DNA of 64,000 bases from NCBI GenBank assembly GCA_902621165.1, contig CACNKX010000002.1, positions 124,001 to 188,000 of the forward strand, in the 5' to 3' direction. Both the position numbers and the translations under genes were made by a program. The notes beneath the pieces were generated by a model. The model saw only the letters and a program-made list of their open reading frames with translations. It was not told where the DNA came from and searched no databases. Shown in pieces: positions 1 through 64,000 of the stretch. Source of the DNA: an uncultured Alphaproteobacteria bacterium (GTDB taxonomy: Bacteria > Pseudomonadota > Alphaproteobacteria > HIMB59 > GCA-002718135). The first letter of the stretch is position 1. Each line of letters begins with the position of its first letter.

Positions 1-774
1 AAAGTTACAAGTGGATGTTGTTTATATTCTTCAAATAAAATAGATAGAATTTATAGTTCAGTGATTAAAGCAGGGACTTATAGAGTTGATAGTATAAAAA
101 TTGCAGAAGCATCCAAAGTTATAGAGAATACTCAAAGAGATCTAAATATTGCTTTAATTAATGAATTTTCGATAATCTTTAATAAGTTAAATATTGATAC
201 AATGAAAGTTTTGAATGCAGCTAATACAAAGTGGAACTTCAATTTTTTTAAACCAGGATTAGTAGGCGGTCACTGTATTGGAGTAGACCCATATTATCTT
301 GCTTATAAATCAAAAAAAATTAATCATAATCCAAAAATATTATTATCTGGTAGAAAAATTAATGAAGAAATGCCACATAATGTTTTTAAAAGAATAAAGA
401 GTTTAATTTCTAGTAAAAAATACAGTAAAAAAAAATTAGATGTTTTAATTCTTGGATTTACTTTTAAAGAAAATTGCTCAGATATTAGAAATAGTAAAGT
501 TTTAGAATTAATAAAATTATTTAAAAATCCTAAATTTAAAGTTTCATGTTTTGATCCATATATTTCTAAAATAAATGATAAAGAGTTCAAAGATATTAAG
601 TTTATGAATAAATTAACTCTAAGAAACAAATATGATATTGTAATACTAGCGGTGTCTCATAAATACTTTTTAAATTTGGGTTTTAAAAAAATTAAAAATT
701 TCGGTGTTAAAAATTCAATCATATATGATATAACTAATTCTTTTTTGGAAATAAATAAATTAAATAGGTTGTAA
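1..774 (+). CDS. UDP-N-acetylglucosamine/galactosamine 6-dehydrogenase family (WbpA/TviB-like), 5'-truncated by window edge
   Basis: Frame is open from base 1 (KVTSGCCLYSSNKIDRIYSS...) into the listed ORF; motifs AEASKVIENTQRDLNIALINE, FKPGLVGGHCIGVDPYYLAYKS, LGFTFKENCSDIRNSKV typical of UDP-sugar dehydrogenases. Confidence 0.9.
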   Translation, partial: KVTSGCCLYSSNKIDRIYSSVIKAGTYRVDSIKIAEASKVIENTQRDLNIALINEFSIIFNKLNIDTMKVLNAANTKWNFNFFKPGLVGGHCIGVDPYYLAYKSKKINHNPKILLSGRKINEEMPHNVFKRIKSLISSKKYSKKKLDVLILGFTFKENCSDIRNSKVLELIKLFKNPKFKVSCFDPYISKINDKEFKDIKFMNKLTLRNKYDIVILAVSHKYFLNLGFKKIKNFGVKNSIIYDITNSFLEINKLNRL

Positions 775-775
775 A

Positions 776-1741
776 ATGAAAGTTCTTGTTTGTGGTGGCG
801 GTGGTTTTATAGGTGGACATTTGGCTAAAAAACTTAAAGAAATGAATCATGAAGTCATATGTGTAGATTTAAAAGAAAATGAATTTTCTAAATCCATTCC
901 AGATAAAATGATAATTGGCGATCTAACAAATCAAAAAGTTATAGATGAAATTTTTAGTGATGAGTATGATGAAATATATCAGTTAGCTGCAGATATGGGA
1001 GGTGCGGGTTATATTTTTACTGGTGATAATGATGCATCGGTAATGTATAACTCAGCTACAATAAATTTAAACATTTTGAATGCTTTAAAAAAAAATAAAA
1101 AGACAAAAATATTTTATTCTTCAAGTGCGTGTATTTATCCAGAGTACAATCAATTAGATCCTCAAAACCCTGAATGTAAAGAAAGCACTGCTTATCCTGC
1201 AGCTCCAGATAGTGAATATGGATGGGAAAAATTATTTAGTGAAAGATTGTATTTAACTTTTAAAAAAAATTATGGTTTAAATATAAGAATAGCTCGTTTC
1301 CATAACATTTTTGGACCAGAAGGAGCTTGGAATAATGGTAAAGAGAAAGCTCCAGCTGCAATTTGTAGAAAAGTTGCTTTGGCTAATGATAATGAAGAAA
1401 TAGAAATTTGGGGTGACGGAAAACAAACAAGATCTTTTTTATATATTGACGAGTGCTTGGATGCTGTATTTAGACTAATGAAATCAAATTTTGTAGGTCC
1501 TGTTAATATTGGTTCTGAACAAATGATATCTATTAACAATTTGGTTCATCTTGTTGCTAAGATCGCAAATAAAAATATTAAAATTAAAAATATAGATGGT
1601 CCTACTGGTGTGAGAGGAAGGAATTCAAATAATGAATTAATTTATAAAAAATTAAATTGGAAACCTTCTTTGGATCTTGAATTTGGATTAAGCCATACTT
1701 ATAATTGGATTAAAAGTCAGATAAAACTGAATGAAAATTAG
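776..1741 (+). CDS. NAD-dependent epimerase, GDP-mannose 3,5-epimerase-like
   Basis: GGGGFIGGHLAKKL Rossmann motif; AADMGGAGYIFTGDND, SSACIYPE, YGWEK (YxxxK), RFHNIFGPEGAWNNGKEKAPAAICRK resemble plant-type GME. Confidence 0.8.
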   Translation: MKVLVCGGGGFIGGHLAKKLKEMNHEVICVDLKENEFSKSIPDKMIIGDLTNQKVIDEIFSDEYDEIYQLAADMGGAGYIFTGDNDASVMYNSATINLNILNALKKNKKTKIFYSSSACIYPEYNQLDPQNPECKESTAYPAAPDSEYGWEKLFSERLYLTFKKNYGLNIRIARFHNIFGPEGAWNNGKEKAPAAICRKVALANDNEEIEIWGDGKQTRSFLYIDECLDAVFRLMKSNFVGPVNIGSEQMISINNLVHLVAKIANKNIKIKNIDGPTGVRGRNSNNELIYKKLNWKPSLDLEFGLSHTYNWIKSQIKLNEN

Positions 1742-2447
1742 TGTTATTACAGCAACCTTAAACTCTATTTCAAATATTAAAAAATTATATCTCTCCTTGA
1801 GAGAGCAAACAGACAAAAATTTTGAATGGATTGTTGCGGATGGAGAGTCTACTGATAGAACAATCGAATTTTTAAAATCTATAAATGATTTAAATATTAT
1901 TTTAAGTATCAAAAAAGATAATGGTATTTATGATGCAATGAATAGAGCAATTAAAATTTCAAAAAATAAATATTATGTTGTTATAGGATCTGATGATTTA
2001 TTTGATAATAATGCTATTAAAAATTATAGAAAAATAATTTCTAAAGAGCAACCAGATATTATTGCTAGCAAATGGATTGTAGATAAAAAAATTATATCTC
2101 CAAAAAAAAATTTTGGTTGGCTTTATGGAATGCTTGGTATCTCAAGCTGTCATTCGGTTGCAACATTAATAAACACTGATTTGCATAACCAATATGGATT
2201 TTATGATACTAATTTTCCTATATGTGCAGATCAGTTATTTATTAAAAAAGCAATATATGGAGGAGGTGTAGTTTTTTATGCTAATTTTATTTCAGGGACT
2301 TTTGCAAGAGGGGGTAACAGTTCATCAAATTTAAAGAAATTTCTTAATGAGCAATATTTGATCCAATGCGAAACAGAAAAAATTAAAATTCTACAAAAAA
2401 TAATATATTTTTTAAGAAGAATTAAATATTTTAGAAAACTTTCTTAA
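1731..2447 (+). CDS. Glycosyltransferase family 2
   Basis: MKISVITATLNSISNIKKLYLSLREQTDKNFEWIVADGESTDRT; GT2 N-terminal nucleotide-binding signature. Confidence 0.85.
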   Translation: MKISVITATLNSISNIKKLYLSLREQTDKNFEWIVADGESTDRTIEFLKSINDLNIILSIKKDNGIYDAMNRAIKISKNKYYVVIGSDDLFDNNAIKNYRKIISKEQPDIIASKWIVDKKIISPKKNFGWLYGMLGISSCHSVATLINTDLHNQYGFYDTNFPICADQLFIKKAIYGGGVVFYANFISGTFARGGNSSSNLKKFLNEQYLIQCETEKIKILQKIIYFLRRIKYFRKLS

Positions 2448-3436
2448 TGAAAAATATTATAATTATTAAATTGTATAATAATTTAGGCGGGGGAAATATA
2501 GTACTTGATAGATTGTCAGAAAAATATTCTTCTATCACTTTATTGAAAAATCAAAAAAAATTACTTAATATTTTTATTATCATTTATAAATTATTGTATC
2601 TAAAATTAGTTTATTCAAAAAATAAATTCATATTTTTATCATCTGATCCTATAATATGTATACTATTGTTTTTTTCACGAATTAAATTCATTAGGTTTGT
2701 CCAAGCTGATGATTTAATTATTTTAAAAGATAGAATACCAAATTTTTTTTTTTATTTTTATAAGTATATTTACAAGATTTCATTTTCCCAAAAATACTTT
2801 GTAAATTCTTTTTTTGTAAAAAATCTTATGAAGAAAAGATATAATAAACAAAATAACTATTTAGGAATTGTTCATCCTGGATCTAATTTTAAATTAAATA
2901 TTAATATTAAGAAAGAATTTTTTTTGATTTATATTCTTAGAAAGGCCCCTTGGAAGGGAAAAGATTTTTTTTTTAAAATTATAAACAAAAATATTCTTTT
3001 AGATAAAAATGTTTTAATTATTGATGTAGATAATTTAATACATGAAAATTTTAGTTCTAATTTTACAATAATAAAAAAAATCCAACCTAAAGAAATTGAG
3101 CATTACTATCATAAAAGTTTTTTTTATCTCTCTACATCTGAAAATGAAGGTTTTGGTTTACCTGGACTTGAAGCTATAACTTGCGGCTGTATGCCAATAA
3201 TGCCTAAGCATGGCGGACATTTAGATTATATAAAATCTAATAATAGTATCACATATAATCTTAAGGATGAACAATCATTTAATAATGCAATTATTCATGC
3301 AGAAACTTTAATTAAAAATAATACAAAAATTGAACAATTTCAAAATGAATGTATAAAAATTTCAAATAAATTTAACTGGGATAACACTACAAGAATGTTT
3401 GATTTATTATTAAAAAATAATGGTTATAAAAGATAA
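2447..3436 (+). CDS. Glycosyltransferase family 1/4-like
   Basis: C-terminal STSENEGFGLPGLEAITCGCMPIMPKHGGHLDY matches GT-B E-x7-E donor-site motif. Confidence 0.75.
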   Translation: MKNIIIIKLYNNLGGGNIVLDRLSEKYSSITLLKNQKKLLNIFIIIYKLLYLKLVYSKNKFIFLSSDPIICILLFFSRIKFIRFVQADDLIILKDRIPNFFFYFYKYIYKISFSQKYFVNSFFVKNLMKKRYNKQNNYLGIVHPGSNFKLNINIKKEFFLIYILRKAPWKGKDFFFKIINKNILLDKNVLIIDVDNLIHENFSSNFTIIKKIQPKEIEHYYHKSFFYLSTSENEGFGLPGLEAITCGCMPIMPKHGGHLDYIKSNNSITYNLKDEQSFNNAIIHAETLIKNNTKIEQFQNECIKISNKFNWDNTTRMFDLLLKNNGYKR

Positions 3437-4649
3437 AATTTATAAAGAAATATTTAATAAATATTTTTACTTAATTATTTTTTTTTCATATTTTTTTTTA
3501 TTAATAATTTATAGGTTTGTATTACCATTTGGAGATGAGCCAGATTTTCATATAAGAGCATTAAGTGTTGTTAAAGGTTTTCAAATATGGTGGACCCCTG
3601 TTGATTTTGTAAGATTAGATTTTTTGTATAATTTTATTGCGAGAGGATTAAATCATTTGTCTCAATGCAATATTGATTATAACCCCTTTTCACTTTATAC
3701 AAAAATTGATAACAATTTATGCAGTGATACTTTATTAAATAATATAAAAAGAATTTTTTTATCATTAAGTCATATACTGATTTTTATTTTAATTCTTTTT
3801 TTCTTAAATTATTTTAAGTTATTTAACATTAACTTAAATTCTGAATACAATACTATCTTTTTATCATTATTATTACCTTCAATAATTTATTATTTTAATC
3901 TATTTAGTCATGAAACATTTTTTTATATATTAAGTTTTTTACTTTTTATTTTAATAAGAAAATTTATTTTTCTATTTATTTTGTTGATTTTTTTTACTTA
4001 CCTAGATTTTGGGAATTCTATTGCTATTTATATTTTTGTTTTTTTATATCTAACTTATAGTTTACTTAATAAATATGTATCATATTTATTTATAATTTTA
4101 TTTTTACTAAGTTTATTGATTGTTTCTTTATTTATTTCTGAATTTATTTTAAACTTTATCGCAAACAATAATTTTATATCTATACAGCAAGTAAATAAGT
4201 TTATTGATTCAACAACAAAACATAATTTTGATAATTCTTTTCGCGAGAAATATCCTCTAATTTTGCGACCTGCACTTACCTACATGAATTTTTTATTTCT
4301 AACTCCAGGTTATATTAAAATTTTACCTTTATACATATGGTTTTCTTTTTTTATTTCTTATATTTTTTATAAAACTCTAATAATTTTGTCATTAAATAAA
4401 AGAATAAATGATCCAGAATATTTAGAATTAATTTACAGTTCTAAACTTATAATTATATCAATATTTACAATATTATTCTTAACTCTAAACTTACCAGCTT
4501 TAACAAACGCAAAATACTTTTTATTTCTCATACCATTTTTTATAAATCACATTAGAATTATTGTTAATAATAATTTTTTATTATATATTAATCTATTATT
4601 AGCTAACTTTTTAGTAATTACAAATTTGATAATTTTTAGAATGTTATAA
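3420..4649 (+). CDS. Polytopic membrane protein (Wzy/GT-C-like, function uncertain)
   Basis: Many hydrophobic segments; located inside the glycosyltransferase operon. Confidence 0.5.
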   Translation: MVIKDKIYKEIFNKYFYLIIFFSYFFLLIIYRFVLPFGDEPDFHIRALSVVKGFQIWWTPVDFVRLDFLYNFIARGLNHLSQCNIDYNPFSLYTKIDNNLCSDTLLNNIKRIFLSLSHILIFILILFFLNYFKLFNINLNSEYNTIFLSLLLPSIIYYFNLFSHETFFYILSFLLFILIRKFIFLFILLIFFTYLDFGNSIAIYIFVFLYLTYSLLNKYVSYLFIILFLLSLLIVSLFISEFILNFIANNNFISIQQVNKFIDSTTKHNFDNSFREKYPLILRPALTYMNFLFLTPGYIKILPLYIWFSFFISYIFYKTLIILSLNKRINDPEYLELIYSSKLIIISIFTILFLTLNLPALTNAKYFLFLIPFFINHIRIIVNNNFLLYINLLLANFLVITNLIIFRML

Positions 4650-4654
4650 CACTT

Positions 4655-5527
4655 ATGAAGGGTATAATTTTAGCAGGTGGTACTGGCTCAAGGCTAAATC
4701 CAATTACACAATCTATTTCAAAACAATTACTACCTGTTTACAATAAGCCAATGATTTATTATCCCTTGTCATTACTTATGTTAGCGGGGATAAAAGACAT
4801 ACTTATTATATCTTCAGAAGAACATTTGCCGCTTTATAAAAAACTATTTAATGATGGGGAATATTTAGGATTAAATATTAACTATCAAAAACAAAAATAC
4901 CCTAATGGTATAGCAGAGGCTTTAATAATAGGTAAGAAATTTATTAATAATGATGATGTGTCTTTAATTTTGGGCGACAACATTTTTTTTGGAAGTAAGG
5001 TTAAAGAAACTTTAATAAATTCAATAAAAATTACTAAAGAAAAACAAGTAGCCTCTTTATTTGGTAAGTTTGTTAATAATCCATTGTCTTATGGAGTTGC
5101 AAAATTTAATCATAATCATAAAATAATTAAGATAATTGAGAAACCAAAAAGTTTCATAAGCAATATTGCTTTAACAGGGCTATACTGTTTTCCTAAAGAT
5201 ATAAATTCCAAGGTAAAATTAATAAAGCCATCTAAAAGAAACGAATTAGAAATTACAGATATTAACAATTTATATATTAGAGAAAATAGGATCAATTTTG
5301 AAATTTTTGACAGAGGTCAAGTTTGGTTTGATATGGGAACTCCAGATAATTTAGTGGATGCTTCATTATTTGTTCAATCAATTGAGAAAAGACAAAATCA
5401 AATGATAGGATGCTTAGAAGAAATAGCTTTTAAAAATAAATTTATTTCAAGAAAAGATTTTATTAAATTAATTAATAATTTTAAAAATAATTTTTATAAA
5501 AGTTATTTAGAAAATCTAATTAAATAA
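4655..5527 (+). CDS. rfbA: Glucose-1-phosphate thymidylyltransferase
   Basis: MKGIILAGGTGSRLNPITQSISKQLLPVYNKPMIYYPLS; FGDN-like LGDNIFFGS; WFDMGTPD. Confidence 0.95.
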   Translation: MKGIILAGGTGSRLNPITQSISKQLLPVYNKPMIYYPLSLLMLAGIKDILIISSEEHLPLYKKLFNDGEYLGLNINYQKQKYPNGIAEALIIGKKFINNDDVSLILGDNIFFGSKVKETLINSIKITKEKQVASLFGKFVNNPLSYGVAKFNHNHKIIKIIEKPKSFISNIALTGLYCFPKDINSKVKLIKPSKRNELEITDINNLYIRENRINFEIFDRGQVWFDMGTPDNLVDASLFVQSIEKRQNQMIGCLEEIAFKNKFISRKDFIKLINNFKNNFYKSYLENLIK

Positions 5528-5529
5528 TT

Positions 5530-6078
5530 ATGAATTTTATTGAGCAGAATATAAAGGGATTATATTTGATCGAGCCTCAACTTTACAATGATAATAGAGG
5601 ATTATTCTATGAATCATGGACAATTAATGAATTAAATAAGAGAATTTCAAAAAAAATAAATTTTATTCAAGAAAATATTTCAATTTCCAAAAAAAATGTT
5701 TTTAGGGGTTTTCATTATCAAAAATATCCTTTTGAACAAAATAAATTATTAAAAGTCATAAATGGTTCAATTTATGACATTTGTATTGATATTAGAAAAA
5801 ATAGCGAAACTTTTTTAAAAATCTTTGAATTGAAAATAAAATCTTCAGATAATAAAATTTTATTTATACCTAAAGGAATTGCACATGGTTTTTTATCTCT
5901 CGAGAACAAAACAAAAATTTCATATTTAGTAGATGTTAAATATTCTCCCTTACACGAAGAAGGAATAATTTATAATGATAGTAATTTAATGATAAAAAAA
6001 AATTTGAAGAATAAAAATTTTATTATTTCAAATAAAGATAAAAAATTAAAAAATATTAAAAATTTAGGATTTATTTAA
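5530..6078 (+). CDS. rfbC: dTDP-4-dehydrorhamnose 3,5-epimerase
   Basis: DNRGLFYESW, FIQENISISKKNVFRGFHYQ, FIPKGIAHGFLSLE; operon with rfbA/D/B. Confidence 0.93.
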   Translation: MNFIEQNIKGLYLIEPQLYNDNRGLFYESWTINELNKRISKKINFIQENISISKKNVFRGFHYQKYPFEQNKLLKVINGSIYDICIDIRKNSETFLKIFELKIKSSDNKILFIPKGIAHGFLSLENKTKISYLVDVKYSPLHEEGIIYNDSNLMIKKNLKNKNFIISNKDKKLKNIKNLGFI

Positions 6079-6080
6079 AA

Positions 6081-6932
6081 TTGAATATTCTTGTTACTGG
6101 AGGAGATGGTCAGATTGGAAGCGAATTAAAAAAATATGCACAATCTAGTAAACATCAATATTATATTTTAAATAAAAAAAAATTAAATATAACTAATTTT
6201 GATCAAATTTTAAAAATTATACTCAAAAATAAAATTAGTATTATAATTAATACTGCTGCGTTTACAGATGTTGATAAAAGTGAAAAATACAAAAAACTTT
6301 CTAATAATATCAATAATGTAGCACTAAATAATTTAATTAAAATTTCAAAAAAATTTAAAATTTACCTTATTCATCTTAGTACAGATTATATTTTTAATGG
6401 AAAAAAAAAGAAACCATATCTGGAAACTGACAAGCCTAGTCCGATTAATTACTATGGCTTAACAAAATTAAAAGCAGAAAAAAAATTAATAAATAGTAAT
6501 TGTCTGTATTTAATTTTTAGATTGAGTTCAGTCTATAGTAAAACACATAAGGGATTTATGTTATCAATTATTAATCAAGCAAAAAAAAATAAGAAATTTT
6601 ACGTAATTGATGATTATATTTCCTCACCAACATCAGCTAAAAGTATAGCCAGAATGTTGGTTGAAATTATAGATAGAAAATTAATTTTCTCTGAAAAAAT
6701 TAAATGTAATATTTTTAATTTCTCACAAATTGGCCATGTTTCAAAATACCATTTTGCAAAAAAAATTATTAAATATCTAGATTTAAAATCTAAATGCATT
6801 CCTATAAAAAAAAATAATTTTAGAGCAGTAAAAAGACCTTCTTATTCAGTTCTTAACTTAAATAAATTTAAATCAATTATTAAAATTAAAATTAATAGTA
6901 TAGACTATGAGATTAAAAATATCTTATTGTAA
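6081..6932 (+). CDS. rfbD: dTDP-4-dehydrorhamnose reductase (TTG start)
   Basis: NILVTGGDGQIGSEL, STDYIFNGKKKKPYLETDKPSPINYYGLTKLKAE; operon context. Confidence 0.93.
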   Translation: MNILVTGGDGQIGSELKKYAQSSKHQYYILNKKKLNITNFDQILKIILKNKISIIINTAAFTDVDKSEKYKKLSNNINNVALNNLIKISKKFKIYLIHLSTDYIFNGKKKKPYLETDKPSPINYYGLTKLKAEKKLINSNCLYLIFRLSSVYSKTHKGFMLSIINQAKKNKKFYVIDDYISSPTSAKSIARMLVEIIDRKLIFSEKIKCNIFNFSQIGHVSKYHFAKKIIKYLDLKSKCIPIKKNNFRAVKRPSYSVLNLNKFKSIIKIKINSIDYEIKNILL

Positions 6933-6935
6933 ATT

Positions 6936-7928
6936 ATGAAAAAAATTATAGTTACTGGTGGTTATGGTTTTATTGGTTCGGCAATAATAAGAAAATTAAT
7001 TAAGACTAATAAACATATTCTAAATATTGATTCTTTAACGTATGCTAGTGATTTAAAATCATTACCCTCACAGCCAAAAAATTATCAATTTATCAAACTA
7101 AATATATGCAATTATAATAATTTAAAAAAAACTATTCTAAGATTTAAACCTGATTTGTTAATTCATTGTGCAGCTGAAACTCACGTAGATAATTCTATTA
7201 ATAGTCCATATAAATTTATAAAATCAAATATAATTGGCACTTATAATCTTTTACAAATTTGTACTGAATATTATAAAAATTATAATAATAAATTTATTTT
7301 CCACCATATAAGTACTGATGAAGTATTTGGAGAATTAACTAACTTAAAAGATAAATTTAATGAAGAATCATTATATAAGCCTAATTCACCATACTCAGCA
7401 TCAAAAGCTTCTTCAGATCATTTAGTATCATCATGGAGAAGAACTTATGGCTTGCCCGCTAATATAACTAATTGTTCAAATAATTATGGACCATACCAAA
7501 ACAAGGAAAAGCTTATACCGGTAATTATTAAAAACTGTTTTTTTCAAAAAAAAATACCTATATATGGCAAGGGCTTGCAACGGAGAGATTGGTTATATGT
7601 TGATGATCATGCTAATGCTATATTGAAAATTTCTAAAAATAAAATTGTAAACGAAAACTTTTGTATTTCTGGTAATTATGAAACTTCAAATATAGAGTTG
7701 TGTAAAAAAATTTGTATAATTATGGATGATAAATATCCAAAGAGATTAAAAAATATAAAATCACATTTAGACTTAATAGATTATGTAAAAGATAGACCAG
7801 GACATGATTTTAGATATGCTATTAATTCATCTAAAATAAAAAAATATATTAATTGGATACCAAAAGTTGAAATTAATACTGGTTTAAAAAAAACAATTAA
7901 TTTTTACTCAAAAAATTATTTAAAGTAA
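6936..7928 (+). CDS. rfbB: dTDP-glucose 4,6-dehydratase
   Basis: KKIIVTGGYGFIGSAIIRKL, AAETHVDNSI, HISTDEVFGEL, YSASKASSDHLV, RDWLYVDDHANAI, DRPGHDFRYAI. Confidence 0.95.
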   Translation: MKKIIVTGGYGFIGSAIIRKLIKTNKHILNIDSLTYASDLKSLPSQPKNYQFIKLNICNYNNLKKTILRFKPDLLIHCAAETHVDNSINSPYKFIKSNIIGTYNLLQICTEYYKNYNNKFIFHHISTDEVFGELTNLKDKFNEESLYKPNSPYSASKASSDHLVSSWRRTYGLPANITNCSNNYGPYQNKEKLIPVIIKNCFFQKKIPIYGKGLQRRDWLYVDDHANAILKISKNKIVNENFCISGNYETSNIELCKKICIIMDDKYPKRLKNIKSHLDLIDYVKDRPGHDFRYAINSSKIKKYINWIPKVEINTGLKKTINFYSKNYLK

Positions 7929-7934
7929 TTTTAT

Positions 7935-8840
7935 ATGAAAATAAAAAAAAAAGTTGCTATATTGATGGCTGCATACGAAGGTGAGAAATTTTTAATAGAT
8001 CAAATATCTTCAATTTTAGAACAAAAAAATGTAGAAATTAAAATCTTTATTAATTTAGATAAATCTAATGATAGATCTTTTTCCATAATAACAAGTCTTT
8101 CTAAAAAGTATCATTGTATTAAACTAATTTCTTACAATAAAAGATATGGTAGTGCGGCAATAAATTTTTTAAATTTAATTTTAAGTGTCAACTTCGAAAA
8201 ATTTGATTTTATTTCTTTGTCTGATCAGGATGATATTTGGATGCCAAATAAATTGATCACTGCTATAAATAAATTAGAGGAATTAAACTATGATGTTTAT
8301 TCATCAAATGCTCTAAGTTTTTCTAAAAAATCAAAAAAAATTATATTAAAATCACAAAAACAAACTGATCTTGATTTTATTTTTGAAGGAGGCGGGCCTG
8401 GTTGTACTTATCTTTGTAAAAAAGATTTTATGATTAATTTTCAAGCAATACTAAATAAAAAAAAATTTATGATTAATTCAGTATGGTCTCATGATTGGTT
8501 AATTTATGCTTATGCTAGGATTTATAGATATAAATGGTATATAGATAGTAATTATTATATTTATTATAGACAACATAATAATAATCAACTTGGTGCAAAC
8601 ATAGGATTTAAACAGAATTTATTTAGATTTAAAGAAGTAATGAGTGGTAATGTTTTTGATTATTCAAGAACTAACTTAATTATATGTGATGAAGTTAAAA
8701 ATAATAAATTTGTAAAGTTCCTAAATAAAAACAAAAAATCTTATTTTTTTATTTTATTAAATTTTTATAAACTAAGAAGAAAAATTCTTGATAAAATAAT
8801 ATTATTTATATTATCAATTATATTGATTTTAGTAAAATAA
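7935..8840 (+). CDS. Glycosyltransferase family 2 (rhamnosyltransferase-like)
   Basis: VAILMAAYEGEKFLIDQISSILEQ; DFISLSDQDDIWMPNKL. Confidence 0.85.
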   Translation: MKIKKKVAILMAAYEGEKFLIDQISSILEQKNVEIKIFINLDKSNDRSFSIITSLSKKYHCIKLISYNKRYGSAAINFLNLILSVNFEKFDFISLSDQDDIWMPNKLITAINKLEELNYDVYSSNALSFSKKSKKIILKSQKQTDLDFIFEGGGPGCTYLCKKDFMINFQAILNKKKFMINSVWSHDWLIYAYARIYRYKWYIDSNYYIYYRQHNNNQLGANIGFKQNLFRFKEVMSGNVFDYSRTNLIICDEVKNNKFVKFLNKNKKSYFFILLNFYKLRRKILDKIILFILSIILILVK

Positions 8841-9790
8841 TGTCAAATATATTATTAATTTCTATATTTACTTTTTTTTCTTTAATCTTTTTAAGATTAT
8901 ATATTTTTATATGGAATATTTATTTTAAAGATAAAATACCTACTGGATCTGGAATTATTTTATTATTTATTTATTCATATTCCCTTATTTATAATTTTAA
9001 TTTATTTGAACAGATTTCTCTCTATTATTATATTTTTTTTGTATTATCTTGTGTTTATTTTTTAGATGATATTTATTCATTAGATTATAAAATTAGAATT
9101 TTCTTAATATTATTAATATCTGTTTTGTTACTTTTGTTATTATCTTCAATAAGTTCTAAAGTTGAATTTAATTTATTAAATTTAGTAATCGTTATTTTAA
9201 TTTTTTTCTTAGCAGTAAATTATTTAAATTTTCAAGATGGTGCAGATCTTAATTTACTTACAATATCTTTTTCAATAGTGCTGATATTTATTTTTTTTAA
9301 TTATCCATTTTATACAAATAATAGTATTTTTTTTAATTTATTAATCGGTTTTTTTATTAGTTTTTCTTTTTTTAATTATAAACCTAAAAATCTTTATTTA
9401 GGTGATACTGGTGCGTTGTTATTAGCTACACTGATTTGCCTATATATTTCTTATTCAATATTAGAAAATCAAAAAGAAAATCTTTTATTTCTTTCTCCAC
9501 TTTTATTTATTTTTATAGATTGTAGTTATGTTTTAATAGTTAGAATTTATAAAAAAGAAAATTTACTTTCTAGAAACTTTTTGCATTTATATCAAAAGTA
9601 CGAAATTAAATTTAAAAATAAATTTTATTTGATACCTTATTTGATAAATTATATTTTTATTTTTTTTGTTACACAACTATTCTTTATTGATATTATTACA
9701 ATATATCATGCATTAGTACTTATTATTTCTATAACTTTTATATCATATTTCACCTTTAGTTTTTACTTAATAAAAAAAAATGAATTATAA
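8840..9790 (+). CDS. MraY/WecA-family undecaprenyl-phosphate glycosyl-1-phosphate transferase (initiating enzyme)
   Basis: Polytopic; FLDDIYSLDYKIR, NYLNFQDGADLN, YLGDTGALLLA motifs of the family. Confidence 0.8.
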   Translation: MSNILLISIFTFFSLIFLRLYIFIWNIYFKDKIPTGSGIILLFIYSYSLIYNFNLFEQISLYYYIFFVLSCVYFLDDIYSLDYKIRIFLILLISVLLLLLLSSISSKVEFNLLNLVIVILIFFLAVNYLNFQDGADLNLLTISFSIVLIFIFFNYPFYTNNSIFFNLLIGFFISFSFFNYKPKNLYLGDTGALLLATLICLYISYSILENQKENLLFLSPLLFIFIDCSYVLIVRIYKKENLLSRNFLHLYQKYEIKFKNKFYLIPYLINYIFIFFVTQLFFIDIITIYHALVLIISITFISYFTFSFYLIKKNEL

Positions 9791-10736
9791 GTTTAAAAAT
9801 ATTATATTGGTTGGCTATAGTAAGCACGCAAAAAATAAAATTATTCCTGCTATTACAAAACTTAAATTAAAAATTATTTGTATTGTTAGTTCTCAGAATA
9901 TAAAAAATACTACTATACCAGTATTGAAAAGTATTAATAATATTGAAAAAATTAATTTTATTAAAGAAGAAACAATTATATTTTTGTGTACACCGCCCAA
10001 AGTTCATTATAAGCAAATTAAATTTCTATTTTTCAATAAATATAATATATATGTTGAAAAACCTGCTTTTATAAGAGAACAAAATATTGATACATTTATA
10101 AATAAAAACAAAACTATAATTGTTGAGAACTTCATGTATCAGCATACAAAAATATATAATTACTTTTTAAAATTTTGGAAACAAAATACAAATAATATAT
10201 TCAAAATTGAAATGAATTTTATAATACCTGAAGTTCCAAAAAATACATTTAGAGATAATGATGATTATTATAACTCATATATATTTGATATTGGATGTTA
10301 TCCAATATCTTTGCTCAGTAAATTAAATTTAAAATTAAAAAAAATTAAATATGAAATTAGTTTAGATAAAGATAAATTTAAAAATATTACAAAGATATTT
10401 TTTAATTCTAAAAAGATAATGTATGAAATAAATATTGGGGTTAATAAAAGTTATCAAAATAATGTAATTCTTCATTATAATAAATTTAAATCTATTAAAT
10501 TTAATTATTTTTTTTATGGCCCTGAAAAAATAAAGAAAATTTGTTTCTCAAAAAATAATAAAATTAATAAAATAATTAAAATTAAAGACTTAAATGGTTT
10601 TATTGAAATATTAAAAATAAAAAGAAGTATTTGGAAAAAAAATCAAAATAATAGACTTCGTAAAATGCAAGATGTAGTATATTCTATAAATAAAATTTCT
10701 AAACAATATATAAGCTTAAATAATGTTAAATCTTGA
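9780..10736 (+). CDS. Gfo/Idh/MocA-family oxidoreductase
   Basis: NIILVGYSKHAKNKIIPAI Rossmann, FLCTPPKVHYKQIKFLFFNKYNIYVEKPAF (EKP motif). Confidence 0.75.
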   Translation: MNYKFKNIILVGYSKHAKNKIIPAITKLKLKIICIVSSQNIKNTTIPVLKSINNIEKINFIKEETIIFLCTPPKVHYKQIKFLFFNKYNIYVEKPAFIREQNIDTFINKNKTIIVENFMYQHTKIYNYFLKFWKQNTNNIFKIEMNFIIPEVPKNTFRDNDDYYNSYIFDIGCYPISLLSKLNLKLKKIKYEISLDKDKFKNITKIFFNSKKIMYEINIGVNKSYQNNVILHYNKFKSIKFNYFFYGPEKIKKICFSKNNKINKIIKIKDLNGFIEILKIKRSIWKKNQNNRLRKMQDVVYSINKISKQYISLNNVKS

Positions 10737-11166
10737 TATAATTACAAAATCAACTTTAATTGATGACACTACAAGAGATGTTGATAATAGAGGCAGCATA
10801 ATTTCTATTGTAGATAGTCCCGTAAAAAATGTATCTTTAATTTCTTGCAATCAAAATACAATAAGATCAAATCATTATCATTATTCAGATTGGCATATAA
10901 TGCATGTTCTAGAAGGCTCTATTCATTATTTTTATAAAAGTTTAAAAGAGGAAGAAGTTCATTATATCTTTGTTGATAGTGGAAAAAATATTTTTACTCC
11001 CCCAAATGAAATACATGCAACTTATTTTCCAGTAAATACTAAACTTATAGTATCAAGTAAAAATCCTAGAGATCAGCAAACATATGAAAAAGATACAGTT
11101 AGAGTAAATTTAATAAACAACGAAAATTTAAATTATTATCTCAGTTTATTTAAAATTAATGAATAA
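10723..11166 (+). CDS. Cupin-domain protein (sugar-modifying, WbmX/epimerase-like)
   Basis: DNRGSIISIV, SNHYHYSDWHIMHVLEGS, FTPPNEIHATYF cupin metal-site pattern. Confidence 0.65.
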   Translation: MLNLDIITKSTLIDDTTRDVDNRGSIISIVDSPVKNVSLISCNQNTIRSNHYHYSDWHIMHVLEGSIHYFYKSLKEEEVHYIFVDSGKNIFTPPNEIHATYFPVNTKLIVSSKNPRDQQTYEKDTVRVNLINNENLNYYLSLFKINE

Positions 11167-12400
11167 ATATAAAAAGATTGTAAATTGCAGATTATGTAAT
11201 TCTAAAAATTTGATAGATATAATTAGCTTTAATAAACTGCCGTTGGGAAATGATTATCAAAAAAATAAAATAAAAGCGATCAAAGCTATTAAATTTCCGT
11301 TAAAAGTTAAACAGTGTAAAAATTGTAATCATTTTCAACTTTCAATTTCTGTAAATCCAAATATTTTATATAAAACCAATTACACATATCTTTCTGGGAT
11401 AGGAAAAACTTTTGTTGATCACTTTAATTCATATTATAAATGGATAAAAAATAAAACAAATATAAAGAAAAAATCATTAATTGTCGATGTTGGCTCAAAT
11501 GATGGTTCTTGTTTGGAAAAATTTAAGAACAAACATATTGTGTGTGGCGTAGACCCTGCAAAAATACCAGTACAATTAGCAAATAAAAAAAAAATTTTTA
11601 CCATTCTTTCTGATTTTAATCAAAAAGCGGTAAAAATTATTTTAAATAAATATGGAAAAGCGGATTTGGTAACAAGCCATAATGTATTAGCCCATATAGA
11701 TAAAAATAATGAAGTTTTTGAAAATATTTATGATTTATTAAAATTTGACGGATATTTTTGTTTTGAGGTTGGTTATTTTCTAAATGTTTTAAAGGACAAT
11801 TTATTTGATACTATATATCATGAACATCTTGATTATCATCACGCTATACCTCTAACAAAATTTCTTATTAAAAAAAAGTTTAGTATTTTAAATATTTCTA
11901 CCAATAAGATACAAGGAGGGAGTTTAAGAATTTTATGCAAAAAAGAAATTTCACCTAAAATATACAATCAAGCTTTAAATTTTATAAATAATGAAAAAAA
12001 AGTAATATATTTCAAAAGAAAATTTTTGGATAATTGGCAAGAAAAAATACAAAATAATATTTTTAAACTTGGAGATTATGTAAATTCTTTAAATAATGAA
12101 AATATTATAATTGGTTATGGTGCTCCAACAAAATCAAGTTTATTAATTAAGATGTCAAAAATAAAAAATAACAGGATCTCTTTAATTCTTGAAGATAATA
12201 AATTTAAAGTTAATCGCTTTCTCCCAAATACTGGAATAAAAATTGTACCAACAGCAAAAATAACACAAATAAATCCGGACATTATAATAATTTTTGCTTG
12301 GAATTTTTCAAAAGATATACTTATAAAATTGAAAAATTATGATATCAAAAACTGTAAAATAATTATACCGTTACCTAAATTTAAGATTATTAAGCTATGA
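11159..12400 (+). CDS. SAM-dependent sugar C-methyltransferase (zinc-binding N-terminus, TylC3/NovU-like)
   Basis: CRLCNSKNL...CKNCNHFQLS zinc motif; VDVGSNDGSCLEKF SAM site; YHEHLDYH; C-terminal GYGAPTKSSLL domain. Confidence 0.85.
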   Translation: MNKYKKIVNCRLCNSKNLIDIISFNKLPLGNDYQKNKIKAIKAIKFPLKVKQCKNCNHFQLSISVNPNILYKTNYTYLSGIGKTFVDHFNSYYKWIKNKTNIKKKSLIVDVGSNDGSCLEKFKNKHIVCGVDPAKIPVQLANKKKIFTILSDFNQKAVKIILNKYGKADLVTSHNVLAHIDKNNEVFENIYDLLKFDGYFCFEVGYFLNVLKDNLFDTIYHEHLDYHHAIPLTKFLIKKKFSILNISTNKIQGGSLRILCKKEISPKIYNQALNFINNEKKVIYFKRKFLDNWQEKIQNNIFKLGDYVNSLNNENIIIGYGAPTKSSLLIKMSKIKNNRISLILEDNKFKVNRFLPNTGIKIVPTAKITQINPDIIIIFAWNFSKDILIKLKNYDIKNCKIIIPLPKFKIIKL

Positions 12401-13062
12401 AAAATAAAAACATTTTAATAATTGCCCCACATCCTGATGATGAAACAATTTCTATGGGGGGGTCAATAGATAAGTTTATAAAAGAAAAATTTAATGTCCA
12501 TATTTTAATTATAAGTGGTCATTTACCTCCACTCTATAGTGAAAATGATTTTAATCTTACTGTTAAAGAGGCAAAAAAAGCTTTTAAAATATTAGGTGTA
12601 ACTTCGTATAAATTTTTAAAAATTCCTGCTACATATGTAAAGGATTTTGAGACTTCAAAATTAAATTTGTTGATATTTTCTGAAATACAAAAATTAAAAC
12701 CTAATACGGTATTTATTCCTTTTCCAGATAGACATATTGATCATAGAATTATATTTGATAGTTCAGTTGTTTCTGTAAGGCCTAATGGAAAATTTTTTCC
12801 AAAAAAAGTACTATCTTATGAAACACTCTCAGAAACACATTGGAATGTACCGGGTATAGAGCCTTCTTTTAATCCAGATTATTTTATAGATATTTCAAAA
12901 AATATTAAAAAAAAACTATCAGCATTATCATCATATAAGTCGCAGATAAAAAATAATTCAACTCGAAGTTTAGATGCAGTAAAATCTCTAGCAGTATTTA
13001 GAGGTAGTCAAAATGGCTGTAAATTTGCAGAAGCATTTAAAGTTATTAGAATAGTTGAATAA
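12397..13062 (+). CDS. PIG-L family deacetylase
   Basis: IIAPHPDDETISMGGSI (PHPDDE), FPDRHIDHRI. Confidence 0.9.
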   Translation: MKNKNILIIAPHPDDETISMGGSIDKFIKEKFNVHILIISGHLPPLYSENDFNLTVKEAKKAFKILGVTSYKFLKIPATYVKDFETSKLNLLIFSEIQKLKPNTVFIPFPDRHIDHRIIFDSSVVSVRPNGKFFPKKVLSYETLSETHWNVPGIEPSFNPDYFIDISKNIKKKLSALSSYKSQIKNNSTRSLDAVKSLAVFRGSQNGCKFAEAFKVIRIVE

Positions 13063-13068
13063 TTTTTT

Positions 13069-14925
13069 ATGTCAGAAAAATTAGATAAAAATCAATTAAT
13101 CTTTAATTTTTTAAATTTTTCACGAAGAAAAAAAATTCTTCTAGTTTTGTTACTAGATATTTTTTGCGCTTTCTTTGCTACCTTTATTTCTTTTTTTTTA
13201 AGATATGATCTTAAATTTGATTTTTTTGAATATTTATTATTACCATTAATACTTTCATTAGTTTTTATCATTTTTTTTATAATTTTTAAAATATACAATT
13301 TTTTTTCTCGGTATATTGGTATTAATTCGGTAAAAAATTTTTTTTACAGTTTATTAGCTTATACTTTATTATACTTTGTTATAATTAATTATATTTCTCA
13401 ACCTGGAGTTCCTCGTTCAGTTGGTCTAATACAGCCAATTATATTTTCATTAATGATTTTTATAAATCGAATATCAATAATTTACTTTCTAAATTTTATT
13501 AATAGTAACTATAATATTAAAAATGCAGTAATATTTGGTAATCATAAAAATGCTTCAGAATATATAAATAAAATTAAAGATTATAGAATTGTCGCAATTA
13601 TAGATGAATCGATCAAATTAAATAAATTTTCTATAGATAATATTCCTATTTTAAATTTAAAAAATTTAAAAAATTTATTCTCAAAAATTGTTGTAGATAA
13701 AATTTTTATTATCTTAGAAAATAATAATTATGTAGATAGAAAAAAATTGCGATATAAATTTAATAATTACAAAAAAGATATAAGTTTTCTTCCAAATATA
13801 GATGAGTTAGTAAAAGGTAATTACTCAATTAAGGAAATAAATAAAATTAAACTAGAAGATCTAATTGATAGAAATATAAATTGGAATAAAGAAAATATTA
13901 AAAATTATATTGAAAATAAAGTAATAATTATTACTGGAGGTGGAGGATCAATAGGAAGTGAGTTAACTAAACAAATTTATTCATATCAACCTAAAAAATT
14001 AATTTTGTTAGAAAATAATGAATTTAATTTATATAAAATAATAAATGAAATTGAGTTACATGATAAAAAAAATAATCTTTTTCCATGTCTAATATCATTA
14101 AATGATAATGAACAAATTAAAAATATTTTTGAACAACACAAACCTGAGATAATTTTTCATGCTGCTGCTTACAAGCATGTGCCTATATTAGAAACAAATA
14201 TTATATCCGCAGTAAAAAATAATATATTTTCTTCAATAAATCTGATTAATTTATCAATTAAATATAAGGTTAAAGATTTTATTTTAATCTCCTCTGATAA
14301 AGCTGTTCGACCTACTAATATTATGGGTGCAACAAAAAGATTTGTAGAGTTATACTCACAATCTTTAAATATGGAAAATAATATAAACACATATACTTCA
14401 TTATCTGCTGTAAGATTTGGCAATGTATTAGGTTCAGCAGGTTCAGTTGTACCTCTTTTTAATGATCAAATTGACAATAATGGACCAATTACTATTACTC
14501 ATAAAGACATGACTAGATACTTCATGACTATTCCTGAGGCAGTTGGTTTAATTCTAGAAACTTGTATATTTAAAAATAAATCTAAAATTTTTTTCTTAAA
14601 TATGGGTAATCCAATTAAAATTGTTGATCTTGTAAAAAAAATGATTGATTTAAAAGGCAGAAAAATCAAAGAAAATGAAAACGAAGATGGTATAGAGATT
14701 AAATATATAGGTCTTAGACCAGGAGAAAAACTTCACGAGGAATTAATTATTTCAGGAAAAAGTATTAAAACTGAACATCCTGATATTAATATAGCAAAAG
14801 AAGAATTTTTATCTCATAGTATTATGCTAAATCATTTAGCTGAATTAAAAAATAGTGTAGAAAATAAAAATATTTCAGCAATAAAAGAAATATTCAAAAA
14901 AACAGTTGAAGGTTTTAAATCATAG
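13069..14925 (+). CDS. Polysaccharide biosynthesis nucleoside-diphosphate-sugar 4,6-dehydratase (CapD/WbpM/FlaA1-like)
   Basis: N-terminal TM region; IITGGGGSIGSELTKQIYSYQPKKLILLENNEFNLY; HAAAYKHVPILE; LISSDKAVRPTNIMGATKR; LRPGEKLHEEL. Confidence 0.93.
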   Translation: MSEKLDKNQLIFNFLNFSRRKKILLVLLLDIFCAFFATFISFFLRYDLKFDFFEYLLLPLILSLVFIIFFIIFKIYNFFSRYIGINSVKNFFYSLLAYTLLYFVIINYISQPGVPRSVGLIQPIIFSLMIFINRISIIYFLNFINSNYNIKNAVIFGNHKNASEYINKIKDYRIVAIIDESIKLNKFSIDNIPILNLKNLKNLFSKIVVDKIFIILENNNYVDRKKLRYKFNNYKKDISFLPNIDELVKGNYSIKEINKIKLEDLIDRNINWNKENIKNYIENKVIIITGGGGSIGSELTKQIYSYQPKKLILLENNEFNLYKIINEIELHDKKNNLFPCLISLNDNEQIKNIFEQHKPEIIFHAAAYKHVPILETNIISAVKNNIFSSINLINLSIKYKVKDFILISSDKAVRPTNIMGATKRFVELYSQSLNMENNINTYTSLSAVRFGNVLGSAGSVVPLFNDQIDNNGPITITHKDMTRYFMTIPEAVGLILETCIFKNKSKIFFLNMGNPIKIVDLVKKMIDLKGRKIKENENEDGIEIKYIGLRPGEKLHEELIISGKSIKTEHPDINIAKEEFLSHSIMLNHLAELKNSVENKNISAIKEIFKKTVEGFKS

Positions 14926-14944
14926 GTTTACTACAATACTAATT

Positions 14945-16432
14945 ATGATTGGAAATTACATAAACGGTAATCATATAAATAAAAATCATTCTAGTAAATT
15001 TATTGATATTTATGATCCTTCAAAAGGAGAAAGTGTAGATAAAGTTATTCTTTCAAATAAAAAAGACTTTGATGATGTAATGCAGAGTTCAAAAAATGCA
15101 TTCATAAGCTGGTCTTCAGAAACTCCTTTAAAAAGGTCTCGAGTTTTACAAAAGTATAAATATATTTTAGAAAAAAATATTGAAACATTAGCAAAAATTA
15201 TTTCAACAGAACACGGTAAAACATTAGATGATGCAAAAGGATCTGTCATTAGGGGTTTGGAAGTAGTTGAATTTGCAATTGGAATACCACATTTATTAAA
15301 AGGAGAGTTTTCTCAAAATGTTGGAAGTAATATTGATTCATGGTCAATAAGGCAGCCACTAGGAGTAACTGCAGGAATTACACCATTTAACTTTCCCGCT
15401 ATGGTACCTATGTGGATGTATCCAATTTCTATTGCATGTGGAAATACTTTTATTCTTAAACCTTCTGAGAAGGATCCATCATGTAGTATTAAGCTCGCTG
15501 AATTATTTTCAGAAGCTGGATTGCCAGATGGTGTTTTAAATGTAATTAACGGGGATAAAGAAGTTGTAAACCTTATTCTTAATTCCCATGATGTTTCATC
15601 TGTAAGCTTTGTAGGGTCTACACCTGTAGCAAAATATATCTATGAATCATCAGCAAAAACTGGGAAAAGAGTACAGGCACTTGGAGGAGCAAAGAATCAT
15701 TTAGTTGTAATGCCAGATGCAAATCTTGATCAAGCAGTTGATGGAATTATTGGTGCAGCATATGGATCAGCAGGAGAGAGGTGTATGGCTGTATCTGTTG
15801 CAGTAGCAGTTGGAGATATTGCTGACAAATTAGTAGATAATATTAATAAAAAAGCTGAACCGCTTATAGTTGCTCCATGGACTGATTCTTCTTCCCAAAT
15901 GGGGCCTGTAATATCTGAAGAGCATAAGAATAAAATTGAAGACTATATTCAATCTGGGTTAGATGAAGGCGCAAAGTTAGTACTCGATGGAAGGGATTTA
16001 AAAATTCAAGGCTATGAAAATGGTTATTTTGTTGGACCAACATTATTTGACAATGTTAAAAAAGATATGAAAATATACAATGAAGAAATTTTTGGACCAG
16101 TTCTATGTGTTATTAGAGCAAGAAACTATGATGAAGCATTGAATTTAGTTAATAATCATGCATTTGGTAATGGAACAAGTATTTATACTTCAGATGGTGA
16201 AGTTTCCAGACACTTTACAACTAACTGTAAAATCGGAATGGTAGGAGTTAACGTTCCAATTCCTGTCCCAATGGCTTTTCATAGTTTTGGTGGTTGGAAA
16301 CAATCATTATTTGGAGATCATTCTATGCATGGAACTGAAGGAGTTAGATTTTATACAAAGTTAAAAACTGTTACTTCACGATGGCCTAACAGTATAAAAA
16401 AAGGTCCTGAATTTAAAATGCCAACTAACTAA
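14945..16432 (+). CDS. mmsA: CoA-acylating methylmalonate-semialdehyde dehydrogenase-like
   Basis: MIGNYINGN start chosen over upstream TTG at 14906; ITPFNFPAMVPMWMYPIS, GSAGERCMAVSVAV, FGGWKQSLFGD typical of MMSDH. Confidence 0.88.
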   Translation: MIGNYINGNHINKNHSSKFIDIYDPSKGESVDKVILSNKKDFDDVMQSSKNAFISWSSETPLKRSRVLQKYKYILEKNIETLAKIISTEHGKTLDDAKGSVIRGLEVVEFAIGIPHLLKGEFSQNVGSNIDSWSIRQPLGVTAGITPFNFPAMVPMWMYPISIACGNTFILKPSEKDPSCSIKLAELFSEAGLPDGVLNVINGDKEVVNLILNSHDVSSVSFVGSTPVAKYIYESSAKTGKRVQALGGAKNHLVVMPDANLDQAVDGIIGAAYGSAGERCMAVSVAVAVGDIADKLVDNINKKAEPLIVAPWTDSSSQMGPVISEEHKNKIEDYIQSGLDEGAKLVLDGRDLKIQGYENGYFVGPTLFDNVKKDMKIYNEEIFGPVLCVIRARNYDEALNLVNNHAFGNGTSIYTSDGEVSRHFTTNCKIGMVGVNVPIPVPMAFHSFGGWKQSLFGDHSMHGTEGVRFYTKLKTVTSRWPNSIKKGPEFKMPTN

Positions 16433-16435
16433 TTA

Positions 16436-17404
16436 ATGAGCATATTAATTACTGGATCGGCTGGTTTTATCGGTTATCATTTAGCTAAAAAAATTCTTAA
16501 AAAAAATATAAAAGTTTTTGGGATTGATAATATTAATAATTATTATGATATAAACTTAAAAAAAAATAGAATTAAAGATTTAAAGAAAAGTAAAAAATTT
16601 TTTTTTTATAAAATAGATTTATCTGAATACAAAAAATTAAATAACTTAGTTAAAAGAAATAAAATAAAGTACATTATACATCTTGCAGCACAAGCAGGCG
16701 TTAGATATTCTATAAAAAAACCAAAAACTTACTTTAAAAGTAATATGGAAGGTTTTTTTAATATATTAGAGGTATCAAAAAATAATAATATTAAACATTT
16801 GATTTACGCTTCTACAAGTTCAGTTTACGGAAATACAAAAAAATTCCCCTTAAGTGAGAGTGATAACACAGACCATCCTCTGTCTTTTTATGCAGCAACA
16901 AAAAAATCTAATGAAATTATGGCTCATTCTTATTCATATATTTATAAACTACCATGTACAGGAGTGAGATTCTTTACAGTCTACGGACCATTTGGAAGAC
17001 CTGATATGGCATTGTTTAAATTTACAAAGAATATTATCAAAAATCGATCAGTTGAACTATTTAATAAAGGAAAGCACTTAAGGGATTTTACATATGTTGA
17101 TGATATAGTTGAGGGTGTTTTTTCTTTAATTAAAAAGCAATCAAAAAAATCTATTCCTTATGAAATTTTTAATATTGGGAATGGTAATCCAAAAAAACTT
17201 ATAGATTATTTAAAATATATTGAAAAAAATCTAAATCGTTCATCTAGTATAAAAAAACTACCTTTGCAAATTGGGGATATAATTAAAACTCATTCTGATA
17301 TTAAAAAATTAAAAAAGTTCACAGGTTACAATCCAAAAACAAATATTAATATTGGAGTCAATAAGTTTATTGAGTGGTATAAAGATTATTATAAATTAAA
17401 TTAA
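16436..17404 (+). CDS. UDP-glucuronate 4-epimerase-family NAD-dependent epimerase
   Basis: ITGSAGFIGYHLAKKIL, GIDNINNYYDINLKKNRI, HLAAQAGVRYSIKKP, STSSVYG, RDFTYVDDIVEG. Confidence 0.9.
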   Translation: MSILITGSAGFIGYHLAKKILKKNIKVFGIDNINNYYDINLKKNRIKDLKKSKKFFFYKIDLSEYKKLNNLVKRNKIKYIIHLAAQAGVRYSIKKPKTYFKSNMEGFFNILEVSKNNNIKHLIYASTSSVYGNTKKFPLSESDNTDHPLSFYAATKKSNEIMAHSYSYIYKLPCTGVRFFTVYGPFGRPDMALFKFTKNIIKNRSVELFNKGKHLRDFTYVDDIVEGVFSLIKKQSKKSIPYEIFNIGNGNPKKLIDYLKYIEKNLNRSSSIKKLPLQIGDIIKTHSDIKKLKKFTGYNPKTNINIGVNKFIEWYKDYYKLN

Positions 17405-18648
17405 ATATTTTTAAGAGCTTTGATCACTTTTTCGGTATCTATATTATTATTATAATGAGTCATACTTAATCTAACTACTCCATCATCCACATCTATTCCA
17501 AGGTATTTTAAACATCTCCAAGCATAAAAATTATCGTTCCTAGTTGCAATATTAAATTTAAGTAAATTGTTTGATATTTCTTTTGATGATTTATTATTAG
17601 AATAAAATGAAATTGTTGGTGCTCTATTTTTATTAGTAATTTTATTTTTTCCAATTAAATTTAAGTCTTTTCTTTCATGTATATAATTTAAAATTGGGTT
17701 TGCTATTTCTTCCTCATGTATAGAAATAAGATTATTAATTTTTTCAATCTTTTCTAAAATACTAATTTTTGTATTATCAAAGTGGTGATTATATAAATTC
17801 TCAAAATAATCATAAATACCAATTAAGGATACTAATTCTTCATGATTTGGTCCACCAGGGTTAATTGTATATGGGTATTGTCCCTTTAGAAATTCATGAT
17901 TTTGATTTGGTAAATTTTTAAGTATTTCCTCCTTTCCATATAGGAGAGCTAAATGTGGGCCATATGTTTTGTACAGACTAAAGGTATAGAAATCTACATC
18001 CAACTCTTTTACATTTGGGAAACCATGTGGTGCATATGAAACTCCATCACCAATAACTATAATATTATTTTTATGAGCTATATTGGAAATTTTTTTTAAA
18101 TTATTTACTGACCCTACAATATTTGAACAATGTGTAACTGCTAATATTTTTGTTTTTGGGCTGATTAATTTTTCTAAGTCAGATATTTTTAATTCATGAT
18201 CATTAAGATTAAATTTCCACTCAATAATTTTAGCTCCATAGTCTTTTAATCTTCTCCAAGGGCTAATATTTGCTTCATGATCTTGGTTAGTTACAATAAC
18301 TTCATCACCTGGACTTATTAGATCTTTTAATGCATTTGATAAAACATATAAGTTAATAGAAGTAGATCCTCCAATTAAAATTTCATTATTTTTTGCATTT
18401 ATCATTTTTGCAAATAATTCTGTAGCTCTGTCCATATTTTCGCCAGCTATTCTGGACATTGGATATTCAGCATATGGTTGCACCTTAGTCGCAGTCATGA
18501 ACTCAGTTAACTTATCAATTACATTCTTTGGTACATAACTTCCTCCAGCATTTTCGAAAAAAGACCAATCTTTTGAAAGAGGATCTTTAAATGCTGGGAA
18601 TTGTGATCTTACGTAGTCTATATCAAGTTTAATATTTTCTAGTGTCAA
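17401..18648 (-). CDS. Class V aminotransferase-fold PLP enzyme (cysteine desulfurase-like)
   Basis: FFENAGGSYVPKNVID, QDHEANISPWRRL, SLYKTYGPHLALLYGK (PLP-lysine context). Confidence 0.85.
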   Translation of the reverse strand: MTLENIKLDIDYVRSQFPAFKDPLSKDWSFFENAGGSYVPKNVIDKLTEFMTATKVQPYAEYPMSRIAGENMDRATELFAKMINAKNNEILIGGSTSINLYVLSNALKDLISPGDEVIVTNQDHEANISPWRRLKDYGAKIIEWKFNLNDHELKISDLEKLISPKTKILAVTHCSNIVGSVNNLKKISNIAHKNNIIVIGDGVSYAPHGFPNVKELDVDFYTFSLYKTYGPHLALLYGKEEILKNLPNQNHEFLKGQYPYTINPGGPNHEELVSLIGIYDYFENLYNHHFDNTKISILEKIEKINNLISIHEEEIANPILNYIHERKDLNLIGKNKITNKNRAPTISFYSNNKSSKEISNNLLKFNIATRNDNFYAWRCLKYLGIDVDDGVVRLSMTHYNNNIDTEKVIKALKNI

Positions 18649-18724
18649 TTTTTCCTCTTATTGTATATTCTTTTAATCTAATATAAAAAAAAATAAATGA
18701 ATAGTTATTTTAATCTTCTTAACA

Positions 18725-20155
18725 ATGATTGATAAACGTAAATTTTATATAAATGGTGCTTGGGTTAATCCAATTATAAAGAATGATTTTAAGGTTATTA
18801 ATCCTTCTAATGAACAATCATATGCTAACATTTCTTTAGGATCTAAAAAAGATGTTGATCTGGCTGTAAGTGCCGCAAAGAAAGCGTTTGTTACATGGAG
18901 TCTGATAGATAAAAATGAAAAAATTAGTTTATTAGAAAATTTATATAAGATTTATAAAAGCAGATGGGATGAAATAACTCAAACTATGTCTGAAGAAATG
19001 GGGGCTCCTTTAGATTGGTGTTCGTCAGCTCAAACTTCTTCTGGAGCAGATCATATTAATGATTTCATTCTCAGATTAAAAAATTTTCAATTTGAAACTA
19101 ACTTTAATAAAGATTCTAATAATTATATTGTCTATGAGCCTATTGGAGTATGTGGACTTATTACTCCATGGAACTGGCCTATTAATCAAATTACTTTGAA
19201 AGTAATTCCAGCCTTAGCTACTGGTTGTACAATGATTTTAAAGCCTTCTGAAATTGCACCACTATCAGGAATGCTCTTTGCTGAAATTATTCATGAAGCT
19301 GGATTTCCCGCTGGTGTTTTCAATTTAATAAATGGAGATGGTGCTGGTGTAGGTACAGATTTGTCTACTCATAGTGATGTTGATATGATTTCTTTTACTG
19401 GATCAACAAGAGCAGGAAAACTTATTTCAAAAAATGCTGCAGATACTATTAAAAGAGTTTGTCTAGAATTAGGTGGTAAAGGAGGTAATATTATTTTTAG
19501 TGACTCACACCCAGGTGCAGTAAGAGAGGGTGTTAGGAACATTATGAGTAATTCAGGCCAATCTTGTGATGCACCAACAAGAATGCTAGTTGAAAAATCT
19601 ATCTATAAAAGAGCAATAGAAGAAGCTGCAGATGAAGCAAATAAAATTAAAGTTGATATAGCTTTAAAAAATGGAAATCATATTGGGCCAGTTATTTCTC
19701 AAACCCAATATGATAAAATTATTGATCTCATAAGAAGTGGAATAAATGATGGAGCCACACTAGTTGCTGGTGGTCAAGAAAAACCTAATGGACTAGAAAA
19801 AGGTTATTTTGTTAAGCCAACAATATTCACAGATGTAACTAATGATATGAGAATTGCAAAAGAAGAGATCTTTGGACCAGTGCTCTCTATAATTCCATTT
19901 GAAGATGAAGATGAAGCTGTATCAATTGTAAATGATACATCTTATGGTTTAGGAAACTACGTTCAAACTCAAGATATAGAAAAAGCCAAAAGAGTTGCAA
20001 GAAAATTTAGATCAGGTGGTGTTTATATAAATGGAAATAGTGCTGATCCAGGAACTCCCTTTGGTGGTTATAGACAATCTGGTAATGGAAGAGAGGGGGG
20101 TGATTGGGGTCTAGAAGAATATTTAGAAATTAAAACTATCTGCGGATGGGAATGA
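18725..20155 (+). CDS. NAD(P)-dependent aldehyde dehydrogenase
   Basis: GLITPWNWPINQITLKVIPALATGCTMILKPSE, LELGGKGGNIIF, NSGQSCDAPTR. Confidence 0.93.
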   Translation: MIDKRKFYINGAWVNPIIKNDFKVINPSNEQSYANISLGSKKDVDLAVSAAKKAFVTWSLIDKNEKISLLENLYKIYKSRWDEITQTMSEEMGAPLDWCSSAQTSSGADHINDFILRLKNFQFETNFNKDSNNYIVYEPIGVCGLITPWNWPINQITLKVIPALATGCTMILKPSEIAPLSGMLFAEIIHEAGFPAGVFNLINGDGAGVGTDLSTHSDVDMISFTGSTRAGKLISKNAADTIKRVCLELGGKGGNIIFSDSHPGAVREGVRNIMSNSGQSCDAPTRMLVEKSIYKRAIEEAADEANKIKVDIALKNGNHIGPVISQTQYDKIIDLIRSGINDGATLVAGGQEKPNGLEKGYFVKPTIFTDVTNDMRIAKEEIFGPVLSIIPFEDEDEAVSIVNDTSYGLGNYVQTQDIEKAKRVARKFRSGGVYINGNSADPGTPFGGYRQSGNGREGGDWGLEEYLEIKTICGWE

Positions 20156-20156
20156 T

Positions 20157-21296
20157 CTAAACTTTAATATTATTAAAATAATTTAATCTTCCGATTATTT
20201 CATCTCTTTCAATATAATATCCTTGAAGATGTCTATTTCCAGAGTTTGGATCAAATTCAGTCCTCCCATGTAATACTCTTCTATTGTTAAAACAAAATAT
20301 ATCACCTGCTTCTAATCTAAAATCAATTTTAAATTTTTTGTTTTGAAGCAGTGATGCAAAATATTGATACGCATCATAAAATTTTTTCATTTTTTTTGGA
20401 TCAACATCAACTGCTCCCATTGCAGCCATACTAAATCTAATATCATTGAAATCATTATCTTTTGTAAGTGTTATTATTGGTGAATGAAGAATTCTGATAG
20501 CTTTTTGAGTATAATCAGTATCTTTGAATTTCACGTGAGTTTTTGTTAAAATATTAAAAACATCTTTTTCATTCTTTTTTAAATAATTTGCAACTGCAAA
20601 ACCATCTACAACCGATGATAATCCTCCATTAGCTTCATTCACTAAACAATGAAGAAACTGATAACCAGGAGCATATTCAAAATAAGGTAAGTCAGTATGA
20701 TTTCTTAATGCATCTGCCGTATAAGCAGTGTTATTTGGTTTTGGAATATTAATTACTTCAAATGGTGTACCAAAAAATGTTTCTCTATGATGGCTTATCC
20801 TATTTAATATTTTGAATGCTGATTTTTTGCTAGTTGGTGCATTTTTGATTAATGCAAAACCATAAGTATGAAGTAAATTTAGCCATTTACTTAAATGTTT
20901 GTCATTTTTTATTACACTATTATGATCAACAATAATTTTAGTTAAATTTTTTTTTAATTTACCATCCCAAAAAACATAAGGTGATTTATATTTTCGATTA
21001 TTTATTTCGGTATAACAATGATCTCTTAACCATTTTAAATTGAATTTGCTATTATGATCACCTTCACTCCAATCAATATTGAGTTTATTTTTTTCTATTT
21101 TATAATTTTTAGGAAATATATTTTTACTTACAGTTAAAATATTAAAGACTCGCATATTTGCAGTAGGATGTATTGCGGTTGGGCAATTATCTCTCAGCCA
21201 CATAAAGTGGAATTTACTTTCAAAATTATCTTTCCATAGAATACTTAAGTAGTCATTCTTTTTTTCTAATTTTTTTACATGATATTTGCTACTCAT
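20157..21296 (-). CDS. Fe(II)/2-oxoglutarate oxygenase, gamma-butyrobetaine/trimethyllysine hydroxylase family (TmpA also belongs here)
   Basis: N-terminal FHFMWLRDNCPTA (DUF971-like), NHTDLPYFEYAPGYQFLHCLVN (HxD), FCFNNRRVLHGRTEFD distal His/Arg. Confidence 0.85.
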   Translation of the reverse strand: MSSKYHVKKLEKKNDYLSILWKDNFESKFHFMWLRDNCPTAIHPTANMRVFNILTVSKNIFPKNYKIEKNKLNIDWSEGDHNSKFNLKWLRDHCYTEINNRKYKSPYVFWDGKLKKNLTKIIVDHNSVIKNDKHLSKWLNLLHTYGFALIKNAPTSKKSAFKILNRISHHRETFFGTPFEVINIPKPNNTAYTADALRNHTDLPYFEYAPGYQFLHCLVNEANGGLSSVVDGFAVANYLKKNEKDVFNILTKTHVKFKDTDYTQKAIRILHSPIITLTKDNDFNDIRFSMAAMGAVDVDPKKMKKFYDAYQYFASLLQNKKFKIDFRLEAGDIFCFNNRRVLHGRTEFDPNSGNRHLQGYYIERDEIIGRLNYFNNIKV

Positions 21297-21346
21297 TTTG
21301 AATTATTTATATCTGAATAAATTATCTTAGTATATTTAACAAATTA

Positions 21347-22207
21347 ATGAAATCGAAAAATAATAATCTCTTGGGAATTTCTTTCATGTTATTGTCCATG
21401 TTTTGTCTAAGTATAAATGATATCACGTATAAATATTTAAGCTTTCATTTTCCTGTATGGGAATCAATATTTTTCAGAGCTCTGAGTGGAAGTATCATTG
21501 CAACTTTTTTAGCAATGTATTTTGGATTAGATAAGTTAAAAACTAAAAAACCAGTTGGACATGCTATCCGAGCTCTTTCTGCTTCTGCTTGTGTTGTATT
21601 CTATATTTACGGAATTAATCATTTAATGTTATCTGAAAACATTGCTATTGCACATTCTGCTCCCATTATTGCTGCTTTTCTTGCCGTACCAATACTTGGT
21701 GAGAGAATTGGGATTTTTAGAACAACTGCAATATTAATTGGTTTTATTGGTGTGTTAATTATTGTTAAGCCAGGTACTGACTTGTTCAAATTAGAAACAC
21801 TTTATCCTCTAATATCTGCAGCTTTTATGGCTTCTGTTTATTTATCAACTAGATCAGTAATGAGTACTGATTCTAGTGTTGCAATTGTTTTTTACTACTC
21901 TTTTGCATTATTAATTACGTCAATAATATTTTTCCCCAATAATTTTATTATGCCAAATGCAATTCAATTAATTTTTGCTATGAGTTTAGGTGTGATGGGA
22001 TCACTAGGACATTTATTTATGTCTCAAGCAGCTAAATACGCAGATGTTGCAATTACTTCACCCTTTGAATATTCATCTTTTATATTTGTAGGAATTATGG
22101 GATATTTAATTTATTCTGAGGTTCCAACTTTAAGTATTTATTTAGGGGGAACAATAATTATTAGTACTGGAATATTTATAGCTTACAGAGAAAGAAAAAA
22201 TAGCTAA
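21347..22207 (+). CDS. DMT-superfamily (EamA) transporter
   Basis: Two EamA-like halves, ten hydrophobic segments, ITYKYLSFHFPVWESIFFRALSG, APIIAAFLAVPILGERIG. Confidence 0.85.
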   Translation: MKSKNNNLLGISFMLLSMFCLSINDITYKYLSFHFPVWESIFFRALSGSIIATFLAMYFGLDKLKTKKPVGHAIRALSASACVVFYIYGINHLMLSENIAIAHSAPIIAAFLAVPILGERIGIFRTTAILIGFIGVLIIVKPGTDLFKLETLYPLISAAFMASVYLSTRSVMSTDSSVAIVFYYSFALLITSIIFFPNNFIMPNAIQLIFAMSLGVMGSLGHLFMSQAAKYADVAITSPFEYSSFIFVGIMGYLIYSEVPTLSIYLGGTIIISTGIFIAYRERKNS

Positions 22208-22208
22208 A

Positions 22209-23534
22209 TTAAAAAATTATTTCTTTTAAATTTTTTTTCTTATATTTTTGATTTCTTATTTTATTTAAAATATTTTTTTTACCTCCACACATTAAAAATT
22301 TATTATCAATATCTTCATCTTTTAAAGGGTTATTTTTCCCTCCTTTAATATAAGATATTTTTTCAATGAATGTACTTCCATCATTCATTGTTACTTTTAT
22401 TATATCAGGATACTTAGGGTCATAATCTTCAAAATTATTTGGCACTTTGTAAGTGATTAGTTTAATCTTCCTGGTCATGTTTAAACTTTTTTTATTTTTA
22501 GAAATATTTAAACTACTTAAATTAAATCTTCCATTAATGAGAGCAGTTGCTAAACAATAACTCAATGAAAATCTAGCTTCAGTAGAATTTTTAGGTATAT
22601 GAAATTTTGATACTCTAAACCAAGGTTCTGGAAACTCAATTGTAATTGATTTAATATTTTCTTTTATAAAAATTTTTTTATTTAAAACTAATCCTCCTTG
22701 TATTACTCTTTGTGAATAACTACAAACTGGCCAAAACTTTATAAAATTTGGAAATTTAATTATTGCATTTCCTAAATCTGATTTTTTAAAATTATTATTT
22801 AATTTTTTAGAAAATTTACTACCATACAATTCAATAAATCCTCTCTCAATATTCCAAATATCTTGATTAGCCGTCCCTCCATTTTTTGCAAGTAGAGCTG
22901 ACTGGACACCTGCTTGGGCTGCAAATCCTATATGAAAAGCTTTTATATCTGTGCCGAATTGCTGTTTTAAACCTGACGAAAAACTTGTTGCAATGGAAAT
23001 TGCATTTGCCATTTGATCTGCATTTAATTTTAAGACTTTAGATACTGCCGCAGCAGTCCCAATCACGCCAATAGTATTTGCTGAATGCCATCCTTTATAA
23101 TAATGATCATAACTAAGTGCTTGTCCTAATTTTATTATTAATTCATATCCTACTACCCATCCTTGATATATTTCTTCAATTGAAATGTTTTTCATTTGAG
23201 CAATAGACATAAGAGCTGAAAAAATAGGTGCACTAGGATGAGATCCAGCTACGTATTCGTAATCATCAAAGTCTATCGACGCTGATCTTACTCCATGTAA
23301 AAAACTTGCAGCAGAAATAGATAATTTTTTTCCACCTCCAAAAACTTTTATTTTTCCTAAATTATTATTTTCTAAACAATATTTTAAAGCAACCTTTGAT
23401 TGTTTTTCTTTAACACCTGATAATATACAAGCTAGGCTATCTATGAATGCATTTTCTGCTCTTTTATAAGTTACCTTATTTATTCTAATTTTTTTTTGTG
23501 ATGCCCAATTACAAAATTTTTTATGAAAACTCAT
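22209..23534 (-). CDS. MmgE/PrpD family protein
   Basis: DSLACILSG, SFLHGVRSASIDFDDY, GWHSANTIGVIGTAAAVSKVL, SFSSGLKQQFGTDIKAFHIGFAAQAGVQSALLA. Confidence 0.9.
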   Translation of the reverse strand: MSFHKKFCNWASQKKIRINKVTYKRAENAFIDSLACILSGVKEKQSKVALKYCLENNNLGKIKVFGGGKKLSISAASFLHGVRSASIDFDDYEYVAGSHPSAPIFSALMSIAQMKNISIEEIYQGWVVGYELIIKLGQALSYDHYYKGWHSANTIGVIGTAAAVSKVLKLNADQMANAISIATSFSSGLKQQFGTDIKAFHIGFAAQAGVQSALLAKNGGTANQDIWNIERGFIELYGSKFSKKLNNNFKKSDLGNAIIKFPNFIKFWPVCSYSQRVIQGGLVLNKKIFIKENIKSITIEFPEPWFRVSKFHIPKNSTEARFSLSYCLATALINGRFNLSSLNISKNKKSLNMTRKIKLITYKVPNNFEDYDPKYPDIIKVTMNDGSTFIEKISYIKGGKNNPLKDEDIDNKFLMCGGKKNILNKIRNQKYKKKNLKEIIF

Positions 23535-24349
23535 TTTTGAAATTTTGTAATCATTGTGATTTCTTCTTTTTCATTGAGTATTCTTCCAATAATTTCATCT
23601 TTTGGATTTCTGCCAATTTCTACAAAGAAATTATTGTTATATACAAGAGGCGCTGTAGCCCTATACTCAAAAGAATTAAAATCAATATCATTTTTTCTTG
23701 CAAGATTTAAAAGATAAGTTGCTTGAAGAGGTGCATGGACTAATAATCCATTATGACCTTCAAAATTTTTTGTATAATCATTATCATAATGAATCTTATG
23801 TCCATTAAATGTTAAGGCAGAATACCGAAATAGCAAAGCTGATGAACTATAAATTTCTACTTTATCAATTAACTTTAATTTATCTTTTATTTTAGGAGTA
23901 ATGGATTTATTAGTTATTTTTTCTCTATAAACAGCAGTTTGATCTTCTGATACTATTAACTTATTTTTATTTAAATACTCATGATTAATATTAACAAAAC
24001 ATAGATTGCCTGATCTACCTTTCTTAAATTCAATACTTGAAATTGATGAATTTTTTATAATTTCAGATCCAATTTCAAATTCATCAAATATTTTTATTTT
24101 TCCCCCAGCCCACATTCTAATTTTATAAGGTAGCTCAGGTAAGAAAATTCCCAATTTTGTATTTCCATCTTTGTCTAGATCATTTATAGAAGCTACGTCT
24201 GGGCTTAAGCATAAAAAAATTCCTTCAGGTACGGTTTGATCTCTTAAACATTTTTTATCGATTGTGTTTTTTAAATGATCAACTAATCGTGGAGTAATAA
24301 TATCACTTCTTGAAATTTTCTTTCCAATCCAATCTTTGTATTTATCCAT
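23531..24349 (-). CDS. FAS1-like dehydratase / mesaconyl-C4-CoA hydratase-like (HTD2 type)
   Basis: WIGKKISRSDIITPR; C-terminal FRYSALTFNGHKIHYDNDYTKNFEGHNGLLVHAPLQA. Confidence 0.8.
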   Translation of the reverse strand: MDKYKDWIGKKISRSDIITPRLVDHLKNTIDKKCLRDQTVPEGIFLCLSPDVASINDLDKDGNTKLGIFLPELPYKIRMWAGGKIKIFDEFEIGSEIIKNSSISSIEFKKGRSGNLCFVNINHEYLNKNKLIVSEDQTAVYREKITNKSITPKIKDKLKLIDKVEIYSSSALLFRYSALTFNGHKIHYDNDYTKNFEGHNGLLVHAPLQATYLLNLARKNDIDFNSFEYRATAPLVYNNNFFVEIGRNPKDEIIGRILNEKEEITMITKFQK

Positions 24350-24409
24350 ATTTAATATACTCGAGTTTACTTATAAATTAATAATAAGTATAATTTATAT
24401 TTTTAAAAA

Positions 24410-26047
24410 ATGAAAAAAACATTTGACTATATAATAGCAGGAGGAGGTTCTGCTGGCTGTACATTAGCCTCAAGATTATCTGAAAATAAAGATATAAAGG
24501 TATTACTAGTAGAAGCAGGGGGGTCAGGAAAGAGTTTATTCACTCAAATGCCTGGTGGTAATGGATATATTTTTGGAAACCCTAAATTTGATTGGGGCTT
24601 TGAGTCAATACCTCAACCTTCTTTAAATAACAGAAAAATTTTATATCCTAGAGGTAAAGGATTAGGAGGATCCTCTCTTTTAAATGGTATGATTTACATG
24701 AGAGGTGCTCCAGGTGATTTTAATAGGTGGAGACAAAAGGGCTTAGAAGGTTGGTCATATAATGATGTATTACCATATTTCAAAAGATCTGCTTCAGCTT
24801 TTCATAGAGAAAAAAATGAATATCACTCACATTCAGGTCCTTTAAAACTTACACCAGCTGGTAACTACAATTCTATCGATAAAGCATTTATTGATGCATG
24901 TGTAGAAGCTGGGGCAGATATTAATGATGATTTTTATAATGGGAATCTAAATGGAGTGGGCCGATATGATGTTAAAGTATGGAATGGAAAAAGACAATCA
25001 TCTGCAGAAGCTTATTTGAAATTTAAACCTAACAACTTAACAATTTATAAAAATACATCTGTAATAAAAATTTTAATTGAGAAAAATAAAGCTAAAGGAT
25101 TGCTTTTATCAAATGGTGAAGTTTATGCATCATCAGAGGTAATATTATCTTTAGGGGCATTCGGTAGTCCCAAATGCTTAATGTTGTCAGGAATTGGTCC
25201 AGAGTTACATTTAAAAGAAAAAAATATAGAATTATTAATTAACTTACCTGGAGTAGGTGAAAACCTTCACGATCATCCTGTTATGCCAATGAATTGGGCT
25301 TTTCAAAATAACAATTTAAGTTTTTCTAAATATCAAAGGATCGATAGAGCTATTATTGTGGGATTAAAATATATTTTATTTAAACAGGGATTAGCCGCAG
25401 CTCCTTTTTGGTCAACAAATCTATTTCATGCAATAAGAGAAAAAGATATGCCTGAAATACAAGTATTCATGACACCTATGTGTTTCAAAGAAGAAAAAGA
25501 TAATTGGTCTATGAGTTTAGACAATTTATTAAATTTTGGTTCATTATTTTTTTCTAGAGGTAAAAAAGCTTTTCCAGGAATGCACTTTCAAATTAATTTA
25601 CTAAGACCAAAGAGCACAGGAAGTGTAAAACTTAAAAGTTCAAATCCAAATGATGAACTTAATATAAATCCAAATTGGTTCATCGATCCATCTGATATGG
25701 AAGATATGATAGAAGGGATGAAACATACAAGAGAAGTATTGTCAAAACCCAGTTTAGCTAAAATTGTTTCGGAAGAATTACTTCCAGGAAAAAAAATCAA
25801 AAGTGACCAAGATTTAAAAGAGTCAGTTCGAAATCATGTACAAACAGGTCATCATCCTGCATCTACTTGCGCAATGGGTTCAAGTAATAACAAAATGGCT
25901 GTACTTGATAATCAGCTTAAAGTTAGAGGAATAGACAATCTGAGAGTAGTAGATGCTTCTTCTTTTCCAGATATGATAAGTGGAAATATAAATGCATCTG
26001 TAATTATGTTAGCAGAAAAAGCATCAGATATGATATTAAAAAATTAA
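24410..26047 (+). CDS. GMC-family oxidoreductase (choline dehydrogenase-like)
   Basis: DYIIAGGGSAGCTLASRLSE FAD motif; GLGGSSLLNGMIYMRG; HPASTCAMG, LRVVDASSFPDMISGNINASVIMLAEKASD. Confidence 0.93.
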   Translation: MKKTFDYIIAGGGSAGCTLASRLSENKDIKVLLVEAGGSGKSLFTQMPGGNGYIFGNPKFDWGFESIPQPSLNNRKILYPRGKGLGGSSLLNGMIYMRGAPGDFNRWRQKGLEGWSYNDVLPYFKRSASAFHREKNEYHSHSGPLKLTPAGNYNSIDKAFIDACVEAGADINDDFYNGNLNGVGRYDVKVWNGKRQSSAEAYLKFKPNNLTIYKNTSVIKILIEKNKAKGLLLSNGEVYASSEVILSLGAFGSPKCLMLSGIGPELHLKEKNIELLINLPGVGENLHDHPVMPMNWAFQNNNLSFSKYQRIDRAIIVGLKYILFKQGLAAAPFWSTNLFHAIREKDMPEIQVFMTPMCFKEEKDNWSMSLDNLLNFGSLFFSRGKKAFPGMHFQINLLRPKSTGSVKLKSSNPNDELNINPNWFIDPSDMEDMIEGMKHTREVLSKPSLAKIVSEELLPGKKIKSDQDLKESVRNHVQTGHHPASTCAMGSSNNKMAVLDNQLKVRGIDNLRVVDASSFPDMISGNINASVIMLAEKASDMILKN

Positions 26048-26096
26048 TTAATCACAAATAAGTTGACCAATGAAAATATTTAAGTTTAAATAAATT

Positions 26097-27569
26097 ATGT
26101 CTGAAATTCAAACCTACAAATTTTATGCAGGAAATAAATGGCATAACCCTTCTTCTGAAAAATATTTTGAAAGTGAGGATCCATCTATAGGTAAAGTATG
26201 GGCAAGGGTTCCTGACTGTAATGAAAAAGATATTAATCTTGCTGTATCATCTGCTAAACATGCTTATTATGATGGTCCTTATGGTAAAATGCATCCAGCA
26301 GAAAGAGGGAGAACATTAAATAGAATTGGAGATATTATTGCTAAAAATGCAGAACGCATTGGGCAAATAGAAACTAAAGACAACGGCAAACTTCCAAAAA
26401 ATATCACTCCTTCTTTAACCAGCTGGCAGACTGAGAGTTTTTATTATTATGCAGGCATGTGTGACAAGTATGAAGGTAGATTGATACCTTCAGAGGTTCC
26501 AAATATGCATAATTATTTAAAATGGGAACCATTTGGAGTTGTTGCACTTATTCTTCCTTGGAACTCACCAATTGGAACATTGATCTGGAAATTAGCACCG
26601 GCAATAGCTGCAGGCAATACAGTTGTAATTAAACCATCAGAAAGAGCATCGTGCTCTACATTAGAGTTAATGAAAATTCTAGAAGAAGCCGATCTTCCAG
26701 AAGGTTTGATTAATGTTGTTACTGGTTTTGGTCCTACCACCGGTGCACCTCTTATTGAACATCAAGATGTTAGAATGATAAGTTTTACAGGTGGAACAAA
26801 AGGGGGGAGTGCAGCAAGTTTAAGTGCATCCAAAAATGTTAAACCTATTATTATGGAGCTAGGAGGAAAATCACCACAAATTATATTTAAAGATGCTGAT
26901 TTAACTTTATCAGTTAATGGAGTTGTATCAGGAATCTTTCCAGTTTCAGGTCATAGCTGTATTTCAGGTTCAAGAATATTAGTACATAAAGATATAAAAG
27001 ATAAATTTACTCATAATTTATTAGAAGTTGTTAAAAAGGCTAAAGTTGGTCACCCAAATGATGTTGCAACACAAATAGGACCTATAGCAAATAAAGAGCA
27101 ATATGAATTTATTTTATCTAAGATAGAAGCAGCTGAAAAAAGAGGTTTAAAATTATTAATTGATGGAAGAAAAGAACAAAAGTCTGAAGGATACTATATT
27201 GGACCAACTATTTTTGACAATGTTCCAAATGAAGATGATTTAGCTCAAAATGAAGTATTTGGACCTGTAGCCTCAATACAAACTTGGGAGGATGAAGATG
27301 AAGTAATTAAAATTGCAAATGATACTATTTATGGGCTTGCAGCAGGTATTTGGACTAATGATACTAATAAAGCTATACGTTTAGCAGATAAGATAGAAGC
27401 TGGAACTATTTATATAAATAATTATTTTAATGCTTCTACCCAATCACCAGTCGGAGGCTTCAAACAATCAGGATACGGTCGTGAAAATGGATGGGAGGGA
27501 ATGCAAAGTTACATGCAGACCAAATCTACATGGTTAGCAACCAATCCCTCCCAACCAGATCCATTTTAA
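26097..27569 (+). CDS. Aldehyde dehydrogenase
   Basis: ALILPWNSPIGTLIWKLAPAIAAGNTVVIKPSE, MELGGKSPQIIF, VSGHSCISGSRI. Confidence 0.93.
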   Translation: MSEIQTYKFYAGNKWHNPSSEKYFESEDPSIGKVWARVPDCNEKDINLAVSSAKHAYYDGPYGKMHPAERGRTLNRIGDIIAKNAERIGQIETKDNGKLPKNITPSLTSWQTESFYYYAGMCDKYEGRLIPSEVPNMHNYLKWEPFGVVALILPWNSPIGTLIWKLAPAIAAGNTVVIKPSERASCSTLELMKILEEADLPEGLINVVTGFGPTTGAPLIEHQDVRMISFTGGTKGGSAASLSASKNVKPIIMELGGKSPQIIFKDADLTLSVNGVVSGIFPVSGHSCISGSRILVHKDIKDKFTHNLLEVVKKAKVGHPNDVATQIGPIANKEQYEFILSKIEAAEKRGLKLLIDGRKEQKSEGYYIGPTIFDNVPNEDDLAQNEVFGPVASIQTWEDEDEVIKIANDTIYGLAAGIWTNDTNKAIRLADKIEAGTIYINNYFNASTQSPVGGFKQSGYGRENGWEGMQSYMQTKSTWLATNPSQPDPF

Positions 27570-27570
27570 A

Positions 27571-28506
27571 ATGAGTTTAAAAAATCGCCATGAATGGAAT
27601 TGGCAACCAACTTTACCAATTAAATTATCGCCAATATTAGATTGGCCACCAAATTTTTTGTTGCTTTTCAAATGGCTAGCTTCTTATTGGCTTCACATTA
27701 GTTCAATTATAATTGAAGTTCTACTTGCTATATTTATATTCTATTTGTTTCACCCATCTGCTGAAGAAATGAAAAAATTTTCTTTTTCGTGGATTGCACA
27801 GTTATGGATTAGAAATTGTATTTTAATCACTCTTGTTGCTGGTTCTCTACATTTTTGGTTTTATTACTTAAAAGGACAAAGTAAAAAACTTAAATTTGAA
27901 AAAAAATTTATAGATGAAAAAGTAAAAAAATTTACTTTCAATAATCAACTTTTTGATAATATTTTTTGGACAATTATAAGTGGTGTTACTATATGGACAA
28001 TATTTGAAAGTTTTTATTTTTGGGCAGCAAGTAATGATATCGTTCCTATCATGTTTTGGCATGATAACCCTTTTTGGTATGGAATATTTTTTATTTTAAT
28101 TCCTATTTGGTCAAGTGCGCACTTTTATATTATTCATCGATTATTACATTTTACTTTTCTCTATAAAACTGTTCACAATTTACATCATAGAAATATAAGT
28201 CCAGGACCTTGGAGTGGTATATCTATGCATCCTATCGAACATATTTTATACTTTTCAACAGTAGTTATACATTTTGTTGTTCCGTCAAGTCCAATACATG
28301 TTCTTTTTCATTTTTATCAACAAGGATTAAATCCAGCTTTTAGTCATTCAGGCTTTGATAGTATTGTGATCAAAGATAAAAAAAGATTAAAAGCAGGTGA
28401 TTTCTTTCATCAACTTCACCACCGATACTTTAATTGTAATTATGGAACTATAGAAATGCCTTGGGATAGATTTTTTGGAACTTTTAATGATGGTAAAAAA
28501 AAATAA
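27571..28506 (+). CDS. Sterol desaturase / fatty acid hydroxylase superfamily membrane protein
   Basis: HRLLHF, HNLHHR, HPIEH, FHQLHHRYF histidine clusters with TM segments. Confidence 0.9.
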   Translation: MSLKNRHEWNWQPTLPIKLSPILDWPPNFLLLFKWLASYWLHISSIIIEVLLAIFIFYLFHPSAEEMKKFSFSWIAQLWIRNCILITLVAGSLHFWFYYLKGQSKKLKFEKKFIDEKVKKFTFNNQLFDNIFWTIISGVTIWTIFESFYFWAASNDIVPIMFWHDNPFWYGIFFILIPIWSSAHFYIIHRLLHFTFLYKTVHNLHHRNISPGPWSGISMHPIEHILYFSTVVIHFVVPSSPIHVLFHFYQQGLNPAFSHSGFDSIVIKDKKRLKAGDFFHQLHHRYFNCNYGTIEMPWDRFFGTFNDGKKK

Positions 28507-28510
28507 GAAA

Positions 28511-29302
28511 TTATTCTTTCCAATTTGGTTCTCTCTTTTCTAAAAAAGCATCAATGCCTTCCTTAGAGTCATCATGTAACATATTTTCCGTCATTACCCT
28601 TGAAGTAAAAGTATAGGCGTCTTCTAAATTCATATCTTTTTGTTTGTAAAAAGCTTCTTTACCAATTTTAATAGTATTTGAAGATTTAGAAGATATTTTT
28701 TTAGCAATTTGAAATACATTTTCTTTTAAACTATCTTCTTCAAAGACATCATTTATTAAACCAATCCTTAATGCTTTATTTGCATCTATAAGATCTCCTG
28801 TGAGAAGCATTTCCATTGCTTGTTTTTTACCTACAGTTCTTGATAATGGAACCATTGGCGTAGAACAAAATAATCCTATGTTAACACCCGGGGTTGCATA
28901 TTTTGCTCTACTACTTGAGTAAGCTAAATCACAGCTAGAAATTAACTGACAGCCTGCTGCAGTAGCAATACCATCAACCATAGCTATAACTGGTTTATTA
29001 TTTTTATTAATTTTCAGCATAAGCTGAGAGCACATTTGAAATATTTTTTTAAAATAGCTTTCACCTTTGTCATTTTGCAATCTTTGTGAATTTAAATCTT
29101 TTAAATTATGTCCTGCACAAAAAATATTACCTTTTGATGATAAAATAATTACTTTTACTTCATTATCTTTATCAGCAATGTCTAGCGCTGATGTTAATTC
29201 ATTGATCATGTTTTCACTTAAAGTGTTTTGGTTTTTCTGATCATTAAGAATAATATTAAAAATATTATTATTTTTTTCTGTTAAAATTAGATTAAAATTC
29301 AT
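28511..29302 (-). CDS. Enoyl-CoA hydratase/isomerase family (ECHDC3-like)
   Basis: IFCAGHNLKDL, MVDGIATAAGCQLISSCDLAYSSSRAKYATPGVNIGLFCSTP. Confidence 0.9.
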   Translation of the reverse strand: MNFNLILTEKNNNIFNIILNDQKNQNTLSENMINELTSALDIADKDNEVKVIILSSKGNIFCAGHNLKDLNSQRLQNDKGESYFKKIFQMCSQLMLKINKNNKPVIAMVDGIATAAGCQLISSCDLAYSSSRAKYATPGVNIGLFCSTPMVPLSRTVGKKQAMEMLLTGDLIDANKALRIGLINDVFEEDSLKENVFQIAKKISSKSSNTIKIGKEAFYKQKDMNLEDAYTFTSRVMTENMLHDDSKEGIDAFLEKREPNWKE

Positions 29303-29749
29303 TTAATTGATTTGAATTTCAACATCTTTAGATAGTGAATTAGCGATAAAACAATACTTATGCGATCTTTCTTTCATCTTTTTCATTTCTTCATCAGTAA
29401 TAGTAAAATTATCTTCAAATACTATGGCTGGATTTAGCTCTATTTTGTTAACGTACATTCTTCCCTCTGTATTTTTTCCTAAATACGAAATTGCTTTATC
29501 TTTGTAATTAATAACTGGCCATTTCATTTTTGCAGCTAAAGCTAAAAACGTCATCATAAAACAACTGCTTACAGCTGCAGCTAGTTTTTGTTCTGGATTA
29601 ATATTAGTTTCGCTTCCTCCATAATCTGGAGATGATCCCGCATCAATAGATACATTTTCGTTAAGCATTATTGTGTGATCAGTTAAGTATTTTCCAAATT
29701 CGAGTTTTTGATCTCCTAATTCCCACTCTAATTTGATTGAATGACTCAT
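29303..29749 (-). CDS. OsmC-family protein
   Basis: Start re-set to MSHSIKLEWELGDQ; NPEQKLAAAVSSCFMMTFLALAAK and CFIANSL resemble OsmC two-Cys motifs. Confidence 0.85.
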   Translation of the reverse strand: MSHSIKLEWELGDQKLEFGKYLTDHTIMLNENVSIDAGSSPDYGGSETNINPEQKLAAAVSSCFMMTFLALAAKMKWPVINYKDKAISYLGKNTEGRMYVNKIELNPAIVFEDNFTITDEEMKKMKERSHKYCFIANSLSKDVEIQIN

Positions 29750-29750
29750 T

Positions 29751-30872
29751 TTAAGAATAATTAAAAGGTAGTGAGCACACTTTACCTTTTCTCTCAATAT
29801 TGTCTGGTGTTAATACGATAACATCCTGCCCATCATTCCAATAATCTCTATCAACCATTGATAACCCAATATTGGTTTTTAAAAACGGTGAATAAATACC
29901 AGAGGTGATATTACCAATTTGAAATCTATTTTTTGAATATACAGGAAAAGGTATTGAGCATGGAGGAGTCGGGGATCCATCAAAAGTAATTCCTTTGATT
30001 TTTTTTTCTATTCCATTGTTTAATATTTTTTTTAGTGCATTTTTTCCAATGAAATCATGAGATAAATTGTTACAATAATTATCAAATCCACATTCAATTG
30101 GATTATTTTCTAAAGTAAATTCATTACCATAGGATAATAAACCACCTTCTATTCTATCAATTAAATTTGGACATCCAGGAGAAATATTAAAATCTTTTCC
30201 TGCTTCCCAAATAGTTTCCCAAAGTTCTTTTCCTAAACTAAAACCTTTAAGATAAATCTCAAAACCATCTTGTTTACTATATCCTGATCTTGCAATTATC
30301 TGTTTTGTTCCTTCAAATTCAAAAAAAGAAAAATGAAAGAATTTTAATTTTTTAATTTTTTCTCCAAATATTGATGACATTAATTCTTCAGATTTTGGAC
30401 CTTGAATTGCTAGAGGGTAAATATCTGGCTCTATAATATCAACTTTAAAATTTCTTCCTACAGCCAAGCCTTTTGCCCAAAGTAGAACGTCTGAGTCTGC
30501 AACTGATAGCCAATATTTATTTTCACTTAATTTTAAAAGTACAGGATCATTTATCATCCCTGCATTTTCATCAATCATTGGATAATAGTAACATTTACCA
30601 ATAGGCATACCTTTTATTGATCTTGGAGACATGAATTGTATTAATTTTGCAGCATCTTGTCCTATTATTTGAACCTGACGTTGACATGAAACATCCCAAA
30701 TTTGAGTATTTTTAGATAAGTGCCAGTAATCTTCTTCTACTGTTGCTTTATATGATTTTGGAAGAAGCATATGATTAACTACAGTAAAACCACTTACACC
30801 AGCCTCAATTACTTTCTCTGTATAGGGAGTCCTCCTAATACGTCTAGACATGTTTAATCCTGAATTACTCAT
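29751..30872 (-). CDS. GcvT-fold THF-dependent methyltransferase, DmdA-like (DMSP demethylase or DmdA-related clade)
   Basis: SRRIRRTPYTEKVIEAGVSGFTVVNHMLLP, QIWDVSCQRQVQIIGQDAAKLIQFMSPR, CYYYPMIDENAGMINDPV, ARSGYSKQDGFEIYLKG, GCPNLIDRIEGGLLSYGNEFTLENNP recalled as DmdA-type. Confidence 0.68.
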   Translation of the reverse strand: MSNSGLNMSRRIRRTPYTEKVIEAGVSGFTVVNHMLLPKSYKATVEEDYWHLSKNTQIWDVSCQRQVQIIGQDAAKLIQFMSPRSIKGMPIGKCYYYPMIDENAGMINDPVLLKLSENKYWLSVADSDVLLWAKGLAVGRNFKVDIIEPDIYPLAIQGPKSEELMSSIFGEKIKKLKFFHFSFFEFEGTKQIIARSGYSKQDGFEIYLKGFSLGKELWETIWEAGKDFNISPGCPNLIDRIEGGLLSYGNEFTLENNPIECGFDNYCNNLSHDFIGKNALKKILNNGIEKKIKGITFDGSPTPPCSIPFPVYSKNRFQIGNITSGIYSPFLKTNIGLSMVDRDYWNDGQDVIVLTPDNIERKGKVCSLPFNYS

Positions 30873-31208
30873 TTATTTAGACCACCATATTGAGTATCCG
30901 TTTGGAGAAACAATTAAAGGTATGTGATATTTTTTAAGAGGATCTTTCATTTTAAATTTAACACTTATTGAATTAATTATTTCACTAGTATTTCTAAAAT
31001 ATTTACCAGAATTAATTATCATTTCATAATCACTTTCACAATCTTCTTTAGTTAATTCAAATTCTTTAAGCATTCTTCCTGAGCTATCTGTTTTATCTTG
31101 TAGAAATACAACTTTGTTATTATTATTTACTTTATAAATAACAATTTCTACATCACTTGCATGCGTGCCATCTATTGAGTTTAGTAAATGCGTAGAAAAA
31201 ATTGCCAT
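30873..31208 (-). CDS. Transthyretin-like / 5-hydroxyisourate hydrolase-like protein with divergent C-terminus
   Basis: FSTHLLNSIDGTHASDV, DSSGRML, GKYFRNT, KYHIPLIVSPNGYS; C-terminal WWSK instead of YRGS. Confidence 0.75.
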   Translation of the reverse strand: MAIFSTHLLNSIDGTHASDVEIVIYKVNNNNKVVFLQDKTDSSGRMLKEFELTKEDCESDYEMIINSGKYFRNTSEIINSISVKFKMKDPLKKYHIPLIVSPNGYSIWWSK

Positions 31209-31211
31209 ATC

Positions 31212-32954
31212 CTACTCTATAGACGCTTTATCTCTTTTATCACTAACTGCAGCAACTATTGGACTTATAACACCTTTAGCCTTAACATTTACACATGCAG
31301 TTTTACCACTTTCTAATGCTCTTTTTAGAGCAGGACCTAAATCCTCTCTTTTAGTAACTAATTCTCCATGTCCCCCAAAACCTTCAAAAATTGAATGAAA
31401 TGGAATGTCTCTAAAATCAGTTGCAAAATGTTTCCCACTTTCAAATAACCTTTCTTGTTGTTGAGAAATACAGTCAAGACCTCCATTATTATCTATAACA
31501 ACAACAATAGGTTTTTTTTCTTGAAATGCAGCTTCAATTGACAATCCTCCAGATAAAAATGCACCATCTCCACTTATTAAAACAACATTAGATTTAGGAT
31601 TAAGATTTTTAGCTGATATTGCAAAAGGAACTCCAACACCTAACATACTGAAGGTACCTGGATGCAATATTCCTCCGAGTTTTTTACCTTTTGATCCAGC
31701 AATATTAATTGCAATCTCGGACCAGAAATGCGTATTACCACCATCAATAACTAACCAATCATTTTCAGTTAACACTTCTTGAACATCTAAAGCTAATTGA
31801 AGAGGATGAATTTTTCCACCATTTTTTTTGGTCTCTTCAGTTTCTTTATTTAAGTCATCTAATGTTTTATCAATCCAATTTTTTTTCTCTTTTTTATTTT
31901 TATTAAACCATTCATTGTTTAATTTCCATTTACTGTTTTTCTTTAACTCTATGAGTTTATCCAAAAAAACTCCAGGGTCACAAAGTAAGTTAATATCTGC
32001 AGCTCTATTTAATTCTATTTCTTCATGCGATCCATTAATACAAACAAGCTTAGTACTTTTTGGAAAAAGTGGAGGATTTCCAAAATTCATTTGATTATCA
32101 AGACGTGCACCAAACATAAGAACCAAATCTGATTCATGAAGAGCCATTTTTGATGGAGGATATTGATGAATATCTGCCAGACCCATGTATGAATCTACTT
32201 CTTCGCCTAAAAGCTTCTGATGGTATGGTATATTAAATATTGGAATGTTTAATTCAAAGCCTGCTTGCTCTAATTTTTTTTCTGCACTAGACCACCAAAC
32301 ACCATGCCCTCCAATAAAAACAGGGTTTTGTGCATTAATTGCTAGATCAAATATTTCATTTAAACTCTCAGGATCAGGCCAAGCTTTTGCTAAAGGTTTC
32401 TTTTGATGAGTAAAAGGTCTTTCTTCTAAACCTGCATCATCTGCAAATGATGAAAACATTATATCTACTGGTACACTTAAATGTACTGCACCAGGATAGC
32501 CATTTGTTGCAATTCTATATGCTTTATCTACGAACTCTCTTATTCTATTGCCATCTGTTATACTTGCACTGTATTTTGTTAACGGTGCTGCTATAGATAC
32601 ATCATCTATTTCCTTAAAACCACCTGCTCCTTGTCTTTTTAAGCTACTAGATCCAGTTATAAAAATAACAGGGGATCTTTCACCCCAAGCTTCCATCATT
32701 GAAGGCACTGCATTTGCGAAACCTTCTGGTCCAACAATACAAACAGAAGGTTTTCTTGATATTCTAGTATGACCATCAGCTAAATGACCAGCAATTTGTT
32801 CATGAGGACAATTAATTACATTAATTTGACACTCCATAAATCCTTCAAGTGCCGGATTACAAAAACCTCCAGAAAGTGTAAAAACATTATCAATACCTTT
32901 GTCTTTAAGAGCTCTTGCAACTAATGCCCCACCTCTAATCTTTTTATCTCCCAT
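31212..32954 (-). CDS. Thiamine-pyrophosphate-dependent enzyme (acetolactate synthase/decarboxylase family)
   Basis: FTLSGGFCNPALEG, HEQIAGHLADGHTRISRKPSVCIV, LISGDGAFLSGGLSIEAAFQEKKPIVVVIDNNGG (GDG-x-N TPP motif). Confidence 0.9.
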   Translation of the reverse strand: MGDKKIRGGALVARALKDKGIDNVFTLSGGFCNPALEGFMECQINVINCPHEQIAGHLADGHTRISRKPSVCIVGPEGFANAVPSMMEAWGERSPVIFITGSSSLKRQGAGGFKEIDDVSIAAPLTKYSASITDGNRIREFVDKAYRIATNGYPGAVHLSVPVDIMFSSFADDAGLEERPFTHQKKPLAKAWPDPESLNEIFDLAINAQNPVFIGGHGVWWSSAEKKLEQAGFELNIPIFNIPYHQKLLGEEVDSYMGLADIHQYPPSKMALHESDLVLMFGARLDNQMNFGNPPLFPKSTKLVCINGSHEEIELNRAADINLLCDPGVFLDKLIELKKNSKWKLNNEWFNKNKKEKKNWIDKTLDDLNKETEETKKNGGKIHPLQLALDVQEVLTENDWLVIDGGNTHFWSEIAINIAGSKGKKLGGILHPGTFSMLGVGVPFAISAKNLNPKSNVVLISGDGAFLSGGLSIEAAFQEKKPIVVVIDNNGGLDCISQQQERLFESGKHFATDFRDIPFHSIFEGFGGHGELVTKREDLGPALKRALESGKTACVNVKAKGVISPIVAAVSDKRDKASIE

Positions 32955-32955
32955 T

Positions 32956-34119
32956 TTAATACTTTATATCCTTAAAAAATTTCTCTGCTATAATTTTTTT
33001 ATCAACTTCATTTATATCGGTTAATCCCACTAAGCCAAGATTTGTACTTAACTCTTCTTTAATTAGGTTAATGATTCTTCTAAGACCTTTTGCGCCATCC
33101 GCACCGATAGCATACATTAGAGGTCTGCCAAACATAACAAAGTCAGCTCCCAGAGCTAACGCGCGTAAAATATCACTTCCACTTCTAATTCCACTATCAA
33201 AAAGTATTGGAAAATCGTCTCCCAAAGCTTTTCGTATTAATGGCAAAGCATTAATAGAAGCAGTAGCACTATCTAATTGCCTTCCACCATGATTTGATAC
33301 TTGAATTGCATCAGCACCAGCCTCTTTAATTTTCAAAGCATCTTCAGAATTCATTACTCCTTTGATTATTAATTTTCCTTTCCAAGCGTCTCGAACCCTT
33401 TTTAGAGTATGCCAATCAGTTGCTCCTCTACTTTCTTTTCGTCTAAAAATTTGATCACCACTTTTAGAGGTAACATAATTCATTGGTTGTGGAGCACCTT
33501 TAAACAAAGTTGTTAAGCTCCATTGAGGATGTAGTGCAAAATCTAAAAATTGTTTTGGGCCAATTTTAAATGGATAACCAAATCCATTTCTATCATCTCT
33601 GGCTCTTCTTGAAAGAATAGGAACATCAACAGTGAGAATTAAAACCTCATACCCTATGCCTTCTGCTCTTTTTAATAATTCCATAATAAATTCTTCACTT
33701 TGAAAAATATATATTTGCATCCACGAATGACCTTCTGAATAAGTAAACATATCTTCAAGCGTAGTACTAGAAGCCATTGAAACACATGTTGGAATATTAT
33801 TATACGCACTTTCTTTTGCTATCATTTTATCTGCTTCAGGCCATGAAAGATTTGTCATTCCCATTGGAGCAAATCCAAATGGATAATCAAAATGAAAATC
33901 AAATATTTTTTTACTTAATTTTCTATTCTCGACATTTCTGAAAACCTTAGGTTCAAGTCTAATTTGATCTAATGCTTTACTATTAATTTCAGCAAGTTTA
34001 TCATCTCCTGATGCTCCATCAATGAAATCAAAGACCAATTTTGGTAATCTCTTTTTTGATAACCTTATTGCATCATCTATTGTATGGATTTTATTGCTAG
34101 GTTTAATGAGTTCATTCAT
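32956..34119 (-). CDS. FMN-dependent alpha-hydroxy-acid oxidase/dehydrogenase
   Basis: PFGFAPMGMTNLSWPEAD, IIKGVMNSEDALKIKEAGADAIQVSNHGGRQLDSATASINALPLI, DSGIRSGSDILRALALGADFVMFGRPL. Confidence 0.93.
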   Translation of the reverse strand: MNELIKPSNKIHTIDDAIRLSKKRLPKLVFDFIDGASGDDKLAEINSKALDQIRLEPKVFRNVENRKLSKKIFDFHFDYPFGFAPMGMTNLSWPEADKMIAKESAYNNIPTCVSMASSTTLEDMFTYSEGHSWMQIYIFQSEEFIMELLKRAEGIGYEVLILTVDVPILSRRARDDRNGFGYPFKIGPKQFLDFALHPQWSLTTLFKGAPQPMNYVTSKSGDQIFRRKESRGATDWHTLKRVRDAWKGKLIIKGVMNSEDALKIKEAGADAIQVSNHGGRQLDSATASINALPLIRKALGDDFPILFDSGIRSGSDILRALALGADFVMFGRPLMYAIGADGAKGLRRIINLIKEELSTNLGLVGLTDINEVDKKIIAEKFFKDIKY

Positions 34120-34167
34120 TTTAATATTTGTATTCTAATATAATTTATAATTCTATTATAAAATATA

Positions 34168-35397
34168 CTAGTTTTTTGAAATACCCTTCCAAGGTATTGG
34201 ACTAGATGGAATATCCTCTTTTAAACCTCTTTGTATTTCACCTTTCTCATCATACATTGGTAAAGTACAAATTTCACCTTTTTGCACACTACCATCATCA
34301 CAACTAACATCTACTATTGTGTCTGGTCCAAATTCTGCATTATCCATATGAACTATAGCAACACCACAAACTTGAAATGGCGACCATGTACTTGAAGTTA
34401 CAATTCCAACTTTTTTATTATTAATAGAAATTTCAGAATCAACCAACGCAAAGCTATTTTCCACTCTCATACCCCATGTTAAGCAATCTTTGCTTGCATT
34501 TAGTAAATAATCTCTTCCAATAAAATCACCTTTATTAAAATCTATAAATTTTCCTAATCCAACAGCAAATGGAGATCTGTCTCTTGTAAAATCTCTCCCT
34601 GCAGATAAGAGACCTGCTTCAATTCTTCTACATCTAAATCCTGGAGAGGCTGTAAGAATCATTCCCATTTCTTCACCCTTACTGAGTATTAAGTCTCCAA
34701 TTTTTTTTGAATCATTTTCTGGTCTTAAATAAATCTCCCAGCCAAGTTCATTTGTAAAACCTGTTCTGCTTATAATTACTTTTTCTGAAGCAATTGAAGT
34801 TTCAACCCAATCAAAATAATTAAAATTATTTTTTAATGGTTGATCAACTAGTTTTTCTAAAAGTTTTAGAGATTTAGGGCCTTGTATTTGACTAACCCAA
34901 ACGTTTGGATCTTTAATTTCAACATCTAAATTTTTTGAATGAGCTTTGTACCAACTGTATAAATGTCCATCACCTTGAGCAAACCAAAATTTATTTTTTT
35001 CTAATCTTAATAATAATCCATCTGAAATCATTCCTCCATCATGGTAACAAGCAAATTGATAGGAGCATCTTCCAATTTTAACTTTTGAAATATCTCTAGG
35101 AAATATTTGTTGAAGTAAATTTTCAGCATCCGGACCAGATATTTCGTATGGATGCTCACCTGTATGACGTAAAATTATTTCTTTTCTAGCTTTCCAATAC
35201 ATTTCATCTGCTGTAGCATGAGATAATTTTTCAAGTGTAAATCTACCATCAGCGTAGTTAGTATATTCGGGGTTAAGTGGTAACTCTTGATAAGTAAGAG
35301 GATGTATTTTCATGGGTCTAGCCAAATCTAGAGATCTACCAGTTTCTTTAACAACTGGTTTTACAACAAATCTGTAATTACTAACTAAATCTCCCAT
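34168..35397 (-). CDS. GcvT-family aminomethyltransferase-like protein (second GcvT-fold paralogue)
   Basis: LRHTGEHPYEISGPDAENLLQQIFPRDISKVKIGRCSYQFACYHDGGMISDGLLLRL, ISRTGFTNELGWEIYL, RRIEAGLLSAGRDF. Confidence 0.85.
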   Translation of the reverse strand: MGDLVSNYRFVVKPVVKETGRSLDLARPMKIHPLTYQELPLNPEYTNYADGRFTLEKLSHATADEMYWKARKEIILRHTGEHPYEISGPDAENLLQQIFPRDISKVKIGRCSYQFACYHDGGMISDGLLLRLEKNKFWFAQGDGHLYSWYKAHSKNLDVEIKDPNVWVSQIQGPKSLKLLEKLVDQPLKNNFNYFDWVETSIASEKVIISRTGFTNELGWEIYLRPENDSKKIGDLILSKGEEMGMILTASPGFRCRRIEAGLLSAGRDFTRDRSPFAVGLGKFIDFNKGDFIGRDYLLNASKDCLTWGMRVENSFALVDSEISINNKKVGIVTSSTWSPFQVCGVAIVHMDNAEFGPDTIVDVSCDDGSVQKGEICTLPMYDEKGEIQRGLKEDIPSSPIPWKGISKN

Positions 35398-35438
35398 AAA
35401 ATTTATTCAACTTATCACAAAATAATGAAAAAAAAATT

Positions 35439-36362
35439 TTAAAATAAATTCTTAATAGCTTCAATATGTCGTGGCTTTACTTCACAACATCCACCAACTA
35501 GAGTAACACCTTCATTTAAAGAATTTAAAACAAACTTTTTATATTTTTCTTCTCCAAATTCTTCATTTCGAGTGCCAAGTAACTCAATGGGATCAATATA
35601 ATCATAATGTCCTTCAAAACCTTCTGAATTAAATTTTTCTTCATTACTAGTAGGCAGTTCTTTAAATAAATTCATTTTATAACCAAAAGGAAGCCTTTGT
35701 TTATTAAATATAGGAATACTCAAATTAACGATTTCAGGTGATACGCAGGCTGATACTATCCCGCAACAATTAAATTTTTGAATAGTTTCAAAAAGTTCAT
35801 CAAGACTTTCTCCAGATGGTAATTTTCCATCATAACGTAAGTGTGCACCTACAAGAACTTGTTTATTAAATTCTTTTGAAGCTTCTAAAGCAATTTTTAT
35901 TTCTTTGATGGAACACAAAACATCTAAGTAAAATATATCGACATAATCTTTTAATATTTTTGCAATTTCATGAAAATAATTAAACATTGTTTCATCAGTT
36001 TCAAAATGTATTGGGGAATATGTATTACCTTGATTTGGCAATGAGCCTGCAATAATAACTTTTTTTTCACTTTCATTTTTTGCTTTTAATGCAAGTGATC
36101 CAGCAGATCTTATTCCAAATTCAAATTTATCAAGTAAATTATATTTTTTTAGTAGCCTCCTTCTAACACTAAAATTTGAAGTGACTATTAATTGTGATCC
36201 AGCATTTATAAAATTTTTATGCATTTCTACGACCATTTGGTGATTATTTTCATTTAATAAAGCTTGTGCTGACCAAAGATCACCTGTTGTCTCTAAACCC
36301 ATTTCCATTAAAGTTTGACCGGAACCTCCATCAAAGAGGTATTTCTTATTTTTTAAAAACAT
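35439..36362 (-). CDS. Homocysteine S-methyltransferase-family protein (MmuM/BHMT-like)
   Basis: FDGGSGQTLMEMG, GIVSACVSPEIV and VGGCCEVKPRHIEAI (zinc Cys motifs). Confidence 0.88.
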   Translation of the reverse strand: MFLKNKKYLFDGGSGQTLMEMGLETTGDLWSAQALLNENNHQMVVEMHKNFINAGSQLIVTSNFSVRRRLLKKYNLLDKFEFGIRSAGSLALKAKNESEKKVIIAGSLPNQGNTYSPIHFETDETMFNYFHEIAKILKDYVDIFYLDVLCSIKEIKIALEASKEFNKQVLVGAHLRYDGKLPSGESLDELFETIQKFNCCGIVSACVSPEIVNLSIPIFNKQRLPFGYKMNLFKELPTSNEEKFNSEGFEGHYDYIDPIELLGTRNEEFGEEKYKKFVLNSLNEGVTLVGGCCEVKPRHIEAIKNLF

Positions 36363-36387
36363 TTTTTTGGAAGATTAGTAGAAATAG

Positions 36388-36411
36388 TGTGGCGCATTTA
36401 AATGCGCCACA
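36388..36411. repeat. Perfect 24-bp palindrome TGTGGCGCATTTAAATGCGCCACA (intercistronic hairpin)
   Basis: Each half is the exact reverse complement of the other; lies between the SBP gene stop and the next minus-strand gene. Confidence 0.9.
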
Positions 36412-36427
36412 AAGAAAAATTAATATT

Positions 36428-38056
36428 TTATGCAAACCACCAACGTTCAGAAAGTTTGTTACCGTCACTTTCCCAGTTACCAGCAACATCTTCACCGTGA
36501 GCAAGTTTTTTAGAACCAGCACCAACGTATTGGTTAAATGCATAAACAATTGCACCACCATCGTAGTTACAAAGAGCTTGTGCTTCCCAGTACATTGATT
36601 TTCTTTTTTCTGCATCAAGTTCTGATCTAGCAGATCTAACAAGTTCATTGAAACGAACAGTTGAATCAGTTTGAACTAGATTACCCCAAGCAGCTTCGTT
36701 CCACTCTGTGTCATCTGTGAATGCAGCAGACCACATCATATCTTCTGTAGGTCTTCCACCCCAAGAACTCATACTGAAACCTTTAGTATTCCATACGTTA
36801 CTCCAGTAACCATCTTCAGGTTCTTTTTTAACTCGAAGATCGATACCACATTCTTGAGCAGATGCTGCTATCAAGTTAGTTGCATCTGTACATCCTGCAT
36901 AAGGAACCTCAGAAGTACTAATTTCAATTGGTCCACTTACTCCAGATTTTTTCCAATGATAAGCAGCTTTATCAGCATCGAACTCTCTCTGCTCTAAAGC
37001 ACTATTATGGTATGGGTGAGCAGTAGAGATCGGATGATCATTACCAACAGTACCATATCCAAGCATAATCTTATCAACAATTTCCTGTCTTTTGATTGCA
37101 AACTTCATTGCCATACGCACATCAAAGTTATCAAACGGTGGAACGTTCAATCTCATTGGAGCTGTATAGTGAGCGTAACCAGAAGCTGCTGTAATTTCTA
37201 CACTAGGATTTCTAGTCAATAGATTAGCAGTTCTAAGATCAACACCATTCATCCAGTCAATTTCACCGTTTAATAATGCTGCTTGTCTTGTAGCAGGATC
37301 ATTAATTCCGATTACCTCAACTGAATCAAAGTGTGCAACACTATCACCTTTGAAATAATTTGGATTTCTTTTTCCAAATTTTGCACCAACACCAGGATTG
37401 AATTCATCCATAATATATGGACCAGTTCCAATCGTTGATTGAGCATCAACAACTCCATCTTTTGTTGGTTTAATCATAATGTGATAGTCAGTAGTTATTG
37501 CAGGCCAATCGGCATTTGCACCTTTTAGCTTAAAAATAACTCTATCATTTCCATCAGCAGAAACTGTTTCAATTTGAGATAAAAGTCCACCTGCTGCCGA
37601 AGCAGTATCTGGATTCATATGATACTGATAGTTGAGCACAACATCTTCTGCTGTCATTGATTTACCATTATGGAATTCAACACCTTTGCGAAGATTATAT
37701 ACCCATGTTTGAGCATCGTCTGATTCAATTGACTCAGCAAGCTCTCCAACAATTGTGTGATCTGAATCAACAACAGTTAGACAGTTCTGATATGACCAAG
37801 CAGTAGCTTGCATAAATGAGCTCTGATAAGTTGCTGGATCAAGAGTATCAGTTGCATCTGCTGCACTATTACCCCATCTTAAATGTCCACCTTTTTTTGG
37901 TGTAGCTGCAACTGCTTTATCTGCTAATGATAATGCAATTGGTAGCGTGACCCCAGTAGCAAGGACAGACATCATGAACTGTCTTCTATCAATAAGCCCT
38001 TTTGTTAGCTTTGAAGACTGTTCTTCAATGTATTTGTCTATTTTCTTATTTTTCAT
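36428..38056 (-). CDS. ABC transporter solute-binding protein, family 5 (DppA/OppA-like) with Tat-like signal
   Basis: Start re-set to MKNKKIDKYIEEQ behind GGGAGG SD; DRRQFMMSVLATGVTLPIALSLA; WVYNLRKGVEFHNGKSMTAEDVVLNYQYH. Confidence 0.92.
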   Translation of the reverse strand: MKNKKIDKYIEEQSSKLTKGLIDRRQFMMSVLATGVTLPIALSLADKAVAATPKKGGHLRWGNSAADATDTLDPATYQSSFMQATAWSYQNCLTVVDSDHTIVGELAESIESDDAQTWVYNLRKGVEFHNGKSMTAEDVVLNYQYHMNPDTASAAGGLLSQIETVSADGNDRVIFKLKGANADWPAITTDYHIMIKPTKDGVVDAQSTIGTGPYIMDEFNPGVGAKFGKRNPNYFKGDSVAHFDSVEVIGINDPATRQAALLNGEIDWMNGVDLRTANLLTRNPSVEITAASGYAHYTAPMRLNVPPFDNFDVRMAMKFAIKRQEIVDKIMLGYGTVGNDHPISTAHPYHNSALEQREFDADKAAYHWKKSGVSGPIEISTSEVPYAGCTDATNLIAASAQECGIDLRVKKEPEDGYWSNVWNTKGFSMSSWGGRPTEDMMWSAAFTDDTEWNEAAWGNLVQTDSTVRFNELVRSARSELDAEKRKSMYWEAQALCNYDGGAIVYAFNQYVGAGSKKLAHGEDVAGNWESDGNKLSERWWFA

Positions 38057-38073
38057 TTGTCCTCCCTTATAAT

Positions 38074-38100
38074 TGAACAAAAACCTAAGATTTTTGTTCA
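38074..38100 (-). promoter_or_regulatory. Leader hairpin upstream of SBP gene (10-bp arms TGAACAAAAA/TTTTTGTTCA, 7-nt loop)
   Basis: Perfect inverted repeat in the 5' leader, upstream of SD and ATG at 38056. Confidence 0.6.
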
Positions 38101-38172
38101 TAATTTCTAGAAATTTAACAAAAAACAAACTTAAGTTAATATATAAAAACATATATAACGTTTTAATTCAAC

Positions 38173-38216
38173 GTCTAAATTATTAATTTTAGCTTACATG
38201 TTGACCTAATTTAGAC
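38173..38216. promoter_or_regulatory. Candidate operator: inverted repeat GTCTAAATTA-N24-TAATTTAGAC in divergent promoter
   Basis: Exact 10-bp inverted repeat at 38173-38182 and 38207-38216 in noncoding DNA between divergent SBP and permease genes. Confidence 0.5.
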
Positions 38217-38257
38217 AAAACTTTAAGAATTAAGATTGTATCTTTAAGGAGGGTAAT

Positions 38258-39256
38258 ATTAGTAAAATTCATCCAATATTTAGAACAATTTTGTTAAGGC
38301 TTAGCCTTGGCCTCGTTACAGTTTTTGCATTTTCGGTAATAATATTTAGCACATTCTCTTTTTTACCGGGAGACTTTGCCACGGAAATATTAGGTCAAAG
38401 TGCAACAAAATCTGCAGTAAAAGCCCTAAGAGCAGAATTGGGTTTAGATAAACCTCCGGTAACAAGATATTTTGATTGGTTAGGAAATGTTTTTCAAGGA
38501 GATTTTGGTAGCTCTTTCTCTGGAAGATCTAAAGTTCAAGGGGATCAAGGTGATAGGTCTAGAGAAGTTGTTGGTTTAATTGTTCCCAGATTAAAGAATA
38601 CATTATTTTTAACAGGGGTTGCCGCCATGTTGGCTATTCCTCTATCTTTAATCTTAGGTATCTCAGCAGCATTATACAGAAACTCTTATTATGATAGGTC
38701 AGCAACTGGAGTTAGCTTAGTAACCGTATCTTCACCAGAATTTTTTACAGCCTATATTTTTATTCTTTTACTAGCTACACTGTTTCCTGTTTTTCCAACT
38801 ATTTCTAATGTGGATGAAGCTTCAACTTTGGCTGAAAGATTTTACAGGACTGCTCTTCCAGTTTTTACTTTGACATTAATTACTATGGGTCACATGATGA
38901 GAATGACAAGATCAGCGATAATAAATATCTTATCAAGTGAATATATTGAAATGGCAAAATTATCGGGAGCTTCTAGATACGAGGTAATTGTTAAACACGC
39001 ACTTCCAAATGCTTGGGCACCTATTTCACAAGTAATTGCAATAAACTTAGCTTATATGTTGATTGGCTCAGTTGTTGTTGAATATGTTTTTAACTATCAA
39101 GGTATTGGTAGGTTGATGGTCGGATCAGTCTATAATCGAGATTTACCCGTTGTTCAAGCTTGTGCATTAATTTTTGCATCAACATATGTAATATTAAATT
39201 TAATTGCTGACTTGATCGGAATTATTTCTAACCCAAGGTTACTATACCCAAAATGA
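38258..39256 (+). CDS. ABC transporter permease, DppB-like (possible ATT start at 38258; conservative TTG start 38291)
   Basis: FAFSVIIFSTFSFLPGDFATEILG, VEYVFNYQGIGRLMVGSVYNRDLPVVQ; AAGGAGGG ends 4 nt before ATT. Confidence 0.88.
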   Translation: MSKIHPIFRTILLRLSLGLVTVFAFSVIIFSTFSFLPGDFATEILGQSATKSAVKALRAELGLDKPPVTRYFDWLGNVFQGDFGSSFSGRSKVQGDQGDRSREVVGLIVPRLKNTLFLTGVAAMLAIPLSLILGISAALYRNSYYDRSATGVSLVTVSSPEFFTAYIFILLLATLFPVFPTISNVDEASTLAERFYRTALPVFTLTLITMGHMMRMTRSAIINILSSEYIEMAKLSGASRYEVIVKHALPNAWAPISQVIAINLAYMLIGSVVVEYVFNYQGIGRLMVGSVYNRDLPVVQACALIFASTYVILNLIADLIGIISNPRLLYPK

Positions 39257-40173
39257 GCGAAAATTTATCTTATTCTGCAAAAAGTGAAGTTGCAAACTTA
39301 ATTAAAAGAAGAACTAAGTTAGAAAGATTAAAAATTGCCCTATCAAAAGCTCCAATCTCAGCTTGGTTTGGTATGATTGTACTGTTTATATATTTTTTTG
39401 CTGCAATATTTGCTCCCTTAATTGCTCCACATGGAGAAGCAGAAATATTCCCAGTAGCTTATGCTCCTTGGGGTGATGGTCATATATTTGGTACTGATCA
39501 AATTGGAAGAGATATTTTTTCTCGCATTATCTATGCTGCAAGAAATACAATTGGTATTTGTTTATTGGCTACTTTTATTGCTTTAGGAATTGGAACAGTA
39601 TTTGGAATTATAGCTGCTCTGGATAGAAGGTATTTAGATCAGCTATTAAGTAGAATAGTAGACACGCTTATGGCTATACCTGTGATGATTTTTACTTTTA
39701 TACTTTTATCAGTTTTTGGACCTACTAATTTTAATTTAATTGTCATTTTAGGAATTTTGGAGTCAACTAGATTTTTTAGAATATCAAGATCAGTTGCTGT
39801 TGGTCAAGTTGTTCTAGAATATGTAGAGGTCGCGAGATTAAGAGGTGAAAATTTATCATATATTATTTTCAGAGAAATACTTCCTAATATAGCTTCACCT
39901 TTGATTATTGAGTTTGGTTTAAGGTTCATATTTATAATTTTTACAATATCTAGTTTAAGTTTTTTAGGAATTGGCATTCAACCCCCTTCAGCAGATTGGG
40001 CATCAATGGTGAGGGAAAATGCAATACTTATTCAATATGCACAATATGATATAACAGCAGGTTTAACACCATTAATTCCAGCTGCTGCAATTGCTTTACT
40101 ATGTGTATCAATTAATTTTGTTGTTGATTGGTATCTTTACATTACTAGCGGATTAAAAGATGACGTTAAATAA
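39253..40173 (+). CDS. ABC transporter permease, DppC-like
   Basis: APHGEAEIFPVAYAPWGDGHIFGTDQIGRDIFSRIIYAARNT; EVARLRGENLSYIIFREILPNIASPLI. Confidence 0.93.
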   Translation: MSENLSYSAKSEVANLIKRRTKLERLKIALSKAPISAWFGMIVLFIYFFAAIFAPLIAPHGEAEIFPVAYAPWGDGHIFGTDQIGRDIFSRIIYAARNTIGICLLATFIALGIGTVFGIIAALDRRYLDQLLSRIVDTLMAIPVMIFTFILLSVFGPTNFNLIVILGILESTRFFRISRSVAVGQVVLEYVEVARLRGENLSYIIFREILPNIASPLIIEFGLRFIFIIFTISSLSFLGIGIQPPSADWASMVRENAILIQYAQYDITAGLTPLIPAAAIALLCVSINFVVDWYLYITSGLKDDVK

Positions 40174-41773
40174 ATCAAAAGAACTCCTGCTTGAAATGAA
40201 AAATATCCATATTGATGGATTTTCAGATGAGAGATGGCATAAAATTTTAAAAGGTGTAGATTTGACTTTACACAGAGGAGAAATACTAGGGTTAATTGGA
40301 GAGAGTGGTGCCGGAAAATCTACTATGGGTAAAGCTGCAATGGGCTATACCCAACCAGGTTGTAAGATTATAAAGGGAGAAATTAATTTTAACGGTATAG
40401 ACCTCGCTAAACTAACAGAATTTGAAAAGAGAAAAATTTGGGGAACTAAAATATCTTATGTTGCTCAATCAGCAGCAGCATCTTTTAATCCTGCTCATAG
40501 ATTAATGGACCAAACAATAAGTGCTGCTAATAGATTAAAGATAAATCCAACGGATGTATTAAAAAAAGATGCGGTTCAACTTTATGAATCACTACAGCTT
40601 CCAGATGCGGAAAATATAGGAGATAGATACCCGCATCAAGTATCTGGAGGGCAACTACAAAGAATAATGACAGCAATGGCTATGTCCCCAAGACCAGAGT
40701 TAATTATATTTGATGAGCCCACAACAGCTTTAGATGTAACAACTCAAGTTGAAGTATTATCTGCTATGAGATCTATAGTAGATAAATTTAATACAGCAGC
40801 AATTTATATTACTCATGATTTAGCCGTAGTTGCGCAAATGGCTGATAGAATAAAAGTTTTGCGATACGGTGAAGAAGTTGAAGAAGCTGAAACAAGAGAT
40901 ATGCTATCAAATCCAAAAGAAGAATACACCAAATCTCTATGGTCAGTAAGATCACTGATCAAGCCTGAAGAAACAAATGAAGATTATATGTTGTCTATTA
41001 AAAATATTGATGCAGCATATGGCTCATCAAAGGTCTTACACAAGGTTTCTATAGATATTCCTAAAGGTAAAACAGTAGCTATAGTTGGTGAAAGTGGATC
41101 AGGAAAATCAACAACAGCAAGAGTAATTACGGGCTTACTTCCTCAATTAAAAGGAGAAATAATTTTTGATGGAAAAAAATTGTCTCCCAAACTTGAGCAA
41201 AGGTCAAAAGAAGAATTAAGAAGAATTCAAATAATATTTCAAATGCCTGACACTGCAATGAACCCTCGTCAAACTGTTGATGAAATAATAGGAAGACCAA
41301 TAGAATTTTATCAAGGTATAAAAGGGAAAGAAAGAGAAGCAAAAGTTATTGAATTATTAAAAATGATTGAGCTAGATGAAACTTTTTTAGATAGATTACC
41401 ATCCGAATTATCTGGAGGTCAAAAACAGAGAATATGCATTGCAAGAGCTTTAGCGGCTAACCCCGATTTAATTATTTGTGATGAAGTGACATCAGCGCTA
41501 GATCAAATTGTTCAAGAAGGAATATTAAAATTACTCCAAAAATTACAAAAAGAGCTTGGTGTAACTTATATTTTTATTACTCATGATATAGCAACAGTTA
41601 AAGCAATCTCAGATGAAATAGTTGTTATGTATCAAGGTGAGGTAGTGGAACAGGGTTTGAAAAGTAAAATTTTAAATCCACCATATCCTGATTATACAGA
41701 ACTTTTATTGTCTTCAGTCCCAGAAATGGATCCTGATTGGCTAACCAATCTTCTGAATAAAAGATCTTCCTAG
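40160..41773 (+). CDS. Fused dipeptide/oligopeptide-type ABC ATPase (DppD-DppF)
   Basis: Two Walker A motifs (GESGAGKST, GESGSGKST), two signature motifs (VSGGQLQRIM, LSGGQKQRICIARAL). Confidence 0.95.
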   Translation: MTLNKSKELLLEMKNIHIDGFSDERWHKILKGVDLTLHRGEILGLIGESGAGKSTMGKAAMGYTQPGCKIIKGEINFNGIDLAKLTEFEKRKIWGTKISYVAQSAAASFNPAHRLMDQTISAANRLKINPTDVLKKDAVQLYESLQLPDAENIGDRYPHQVSGGQLQRIMTAMAMSPRPELIIFDEPTTALDVTTQVEVLSAMRSIVDKFNTAAIYITHDLAVVAQMADRIKVLRYGEEVEEAETRDMLSNPKEEYTKSLWSVRSLIKPEETNEDYMLSIKNIDAAYGSSKVLHKVSIDIPKGKTVAIVGESGSGKSTTARVITGLLPQLKGEIIFDGKKLSPKLEQRSKEELRRIQIIFQMPDTAMNPRQTVDEIIGRPIEFYQGIKGKEREAKVIELLKMIELDETFLDRLPSELSGGQKQRICIARALAANPDLIICDEVTSALDQIVQEGILKLLQKLQKELGVTYIFITHDIATVKAISDEIVVMYQGEVVEQGLKSKILNPPYPDYTELLLSSVPEMDPDWLTNLLNKRSS

Positions 41774-41792
41774 TAAATCTATATTTTAAATA

Positions 41793-42059
41793 ATGAATAT
41801 ATTTAAATTTTTACTAAATTTTTTTTCTAGCAAAGAAAATAGAATAGATAATCTAGAGGCAAAAAATATAATGATAATTGAGAACAATTTTAATAAAGAT
41901 AATTTAACATTAGGTTCTATTTACAAAGTAAATCAAAATATAAAACTAAAAAATTTTAAAAATAAAATTCTTGAAGACAACTTAACAATAGTAGTTACTG
42001 ACAATAAAGGTAAAACTATTGGATATATTTCTAAAAAAGAGATAGATAATATTCAATAA
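41793..42059 (+). CDS. Small hypothetical protein (88 aa), weak resemblance to a CBS half-domain
   Basis: Between two co-directional genes with tight spacing (stop at 42059, next ATG 42061); TIVVTDNKGKTIGYISKKEI. Confidence 0.6.
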   Translation: MNIFKFLLNFFSSKENRIDNLEAKNIMIIENNFNKDNLTLGSIYKVNQNIKLKNFKNKILEDNLTIVVTDNKGKTIGYISKKEIDNIQ

Positions 42060-42842
42060 ATGAAAATAAATCTTAGTAAAAAAAATTATATTATTTCTGC
42101 TGGTGCAGATGGCTTAGGTTTTGCTATAGCAAATAAAATAATCAGTTCAGGTGGAAAAGTATATTTATCTGACATAAATAAATCAAAAATTGATAAAATA
42201 AATTTAAACAAAAAATATCGTAATAAAATATTTGCTAAACACTTAGACTGCACAAATCCAAAAGACATTAAAGAATATTTTAATTCTCTATCTAACTTAA
42301 AAAAAATAGATGGATTAATAAATAATATAGGCATTGCAGGACCTACAAAGTATCTTCAAAATATTTCAATAGATGAATGGGATAACACGATTAAAACCAA
42401 TTTAAGTTCACATTTTTATTTCACAAAATTTGCTATTCCATTTTTAAAAAATGCTAAAAAAGGATCTATTATTAATTTATCTTCAACTGCAGGATTATAT
42501 GGTTTTGCTCAACGTTCACCATATGCATCAAGTAAATGGGCAGTAATTGGATTAACTAAAACATTAGCAGTTGAATTAGGAAAATTTAAAATACGTGTGA
42601 ATGCAATTTGTCCTGGTTCTGTTAATGGCGATAGAATGGATAGGGTAATAAATGCAAAAGCTAAATTAATAAATTCTTCAAATAAAAAAGTAAGAAAAGA
42701 ATTAGAGTCAATGGTTTCATTAAACACATTTGTAGAAAAAGAAGATATTGCATCGATGGCATTATTTTTATTGAGCGATGCTTCAGAAAATGTATCTGGT
42801 CAAATCATGACTGTTGATGGAAATACTGAAAGAATGAATTAG
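42060..42842 (+). CDS. SDR-family oxidoreductase
   Basis: SAGADGLGFAIANKI, NNIGIAG, SSTAGLYGFAQRSPYASSKWAVIGL (YxxxK). Confidence 0.92.
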   Translation: MKINLSKKNYIISAGADGLGFAIANKIISSGGKVYLSDINKSKIDKINLNKKYRNKIFAKHLDCTNPKDIKEYFNSLSNLKKIDGLINNIGIAGPTKYLQNISIDEWDNTIKTNLSSHFYFTKFAIPFLKNAKKGSIINLSSTAGLYGFAQRSPYASSKWAVIGLTKTLAVELGKFKIRVNAICPGSVNGDRMDRVINAKAKLINSSNKKVRKELESMVSLNTFVEKEDIASMALFLLSDASENVSGQIMTVDGNTERMN

Positions 42843-44443
42843 TGGATAAAAACGCTGACTACATCATTGTTGGAGCAGGGTCAGCAGGTTGTGTTTTAGC
42901 TAACAGATTGTCTTCACAATCAAAGAATTCTGTAATTTTATTAGAAGCTGGCCCATCCAGTAAAACCTGGAAAGTTGATATGCCAAGCGCTCTTCTATAT
43001 GCAATGCATGACCCAAAATATAATTGGAAATATTATACTGAGCCTGAGCCGTTTCTAAATAATAGATCTTTATATTGTCCAAGAGGTAAAATGATCGGGG
43101 GATGCTCTTCTCATAACGGAATGGTTTTCGCTAGAGGTCATAAAGAGGATTTTGATAGATGGTCTTCAAGTGGTTTAACTAATTGGTCATATGAAAAAGT
43201 TTTACCTTTTTTTAAAAAATTAGAAACTTGGTCTCATGATAGTAATGTAAGAGGTAAAAAGGGGCCATTAAAAGTAAATAAATCAAACATAGATAAAAAA
43301 TACCCTCTGTTTAAAAAAGTTTTAGAAGCCGCACAAGAAGCTGGATATAAAATATTTAATGACTCTAACAGTATTGATAAGGAAGGTTTTGGAACTTTTG
43401 ATGTAACAATAAACAAAGGTGTAAGACAAAGTGTTGCTAAGGCATATTTAGAGCCAATCCAAAATAGAAAAAATCTAAGAATAATAAATAATATTGATGT
43501 TAAAAAAATTCTTTTTAAAAATAAAACTGCAATTGGTGTTGAAACGATTAAAAAAAATATAACCAATAATTATTTAGCCAATAAAGAAGTTATACTTTGT
43601 GCTGGTTCAATTAATTCACCTAAAATCCTTCAATTATCCGGAATAGGTAATGAAACGTATCTTAAAAGCTTGGGAATAGAAGTTATTAATAATTTAGTTG
43701 GGGTGGGAGAAAATTTACAAGATCATTTAGAGATGTATATTCAATATAAATCTAAAAAAAATGAAACATTACATTCTTTAGCAACAAATTTTCTCTATCA
43801 AGCAATAGAAGGATCAAAATGGTTTTTATTTAAAAAAGGTAGGTTAGCAAACTCACACTTAGAGTTAGGAGGTTTTGTTAAATCTGACAAATCATATAAT
43901 CACCCAAATCTACAATTTCATTTTTTTCCCTACTTAGTTATTAATCATGGTTTAGAAAATCCTAATTTTGAAGCTTTTCAATTTCATGTTTGTCCAAATA
44001 GGCCAAAAAGTAGGGGGTTTGTTAAAATTAAAACAAATAACTATAAAGATGATCCTAAAATTCAATTTAATTATCTTAAGCATGAAGATGATTTAAAACA
44101 AATGAGAGAAGGTGTAGGAATTGCTAAAAAAATTTTGTCTCAAAAATCACTTAAAGAATATGTTGGCACAGAAATTAGGCCTGGGAAGAATGTATCTAAT
44201 CAAAATGAATTAGATGAAGTTATTAAAAATACATCTGAATCTGCGTATCATCCGTCATGCACAAATAAAATGGGTGAGGACAAAACTTCAGTTGTAGACC
44301 AAGACCTTAGGGTTCATGGAATTCGAAATTTAAGAGTTGTTGATGCTTCTGTAATGCCAGATATTGTTAGTGCTAATTTAAATGCAACAACTATTATGAT
44401 TGCTGAAAAAGCTTACGACCAAATAAATAGTACCGTTAGTTAA
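42842..44443 (+). CDS. GMC-family oxidoreductase (GTG start), second paralogue
   Basis: DYIIVGAGSAGCVLANRLS, RGKMIGGCSSHNGMVFARGHKEDF, YHPSCTNKMG, LRVVDASVMPDIVSANLNATTIMIAEKAYD. Confidence 0.93.
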   Translation: MDKNADYIIVGAGSAGCVLANRLSSQSKNSVILLEAGPSSKTWKVDMPSALLYAMHDPKYNWKYYTEPEPFLNNRSLYCPRGKMIGGCSSHNGMVFARGHKEDFDRWSSSGLTNWSYEKVLPFFKKLETWSHDSNVRGKKGPLKVNKSNIDKKYPLFKKVLEAAQEAGYKIFNDSNSIDKEGFGTFDVTINKGVRQSVAKAYLEPIQNRKNLRIINNIDVKKILFKNKTAIGVETIKKNITNNYLANKEVILCAGSINSPKILQLSGIGNETYLKSLGIEVINNLVGVGENLQDHLEMYIQYKSKKNETLHSLATNFLYQAIEGSKWFLFKKGRLANSHLELGGFVKSDKSYNHPNLQFHFFPYLVINHGLENPNFEAFQFHVCPNRPKSRGFVKIKTNNYKDDPKIQFNYLKHEDDLKQMREGVGIAKKILSQKSLKEYVGTEIRPGKNVSNQNELDEVIKNTSESAYHPSCTNKMGEDKTSVVDQDLRVHGIRNLRVVDASVMPDIVSANLNATTIMIAEKAYDQINSTVS

Positions 44444-44463
44444 AGAGATAAAATCTAATTTAA

Positions 44464-44643
44464 TTAGATCGTTTTTCTTCTAAGAGTCCAACCGTATCTT
44501 TCGCTGTAGTATGCTTCGATACCATCAGCAAGATTAAGGTCATAATTTGAGTCTATAGATCCTTCAAGAACCTTCTTCTCAATAGAACTCTGTTCTAGGC
44601 TATCTTTTTGATTATTAATATTTTCTGTTAATTTACTGTTCAT
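44464..44643 (-). CDS. Unlisted 59-aa small ORF MNSKLTENINNQKDSLEQSSIEKKVLEGSIDSNYDLNLADGIEAYYSERYGWTLRRKTI
   Basis: Translated by hand from minus strand; fills most of the only large intergenic gap; divergent from the ScfR-type gene with a matching upstream motif. Confidence 0.55.
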   Translation of the reverse strand: MNSKLTENINNQKDSLEQSSIEKKVLEGSIDSNYDLNLADGIEAYYSERYGWTLRRKTI

Positions 44644-44644
44644 A

Positions 44645-44659
44645 TTTACAGATTTTACA
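44645..44659 (-). promoter_or_regulatory. Tandem TGTAAA motif (9-bp spacing) abutting start of 59-aa ORF
   Basis: Plus strand TTTACAGATTTTACA; minus strand TGTAAAATCTGTAAA then TATG. Confidence 0.45.
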
Positions 44660-44734
44660 AATACATAATAAAATAAAAAAAAACTAGAGTTTTTCTTAGT
44701 TTTAATGTAAAGAAAATTACTTTGAATTTATTAT

Positions 44735-44752
44735 TTTTGTAAATTTTGTAAA
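44735..44752 (+). promoter_or_regulatory. Exact tandem repeat TTTTGTAAA x2 abutting start of ScfR-type regulator
   Basis: TTTTGTAAATTTTGTAAA followed by TG; the second copy contributes the A of ATG at 44752. Confidence 0.5.
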
Positions 44753-46191
44753 TGAATATTGAATCTGACATAAATTTTGGCCCAAGGTTAAAAAAACAAA
44801 GGATAAGCAAAGGTTTTTCACAAGCTGAATTATCAAAAACTATTGGTATATCTCCTAGTTATTTAAATTTAATTGAAAGTGGAAAAAGAAAAATACCACT
44901 TTCCTTACTAATTAAAGCAGCTGATAAATTAGATTTATCAATTAAAGACTTCTCAACAGAATCTAGCAAACGACTACTTTCAGACGTAATGGATGTTTTA
45001 AGCAATGAGATTTTTGATGATTTAAAGATAACCAATCACGACACAAGTGACTTTATTGGTTCTAATCCTAACATAGCTAAAGCATTACTGACAATAAATG
45101 ATTCTTTTAAAAGTTTTAAAGAAGATATGCAAAATCGACTTGAAACGATGGATGTCAATGCAAATCAAATTGAAAAACCAACAAGACTACCTGTAGAAAT
45201 CGTTTCAGATATTCTTCAAGAAAATAAAAATTACTTTAATGATTTAGAAGTAAGTTCTGAAAATCTAAGAAAACAAATAGGTCTTGAAACTGGACCTAAC
45301 ATTGGATCTGGATCTAAATTATCACTTTATCTTAAAGAAAAACATGGAATTGAAGTTAAAATAGTAACCATAAACGAAGATGAAAAAATAGTTAAAAGAT
45401 TTGATGAAAATTCAAAGATTTTTTATCTTTCTGAAATGTTAACTTACACATCAAGAAACTTTCATTTAGCATCACAAGTCGCTTATTTAGAGGCTAATGA
45501 TGTTATCAATAAAGTTATTAAAGATAATAATGTCGAATCAGAAGAAGTAGAACCTTTGTTTAAACTATCTTTACTAAATTATTATGCTGCTGCTTTTATG
45601 ATGCCTTATAACGATTTTTTAAAGAGTGCTAAATTACATAAATATGATGTAGAAATTTTGATGCATCATTATGCTTGTAGTTTTGAACAAGTTACACATA
45701 GATTAACAAATCTTCAAAGACCTGGAAACGAAGGAGTGCCATTTCATTTTTTAAAAACAGATATTGCTGGAAATGTCTCAAAGCGATTTTCTTTATCTGG
45801 TATTCATATACCAAGACATGGAGGTTCTTGTCCTAGATGGAATGTTTATACTGCTTTTTTAAATCCTGGAAAAATTCATCCTCAAATATCTAAAATGCCA
45901 GATGGACGAGTATATTTTTGTATTGCAAGAGCTTTTGAGAAAGGAATTGAAAAACATGGAATGCCTAAAAGCTTTGTTTCGATTGGTTTAGGTTGTGATA
46001 TGAAATACGCAAAAGATTTAATTTATTCTGAAGGAATTGATCTAAATAATAAAAAATTACAAATGCCAATTGGAGTTTCTTGTAGGATATGCCCTAGAGT
46101 GGAATGTCAGCAAAGAGCTTTTCCTCCAATTGATAAAGAACTTAAATTAGATATAAAATATCGAGGGACGTCGCCCTACGTTACAATTTAG
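44752..46191 (+). CDS. XRE-family transcriptional regulator, short-chain fatty acyl-CoA regulator type (ScfR/RamB-like; IrrE-like and DUF2083 domains)
   Basis: HTH LKKQRISKGFSQAELSKTIGISPSYLNLIESGKRKI; C-terminal HIPRHGGSCPRWNVYTAF...GVSCRICPRVECQQRAFPP. Confidence 0.92.
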   Translation: MNIESDINFGPRLKKQRISKGFSQAELSKTIGISPSYLNLIESGKRKIPLSLLIKAADKLDLSIKDFSTESSKRLLSDVMDVLSNEIFDDLKITNHDTSDFIGSNPNIAKALLTINDSFKSFKEDMQNRLETMDVNANQIEKPTRLPVEIVSDILQENKNYFNDLEVSSENLRKQIGLETGPNIGSGSKLSLYLKEKHGIEVKIVTINEDEKIVKRFDENSKIFYLSEMLTYTSRNFHLASQVAYLEANDVINKVIKDNNVESEEVEPLFKLSLLNYYAAAFMMPYNDFLKSAKLHKYDVEILMHHYACSFEQVTHRLTNLQRPGNEGVPFHFLKTDIAGNVSKRFSLSGIHIPRHGGSCPRWNVYTAFLNPGKIHPQISKMPDGRVYFCIARAFEKGIEKHGMPKSFVSIGLGCDMKYAKDLIYSEGIDLNNKKLQMPIGVSCRICPRVECQQRAFPPIDKELKLDIKYRGTSPYVTI

Positions 46192-47199
46192 TTAAATTTT
46201 GACTAACATTTTACCTAAATTTTTTCCATTAAGTAAATCGATAAATGCTTTAGGAGCATTTTCTATATTTTCATAAATTGTTTCTTTAAACTTTATTTTT
46301 CCTTCAGACAGCCAATTTCGCATATCAGTTTCAAAAGGCTCATTATCATTTTCATGATCAAAAATTAAAAAACCTTTTATAGTTAATCTTTTTACTAATA
46401 CGTGAGCCATATTTTTTAGTCCAGCAGGTGCAGAAGTTGAATTCATTTGAGATATTCTTCCACAAATAATAATTCTTCCAAAATTTTTCATTCGAAAAAT
46501 TGCAGACTCTAAAAAATCACCTCCTACATTATCAAAGTATAAGTCAAATCCTTCAGGACAAATTTCTTTTAAGTGAACAACAAGGTTATCAATTTTTTTA
46601 TAATTAAATGCTACATCAACATTTAATTCATTTTTTAACCAATCAACTTTTTCATCTGATCCTGTACTAGCATATACTTTGCATCCTAAATTTTTTGCAA
46701 TTTGACAAACTGTTGAACCAACACTTCCACCTGCTGAAGATACAAGAATACTTTGTCCTTTTTGTATATTCCCATGATTAAAAAGACCAATATATGCAGT
46801 TTGCCCTGTCATTCCTAAAGGCCCAAGATAAGTTTGCAATGGAAGATTGTAATTTTTTATTTTTTTTAAATCACCGCCTTTGCAAACGAAGTTATCTCTC
46901 ATTCCAAAATTACTGAAAACAACGTCTCCTTCTTTAAATTGTGAATCTTTTGATTTTTGGACTGACCCAATTGCATAACCTTCCATTTCCTCGCCTATTA
47001 AAAAGGGTGGTTTATAATTTTTACGTTCTGTCATCCTTGCTCTCATATACGGATCAACAGATATCCATGAATTAAGAACATGAATATTATTTGTTTCATC
47101 TAATTCTAAAGTTTTAGATTTAATTTCAAAATCTTCTTCTTTAGGTAAACCAGTTGGTATATAATTTTTTAAAGCTACATATTTTGAAATTATTGTCAT
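46192..47199 (-). CDS. NADP-dependent MDR oxidoreductase (CurA/leukotriene B4 dehydrogenase-like)
   Basis: ISVDPYMRARM, LGPLGMTGQTAYIGLFNHGNIQKGQSILVSSAGGSVGSTVCQIAK, GFDLYFDNVGGDFLES. Confidence 0.92.
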   Translation of the reverse strand: MTIISKYVALKNYIPTGLPKEEDFEIKSKTLELDETNNIHVLNSWISVDPYMRARMTERKNYKPPFLIGEEMEGYAIGSVQKSKDSQFKEGDVVFSNFGMRDNFVCKGGDLKKIKNYNLPLQTYLGPLGMTGQTAYIGLFNHGNIQKGQSILVSSAGGSVGSTVCQIAKNLGCKVYASTGSDEKVDWLKNELNVDVAFNYKKIDNLVVHLKEICPEGFDLYFDNVGGDFLESAIFRMKNFGRIIICGRISQMNSTSAPAGLKNMAHVLVKRLTIKGFLIFDHENDNEPFETDMRNWLSEGKIKFKETIYENIENAPKAFIDLLNGKNLGKMLVKI

Positions 47200-47201
47200 A
47201 A

Positions 47202-48122
47202 TTATAATTTATATTTTTTCTTTAATTCTAGCAAATCTATTAAGAAATTATCTCTTATATTACTTAAATCTTTTATAGAATGATTGTTTGATTGTTTTTT
47301 TGTTCCTTTAATGATGTCTTCTTTAAGTTTTTTTGTTAGTTTTGGAGATTTTAGTTTAGTCCATGGGAGTTTTAATGCTGGTCCAAATTGATCTAACATG
47401 TGTTTCATACCCATTTCTCCTCCTGCTAAGTGAAATGTCAAAAAAGTTCCCATTAGAGCCCACCTCATACCAGGACCATAAGTGATTGCTTCATCTAAAT
47501 CTTTTGTTGAAGCATATCCATCATTTACAATATGTAACCCCTCTCTCCACAAAGCTTCTTGCAATCTATCAGATAAAAAGCCTGGTAATTCTTTTTCTAC
47601 CAATAATGTTTTCATTTTAATTTTTTGATAAAATTTTTTTGCTTTATTAAGATATAAATTTGTAGTTTTTTTACCTTTTACAATCTCAACCAAGGGGAGA
47701 ATATACACAGGGTTAAAGGGATGAGCTATGATTAATCTTTTTGGATTAATACATTTTGATTGTAAATCTGATGGAAGTAAACCAGATGAACTTGAAGCAA
47801 TTATTGAATTGGATGGTGAATATTTACTTATATTTTTTATAACATCTTTTTTTAAAGATAGTCGTTCAGGTACATTTTCCTGAATTAAATCTGCATTTTT
47901 TACTGCTTCCTCAATATTGTCTACGATCTCCAAATTTTTGAAATTGATTTTGGTATTATATAATTTTTTTATAATTAAGTTTGTTCTTGCTATTTCTTCT
48001 TTTAGAAAATGTAATTGATGAGAATTTTTATCAAATGCTTTGACTTTTTTACCATTGGCGAGAAATCTGAGTATCCAGCCGGTACCAATCACACCAGTTC
48101 CAATGACAGCAATATTTTTCAA
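47202..48122 (-). CDS. cdhA: L-carnitine dehydrogenase-like (3-hydroxyacyl-CoA dehydrogenase family)
   Basis: NIAVIGTGVIGTGWILRFLANG, QENVPERLSLKKDV, AHPFNPVYILPLVEIV, EALWREGLHIVNDGYAS, YGPGMRWALMGTFLTFHLAGGEMGMKHMLDQFGP. Confidence 0.85.
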   Translation of the reverse strand: MKNIAVIGTGVIGTGWILRFLANGKKVKAFDKNSHQLHFLKEEIARTNLIIKKLYNTKINFKNLEIVDNIEEAVKNADLIQENVPERLSLKKDVIKNISKYSPSNSIIASSSSGLLPSDLQSKCINPKRLIIAHPFNPVYILPLVEIVKGKKTTNLYLNKAKKFYQKIKMKTLLVEKELPGFLSDRLQEALWREGLHIVNDGYASTKDLDEAITYGPGMRWALMGTFLTFHLAGGEMGMKHMLDQFGPALKLPWTKLKSPKLTKKLKEDIIKGTKKQSNNHSIKDLSNIRDNFLIDLLELKKKYKL

Positions 48123-48123
48123 A

Positions 48124-49014
48124 TTAAAAATGTTTTTTTAGTTTTAATTTCTCTCTTGTCTGTTGCGGGGATAAAATAGATGCTCCCATATCTTCAACAA
48201 TACATCTTGCTTTTTCAACCAACTGTGCATTTGATGCAAAAACTCCTTTTTTTAAATAAAGATTATCCTCCAGTCCTACACGAACATTTCCTCCTAAAAT
48301 AACTGCCTGTGCAGCCATAGGCATTTGCGATCTTCCTATTCCAAATCCAGACCAAATACCTTCAGAAGGTACCATTTCAGCCATAGCTTTCATTGCGCTT
48401 GTTGTTGCAGGTGATCCCCAAGGTATGCCAAGGCATATTTGATAAAAAGGAGGGCCATCAATTAAACCTTCTTTATAAAGTTGGTTAGCAAACCATAAAT
48501 GACCCATTTCAAAAGCTTCCATTTCTGGTTTCACTCCAAGCTCCTGCATTTTTTTTGCTGCAGTTCTTAGTTGTATCGGTGTATGAATAAAAGTCATGTT
48601 TGAGTCACCAAAATTTAGTGAGCCGCAGTCTAAAGTACAAATTTCAGGCAATAACTCTTCAACATGTTCTAATCTGCTTAATGCATCGATCATATCAGTA
48701 TTTGCTCCCACTGGATTTAAAGGATCTTTACCTGTTCCCACTTCAAAATCACCACCCATACCTGTAGTAAAATTTAAAACTACATCAGTTTCAGAGGAGC
48801 GAATTCTATCTGCTACTTCTTTATAATAACTTAAATTCCTAGAAGGTTTGCCATCAGGTTCTCTTACATGTACATGAGCTATTGCTGCACCTGCTTTGGC
48901 AGCTTCAATTGAAGCATCAGCAATTTGTTTTGGCGTTATAGGTAATTCAGGATGTTTGCCTGCTGTATCACCAGATCCTGTTACAGCGCAGGAAATTATT
49001 ACTTCATTATTCAT
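48124..49014 (-). CDS. cdhC: BKACE-family 3-keto acid cleavage enzyme, dehydrocarnitine cleavage-like
   Basis: [86 protein letters not shown]. Confidence 0.85.
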
Positions 49015-49056
49015 TATTTTAAACTACAATATTTTTTGAATTAATAAAGAAAAACA

Positions 49057-49524
49057 ATGAAGATATATTTAAATTCAGGAAGAGTAAAAAAAGAATGGAC
49101 CGATTACAATGGTCATATGAATTTGGCATTTTATATTCATCTTTTTGATGCTGGATGGGAAGTTCTTTTACAAAAATTTAATATGGGTGAAACTTCTGCA
49201 AAAAAAGAGAAGAAAACTACTTTTGCCGTTGAGTCACACACAACTTATGACAAAGAAGTGAAAGAGGGTGATGAAGTAGATATTAATTTATTATTTCTTG
49301 ATAGGGATAAAAAAAGATTAATTTATAAATTAGAAATGACACATAAACTTGAAGGTTATAGAGCAGCAACAACAGAGGTTTGTTCTTTGTATGTTGATTT
49401 AAATGTTAGAAAAGTTTCTGAATTAGAATTAGAAAAGCAAAAAGATATAGATAAATTTATTCAAGAAAATAAAAATAATTTTGATCCAGGTAACCTTACA
49501 CTAATCAATAAGCTAAAAAAATAA
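49057..49524 (+). CDS. cdhB: Thioesterase, betainyl-CoA thioesterase-like
   Basis: hot-dog thioesterase DYNGHMNLAFYIHLFDAGWEVLL; position next to cdhA/cdhC-like genes. Confidence 0.75.
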   Translation: MKIYLNSGRVKKEWTDYNGHMNLAFYIHLFDAGWEVLLQKFNMGETSAKKEKKTTFAVESHTTYDKEVKEGDEVDINLLFLDRDKKRLIYKLEMTHKLEGYRAATTEVCSLYVDLNVRKVSELELEKQKDIDKFIQENKNNFDPGNLTLINKLKK

Positions 49525-50094
49525 CTATAAATTTCTATAAGGTGTTCTATTGAATATTCTTTGAACCATTGGAACAAATTCTTTTAAAGGAATTGTATCA
49601 TAATTTGGATCAAATGATGCTTGATCCCATCTTTCACAAAAATCTATAGTGTCTTTAAAGAATTCATGACCTTTGAATTTATCTCTTAGATTTCTATCTT
49701 TTCCATAATAATGATTATAGTAGTAGGCTTGAAATAAACCGTGTTGTTCTACAATCCATCTTGTTTTTTCAGACACAAAGGGTTTTAATACTGCAGCTGC
49801 AAGTTCAGAATGATTAAGAGGTGCAATTTCATCACCTATATCATGCAATAAGGAAGCTACCACCATTTCTTCAGAAGCTTGTTCACGTAACGCCCTTGAT
49901 GCAGTTTGAAGAGAATGTTCTAATCTAGATACCTTATAGCCACCTAAAGAATTGTCTAAACTTTCTAGCACTCTTACTATTCTATCAGCTGTACCTTCAA
50001 TGAATTTATCTTCAAAATTAGCAAGAAGTTCATAATCCTCTTTATCACCATGTTTCATTTCAGTGAATTTTACTTCATCTTTAGACATGAAATA
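49525..50094 (-). CDS. HD-domain protein, candidate mixed-valent diiron oxygenase (PhnZ/TmpB/MIOX-like)
   Basis: LEHSLQTA, LLHDIGD, NHSELAA, VEQHG, CERWDQ: H...HD...H...H...D ligand order; start at MSKDEVKF chosen over the upstream MYNYF. Confidence 0.7.
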   Translation of the reverse strand, partial: YFMSKDEVKFTEMKHGDKEDYELLANFEDKFIEGTADRIVRVLESLDNSLGGYKVSRLEHSLQTASRALREQASEEMVVASLLHDIGDEIAPLNHSELAAAVLKPFVSEKTRWIVEQHGLFQAYYYNHYYGKDRNLRDKFKGHEFFKDTIDFCERWDQASFDPNYDTIPLKEFVPMVQRIFNRTPYRNL

Positions 50095-50116
50095 ATTATA
50101 CATATTTTTAAATTTT

Positions 50117-51100
50117 ATGAAACTAATTCCTGAATGGTATGAACACCAATATTGTTTGATTGCTTGGCCATGTAATAAAGATCTTTATGGTAAAATTATT
50201 AATAAAGCTAGAGATGAAGTTGCAAATTTAATTAATGAAATTGCAAAAACTGAGCATGTAATTGTATTTTCAAATAAAGAAGACATTAATGAAATTCAAA
50301 ATAAAACTGATCATAAAAATATTGATATTGTAGAGTGTAAATTAGATGATTCTTGGATGCGAGATATTGCACCTATATTTTATATCGAAGATGAAAAATT
50401 AAAATCAATTAGTTTTGAATTTAATGGTTATGGCAAATATCCAGATTATTTAAATGATAATAAAATATCAAAATTGATTTCAAACTATTTTAACATCCCA
50501 ACAAAAATTTCTGACTTAGTCATTGAAGGAGGTGCAATAACTTATGATGATAAAAAAAATTTGTTTAGCACTAAAAATGTAATATTTAATAAAAATAGAA
50601 AACAAAAACATAATAGTGAACATATTATTAATGAATTAAAGCTATTGTTTGATTTAAATTATATTTTTCTATTTGAAAATGGATTAATGGAGGATGATAC
50701 AGATGGTCATGTCGATAATTTATTATGCCCAATAGGGAAAAATCAATATTTAATTGCTACAACTCACAAATTAGATCCTAATTATGAAATATTAAAAAAA
50801 AACAAAACTGATCTTATTAAATTTTTTAAAGATACTAATCAGACATTTGATTTAATTGAAGTTCCCTTACCTACAAGAAAAAAAATTAATAATAAAAATA
50901 TTATTAGCTCTTACATAAATTTTTATTTCAGTAAAAATAAAATTATCTTACCTAAATTCAATGTTAAGGAAGATAATGAGGTAAAATTAACTTTTGAAAA
51001 GTTATTCCCAAATCGAGAAATTATGATGTTGGAAACAGAAAATATAAATTATGGTGGTGGAAATATTCATTGTATAACAATGAATGTGCCAAAAATATGA
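50117..51100 (+). CDS. aguA: Agmatine deiminase
   Basis: PEWYEHQYCLIAWP, DDSWMRDIAPIF, DLVIEGGAITYD, MEDDTDGHVDNLLCP, NINYGGGNIHCITMNVPK (catalytic GGGxIHC). Confidence 0.93.
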   Translation: MKLIPEWYEHQYCLIAWPCNKDLYGKIINKARDEVANLINEIAKTEHVIVFSNKEDINEIQNKTDHKNIDIVECKLDDSWMRDIAPIFYIEDEKLKSISFEFNGYGKYPDYLNDNKISKLISNYFNIPTKISDLVIEGGAITYDDKKNLFSTKNVIFNKNRKQKHNSEHIINELKLLFDLNYIFLFENGLMEDDTDGHVDNLLCPIGKNQYLIATTHKLDPNYEILKKNKTDLIKFFKDTNQTFDLIEVPLPTRKKINNKNIISSYINFYFSKNKIILPKFNVKEDNEVKLTFEKLFPNREIMMLETENINYGGGNIHCITMNVPKI

Positions 51101-51954
51101 AAGTAAAAGTAGCAACATCACAATTCAAGGCCATTAAAGGAGACTTTGACGCTAATTTAAATAAAGCAATTAGTTTAGTTGAAAAAGCATCAAATGAAAA
51201 TGTTGATATTTTACTTCTGCAAGAATTATTTCAAGATTATTATTTTTGTTCAACAAAAAATGATCAATTTTTTGATCTTGCAATTGATTTTCCTTCCCAT
51301 CCAATGTTCGAAAAATTATCTAATATTTGTAAAGATAAAAAGATTTCATTACCAATTAGTTTTTTTCAAAAAAAGGAAAATAAGTTTTTTAACTCTCTCG
51401 TTATGATTGATTCTTTAGGTAAAATAAGTGAAGTTTATAATAAATCTCACATTCCTGAAGGACCTGGCTATAATGAGAAGTATTATTTTGAAAAAGGCAA
51501 CACAGGCTTTATGGTTTTTGACACCCCTCTGGCAAAAGTTGGCTGTGCTATTTGTTGGGATCAGTGGTTTCCTGAATGTGCAAGAATACTAGCGTTGAAA
51601 GGCGCTGATTTAATTTTATACCCATCAGCAATTGGCTCTGAGCCGCACATGCCTGAATTAAATTCGAAGGATCATTGGATTAATACAATGGTAGGACATG
51701 CTGCTGCAAATCAAATCCCTATAATAACCTCGAATAGAATAGGCAAGGAGGTCGAAGCTGATATTGAATTAAATTTTTATGGTAATTCTTTTATATTGGA
51801 TCATCTTGGAAATGTAATAAATCGTATGAATGATAAGGATGAGGGAATAATAACAGCGACTCTAGATTTGTTAATTTCAAGAAAATATAGAAAATCATGG
51901 GGTAACTTTAGAGATAGAAGGCCTGATCTATATAAAAAAATTCTCGATTTTTAA
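51097..51954 (+). CDS. aguB: N-carbamoylputrescine amidase (nitrilase superfamily)
   Basis: LLLQELFQDYYFC (Glu), YNKSHIPEGPGYNEKYYFEKGNTGF (Lys), VGCAICWDQWFPECARILALKGA (Cys); ATGA overlap with aguA. Confidence 0.93.
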   Translation: MKVKVATSQFKAIKGDFDANLNKAISLVEKASNENVDILLLQELFQDYYFCSTKNDQFFDLAIDFPSHPMFEKLSNICKDKKISLPISFFQKKENKFFNSLVMIDSLGKISEVYNKSHIPEGPGYNEKYYFEKGNTGFMVFDTPLAKVGCAICWDQWFPECARILALKGADLILYPSAIGSEPHMPELNSKDHWINTMVGHAAANQIPIITSNRIGKEVEADIELNFYGNSFILDHLGNVINRMNDKDEGIITATLDLLISRKYRKSWGNFRDRRPDLYKKILDF

Positions 51955-51994
51955 TTTATTTTATTTAATGTAATTTTTATTTAGGAGGGGAATA

Positions 51995-53047
51995 ATGCTT
52001 AAGTATTTTATATCTCTATTAGTTTTAATTTCTTTTTATGCTCAGGCTAAAGAAGAATTATTTATTTACAATTGGTCTGACTACATTGCCGAAGATACAA
52101 TTGAAAATTTTGAAAATGAATTTGGCATTGATGTAACTTATGATGTTTTTGATTCAAATGAGGTTCTTGAAGCTAAACTTTTAGCTGGTGGGTCTGGATA
52201 TGATATTGTCGTGCCTTCTGGTTCTTTTTTAGAAAACCAAATCAAGGCTGGAGTTTTTCAAAAACTTGATAAGGCTCAACTTTCAAACATTGGTAATTTA
52301 GATCCTGATGTACTAGCAAAAATTGATGCACATGATCCAGGAGGTCAATACTCGATAAATTATATGTATGGCACTACAGGTATTGGCTATAATACTGATA
52401 AAGTTGATGAAAATGATATTACAAGTTGGAGCATTTTGTTTGATCCAGCTATTGCATCAAAATATGCAGATTGTGGAATCGCAATGTTGGATGCTCCTAC
52501 AGAGGTTATGGAAATCGCTTTAAAATACGTTGGAAAAGATCCTTATACAGAGGATGAGAAAGATTATGAGGTTGCTCTTGAAATGTTACAGCAAATAAGA
52601 CCTTACATAAGATATTTTGATTCTTCTCAATATATTGATGATTTAGCAAATGGAGAGATCTGTTTGACTATGGGATGGTCTGGTGATGTTTTCCTAGCTG
52701 CTGATGAAGCTGCAGATGGCGTAGAAGCTTGGTACTCAATTCCATCTGAAGGAACTGTAATATGGTTTGATATGATGGCTATTCCAGCTGATGCAAAAAA
52801 TGTTGAGAATGCCCACAAATTTATAAATTATATTTTAAGACCTCAAGTTGCTGCTGATATTACAAACTACGTTTGGTATTCAAATCCAAATAAAGCAGCC
52901 AATGAACTAGTTGATCCTGAAATTTTTGAAGATCCTGCTATTTATCCAGATGAAGCAACTTTAAGTATGCTTTTTGCTGATACAGCTGACTCTCCAAAAA
53001 AATCTAAATTATCAACTAAATATTTCAATAAATTTAAATCAAATTAA
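51995..53047 (+). CDS. potF: Polyamine ABC transporter substrate-binding protein (PotF-like)
   Basis: Signal peptide; LFIYNWSDYIAEDTIENFENEFGIDVTYDVFDSNEVLEAKLLAG; strong SD AGGAGGGG. Confidence 0.93.
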   Translation: MLKYFISLLVLISFYAQAKEELFIYNWSDYIAEDTIENFENEFGIDVTYDVFDSNEVLEAKLLAGGSGYDIVVPSGSFLENQIKAGVFQKLDKAQLSNIGNLDPDVLAKIDAHDPGGQYSINYMYGTTGIGYNTDKVDENDITSWSILFDPAIASKYADCGIAMLDAPTEVMEIALKYVGKDPYTEDEKDYEVALEMLQQIRPYIRYFDSSQYIDDLANGEICLTMGWSGDVFLAADEAADGVEAWYSIPSEGTVIWFDMMAIPADAKNVENAHKFINYILRPQVAADITNYVWYSNPNKAANELVDPEIFEDPAIYPDEATLSMLFADTADSPKKSKLSTKYFNKFKSN

Positions 53048-53062
53048 AAAATATACTTCATT

Positions 53063-53092
53063 TCAGCACTAATATATTAATATTAGTGCTGA
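53063..53092. repeat. Perfect 13-bp stem / 4-nt loop hairpin between SBP and ATPase genes
   Basis: TCAGCACTAATAT-ATTA-ATATTAGTGCTGA; ends 6 nt before the next ATG. Confidence 0.88.
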
Positions 53093-53098
53093 TTTAAG

Positions 53099-54166
53099 AT
53101 GGATAATAATTTTCTAGTAATTGAAAATATTTCTAAATCCTTTGGAGATAACAAAGTTTTAGAAAATATTAATTTAAATATTTCAAAATCTGAATTTTTT
53201 GGTCTCCTAGGATCTTCGGGTTCAGGCAAAACTACCTTACTAAGAATACTAGGGGGATTTGAGAAGCCAGATACAGGACGTGTAATCCTCGACGGAACAG
53301 ACATAACAAACCTTGAACCTTTTGATAGACCATTAAATTATATGTTTCAATCGTATGCTCTATTTCCTCACTTAAACGTATTTAATAATTTAGCTTTTGG
53401 AATAAAAGAAAATTTTACTCGAAAAGAAATTGAAATAACCGTAAGAAATATTGCCGAACTTTTATCTATTGAACATTTATTAAATAGAAGAATTAAGCAA
53501 TTATCAGGTGGAGAGCAGCAACGAGTTGCCCTTGGAAGGTGCTTAATAAAAAAACCTAAGTTATTATTGTTAGATGAGCCTCTTGCAGCACTAGATAAAA
53601 AACTAAGATCAAAAACGCAATTAGAGTTAACAACACTCCAAAAGAAACTAAAAATTACATTTGTTTTTGTTACCCATGATCAGGAAGAAGCAATGTCCTT
53701 ATCTGATAGAATGGCAATAATGAAGAATGGTCTTATTTTGGAATGCTCTAGCCCTGAAGAGATTTATGAAAATCCTAAAAGTCTTTATACTGCCAATTTT
53801 ATAGGAATTGCAAATATAATTGAGATTTATAAGAAAGATGAAAATTTTTATTCTGATGATTTAGGTATAAATTTTAAATTAAACAAAGAATTAAAAAATA
53901 CAAAAACTAATATTTTACTAAGACCAGAGAAAATAAAAATACAATCAATAAATAATTTGAAAACAAGTTCATTTAATTCCTTTAGTGGAGAAATTTTAGA
54001 AAAATCATATTTGGGAAGTTTTACACGTTATGAAATTAAAATTAAAAATATGATAATTTCAGTTTTAGATCAGAATTTTAACTCAAGCTCAAATTATAAT
54101 TTCCCAAAAGGGGAAAAAGTCATTTGTAGTTGGGAAAGTGAATCAATCAAGGTTTTAGAGGATTAA
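53099..54166 (+). CDS. potG: Polyamine ABC transporter ATP-binding protein
   Basis: GSSGSGKTTLLRILGGFEKPDTG, FQSYALFPHLNVFNNLAFG, LSGGEQQRVALGRCL, TOBE-like C-terminus. Confidence 0.94.
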   Translation: MDNNFLVIENISKSFGDNKVLENINLNISKSEFFGLLGSSGSGKTTLLRILGGFEKPDTGRVILDGTDITNLEPFDRPLNYMFQSYALFPHLNVFNNLAFGIKENFTRKEIEITVRNIAELLSIEHLLNRRIKQLSGGEQQRVALGRCLIKKPKLLLLDEPLAALDKKLRSKTQLELTTLQKKLKITFVFVTHDQEEAMSLSDRMAIMKNGLILECSSPEEIYENPKSLYTANFIGIANIIEIYKKDENFYSDDLGINFKLNKELKNTKTNILLRPEKIKIQSINNLKTSSFNSFSGEILEKSYLGSFTRYEIKIKNMIISVLDQNFNSSSNYNFPKGEKVICSWESESIKVLED

Positions 54167-55054
54167 TTGAAAAATAAATTATTCGAAAAATATTTTGTTT
54201 TTAGTCCTTATTTTTGGCTTATTCTATTTTTTTTTATACCATTAGCTATAATTTTTAAAATATCAATTTCGGTATCTGAATGGGGGATGCCTCCTTATCA
54301 AGATATTTTTCTTTTTGATAATGGATTTAAGATCAATACTACATTTGAAAACTATGTTTATATATTTAGTGATTATTACTATATTGGATCTTTTGTAAAC
54401 TCTTTGATACTAGCTCTAATATCTACTTTTTTTTGTTTACTTATTGGGTTCCCATTAGCTTTTTATATTGCGACTTCAAATATCAGATTAAGAAATATCC
54501 TATTAGTTTTAGTAGTTATTCCATTTTGGTCATCATTTTTATTAAGAGTATATGCATGGAAAATAATTTTACAGAATAATGGAATTTTAAATATAATACT
54601 TCTAAACCTAGGCATAACATCAGAACCACTTCAATTATTATACAATCAATATGCTGTCATCATGGGAATTGTATACACTTATTTACCTTTGATGATTTTA
54701 CCACTCTATGGATACTTAAATAAATTTGACTTAAATTTAATTGAAGCATCAAAAGATTTAGGATTAAATCGTATTAAAACCTTTTTTAAAGTTATTCTTC
54801 CTTTGTCTGTTCCAGGAATTGTCGCTGGATCTTTATTAGTTTTTATACCTGTTGTTGGAGAATTTATTATACCCGAAATGTTAGGTGGTAGTGATAGATT
54901 ATATTATGGAAAAATATTATGGGAGGAATTCTTTGTTAATAGAAATTGGCCAGGTGCTAGTGCTTTAGCTTTTAGTGGAATTATTATTTTGGTTTTGCCA
55001 ATTGTTATTTTTCAAATACTTTATTCTCGTTGGAGTCAAAAAAATGAAATCTAG
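54167..55054 (+). CDS. potH: Polyamine ABC transporter permease (TTG start)
   Basis: FWSSFLLRVYAWKIILQNNGILN, EASKDLGLNRIKTFFKVILPLSVPGIVAGSLLVFIPVVGEFIIPEMLGG. Confidence 0.93.
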   Translation: MKNKLFEKYFVFSPYFWLILFFFIPLAIIFKISISVSEWGMPPYQDIFLFDNGFKINTTFENYVYIFSDYYYIGSFVNSLILALISTFFCLLIGFPLAFYIATSNIRLRNILLVLVVIPFWSSFLLRVYAWKIILQNNGILNIILLNLGITSEPLQLLYNQYAVIMGIVYTYLPLMILPLYGYLNKFDLNLIEASKDLGLNRIKTFFKVILPLSVPGIVAGSLLVFIPVVGEFIIPEMLGGSDRLYYGKILWEEFFVNRNWPGASALAFSGIIILVLPIVIFQILYSRWSQKNEI

Positions 55055-55838
55055 TTTAATCAAAAGTACAGTTATTTTTTTAGGTTTATTTTTTTTATAT
55101 TTCCCAATTTTAGTTTTAATTTTTTACTCATTTAATGAAAATAAGAGAGTAATGGTTTGGAAAGGATTTTCTTTAAGATGGTACAATGAGTTATTTAATA
55201 ATGAACAAATAATTGAGGCATTTATTATTAGTATTAAAATTGCAGCTTTGTCTGCAACTTTTGCTACAATTTTAGGACTTATGATTGGATATTCACTTGT
55301 AAGAATAAGAAAAATTCCTTTTAAATCATTTTATATTTTTCTTTCATCAACACCTTTGGTTTTACCAGAATTAATTTTAGGTCTTTCAATGTTACTTTTT
55401 TTTATAAGCTTAAATAATGTAATTGGATTTCCATCATCTAGAGGGCAATTAACTATTTTCATATCACACGTTACTTTTTGTATTGCATTTGTTGCAATTA
55501 TTATTCAAGCAAGATTAACTGACTTTAACAAAAATATTGAGGAAGCTGCGATGGATCTAGGCTATAATTATACCAAGGTACTCTATAAGATAACTTTACC
55601 AATAATTTTACCTTCTATTATTGCTGGTTGGCTATTAGCTTTTACAATTTCTTTAGATGATCTAGTTGTTGCGAGTTTTACTACTGGGCCTGGAGCTAAC
55701 ACATTGCCAATTGTAGTTTTTTCTAAAGTTAGATTAGGATTGAGTCCTGAAGTAAACGCATTATCAGCAATTTTAATGTTTGCTTTAATAATAATTGGTT
55801 TATTTTATTTTTATTTTAATAAAAAATTTAAACATTAA
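55044..55838 (+). CDS. potI: Polyamine ABC transporter permease (start re-set to ATG 55044)
   Basis: LVLIFYSFNENKRVMVWKGFSLRWYNELFNN, EEAAMDLGYNYTKVLYKITLPIILPSIIAGWLLAFTISLDDLVVASFTTGPG. Confidence 0.93.
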   Translation: MKSSLIKSTVIFLGLFFLYFPILVLIFYSFNENKRVMVWKGFSLRWYNELFNNEQIIEAFIISIKIAALSATFATILGLMIGYSLVRIRKIPFKSFYIFLSSTPLVLPELILGLSMLLFFISLNNVIGFPSSRGQLTIFISHVTFCIAFVAIIIQARLTDFNKNIEEAAMDLGYNYTKVLYKITLPIILPSIIAGWLLAFTISLDDLVVASFTTGPGANTLPIVVFSKVRLGLSPEVNALSAILMFALIIIGLFYFYFNKKFKH

Positions 55839-57195
55839 GTAATAAATATTCTCGCTCCCAAGAACTTATTACTGATAAATAAGCTTGATACTCAACTCTT
55901 CTTATCGCAGCAATCGACCTTACAAATTTTTCATTAAATATGGATTTTATATCTTCATCATTTTCAAAGAGAGTTAACGATTCATCCATATTTTTAGGTA
56001 GATTAGAATTTTTATCTTTAAATGCACTATCTTTAGTTTCTGGATTTGGTTTTAAATTATTTTTCATTCCTAAATATCCTGAAGCTAAATTAGCTGCAAA
56101 AACTAGATATGGATTTGTATCAGATCCAGGAATTCTATTTTCAATACGTATATTCCTTTCCTCAATTGATGGAATTCTAAAACCACAACTTCTATTACCT
56201 ATTCCCCATTTAACATTTTTAGGAGCACCCCAAGTTGCAAACAATCTTCTAAATGAATTTATATTTGGAGCGTATATTGGCATTAATAATGGAGTATATT
56301 TTTCCAAACCACCTAAATAGCTTTTCATTTTTTTTGAAATTTTAGTTGATTGATTAAAAAAAATATTTTTATTTTTTTCATTATATATCGATTGATGTAT
56401 GTGCATTGCGCTACCAGGTTGGTTCTCCATAGGTTTTGCCATAAATGTTGCATGAAGTTTATGTTTCAAAGCTGACTGTCTTAAAGTTCTTTTAAATAAA
56501 AATACCTGGTCTGCTAGATCTAAAGGATCACCATGTTGAAAATTAATTTCCATCTGAGCTGAGCCAGATTCATGATTAATAGTATCAATTTCAATATTTT
56601 GTGCTTCACAATAATTATATACATCCTCAAAAAGATGATCAAATTCGTTAACAGCATCTATACCCAAGGCCTGCTTACCTGTTTCTTGTCTACCTGATTG
56701 ACCTACTGGCACTTCAAGGGGATAATCTGAGTCAGCATTAGGTTTCACTAAATAAAATTCTAACTCTGGTGAAACAATTGGAGTTAATTTATCTTTTTTA
56801 TAAAGTTTTAAAATATTTTTTAGAGCATTCCTGCTAGAATTTATAACATCATCTCCGTTAAGATTTATTGCATCACAGATAATTTGTGCAGTAGGGTCGT
56901 CGTACCATGGCACTACTCTCATTGTATTAAAATCTGGTTTTAAAATTACATCAATGTCAGTTGGATTATAAACACTTCTTGGTAAAGCTCCGGCAGAGTC
57001 CTCAGTTGCATAATCTCCTGATATCGTTTGAATAAAAGTTGACTGAGGTAATCTGTGACTTTCATCTTCCAGTCCTTTTAAAAATTTGTTAGTTGGTAAA
57101 ATTTTTCCCCTTGCTATACCTCCAAGATCTGGAACTAAACATTCAACTTCAGTAATAGAGTTTTCATGAAACCAATTTTGAAATTTTTCAATCAT
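55828..57195 (-). CDS. puuA: Glutamine synthetase family, gamma-glutamylputrescine synthetase-like
   Basis: CLVPDLGGIARGKILP, SPELEFYLVKP, NHESGSAQMEINFQHGDPLDLADQVFLFKRTLRQSALKH, GSAMHIHQSI, NRSCGFRIPS. Confidence 0.85.
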   Translation of the reverse strand: MIEKFQNWFHENSITEVECLVPDLGGIARGKILPTNKFLKGLEDESHRLPQSTFIQTISGDYATEDSAGALPRSVYNPTDIDVILKPDFNTMRVVPWYDDPTAQIICDAINLNGDDVINSSRNALKNILKLYKKDKLTPIVSPELEFYLVKPNADSDYPLEVPVGQSGRQETGKQALGIDAVNEFDHLFEDVYNYCEAQNIEIDTINHESGSAQMEINFQHGDPLDLADQVFLFKRTLRQSALKHKLHATFMAKPMENQPGSAMHIHQSIYNEKNKNIFFNQSTKISKKMKSYLGGLEKYTPLLMPIYAPNINSFRRLFATWGAPKNVKWGIGNRSCGFRIPSIEERNIRIENRIPGSDTNPYLVFAANLASGYLGMKNNLKPNPETKDSAFKDKNSNLPKNMDESLTLFENDEDIKSIFNEKFVRSIAAIRRVEYQAYLSVISSWEREYLLLNV

Positions 57196-57245
57196 ATTGA
57201 GAGTGTTTGTTTACTAATTATTATTAAACCATTAAAGATAAGTTA

Positions 57246-58568
57246 ATGTTTACTACAAAAAAAAGGACTTTTAATCAACATGATAATGAAAAAGAGAGTT
57301 TTTATAAATTTTCAGCACCTAATTTTCCTAATCAAATTAAATTAAATGATAATATTTCAACTGATGTATGTATTATTGGAGGTGGTTTAACAGGTATTTC
57401 TTCAGCATTAAATTTATCTAATCAAGGTTTATCAATAACGATTTTGGAAGCAAATAAAGTTGGATCTGGTGCTTCTGGTAGGAATGGCGGTCAACTAGGA
57501 ATTGGAATGAGAAAAGACCAATTTTATTTAGAAAAAAAATTTGGTATTGAAAAAGCAAAATTTTTTTGGAAAGTTGGATTAGATGCTGTTTCTAATGTAG
57601 TTAATTTAATTAAAAAATACAAAATTGACTGTGCACTTAGACAAGGTGTTCTTCATGTAGGCAACACAAAAAAAGATTATAAATATTTTCAAGATGAAAT
57701 TGAGCATATGCAGAAGAATTATAATTATAATAATTATGAATACTTTGACCATAATTCAATAAGAGATGAAGTTAATAGTGACAGATATTTTTCTGGAATG
57801 CTTTTAGAGGATTCTTATCATTTAAACCCATTAAAACTGACATATGGTTTAGCAGAACAGTGTTTAGCTAATGGTATAGATATATATGAAAATTCTCCGG
57901 CTGATAAAATTGTTGATAATCAAAAAGAAGTTATAATTCACTCTGGAAAAAATATTATTAAAGCAAAGAAAGTAATTATTGGTTGCAATGGCTATCTTGA
58001 CAATCTTTTAGGATCAAAGAGAAATTATTTTATGCCTATAAATAATTATATTATTGCAACAGAACCTCTCGGAAAAGATCTCGCAAGTAAATTAATCAAA
58101 AGAAATTGTGGCGTAATAGATTCTAGATTTATGATTGATTATTATAGATTTTCAGAAGACTACAGACTTCTTTTTGGTGGACCTGAAACAATTACATCTC
58201 ATTTTGTAAAAGACGCAAAGAGTTTTGTCTCAAATCGAATGTATAAAGTTTTTCCTGAATTAAAAAAATTTAAAATTGAATTTTCTTGGGGAGGTACATT
58301 GGCAATATCGATTAATAGATTGCCTATCTTTGGAACTATAATGAATCAAAAGTTATATTATGCTCATGCTTACTCTGGGCATGGGTTAGCTATGAGTATT
58401 ATGGGAGGAAAAATGGTAGCTGAAAAAATTTTAAATAAATCAAATAATTTTGATATGTTTGAGCAAATTAATCATTTTAAAATTCCAGGTGGCAACATGT
58501 TTAGAAGACCATTGTATTCTTCAGCCATTATTTATTATAGGTTAATGGATTATTTAAATAGATTGTAA
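57246..58568 (+). CDS. puuB: FAD-dependent oxidoreductase, gamma-glutamylputrescine oxidase-like
   Basis: VCIIGGGLTGISSALNLSNQGLSITILEANKVGSGASGRNGGQLGIG; YAHAYSGHGLAMSIMGGKMVAE. Confidence 0.85.
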   Translation: MFTTKKRTFNQHDNEKESFYKFSAPNFPNQIKLNDNISTDVCIIGGGLTGISSALNLSNQGLSITILEANKVGSGASGRNGGQLGIGMRKDQFYLEKKFGIEKAKFFWKVGLDAVSNVVNLIKKYKIDCALRQGVLHVGNTKKDYKYFQDEIEHMQKNYNYNNYEYFDHNSIRDEVNSDRYFSGMLLEDSYHLNPLKLTYGLAEQCLANGIDIYENSPADKIVDNQKEVIIHSGKNIIKAKKVIIGCNGYLDNLLGSKRNYFMPINNYIIATEPLGKDLASKLIKRNCGVIDSRFMIDYYRFSEDYRLLFGGPETITSHFVKDAKSFVSNRMYKVFPELKKFKIEFSWGGTLAISINRLPIFGTIMNQKLYYAHAYSGHGLAMSIMGGKMVAEKILNKSNNFDMFEQINHFKIPGGNMFRRPLYSSAIIYYRLMDYLNRL

Positions 58569-59486
58569 TTACTTAATTGCTCTTCTTAATCTGTCATTTA
58601 TAGTTTTTCCAAGCCCTTTATCAGGTATTTCTACTACAGCAATTTTTTTGCATCTACTTTGATCTAATTTATGAAGATAATGGTAAAAATTTTTTGCTGC
58701 TTCATTTAAATTTTTTTTATTACTCAAATTTAAATTAATTATTTTAGATTTTAATTTATTATTGCCAAAATTTAATAAACCTTCATTTTTTAGTATTCTC
58801 TTAGCATTCATTCTTATTGGCTTTAAAGTTGAGTAATGTTTTTTTAAATTACCAGGAGAAATAGATGATTTCTTTTTAATTTTTACTTTTGCATATTTAT
58901 TTAGATCTTCTACAGTTATGCTGCCATATCTTAATACTTCAATTTCATTATTGGTATCAATTCTAACAACTGTGGACTCTAGTCCATGAGAAGACTGTTT
59001 ATCTTTTAAAACAAATATTTTTTTTACTAGAATAGGATCAATATCCATAATATTGGTTACGGAAGTTCTTTCTGACAGATTAGCACTAGGGGCTGCAATA
59101 GGTAGGTCAAATAAAGTAATTAATTTTTTAGCCAATTTATTACCGGGAATTCTGCAGCCAACTAAAGTTGAGTTGTTAGAGACTAATTTTGATATTTTAG
59201 AATTTTTCTTTTTTTTTAATATTATTGTCAAAGGACCAGGCCAGAATTTTGAACCTAATTTTTTTTCAAATTTATTTAAAATAAAATATTTTTCTATTTG
59301 TTTAATACTTTTAAAGTGACAGATAATTGGATTACTTCGTGGTCTTTTTTTTACTTTAAAAATAGATTTTACAGCCTCATCATTTGTTGCATCTGCTCCA
59401 AGACCAAATACTGTTTCTGTGGGAAATATTACAAGTTCTCCACTGCTTAATAAATTTTTTGCAATATCTAACTTATTTTTTTTCAT
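58569..59486 (-). CDS. L-threonylcarbamoyladenylate synthase (Sua5/YwlC type)
   Basis: VIFPTETVFGLGADATND, KKRPRSNPIICHF, APSANLSERTSVT, C-terminal Sua5 linker SPGNLKKHYSTLKP. Confidence 0.92.
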   Translation of the reverse strand: MKKNKLDIAKNLLSSGELVIFPTETVFGLGADATNDEAVKSIFKVKKRPRSNPIICHFKSIKQIEKYFILNKFEKKLGSKFWPGPLTIILKKKKNSKISKLVSNNSTLVGCRIPGNKLAKKLITLFDLPIAAPSANLSERTSVTNIMDIDPILVKKIFVLKDKQSSHGLESTVVRIDTNNEIEVLRYGSITVEDLNKYAKVKIKKKSSISPGNLKKHYSTLKPIRMNAKRILKNEGLLNFGNNKLKSKIINLNLSNKKNLNEAAKNFYHYLHKLDQSRCKKIAVVEIPDKGLGKTINDRLRRAIK

Positions 59487-59543
59487 ATTTTTTTATAAAA
59501 TGTTTCCATCTATCTTTAAAATAGTTATTATCAATACTTGTAT

Positions 59544-60176
59544 ATGGGAAAAGTTATAGCATTTTCGAATCAAAAAGGTGGTTCAGGTAAATCGACTCTT
59601 TCAGCAAATTTATCAGTTTTGTGGAGTAATAGTGGTTACAAAGTAGCTGTTATAGATGCTGATGCACAAAAAAGTCTATCATATTGGCTTGAAGCAAGAA
59701 AATCTTATTATGGTGAAGATGATATTGGAATAACTCAATTAAATTTTGATATAAGAAATTTAATAGATGAAATTAAAGCCATAAAAAGAAAGTACGATTT
59801 TATAATAATTGATAGCCCTCCATCTATAACTTTTGAAACAATGCAGGTTGTAAAAGCTTCTGATAGGGTATTTGTTCCAGTACAACCAAGTCCAGTAGAC
59901 TTAATGGCTACACTTCCTTTTTTAAAAATTGCAAAACAAGAAAGAAAAAATCCAATAATTATTCTTAATAGAGTGATGCCGAGAGCAAAATTAACTGACG
60001 CAATGATTTTGCGTTTAAGATATGCTGGTGCTAAAATTGCTCGCTCCCGACTGTCTAGCAAAGTATTATTTGCAGAAACATTCTCAGTTGGAAGGGGTGT
60101 AGTAGATATAAGTATTACATCAGATGCTTCAAAAGAAATAATTAATGTTGGAAACGAAATTTTAAGAAATTTCTAA
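59544..60176 (+). CDS. ParA-family ATPase (orphan)
   Basis: MGKVIAFSNQKGGSGKSTLSANLSVLWSNSGYKVAVIDADAQKSLSYW deviant Walker A. Confidence 0.9.
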   Translation: MGKVIAFSNQKGGSGKSTLSANLSVLWSNSGYKVAVIDADAQKSLSYWLEARKSYYGEDDIGITQLNFDIRNLIDEIKAIKRKYDFIIIDSPPSITFETMQVVKASDRVFVPVQPSPVDLMATLPFLKIAKQERKNPIIILNRVMPRAKLTDAMILRLRYAGAKIARSRLSSKVLFAETFSVGRGVVDISITSDASKEIINVGNEILRNF

Positions 60177-60180
60177 CTTA

Positions 60181-61479
60181 ATGTCTGATATCACAACTGT
60201 TATACTTGCCGCAGGCAATAGTACGAGATTTAAAGCAAGTAAATCAAAACTTGTTTATCCATTATGTGGGCTACCAATTGTTTCACATATTTTTAATACT
60301 GCAAAAAAAATATCAGGTAAAAATATATTAATTGTATGTAATGATAAGAATAAAGAAGAATTAGAGTTAATATTAAATACTTCAAAGTTAGTTGTTCAAA
60401 AAAAACAAAAAGGAACTGCCGATGCAATTGAGCAAGTTAAAAAATATGTTAAATCAAAAAATATTTTAATTTTATTTGGAGATACACCTTTGGTTGAGGT
60501 AAAAGATATTAGAAAGTTAGTTAATAAATTTAAAACAAGTAAAGCTAAAGCCTCATTAATTGCATTTAATACTTTAAAACCACATGGTTATGGAAGGTTA
60601 TTGTTAAATAATAAGTATGTTGAAGAAATAGTAGAGCAAATCAATTTAAAACCTGAGCAAAAAAAAATTAATTTATGTAATTCTGGTATTTTAATAGCAA
60701 ATACAAAATTGTTATTTGATAATTTAAAAAATATAAAAGAAAACAAAATCAAAAAAGAAAGATACCTTCCTGATATTTGCAAAATTTTTTCAAAAAAAAA
60801 TATTCCTATAAATTACATTGAGTGTAAAGAAGAAACAATGTTAGGCATAAATACTTTGGAAGATTTTAATGTTGTTCAAAATATCTTGCAAAAAAAATAT
60901 ATTAAAAATTTTATAAAAAATGGAGTCAATTTTTTGAAACCCAATACTTGTTATTTAAGCTACGACACAAAAATTGAACCGACTGTAACGATAGAAAGCA
61001 ATGTTACTATTAAAAATAATACTCAAATTAAAAAAGGAACAATTATTAAAAGTAATTCTTACTTAGAGGGATCTTTAATTGAAGAAAACTGCATAATAGG
61101 ACCAAGTGCTAGAATTAGGCCAGTATCATTTATTGGTATGAATTCAAAAATTGGAAATTTTGTTGAGATTAAAAATTCTAAAATAGGTAAACACGTTGCC
61201 ATATCGCACTTATCATATGTAGGAGACACTATATTAGGTAATAAAGTAAATATTGGCGCTGGAACAATTACTTGTAATTATGATGGTAAAAAGAAACAAA
61301 AAACAATTATTGAAGATAATGTTTTTGTCGGATCAAACTCATCGTTAGTTGCTCCATTAATTATTAAGAAAAATTCTAAAATTGGAGCTGGTAGTGTAAT
61401 TACAAAAAATATACCTAATAATTCCCTAGCTTTGGAGAGATCAGATCTTAAAATTCTAAGAAATAAAAGGTCAAAATAA
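60181..61479 (+). CDS. glmU: Bifunctional GlcNAc-1-P uridyltransferase / glucosamine-1-P acetyltransferase
   Basis: TVILAAGNSTRFKASKSKLVYPLCGLPI; QKKQKGTADAIEQ; left-handed beta-helix NIGAGTITCNYDGKKKQKTIIEDNVFVGSNSSLVAPL. Confidence 0.95.
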   Translation: MSDITTVILAAGNSTRFKASKSKLVYPLCGLPIVSHIFNTAKKISGKNILIVCNDKNKEELELILNTSKLVVQKKQKGTADAIEQVKKYVKSKNILILFGDTPLVEVKDIRKLVNKFKTSKAKASLIAFNTLKPHGYGRLLLNNKYVEEIVEQINLKPEQKKINLCNSGILIANTKLLFDNLKNIKENKIKKERYLPDICKIFSKKNIPINYIECKEETMLGINTLEDFNVVQNILQKKYIKNFIKNGVNFLKPNTCYLSYDTKIEPTVTIESNVTIKNNTQIKKGTIIKSNSYLEGSLIEENCIIGPSARIRPVSFIGMNSKIGNFVEIKNSKIGKHVAISHLSYVGDTILGNKVNIGAGTITCNYDGKKKQKTIIEDNVFVGSNSSLVAPLIIKKNSKIGAGSVITKNIPNNSLALERSDLKILRNKRSK

Positions 61480-61525
61480 TATTACTTGTTTCATAATATA
61501 TATGGGTTTATGAGCTTTCTAAATT

Positions 61526-62899
61526 ATGAGCGAAAAATGGTCACCTAAAACTTGGAGAAATAAACATGCTCTTCACATGCCAAAATATCTGAATGAAGAT
61601 CATTTAAACAAAACTCTAAATAAAATCTCTAAATATCCACCTTTAGTTTTTGCAGGAGAGGCTAGGCTATTAAAAAAGAAACTTTCCGAAGTTGCAAATG
61701 GAAATGCCTTTTTATTACAAGGTGGTGATTGTGCAGAAAGTTTTGCAGATTTTCATCCAGATAATATTAGAGATACATTTAAAGTTATTTTACAAATGGC
61801 TGTTGTTTTGACTTTTGGTGCTTCTTGTCCAATTGTTAAAGTAGGAAGAATTGCTGGACAATTTGCTAAGCCAAGATCGTCTGCTACAGAGACAATCAAT
61901 GATTTAGAACTTGAGTCATATAAAGGTGATATAATTAATGGAATTGATTTCAATCAAAAAGATAGAGATCCTGATCCAGATAGATTGATTCAGGCTTATA
62001 ATCAGTCTGCATCAACACTAAATTTATTAAGAGCCTTTTCTCAAGGGGGTTTTGCGAATTTAAATAAAATACATCAATGGAACCTAAATTTTGTTAAAGG
62101 TGAGAATGCTGCTAAATTTAGGGAGATATCTTCAAGAATTGATGAATGCTTATCATTTATGGAAGCATGTGGAATAAATGGCAACAGTGTAAGACAATTA
62201 AATGAAACTGACTTCTTTACAAGTCATGAAGCTTTACTTCTTCAATATGAAGAAGCATTAACGAGGATAGATAGTACCTCAGGTAAGTGGTACGATGTTT
62301 CAGCTCACATGTTATGGGTGGGTGATAGAACACGACAACTTGATGGAGCACATATTGAATTTTTAAGAGGTATTGAGAACCCTATAGGTATTAAAGTGGG
62401 TCCAAGCACAAAGACAGAAGAACTTTTAAAGATATTAGATGTATTGAATCCAAATAATGAAGCTGGAAAAATAACACTCATATGTAGAATGGGTCATGAA
62501 AAAGTTACTGGAATACTTCCAAAAATAATTAAGTCAGTAAATTCAGCTGGTAAAAATGTTGTTTGGACCTGTGATCCAATGCATGGAAACACTATAAAAT
62601 CTAACACAGGTTTTAAAACTAGGCCATTAAAAGATATAATTTATGAAATTCAGCAATTTTTTCAAATTCATAAAAGTGAAGGAACTTATCCTGGCGGTGT
62701 CCATTTAGAAATGACCGGTCAAGATGTTACAGAATGTATGGGAGGTCTACAAGAAATAACTGATGAAGATCTCAAAAATAGATATCATACATATTGTGAT
62801 CCGAGACTTAATGCCTCACAATCCCTAGAATTGGCTTTTTTACTATCAGATTTTTTAAAAGAAGAAAAATTGCTCTCAAAGCAATCTTCAAATTTATAA
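61526..62899 (+). CDS. Class II 3-deoxy-7-phosphoheptulonate synthase
   Basis: WSPKTWRNKHALHMPKY, LQGGDCAESFADF, VWTCDPMHGNTIKS, GGVHLEMTGQDVTECMGG. Confidence 0.96.
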   Translation: MSEKWSPKTWRNKHALHMPKYLNEDHLNKTLNKISKYPPLVFAGEARLLKKKLSEVANGNAFLLQGGDCAESFADFHPDNIRDTFKVILQMAVVLTFGASCPIVKVGRIAGQFAKPRSSATETINDLELESYKGDIINGIDFNQKDRDPDPDRLIQAYNQSASTLNLLRAFSQGGFANLNKIHQWNLNFVKGENAAKFREISSRIDECLSFMEACGINGNSVRQLNETDFFTSHEALLLQYEEALTRIDSTSGKWYDVSAHMLWVGDRTRQLDGAHIEFLRGIENPIGIKVGPSTKTEELLKILDVLNPNNEAGKITLICRMGHEKVTGILPKIIKSVNSAGKNVVWTCDPMHGNTIKSNTGFKTRPLKDIIYEIQQFFQIHKSEGTYPGGVHLEMTGQDVTECMGGLQEITDEDLKNRYHTYCDPRLNASQSLELAFLLSDFLKEEKLLSKQSSNL

Positions 62900-62920
62900 A
62901 TTTTTATTTATATATACCCT

Positions 62921-63661
62921 ATGAATTCAAAAGACAAAATTGCATATATTTCTAGTTGGATTAAAGATTATGCTTTATCCATAAATAAAAATCAAATCAC
63001 TCTAGTAATAGGAGTGTCAGGTGGAGTTGACTCAGCTCTTACTAGCACATTATGTGCTCGTACTGGTTTAAATACTATCGCTGTTTCAATGCCTATTAAA
63101 CAAAATTCATCACAACATGACTTAAGTTTAAGACATCTAGAGTTTTTAAAGCAAAATTACCCAAATGTTGAAACTAAAATAGTTGAATTAGATAATGTTT
63201 TTAAAACTTTTCAAAATACGATGCAAAATTTTGATAGTGAGTTAGCTTTTGCAAATTCAAGATCTAGACTGAGAATGGTAACGCTATACCAAATAGCTCA
63301 AAGTAATAATGGTATAGTTGTTGGTACTGGAAATAAAGTTGAAGATTTTGGTGTTGGATTTTATACAAAATATGGTGATGGAGGAGTAGACATATCACCA
63401 ATAGCAGATTGTACTAAAACTGAGGTATGGGAATTAGCTGAAGAAATTGGGGTTATAAAAGATATTATTAGCGCAGCACCGACAGATGGTTTATGGGATG
63501 ATAGTAGAAACGATGAAAGTCAACTAGGTCTTTCGTATAAGCAATTAGAAGAAGCAATGGAAAATAAGTCTAGTGAATATTACAGTAGATACGAAGAAAT
63601 AAGAAAGCCAAATCTTCATAAAATGAATCCTATTCCCGTTTGCGAAATTCCCAAAGAATAA
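62921..63661 (+). CDS. nadE: NAD+ synthase
   Basis: LVIGVSGGVDSALTSTLC PP-loop; VVGTGNKVEDFGVGFYTKYGDGGVDISPIADCTKTEVWELAEEIG. Confidence 0.94.
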   Translation: MNSKDKIAYISSWIKDYALSINKNQITLVIGVSGGVDSALTSTLCARTGLNTIAVSMPIKQNSSQHDLSLRHLEFLKQNYPNVETKIVELDNVFKTFQNTMQNFDSELAFANSRSRLRMVTLYQIAQSNNGIVVGTGNKVEDFGVGFYTKYGDGGVDISPIADCTKTEVWELAEEIGVIKDIISAAPTDGLWDDSRNDESQLGLSYKQLEEAMENKSSEYYSRYEEIRKPNLHKMNPIPVCEIPKE

Positions 63662-63662
63662 T

Positions 63663-64000
63663 ATGAAGTGTAGGTTTGCTCCGAGCCCTACAGGAAAAAT
63701 ACATATAGGTAATGCTAGATCAGCAATTTTGAATTGGATTTTTTGTAAAAAAAATCAAGGTGAGTTTGTATTAAGAATTGATGATACTGATGCCAATAGG
63801 AGTATTAAAGAATTTGAGGAAAGCATCAAAGATGATCTTACATGGCTTGGATTAAATTGGAGTTATACTTTTAATCAATCATCCAGAAAAAATATTTACA
63901 ATGAGAAAATCCAAATTCTAAAACAAAAGAAAAGACTTTATCCATGTTTTGAAACAGAAGAGGAATTAGCTTTAAAGAAAAAATCTCTCCTATCCTCTGG
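63663..64000 (+). CDS. gltX: Glutamyl-tRNA synthetase, 3'-truncated by window edge (absent from ORF track)
   Basis: Hand translation MKCRFAPSPTGKIHIGNARSAILNWIFCKKNQGEFVLRIDDTDANRS; HIGH-equivalent HIGN and IDDTD motifs. Confidence 0.93.
   Translation, partial: MKCRFAPSPTGKIHIGNARSAILNWIFCKKNQGEFVLRIDDTDANRSIKEFEESIKDDLTWLGLNWSYTFNQSSRKNIYNEKIQILKQKKRLYPCFETEEELALKKKSLLSS

Follow-up and report, generated by a model that had tools for sequence, protein, structure and literature searches.

PccR of Rhodobacter sphaeroides belongs to the ScfR family and has paired boxes; unlike the regulator described here, it controls propionyl-CoA carboxylase. The footprinted site of Mycobacterium tuberculosis PrpR (MtPrpR), TTTGCAAA-N-TTTGCgAA, consists of two 8-bp boxes with one base between them, a 9-bp period (PMC3420887, PMC6765138). 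In Paracoccus denitrificans, RamB (RamB_Pd) is an activator of malate synthase / isocitrate lyase, its boxes lying 32 bp apart, start to start, and 82 bp upstream of the target gene (PMC10370305); the boxes mutated in that study (oligos 46-49), TGTAAGGTTTGTCA and AGTCAGTATTGTCA, each contain TGTAA / TGTCA-like units at a 9-bp period by our own reading of the published oligos. Negative autoregulation by RamB was reported in M. tuberculosis (PMC3420887) and in Corynebacterium glutamicum (PMC4448153), the latter protein governing a global acetate regulon through 13-bp AA/GAACTTTGCAAA sites.

We compared these systems with a locus in a window of 64,000 nucleotides (the whole stretch of DNA analyzed here) from a bacterium whose order we infer to be HIMB59 / AEGEAN-169. 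The locus resembles that of M. tuberculosis PrpR in that the two regulators are homologous and share their [4Fe-4S] cysteines, in the 9-bp period, in its divergent neighbor, and in the placement of a site near the starts, but its box is TTTGTAAA and not TTTGCAAA, and the neighbor in M. tuberculosis is the methylcitrate operon (prpDC), which PrpR activates. With P. denitrificans RamB it shares an alphaproteobacterial ScfR and units 9 bp apart. RamB of C. glutamicum and M. tuberculosis is of the same family, and its negative autoregulation is that proposed here; in contrast to the acetate regulon of C. glutamicum, no second target was found in the window genome.

The regulator (479 aa, 44752..46191, plus strand) has the architecture of ScfR / IsaR (PF09856), with an XRE-type HTH (HTH_3, 50.6 bits, cut-off 23), a Peptidase_M78-like domain (M78, 52.9 bits, cut-off 22), and a ScfRs C-terminal domain (208.7 bits, cut-off 24). 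It matches the M. tuberculosis PrpR structures at 2e-81, and its C444-X2-C447-X4-C452 and C360 align with C447/C450/C455 and C363 of PrpR, so that all four [4Fe-4S] cysteines are kept; they are also invariant in nine aligned relatives. PrpR pocket residues R338, K347, and K410 correspond in the alignment to K335, K344, and K406, which are basic and either kept or conservatively changed. By sequence, the protein is a member of the ScfR/PrpR/RamB family. Its score of 411.8 bits is below the 700-bit cut-off of the NCBIfam equivalog RamB, and we therefore call it RamB-like and not RamB.

Facing the regulator, across a divergent intergenic control region of 108 bp (44644..44751), is a small ORF of 59 aa on the minus strand (44464..44643), and two near-identical TTTGYAAA-type boxes, such as form the operator in ScfR / IsaR systems, are present in the sequence between them. 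The initial annotation had described two TGTAAA units at 9-bp spacing beside both divergent starts, and this is what we found: both pairs are of the TTTGTAAA-N-TTTGTAAA type, one at each start. Predicted operator O1 (44645..44661, minus strand, TTTGTAAAATCTGTAAA) has its two units directed toward the small ORF, and a single base separates it from the ATG at 44643; predicted operator O3 (44736..44752, plus strand, TTTGTAAATTTTGTAAA) overlaps the regulator ATG by one base, its last A being the A of the start codon. Between them is a weaker predicted operator, O2 (44697..44711, plus strand, TAGTTTTAATGTAAA), with one good unit in the window and 41 bp from O3. Neither O2, nor the fixed inter-site spacing, nor the one-base overlap of O3 with the ATG had been mentioned in the initial annotation. 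The window has two copies of the motif TGTAAANNNTGTAAA, whereas shuffled sequence yields 0.05; an equal frequency in shuffled sequence, which would have spoken against the earlier proposal, was thus not seen. A pattern search of the 1.42-Mb genome, which is 83% complete, returned two exact matches to TTTGTAAAWTYTGTAAA, both at the regulator/small-ORF locus; the three one-mismatch sites genome-wide are all within ORFs.

We aligned 24 diverse loci with regulator identity down to 64%, the named relatives being single cells of uncultured marine Alphaproteobacteria, some of them labeled Pelagibacterales or MarineAlpha5. Columns conserved at 90% or more numbered 27/33 in O1 and O3, but 5/59 in the remainder of the O1-O3 interval (Fisher p = 1e-12), and the O1 and O3 pairs are nearly the sole conserved bases of the intergenic region; an absence of the pair from orthologous promoters, named beforehand as grounds for rejecting the earlier proposal, was thus not observed. 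O3 is the best conserved site, with 13/16 columns invariant. O2 retains TGTAAA in all loci but two, which have TGTAAT, and in many relatives it is a full 9-bp pair (GGTAAATCTTGTAAA, AGTAAATATTGTAAT). Within any site, the units all have the same orientation, head to tail. Since TTTGTAAA is not palindromic, unlike TTTGCAAA, which cannot reveal direction, the direct-repeat nature of the units can be seen in this lineage.

The distance between the 17-mer starts of O1 and O3 is 91 bp in 22/24 loci and 92 bp in the other two, and inter-site spacing is identical in 85/88 fetched loci, the remaining three being longer by one base. Against this constancy, the distance from O1 to the small-ORF ATG varies from 1 to 15 bp (11-15 bp in other genera). 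Of the earlier observation that the repeats abut both start codons, the regulator (plus-strand) side is conserved and the small-ORF (minus-strand) side is not. The oppA-oppB intergenic region, the only comparably long control, ranges from 215 to 236 bp among n = 4 close relatives.

To which protein the sites belong is suggested by other ScfR genes. In the 150 bp upstream of 28 ScfR genes from alphaproteobacterial families other than that of the window (up to two mismatches allowed), a TTTGYAAA pair spaced by exactly 9 bp was found before 7/28 genes against 0.08 in shuffles, and at 8-10 bp before 12 against 0.24 expected; the pairs lie at varied distances from the ATG. In sister family f2, where the regulator is missing, paired sites are no more frequent than in a reversed-pattern control. 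The expectation of further paired sites near acyl-CoA genes was not borne out in intergenic DNA by the genome-wide scan. Neither the window genome, nor the searched relatives, nor 12 SAR11-type genomes have a further intergenic paired site, and a wider regulon was discarded, the extra exact sites in relatives and SAR11-type genomes being inside ORFs, with no recurring intergenic positions. The genome was also searched for a double pair like that of RamB_Pd, with a gap of 5-23 bp, and none was found.

Our preferred reading, with a probability of roughly 0.82, is that the divergent ScfR-type regulator binds at O1, O2, and O3 and would thereby control both its own gene and the small ORF in a RamB-like autoregulatory divergon that has outlived its enzyme. 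An autoregulatory ScfR-type operator also controlling the small ORF had been proposed from the window alone, and computation lends it support through the ScfR/PrpR homology, the conserved pairs, their recurrence before other ScfR genes, and the 9-bp period of MtPrpR. By homology, the regulator would form tetramers in which every chain has an HTH, with an acyl-CoA pocket and a lid locked by the [4Fe-4S] cluster, and would read TGTAAA units head to tail, every 9 bp. Since O3 overlaps the regulator start codon, it probably also covers the promoter or the transcription start of that gene; the regulator bound there would limit its own synthesis, and bound to O1 it would control the small-ORF promoter. 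Because the 91-bp O1-O3 and 41-bp O2-O3 spacings are fixed, one protein assembly (one tetramer or two dimers) may contact two or more of the sites, through bridging or a short loop. The regulator would be expected, from PrpR and RamB_Pd, to be switched by an acyl-CoA ligand. Against this reading, the sequence between the sites has no conserved promoter element, a consensus promoter scan performing no better than shuffles; the regulator scores below the NCBIfam RamB cut-off; and the Pelagibacter-like genus has an inverted regulator-side pair with an O1-O3 spacing of 73-74 bp, again fixed, so that no single geometry is obligatory.

The sign of regulation is the point at which a competing account comes closest. 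The sites would still be operators, but the regulator would mainly activate the small ORF, and autoregulation would follow incidentally from the intergenic region being shared. The studied alphaproteobacterial RamB and mycobacterial PrpR both activate their neighbors (PMC10370305, PMC6765138), which also speaks against autorepression, and O2 is upstream of both genes, at an activator's distance from the regulator start. We nevertheless put this account at somewhat below even odds, given that the best conserved site, O3, lies over the regulator start codon and that O1 is at, or at most 15 bp from, the small-ORF start in every aligned relative.

That the TGTAAA units are instead promoter or translation-start elements (e.g., -10 TAAATT / TAAAAT, leaderless mRNAs) and not protein operators appears improbable. 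With a transcription start at the A of the regulator ATG, TAAATT would occupy exactly positions -12 to -7, and TAAAAT is similarly placed for the small ORF. However, exact tandem 9-bp pairs are confined in the genome to this locus, do not exceed the control in relatives without the regulator, occur upstream of ScfR genes in other families with a varying distance to the ATG, and keep their operator spacing in other genera where O1 is 11-15 bp from the small-ORF start. A combination, with the operator overlapping a promoter, is likely. Crossing promoters with O1 and O3 as -35 boxes were rejected, the fit being no better than in shuffles and the -10 region not being conserved. By our test, a Shine-Dalgarno sequence precedes just 7/50 window genes, and the lack of one is therefore uninformative on leaderless mRNAs here.

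Slightly less probable still is binding by another regulator, with the ScfR gene merely a target: the motif accompanies ScfR genes across families, agrees with the known sites of PrpR and RamB, and shows no enrichment in the absence of the regulator. Chance repeats in AT-rich DNA, conserved merely through close kinship, would suit the low G+C and a motif made mostly of T and A, but are refuted by the 0.05 expected per window and by the persistence of the pairs across genera in a region that has otherwise diverged.

The proposed divergon lacks the classical RamB target. No isocitrate lyase was found in the window's genus or in the other family members searched, in agreement with AEGEAN-169 being mostly without aceA (PMC10308909), so that in these genomes the regulator does not adjoin or control this enzyme as RamB does. 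In phylogenetic grouping, it does fall with lyase-linked ScfRs: the ScfRs of the window and of the SAR11 type group with those of L272 and L276, which are adjacent to the lyase (100/98), and the ScfR of f99, another order and likely SAR11, is sister to the regulator of the window clade (100/99), composition bias being noted for both groupings.

A small ORF lies opposite the f99 ScfR as well, and TGTAAA pairs again adjoin the divergent genes. In three genera of this other order, O1-O3 spacing is 90 bp, 1 bp shorter than in the window (46% regulator identity for the one compared), and O2-O3 spacing in G258 is 41 bp, equal to that in the window. This SAR11-type divergon (L313, L316, L317), for which we found no publication, thus resembles the window in its sister regulator, its paired sites, its near-equal spacing, and, in most cases, a small ORF of 53-61 aa; it differs in having isocitrate lyase after the small ORF in all three loci checked. 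ScfR is divergent from isocitrate lyase in the two nearest outgroup loci too. The simplest account is an ancestral arrangement with a RamB-like regulator opposite isocitrate lyase, from which the enzyme was probably lost, rather than gained elsewhere, while the regulator, the operators, and a small protein were retained.

The SAR11-type small protein, between ScfR and isocitrate lyase (L313 3911-4111; L316 6552-6716), has a near-invariant tail, GIYxRDDHCDWGSSGM, and one member scanned had no Pfam family. In two SAR11-type genera, a further small protein (REKxNIESNCVSxxDxCxxETN...) directly precedes isocitrate lyase (L316 6665-6889; L317 6318-6554). At outgroup locus L340 (7273-7520), ScfR and isocitrate lyase are separated by yet another small protein (~82 aa), which is unrelated and matches no Pfam family.

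The 59-aa ORF of the window is a real gene, judged by a pairwise dN of 0.02-0.10 against a dS of 0.5-2.0 (dN/dS well below 0.1) and by its tail. Its N-terminus is variable; the tail, YYSERYGWTLR in the window and YYS(E/N)RYGW(T/S)LR across genera, is almost invariant and encoded by differing codons. Among 162 genomes of the order, the small ORF is present in 84 and the regulator in 89, the small ORF only in regulator-carrying genera and adjoining the regulator. It has no Pfam or NCBIfam match; a weak bleomycin-resistance-like match in only 2/12 members (E 0.0015) is not believed. The sole confident part of an AlphaFold model is a C-terminal hairpin. Searches beyond the order returned just weak, scattered matches, and homology to the SAR11-type small ORF was rejected, similarity of sequence or tail not being detectable. 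In part of the genus, an aldo/keto reductase gene, absent in the window, lies 43 bp past the small ORF on the same strand (L224 8181-9206; L225 8413-9438; L228 7560-8585) and is a possible extra target in those relatives. In genus g5 (L231 6364-9048), ~4.7 kb separates a GMC oxidoreductase from the small ORF, this stretch including, by eye, a phosphoenolpyruvate-carboxylase-like ORF; the small ORF-regulator block is intact.

Convergent with or beside the regulator is a carnitine-type catabolic cluster (46192-49524: curcumin-reductase-like oxidoreductase, L-carnitine dehydrogenase-like protein, BKACE, thioesterase), within which the regulator locus is situated. Because this cluster is largely conserved in the order, betainyl-CoA or acetoacetyl-CoA can be named, speculatively, as candidate ligands. 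We also raise, tentatively and with less confidence than the activation account above, a one-locus circuit in which, after the loss of isocitrate lyase, an acyl-CoA-sensing ScfR kept only itself and the small protein as outputs, the small protein being the working effector (e.g., an acyl-CoA-tuned co-regulator or an enzyme-binding peptide). The SAR11-type small protein ahead of isocitrate lyase would be an analogue.

The operator type is known already. New features are its T variant, in which the units run strictly head to tail, a geometry of three sites that is fixed in two orders, the lack of the classical target, and the association of conserved small proteins with the ScfR locus. The hosts are open-ocean bacteria with small genomes. 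For the ScfR family, the locus offers a testable operator code, in which the T in TTTGTAAA breaks the TTTGCAAA palindrome, and a constant arrangement of several sites in which bridging can be tested. For these bacteria, it presents a regulator apparently still in place after its classical target has gone, and small proteins, conserved in two orders, that are linked to ScfR control.
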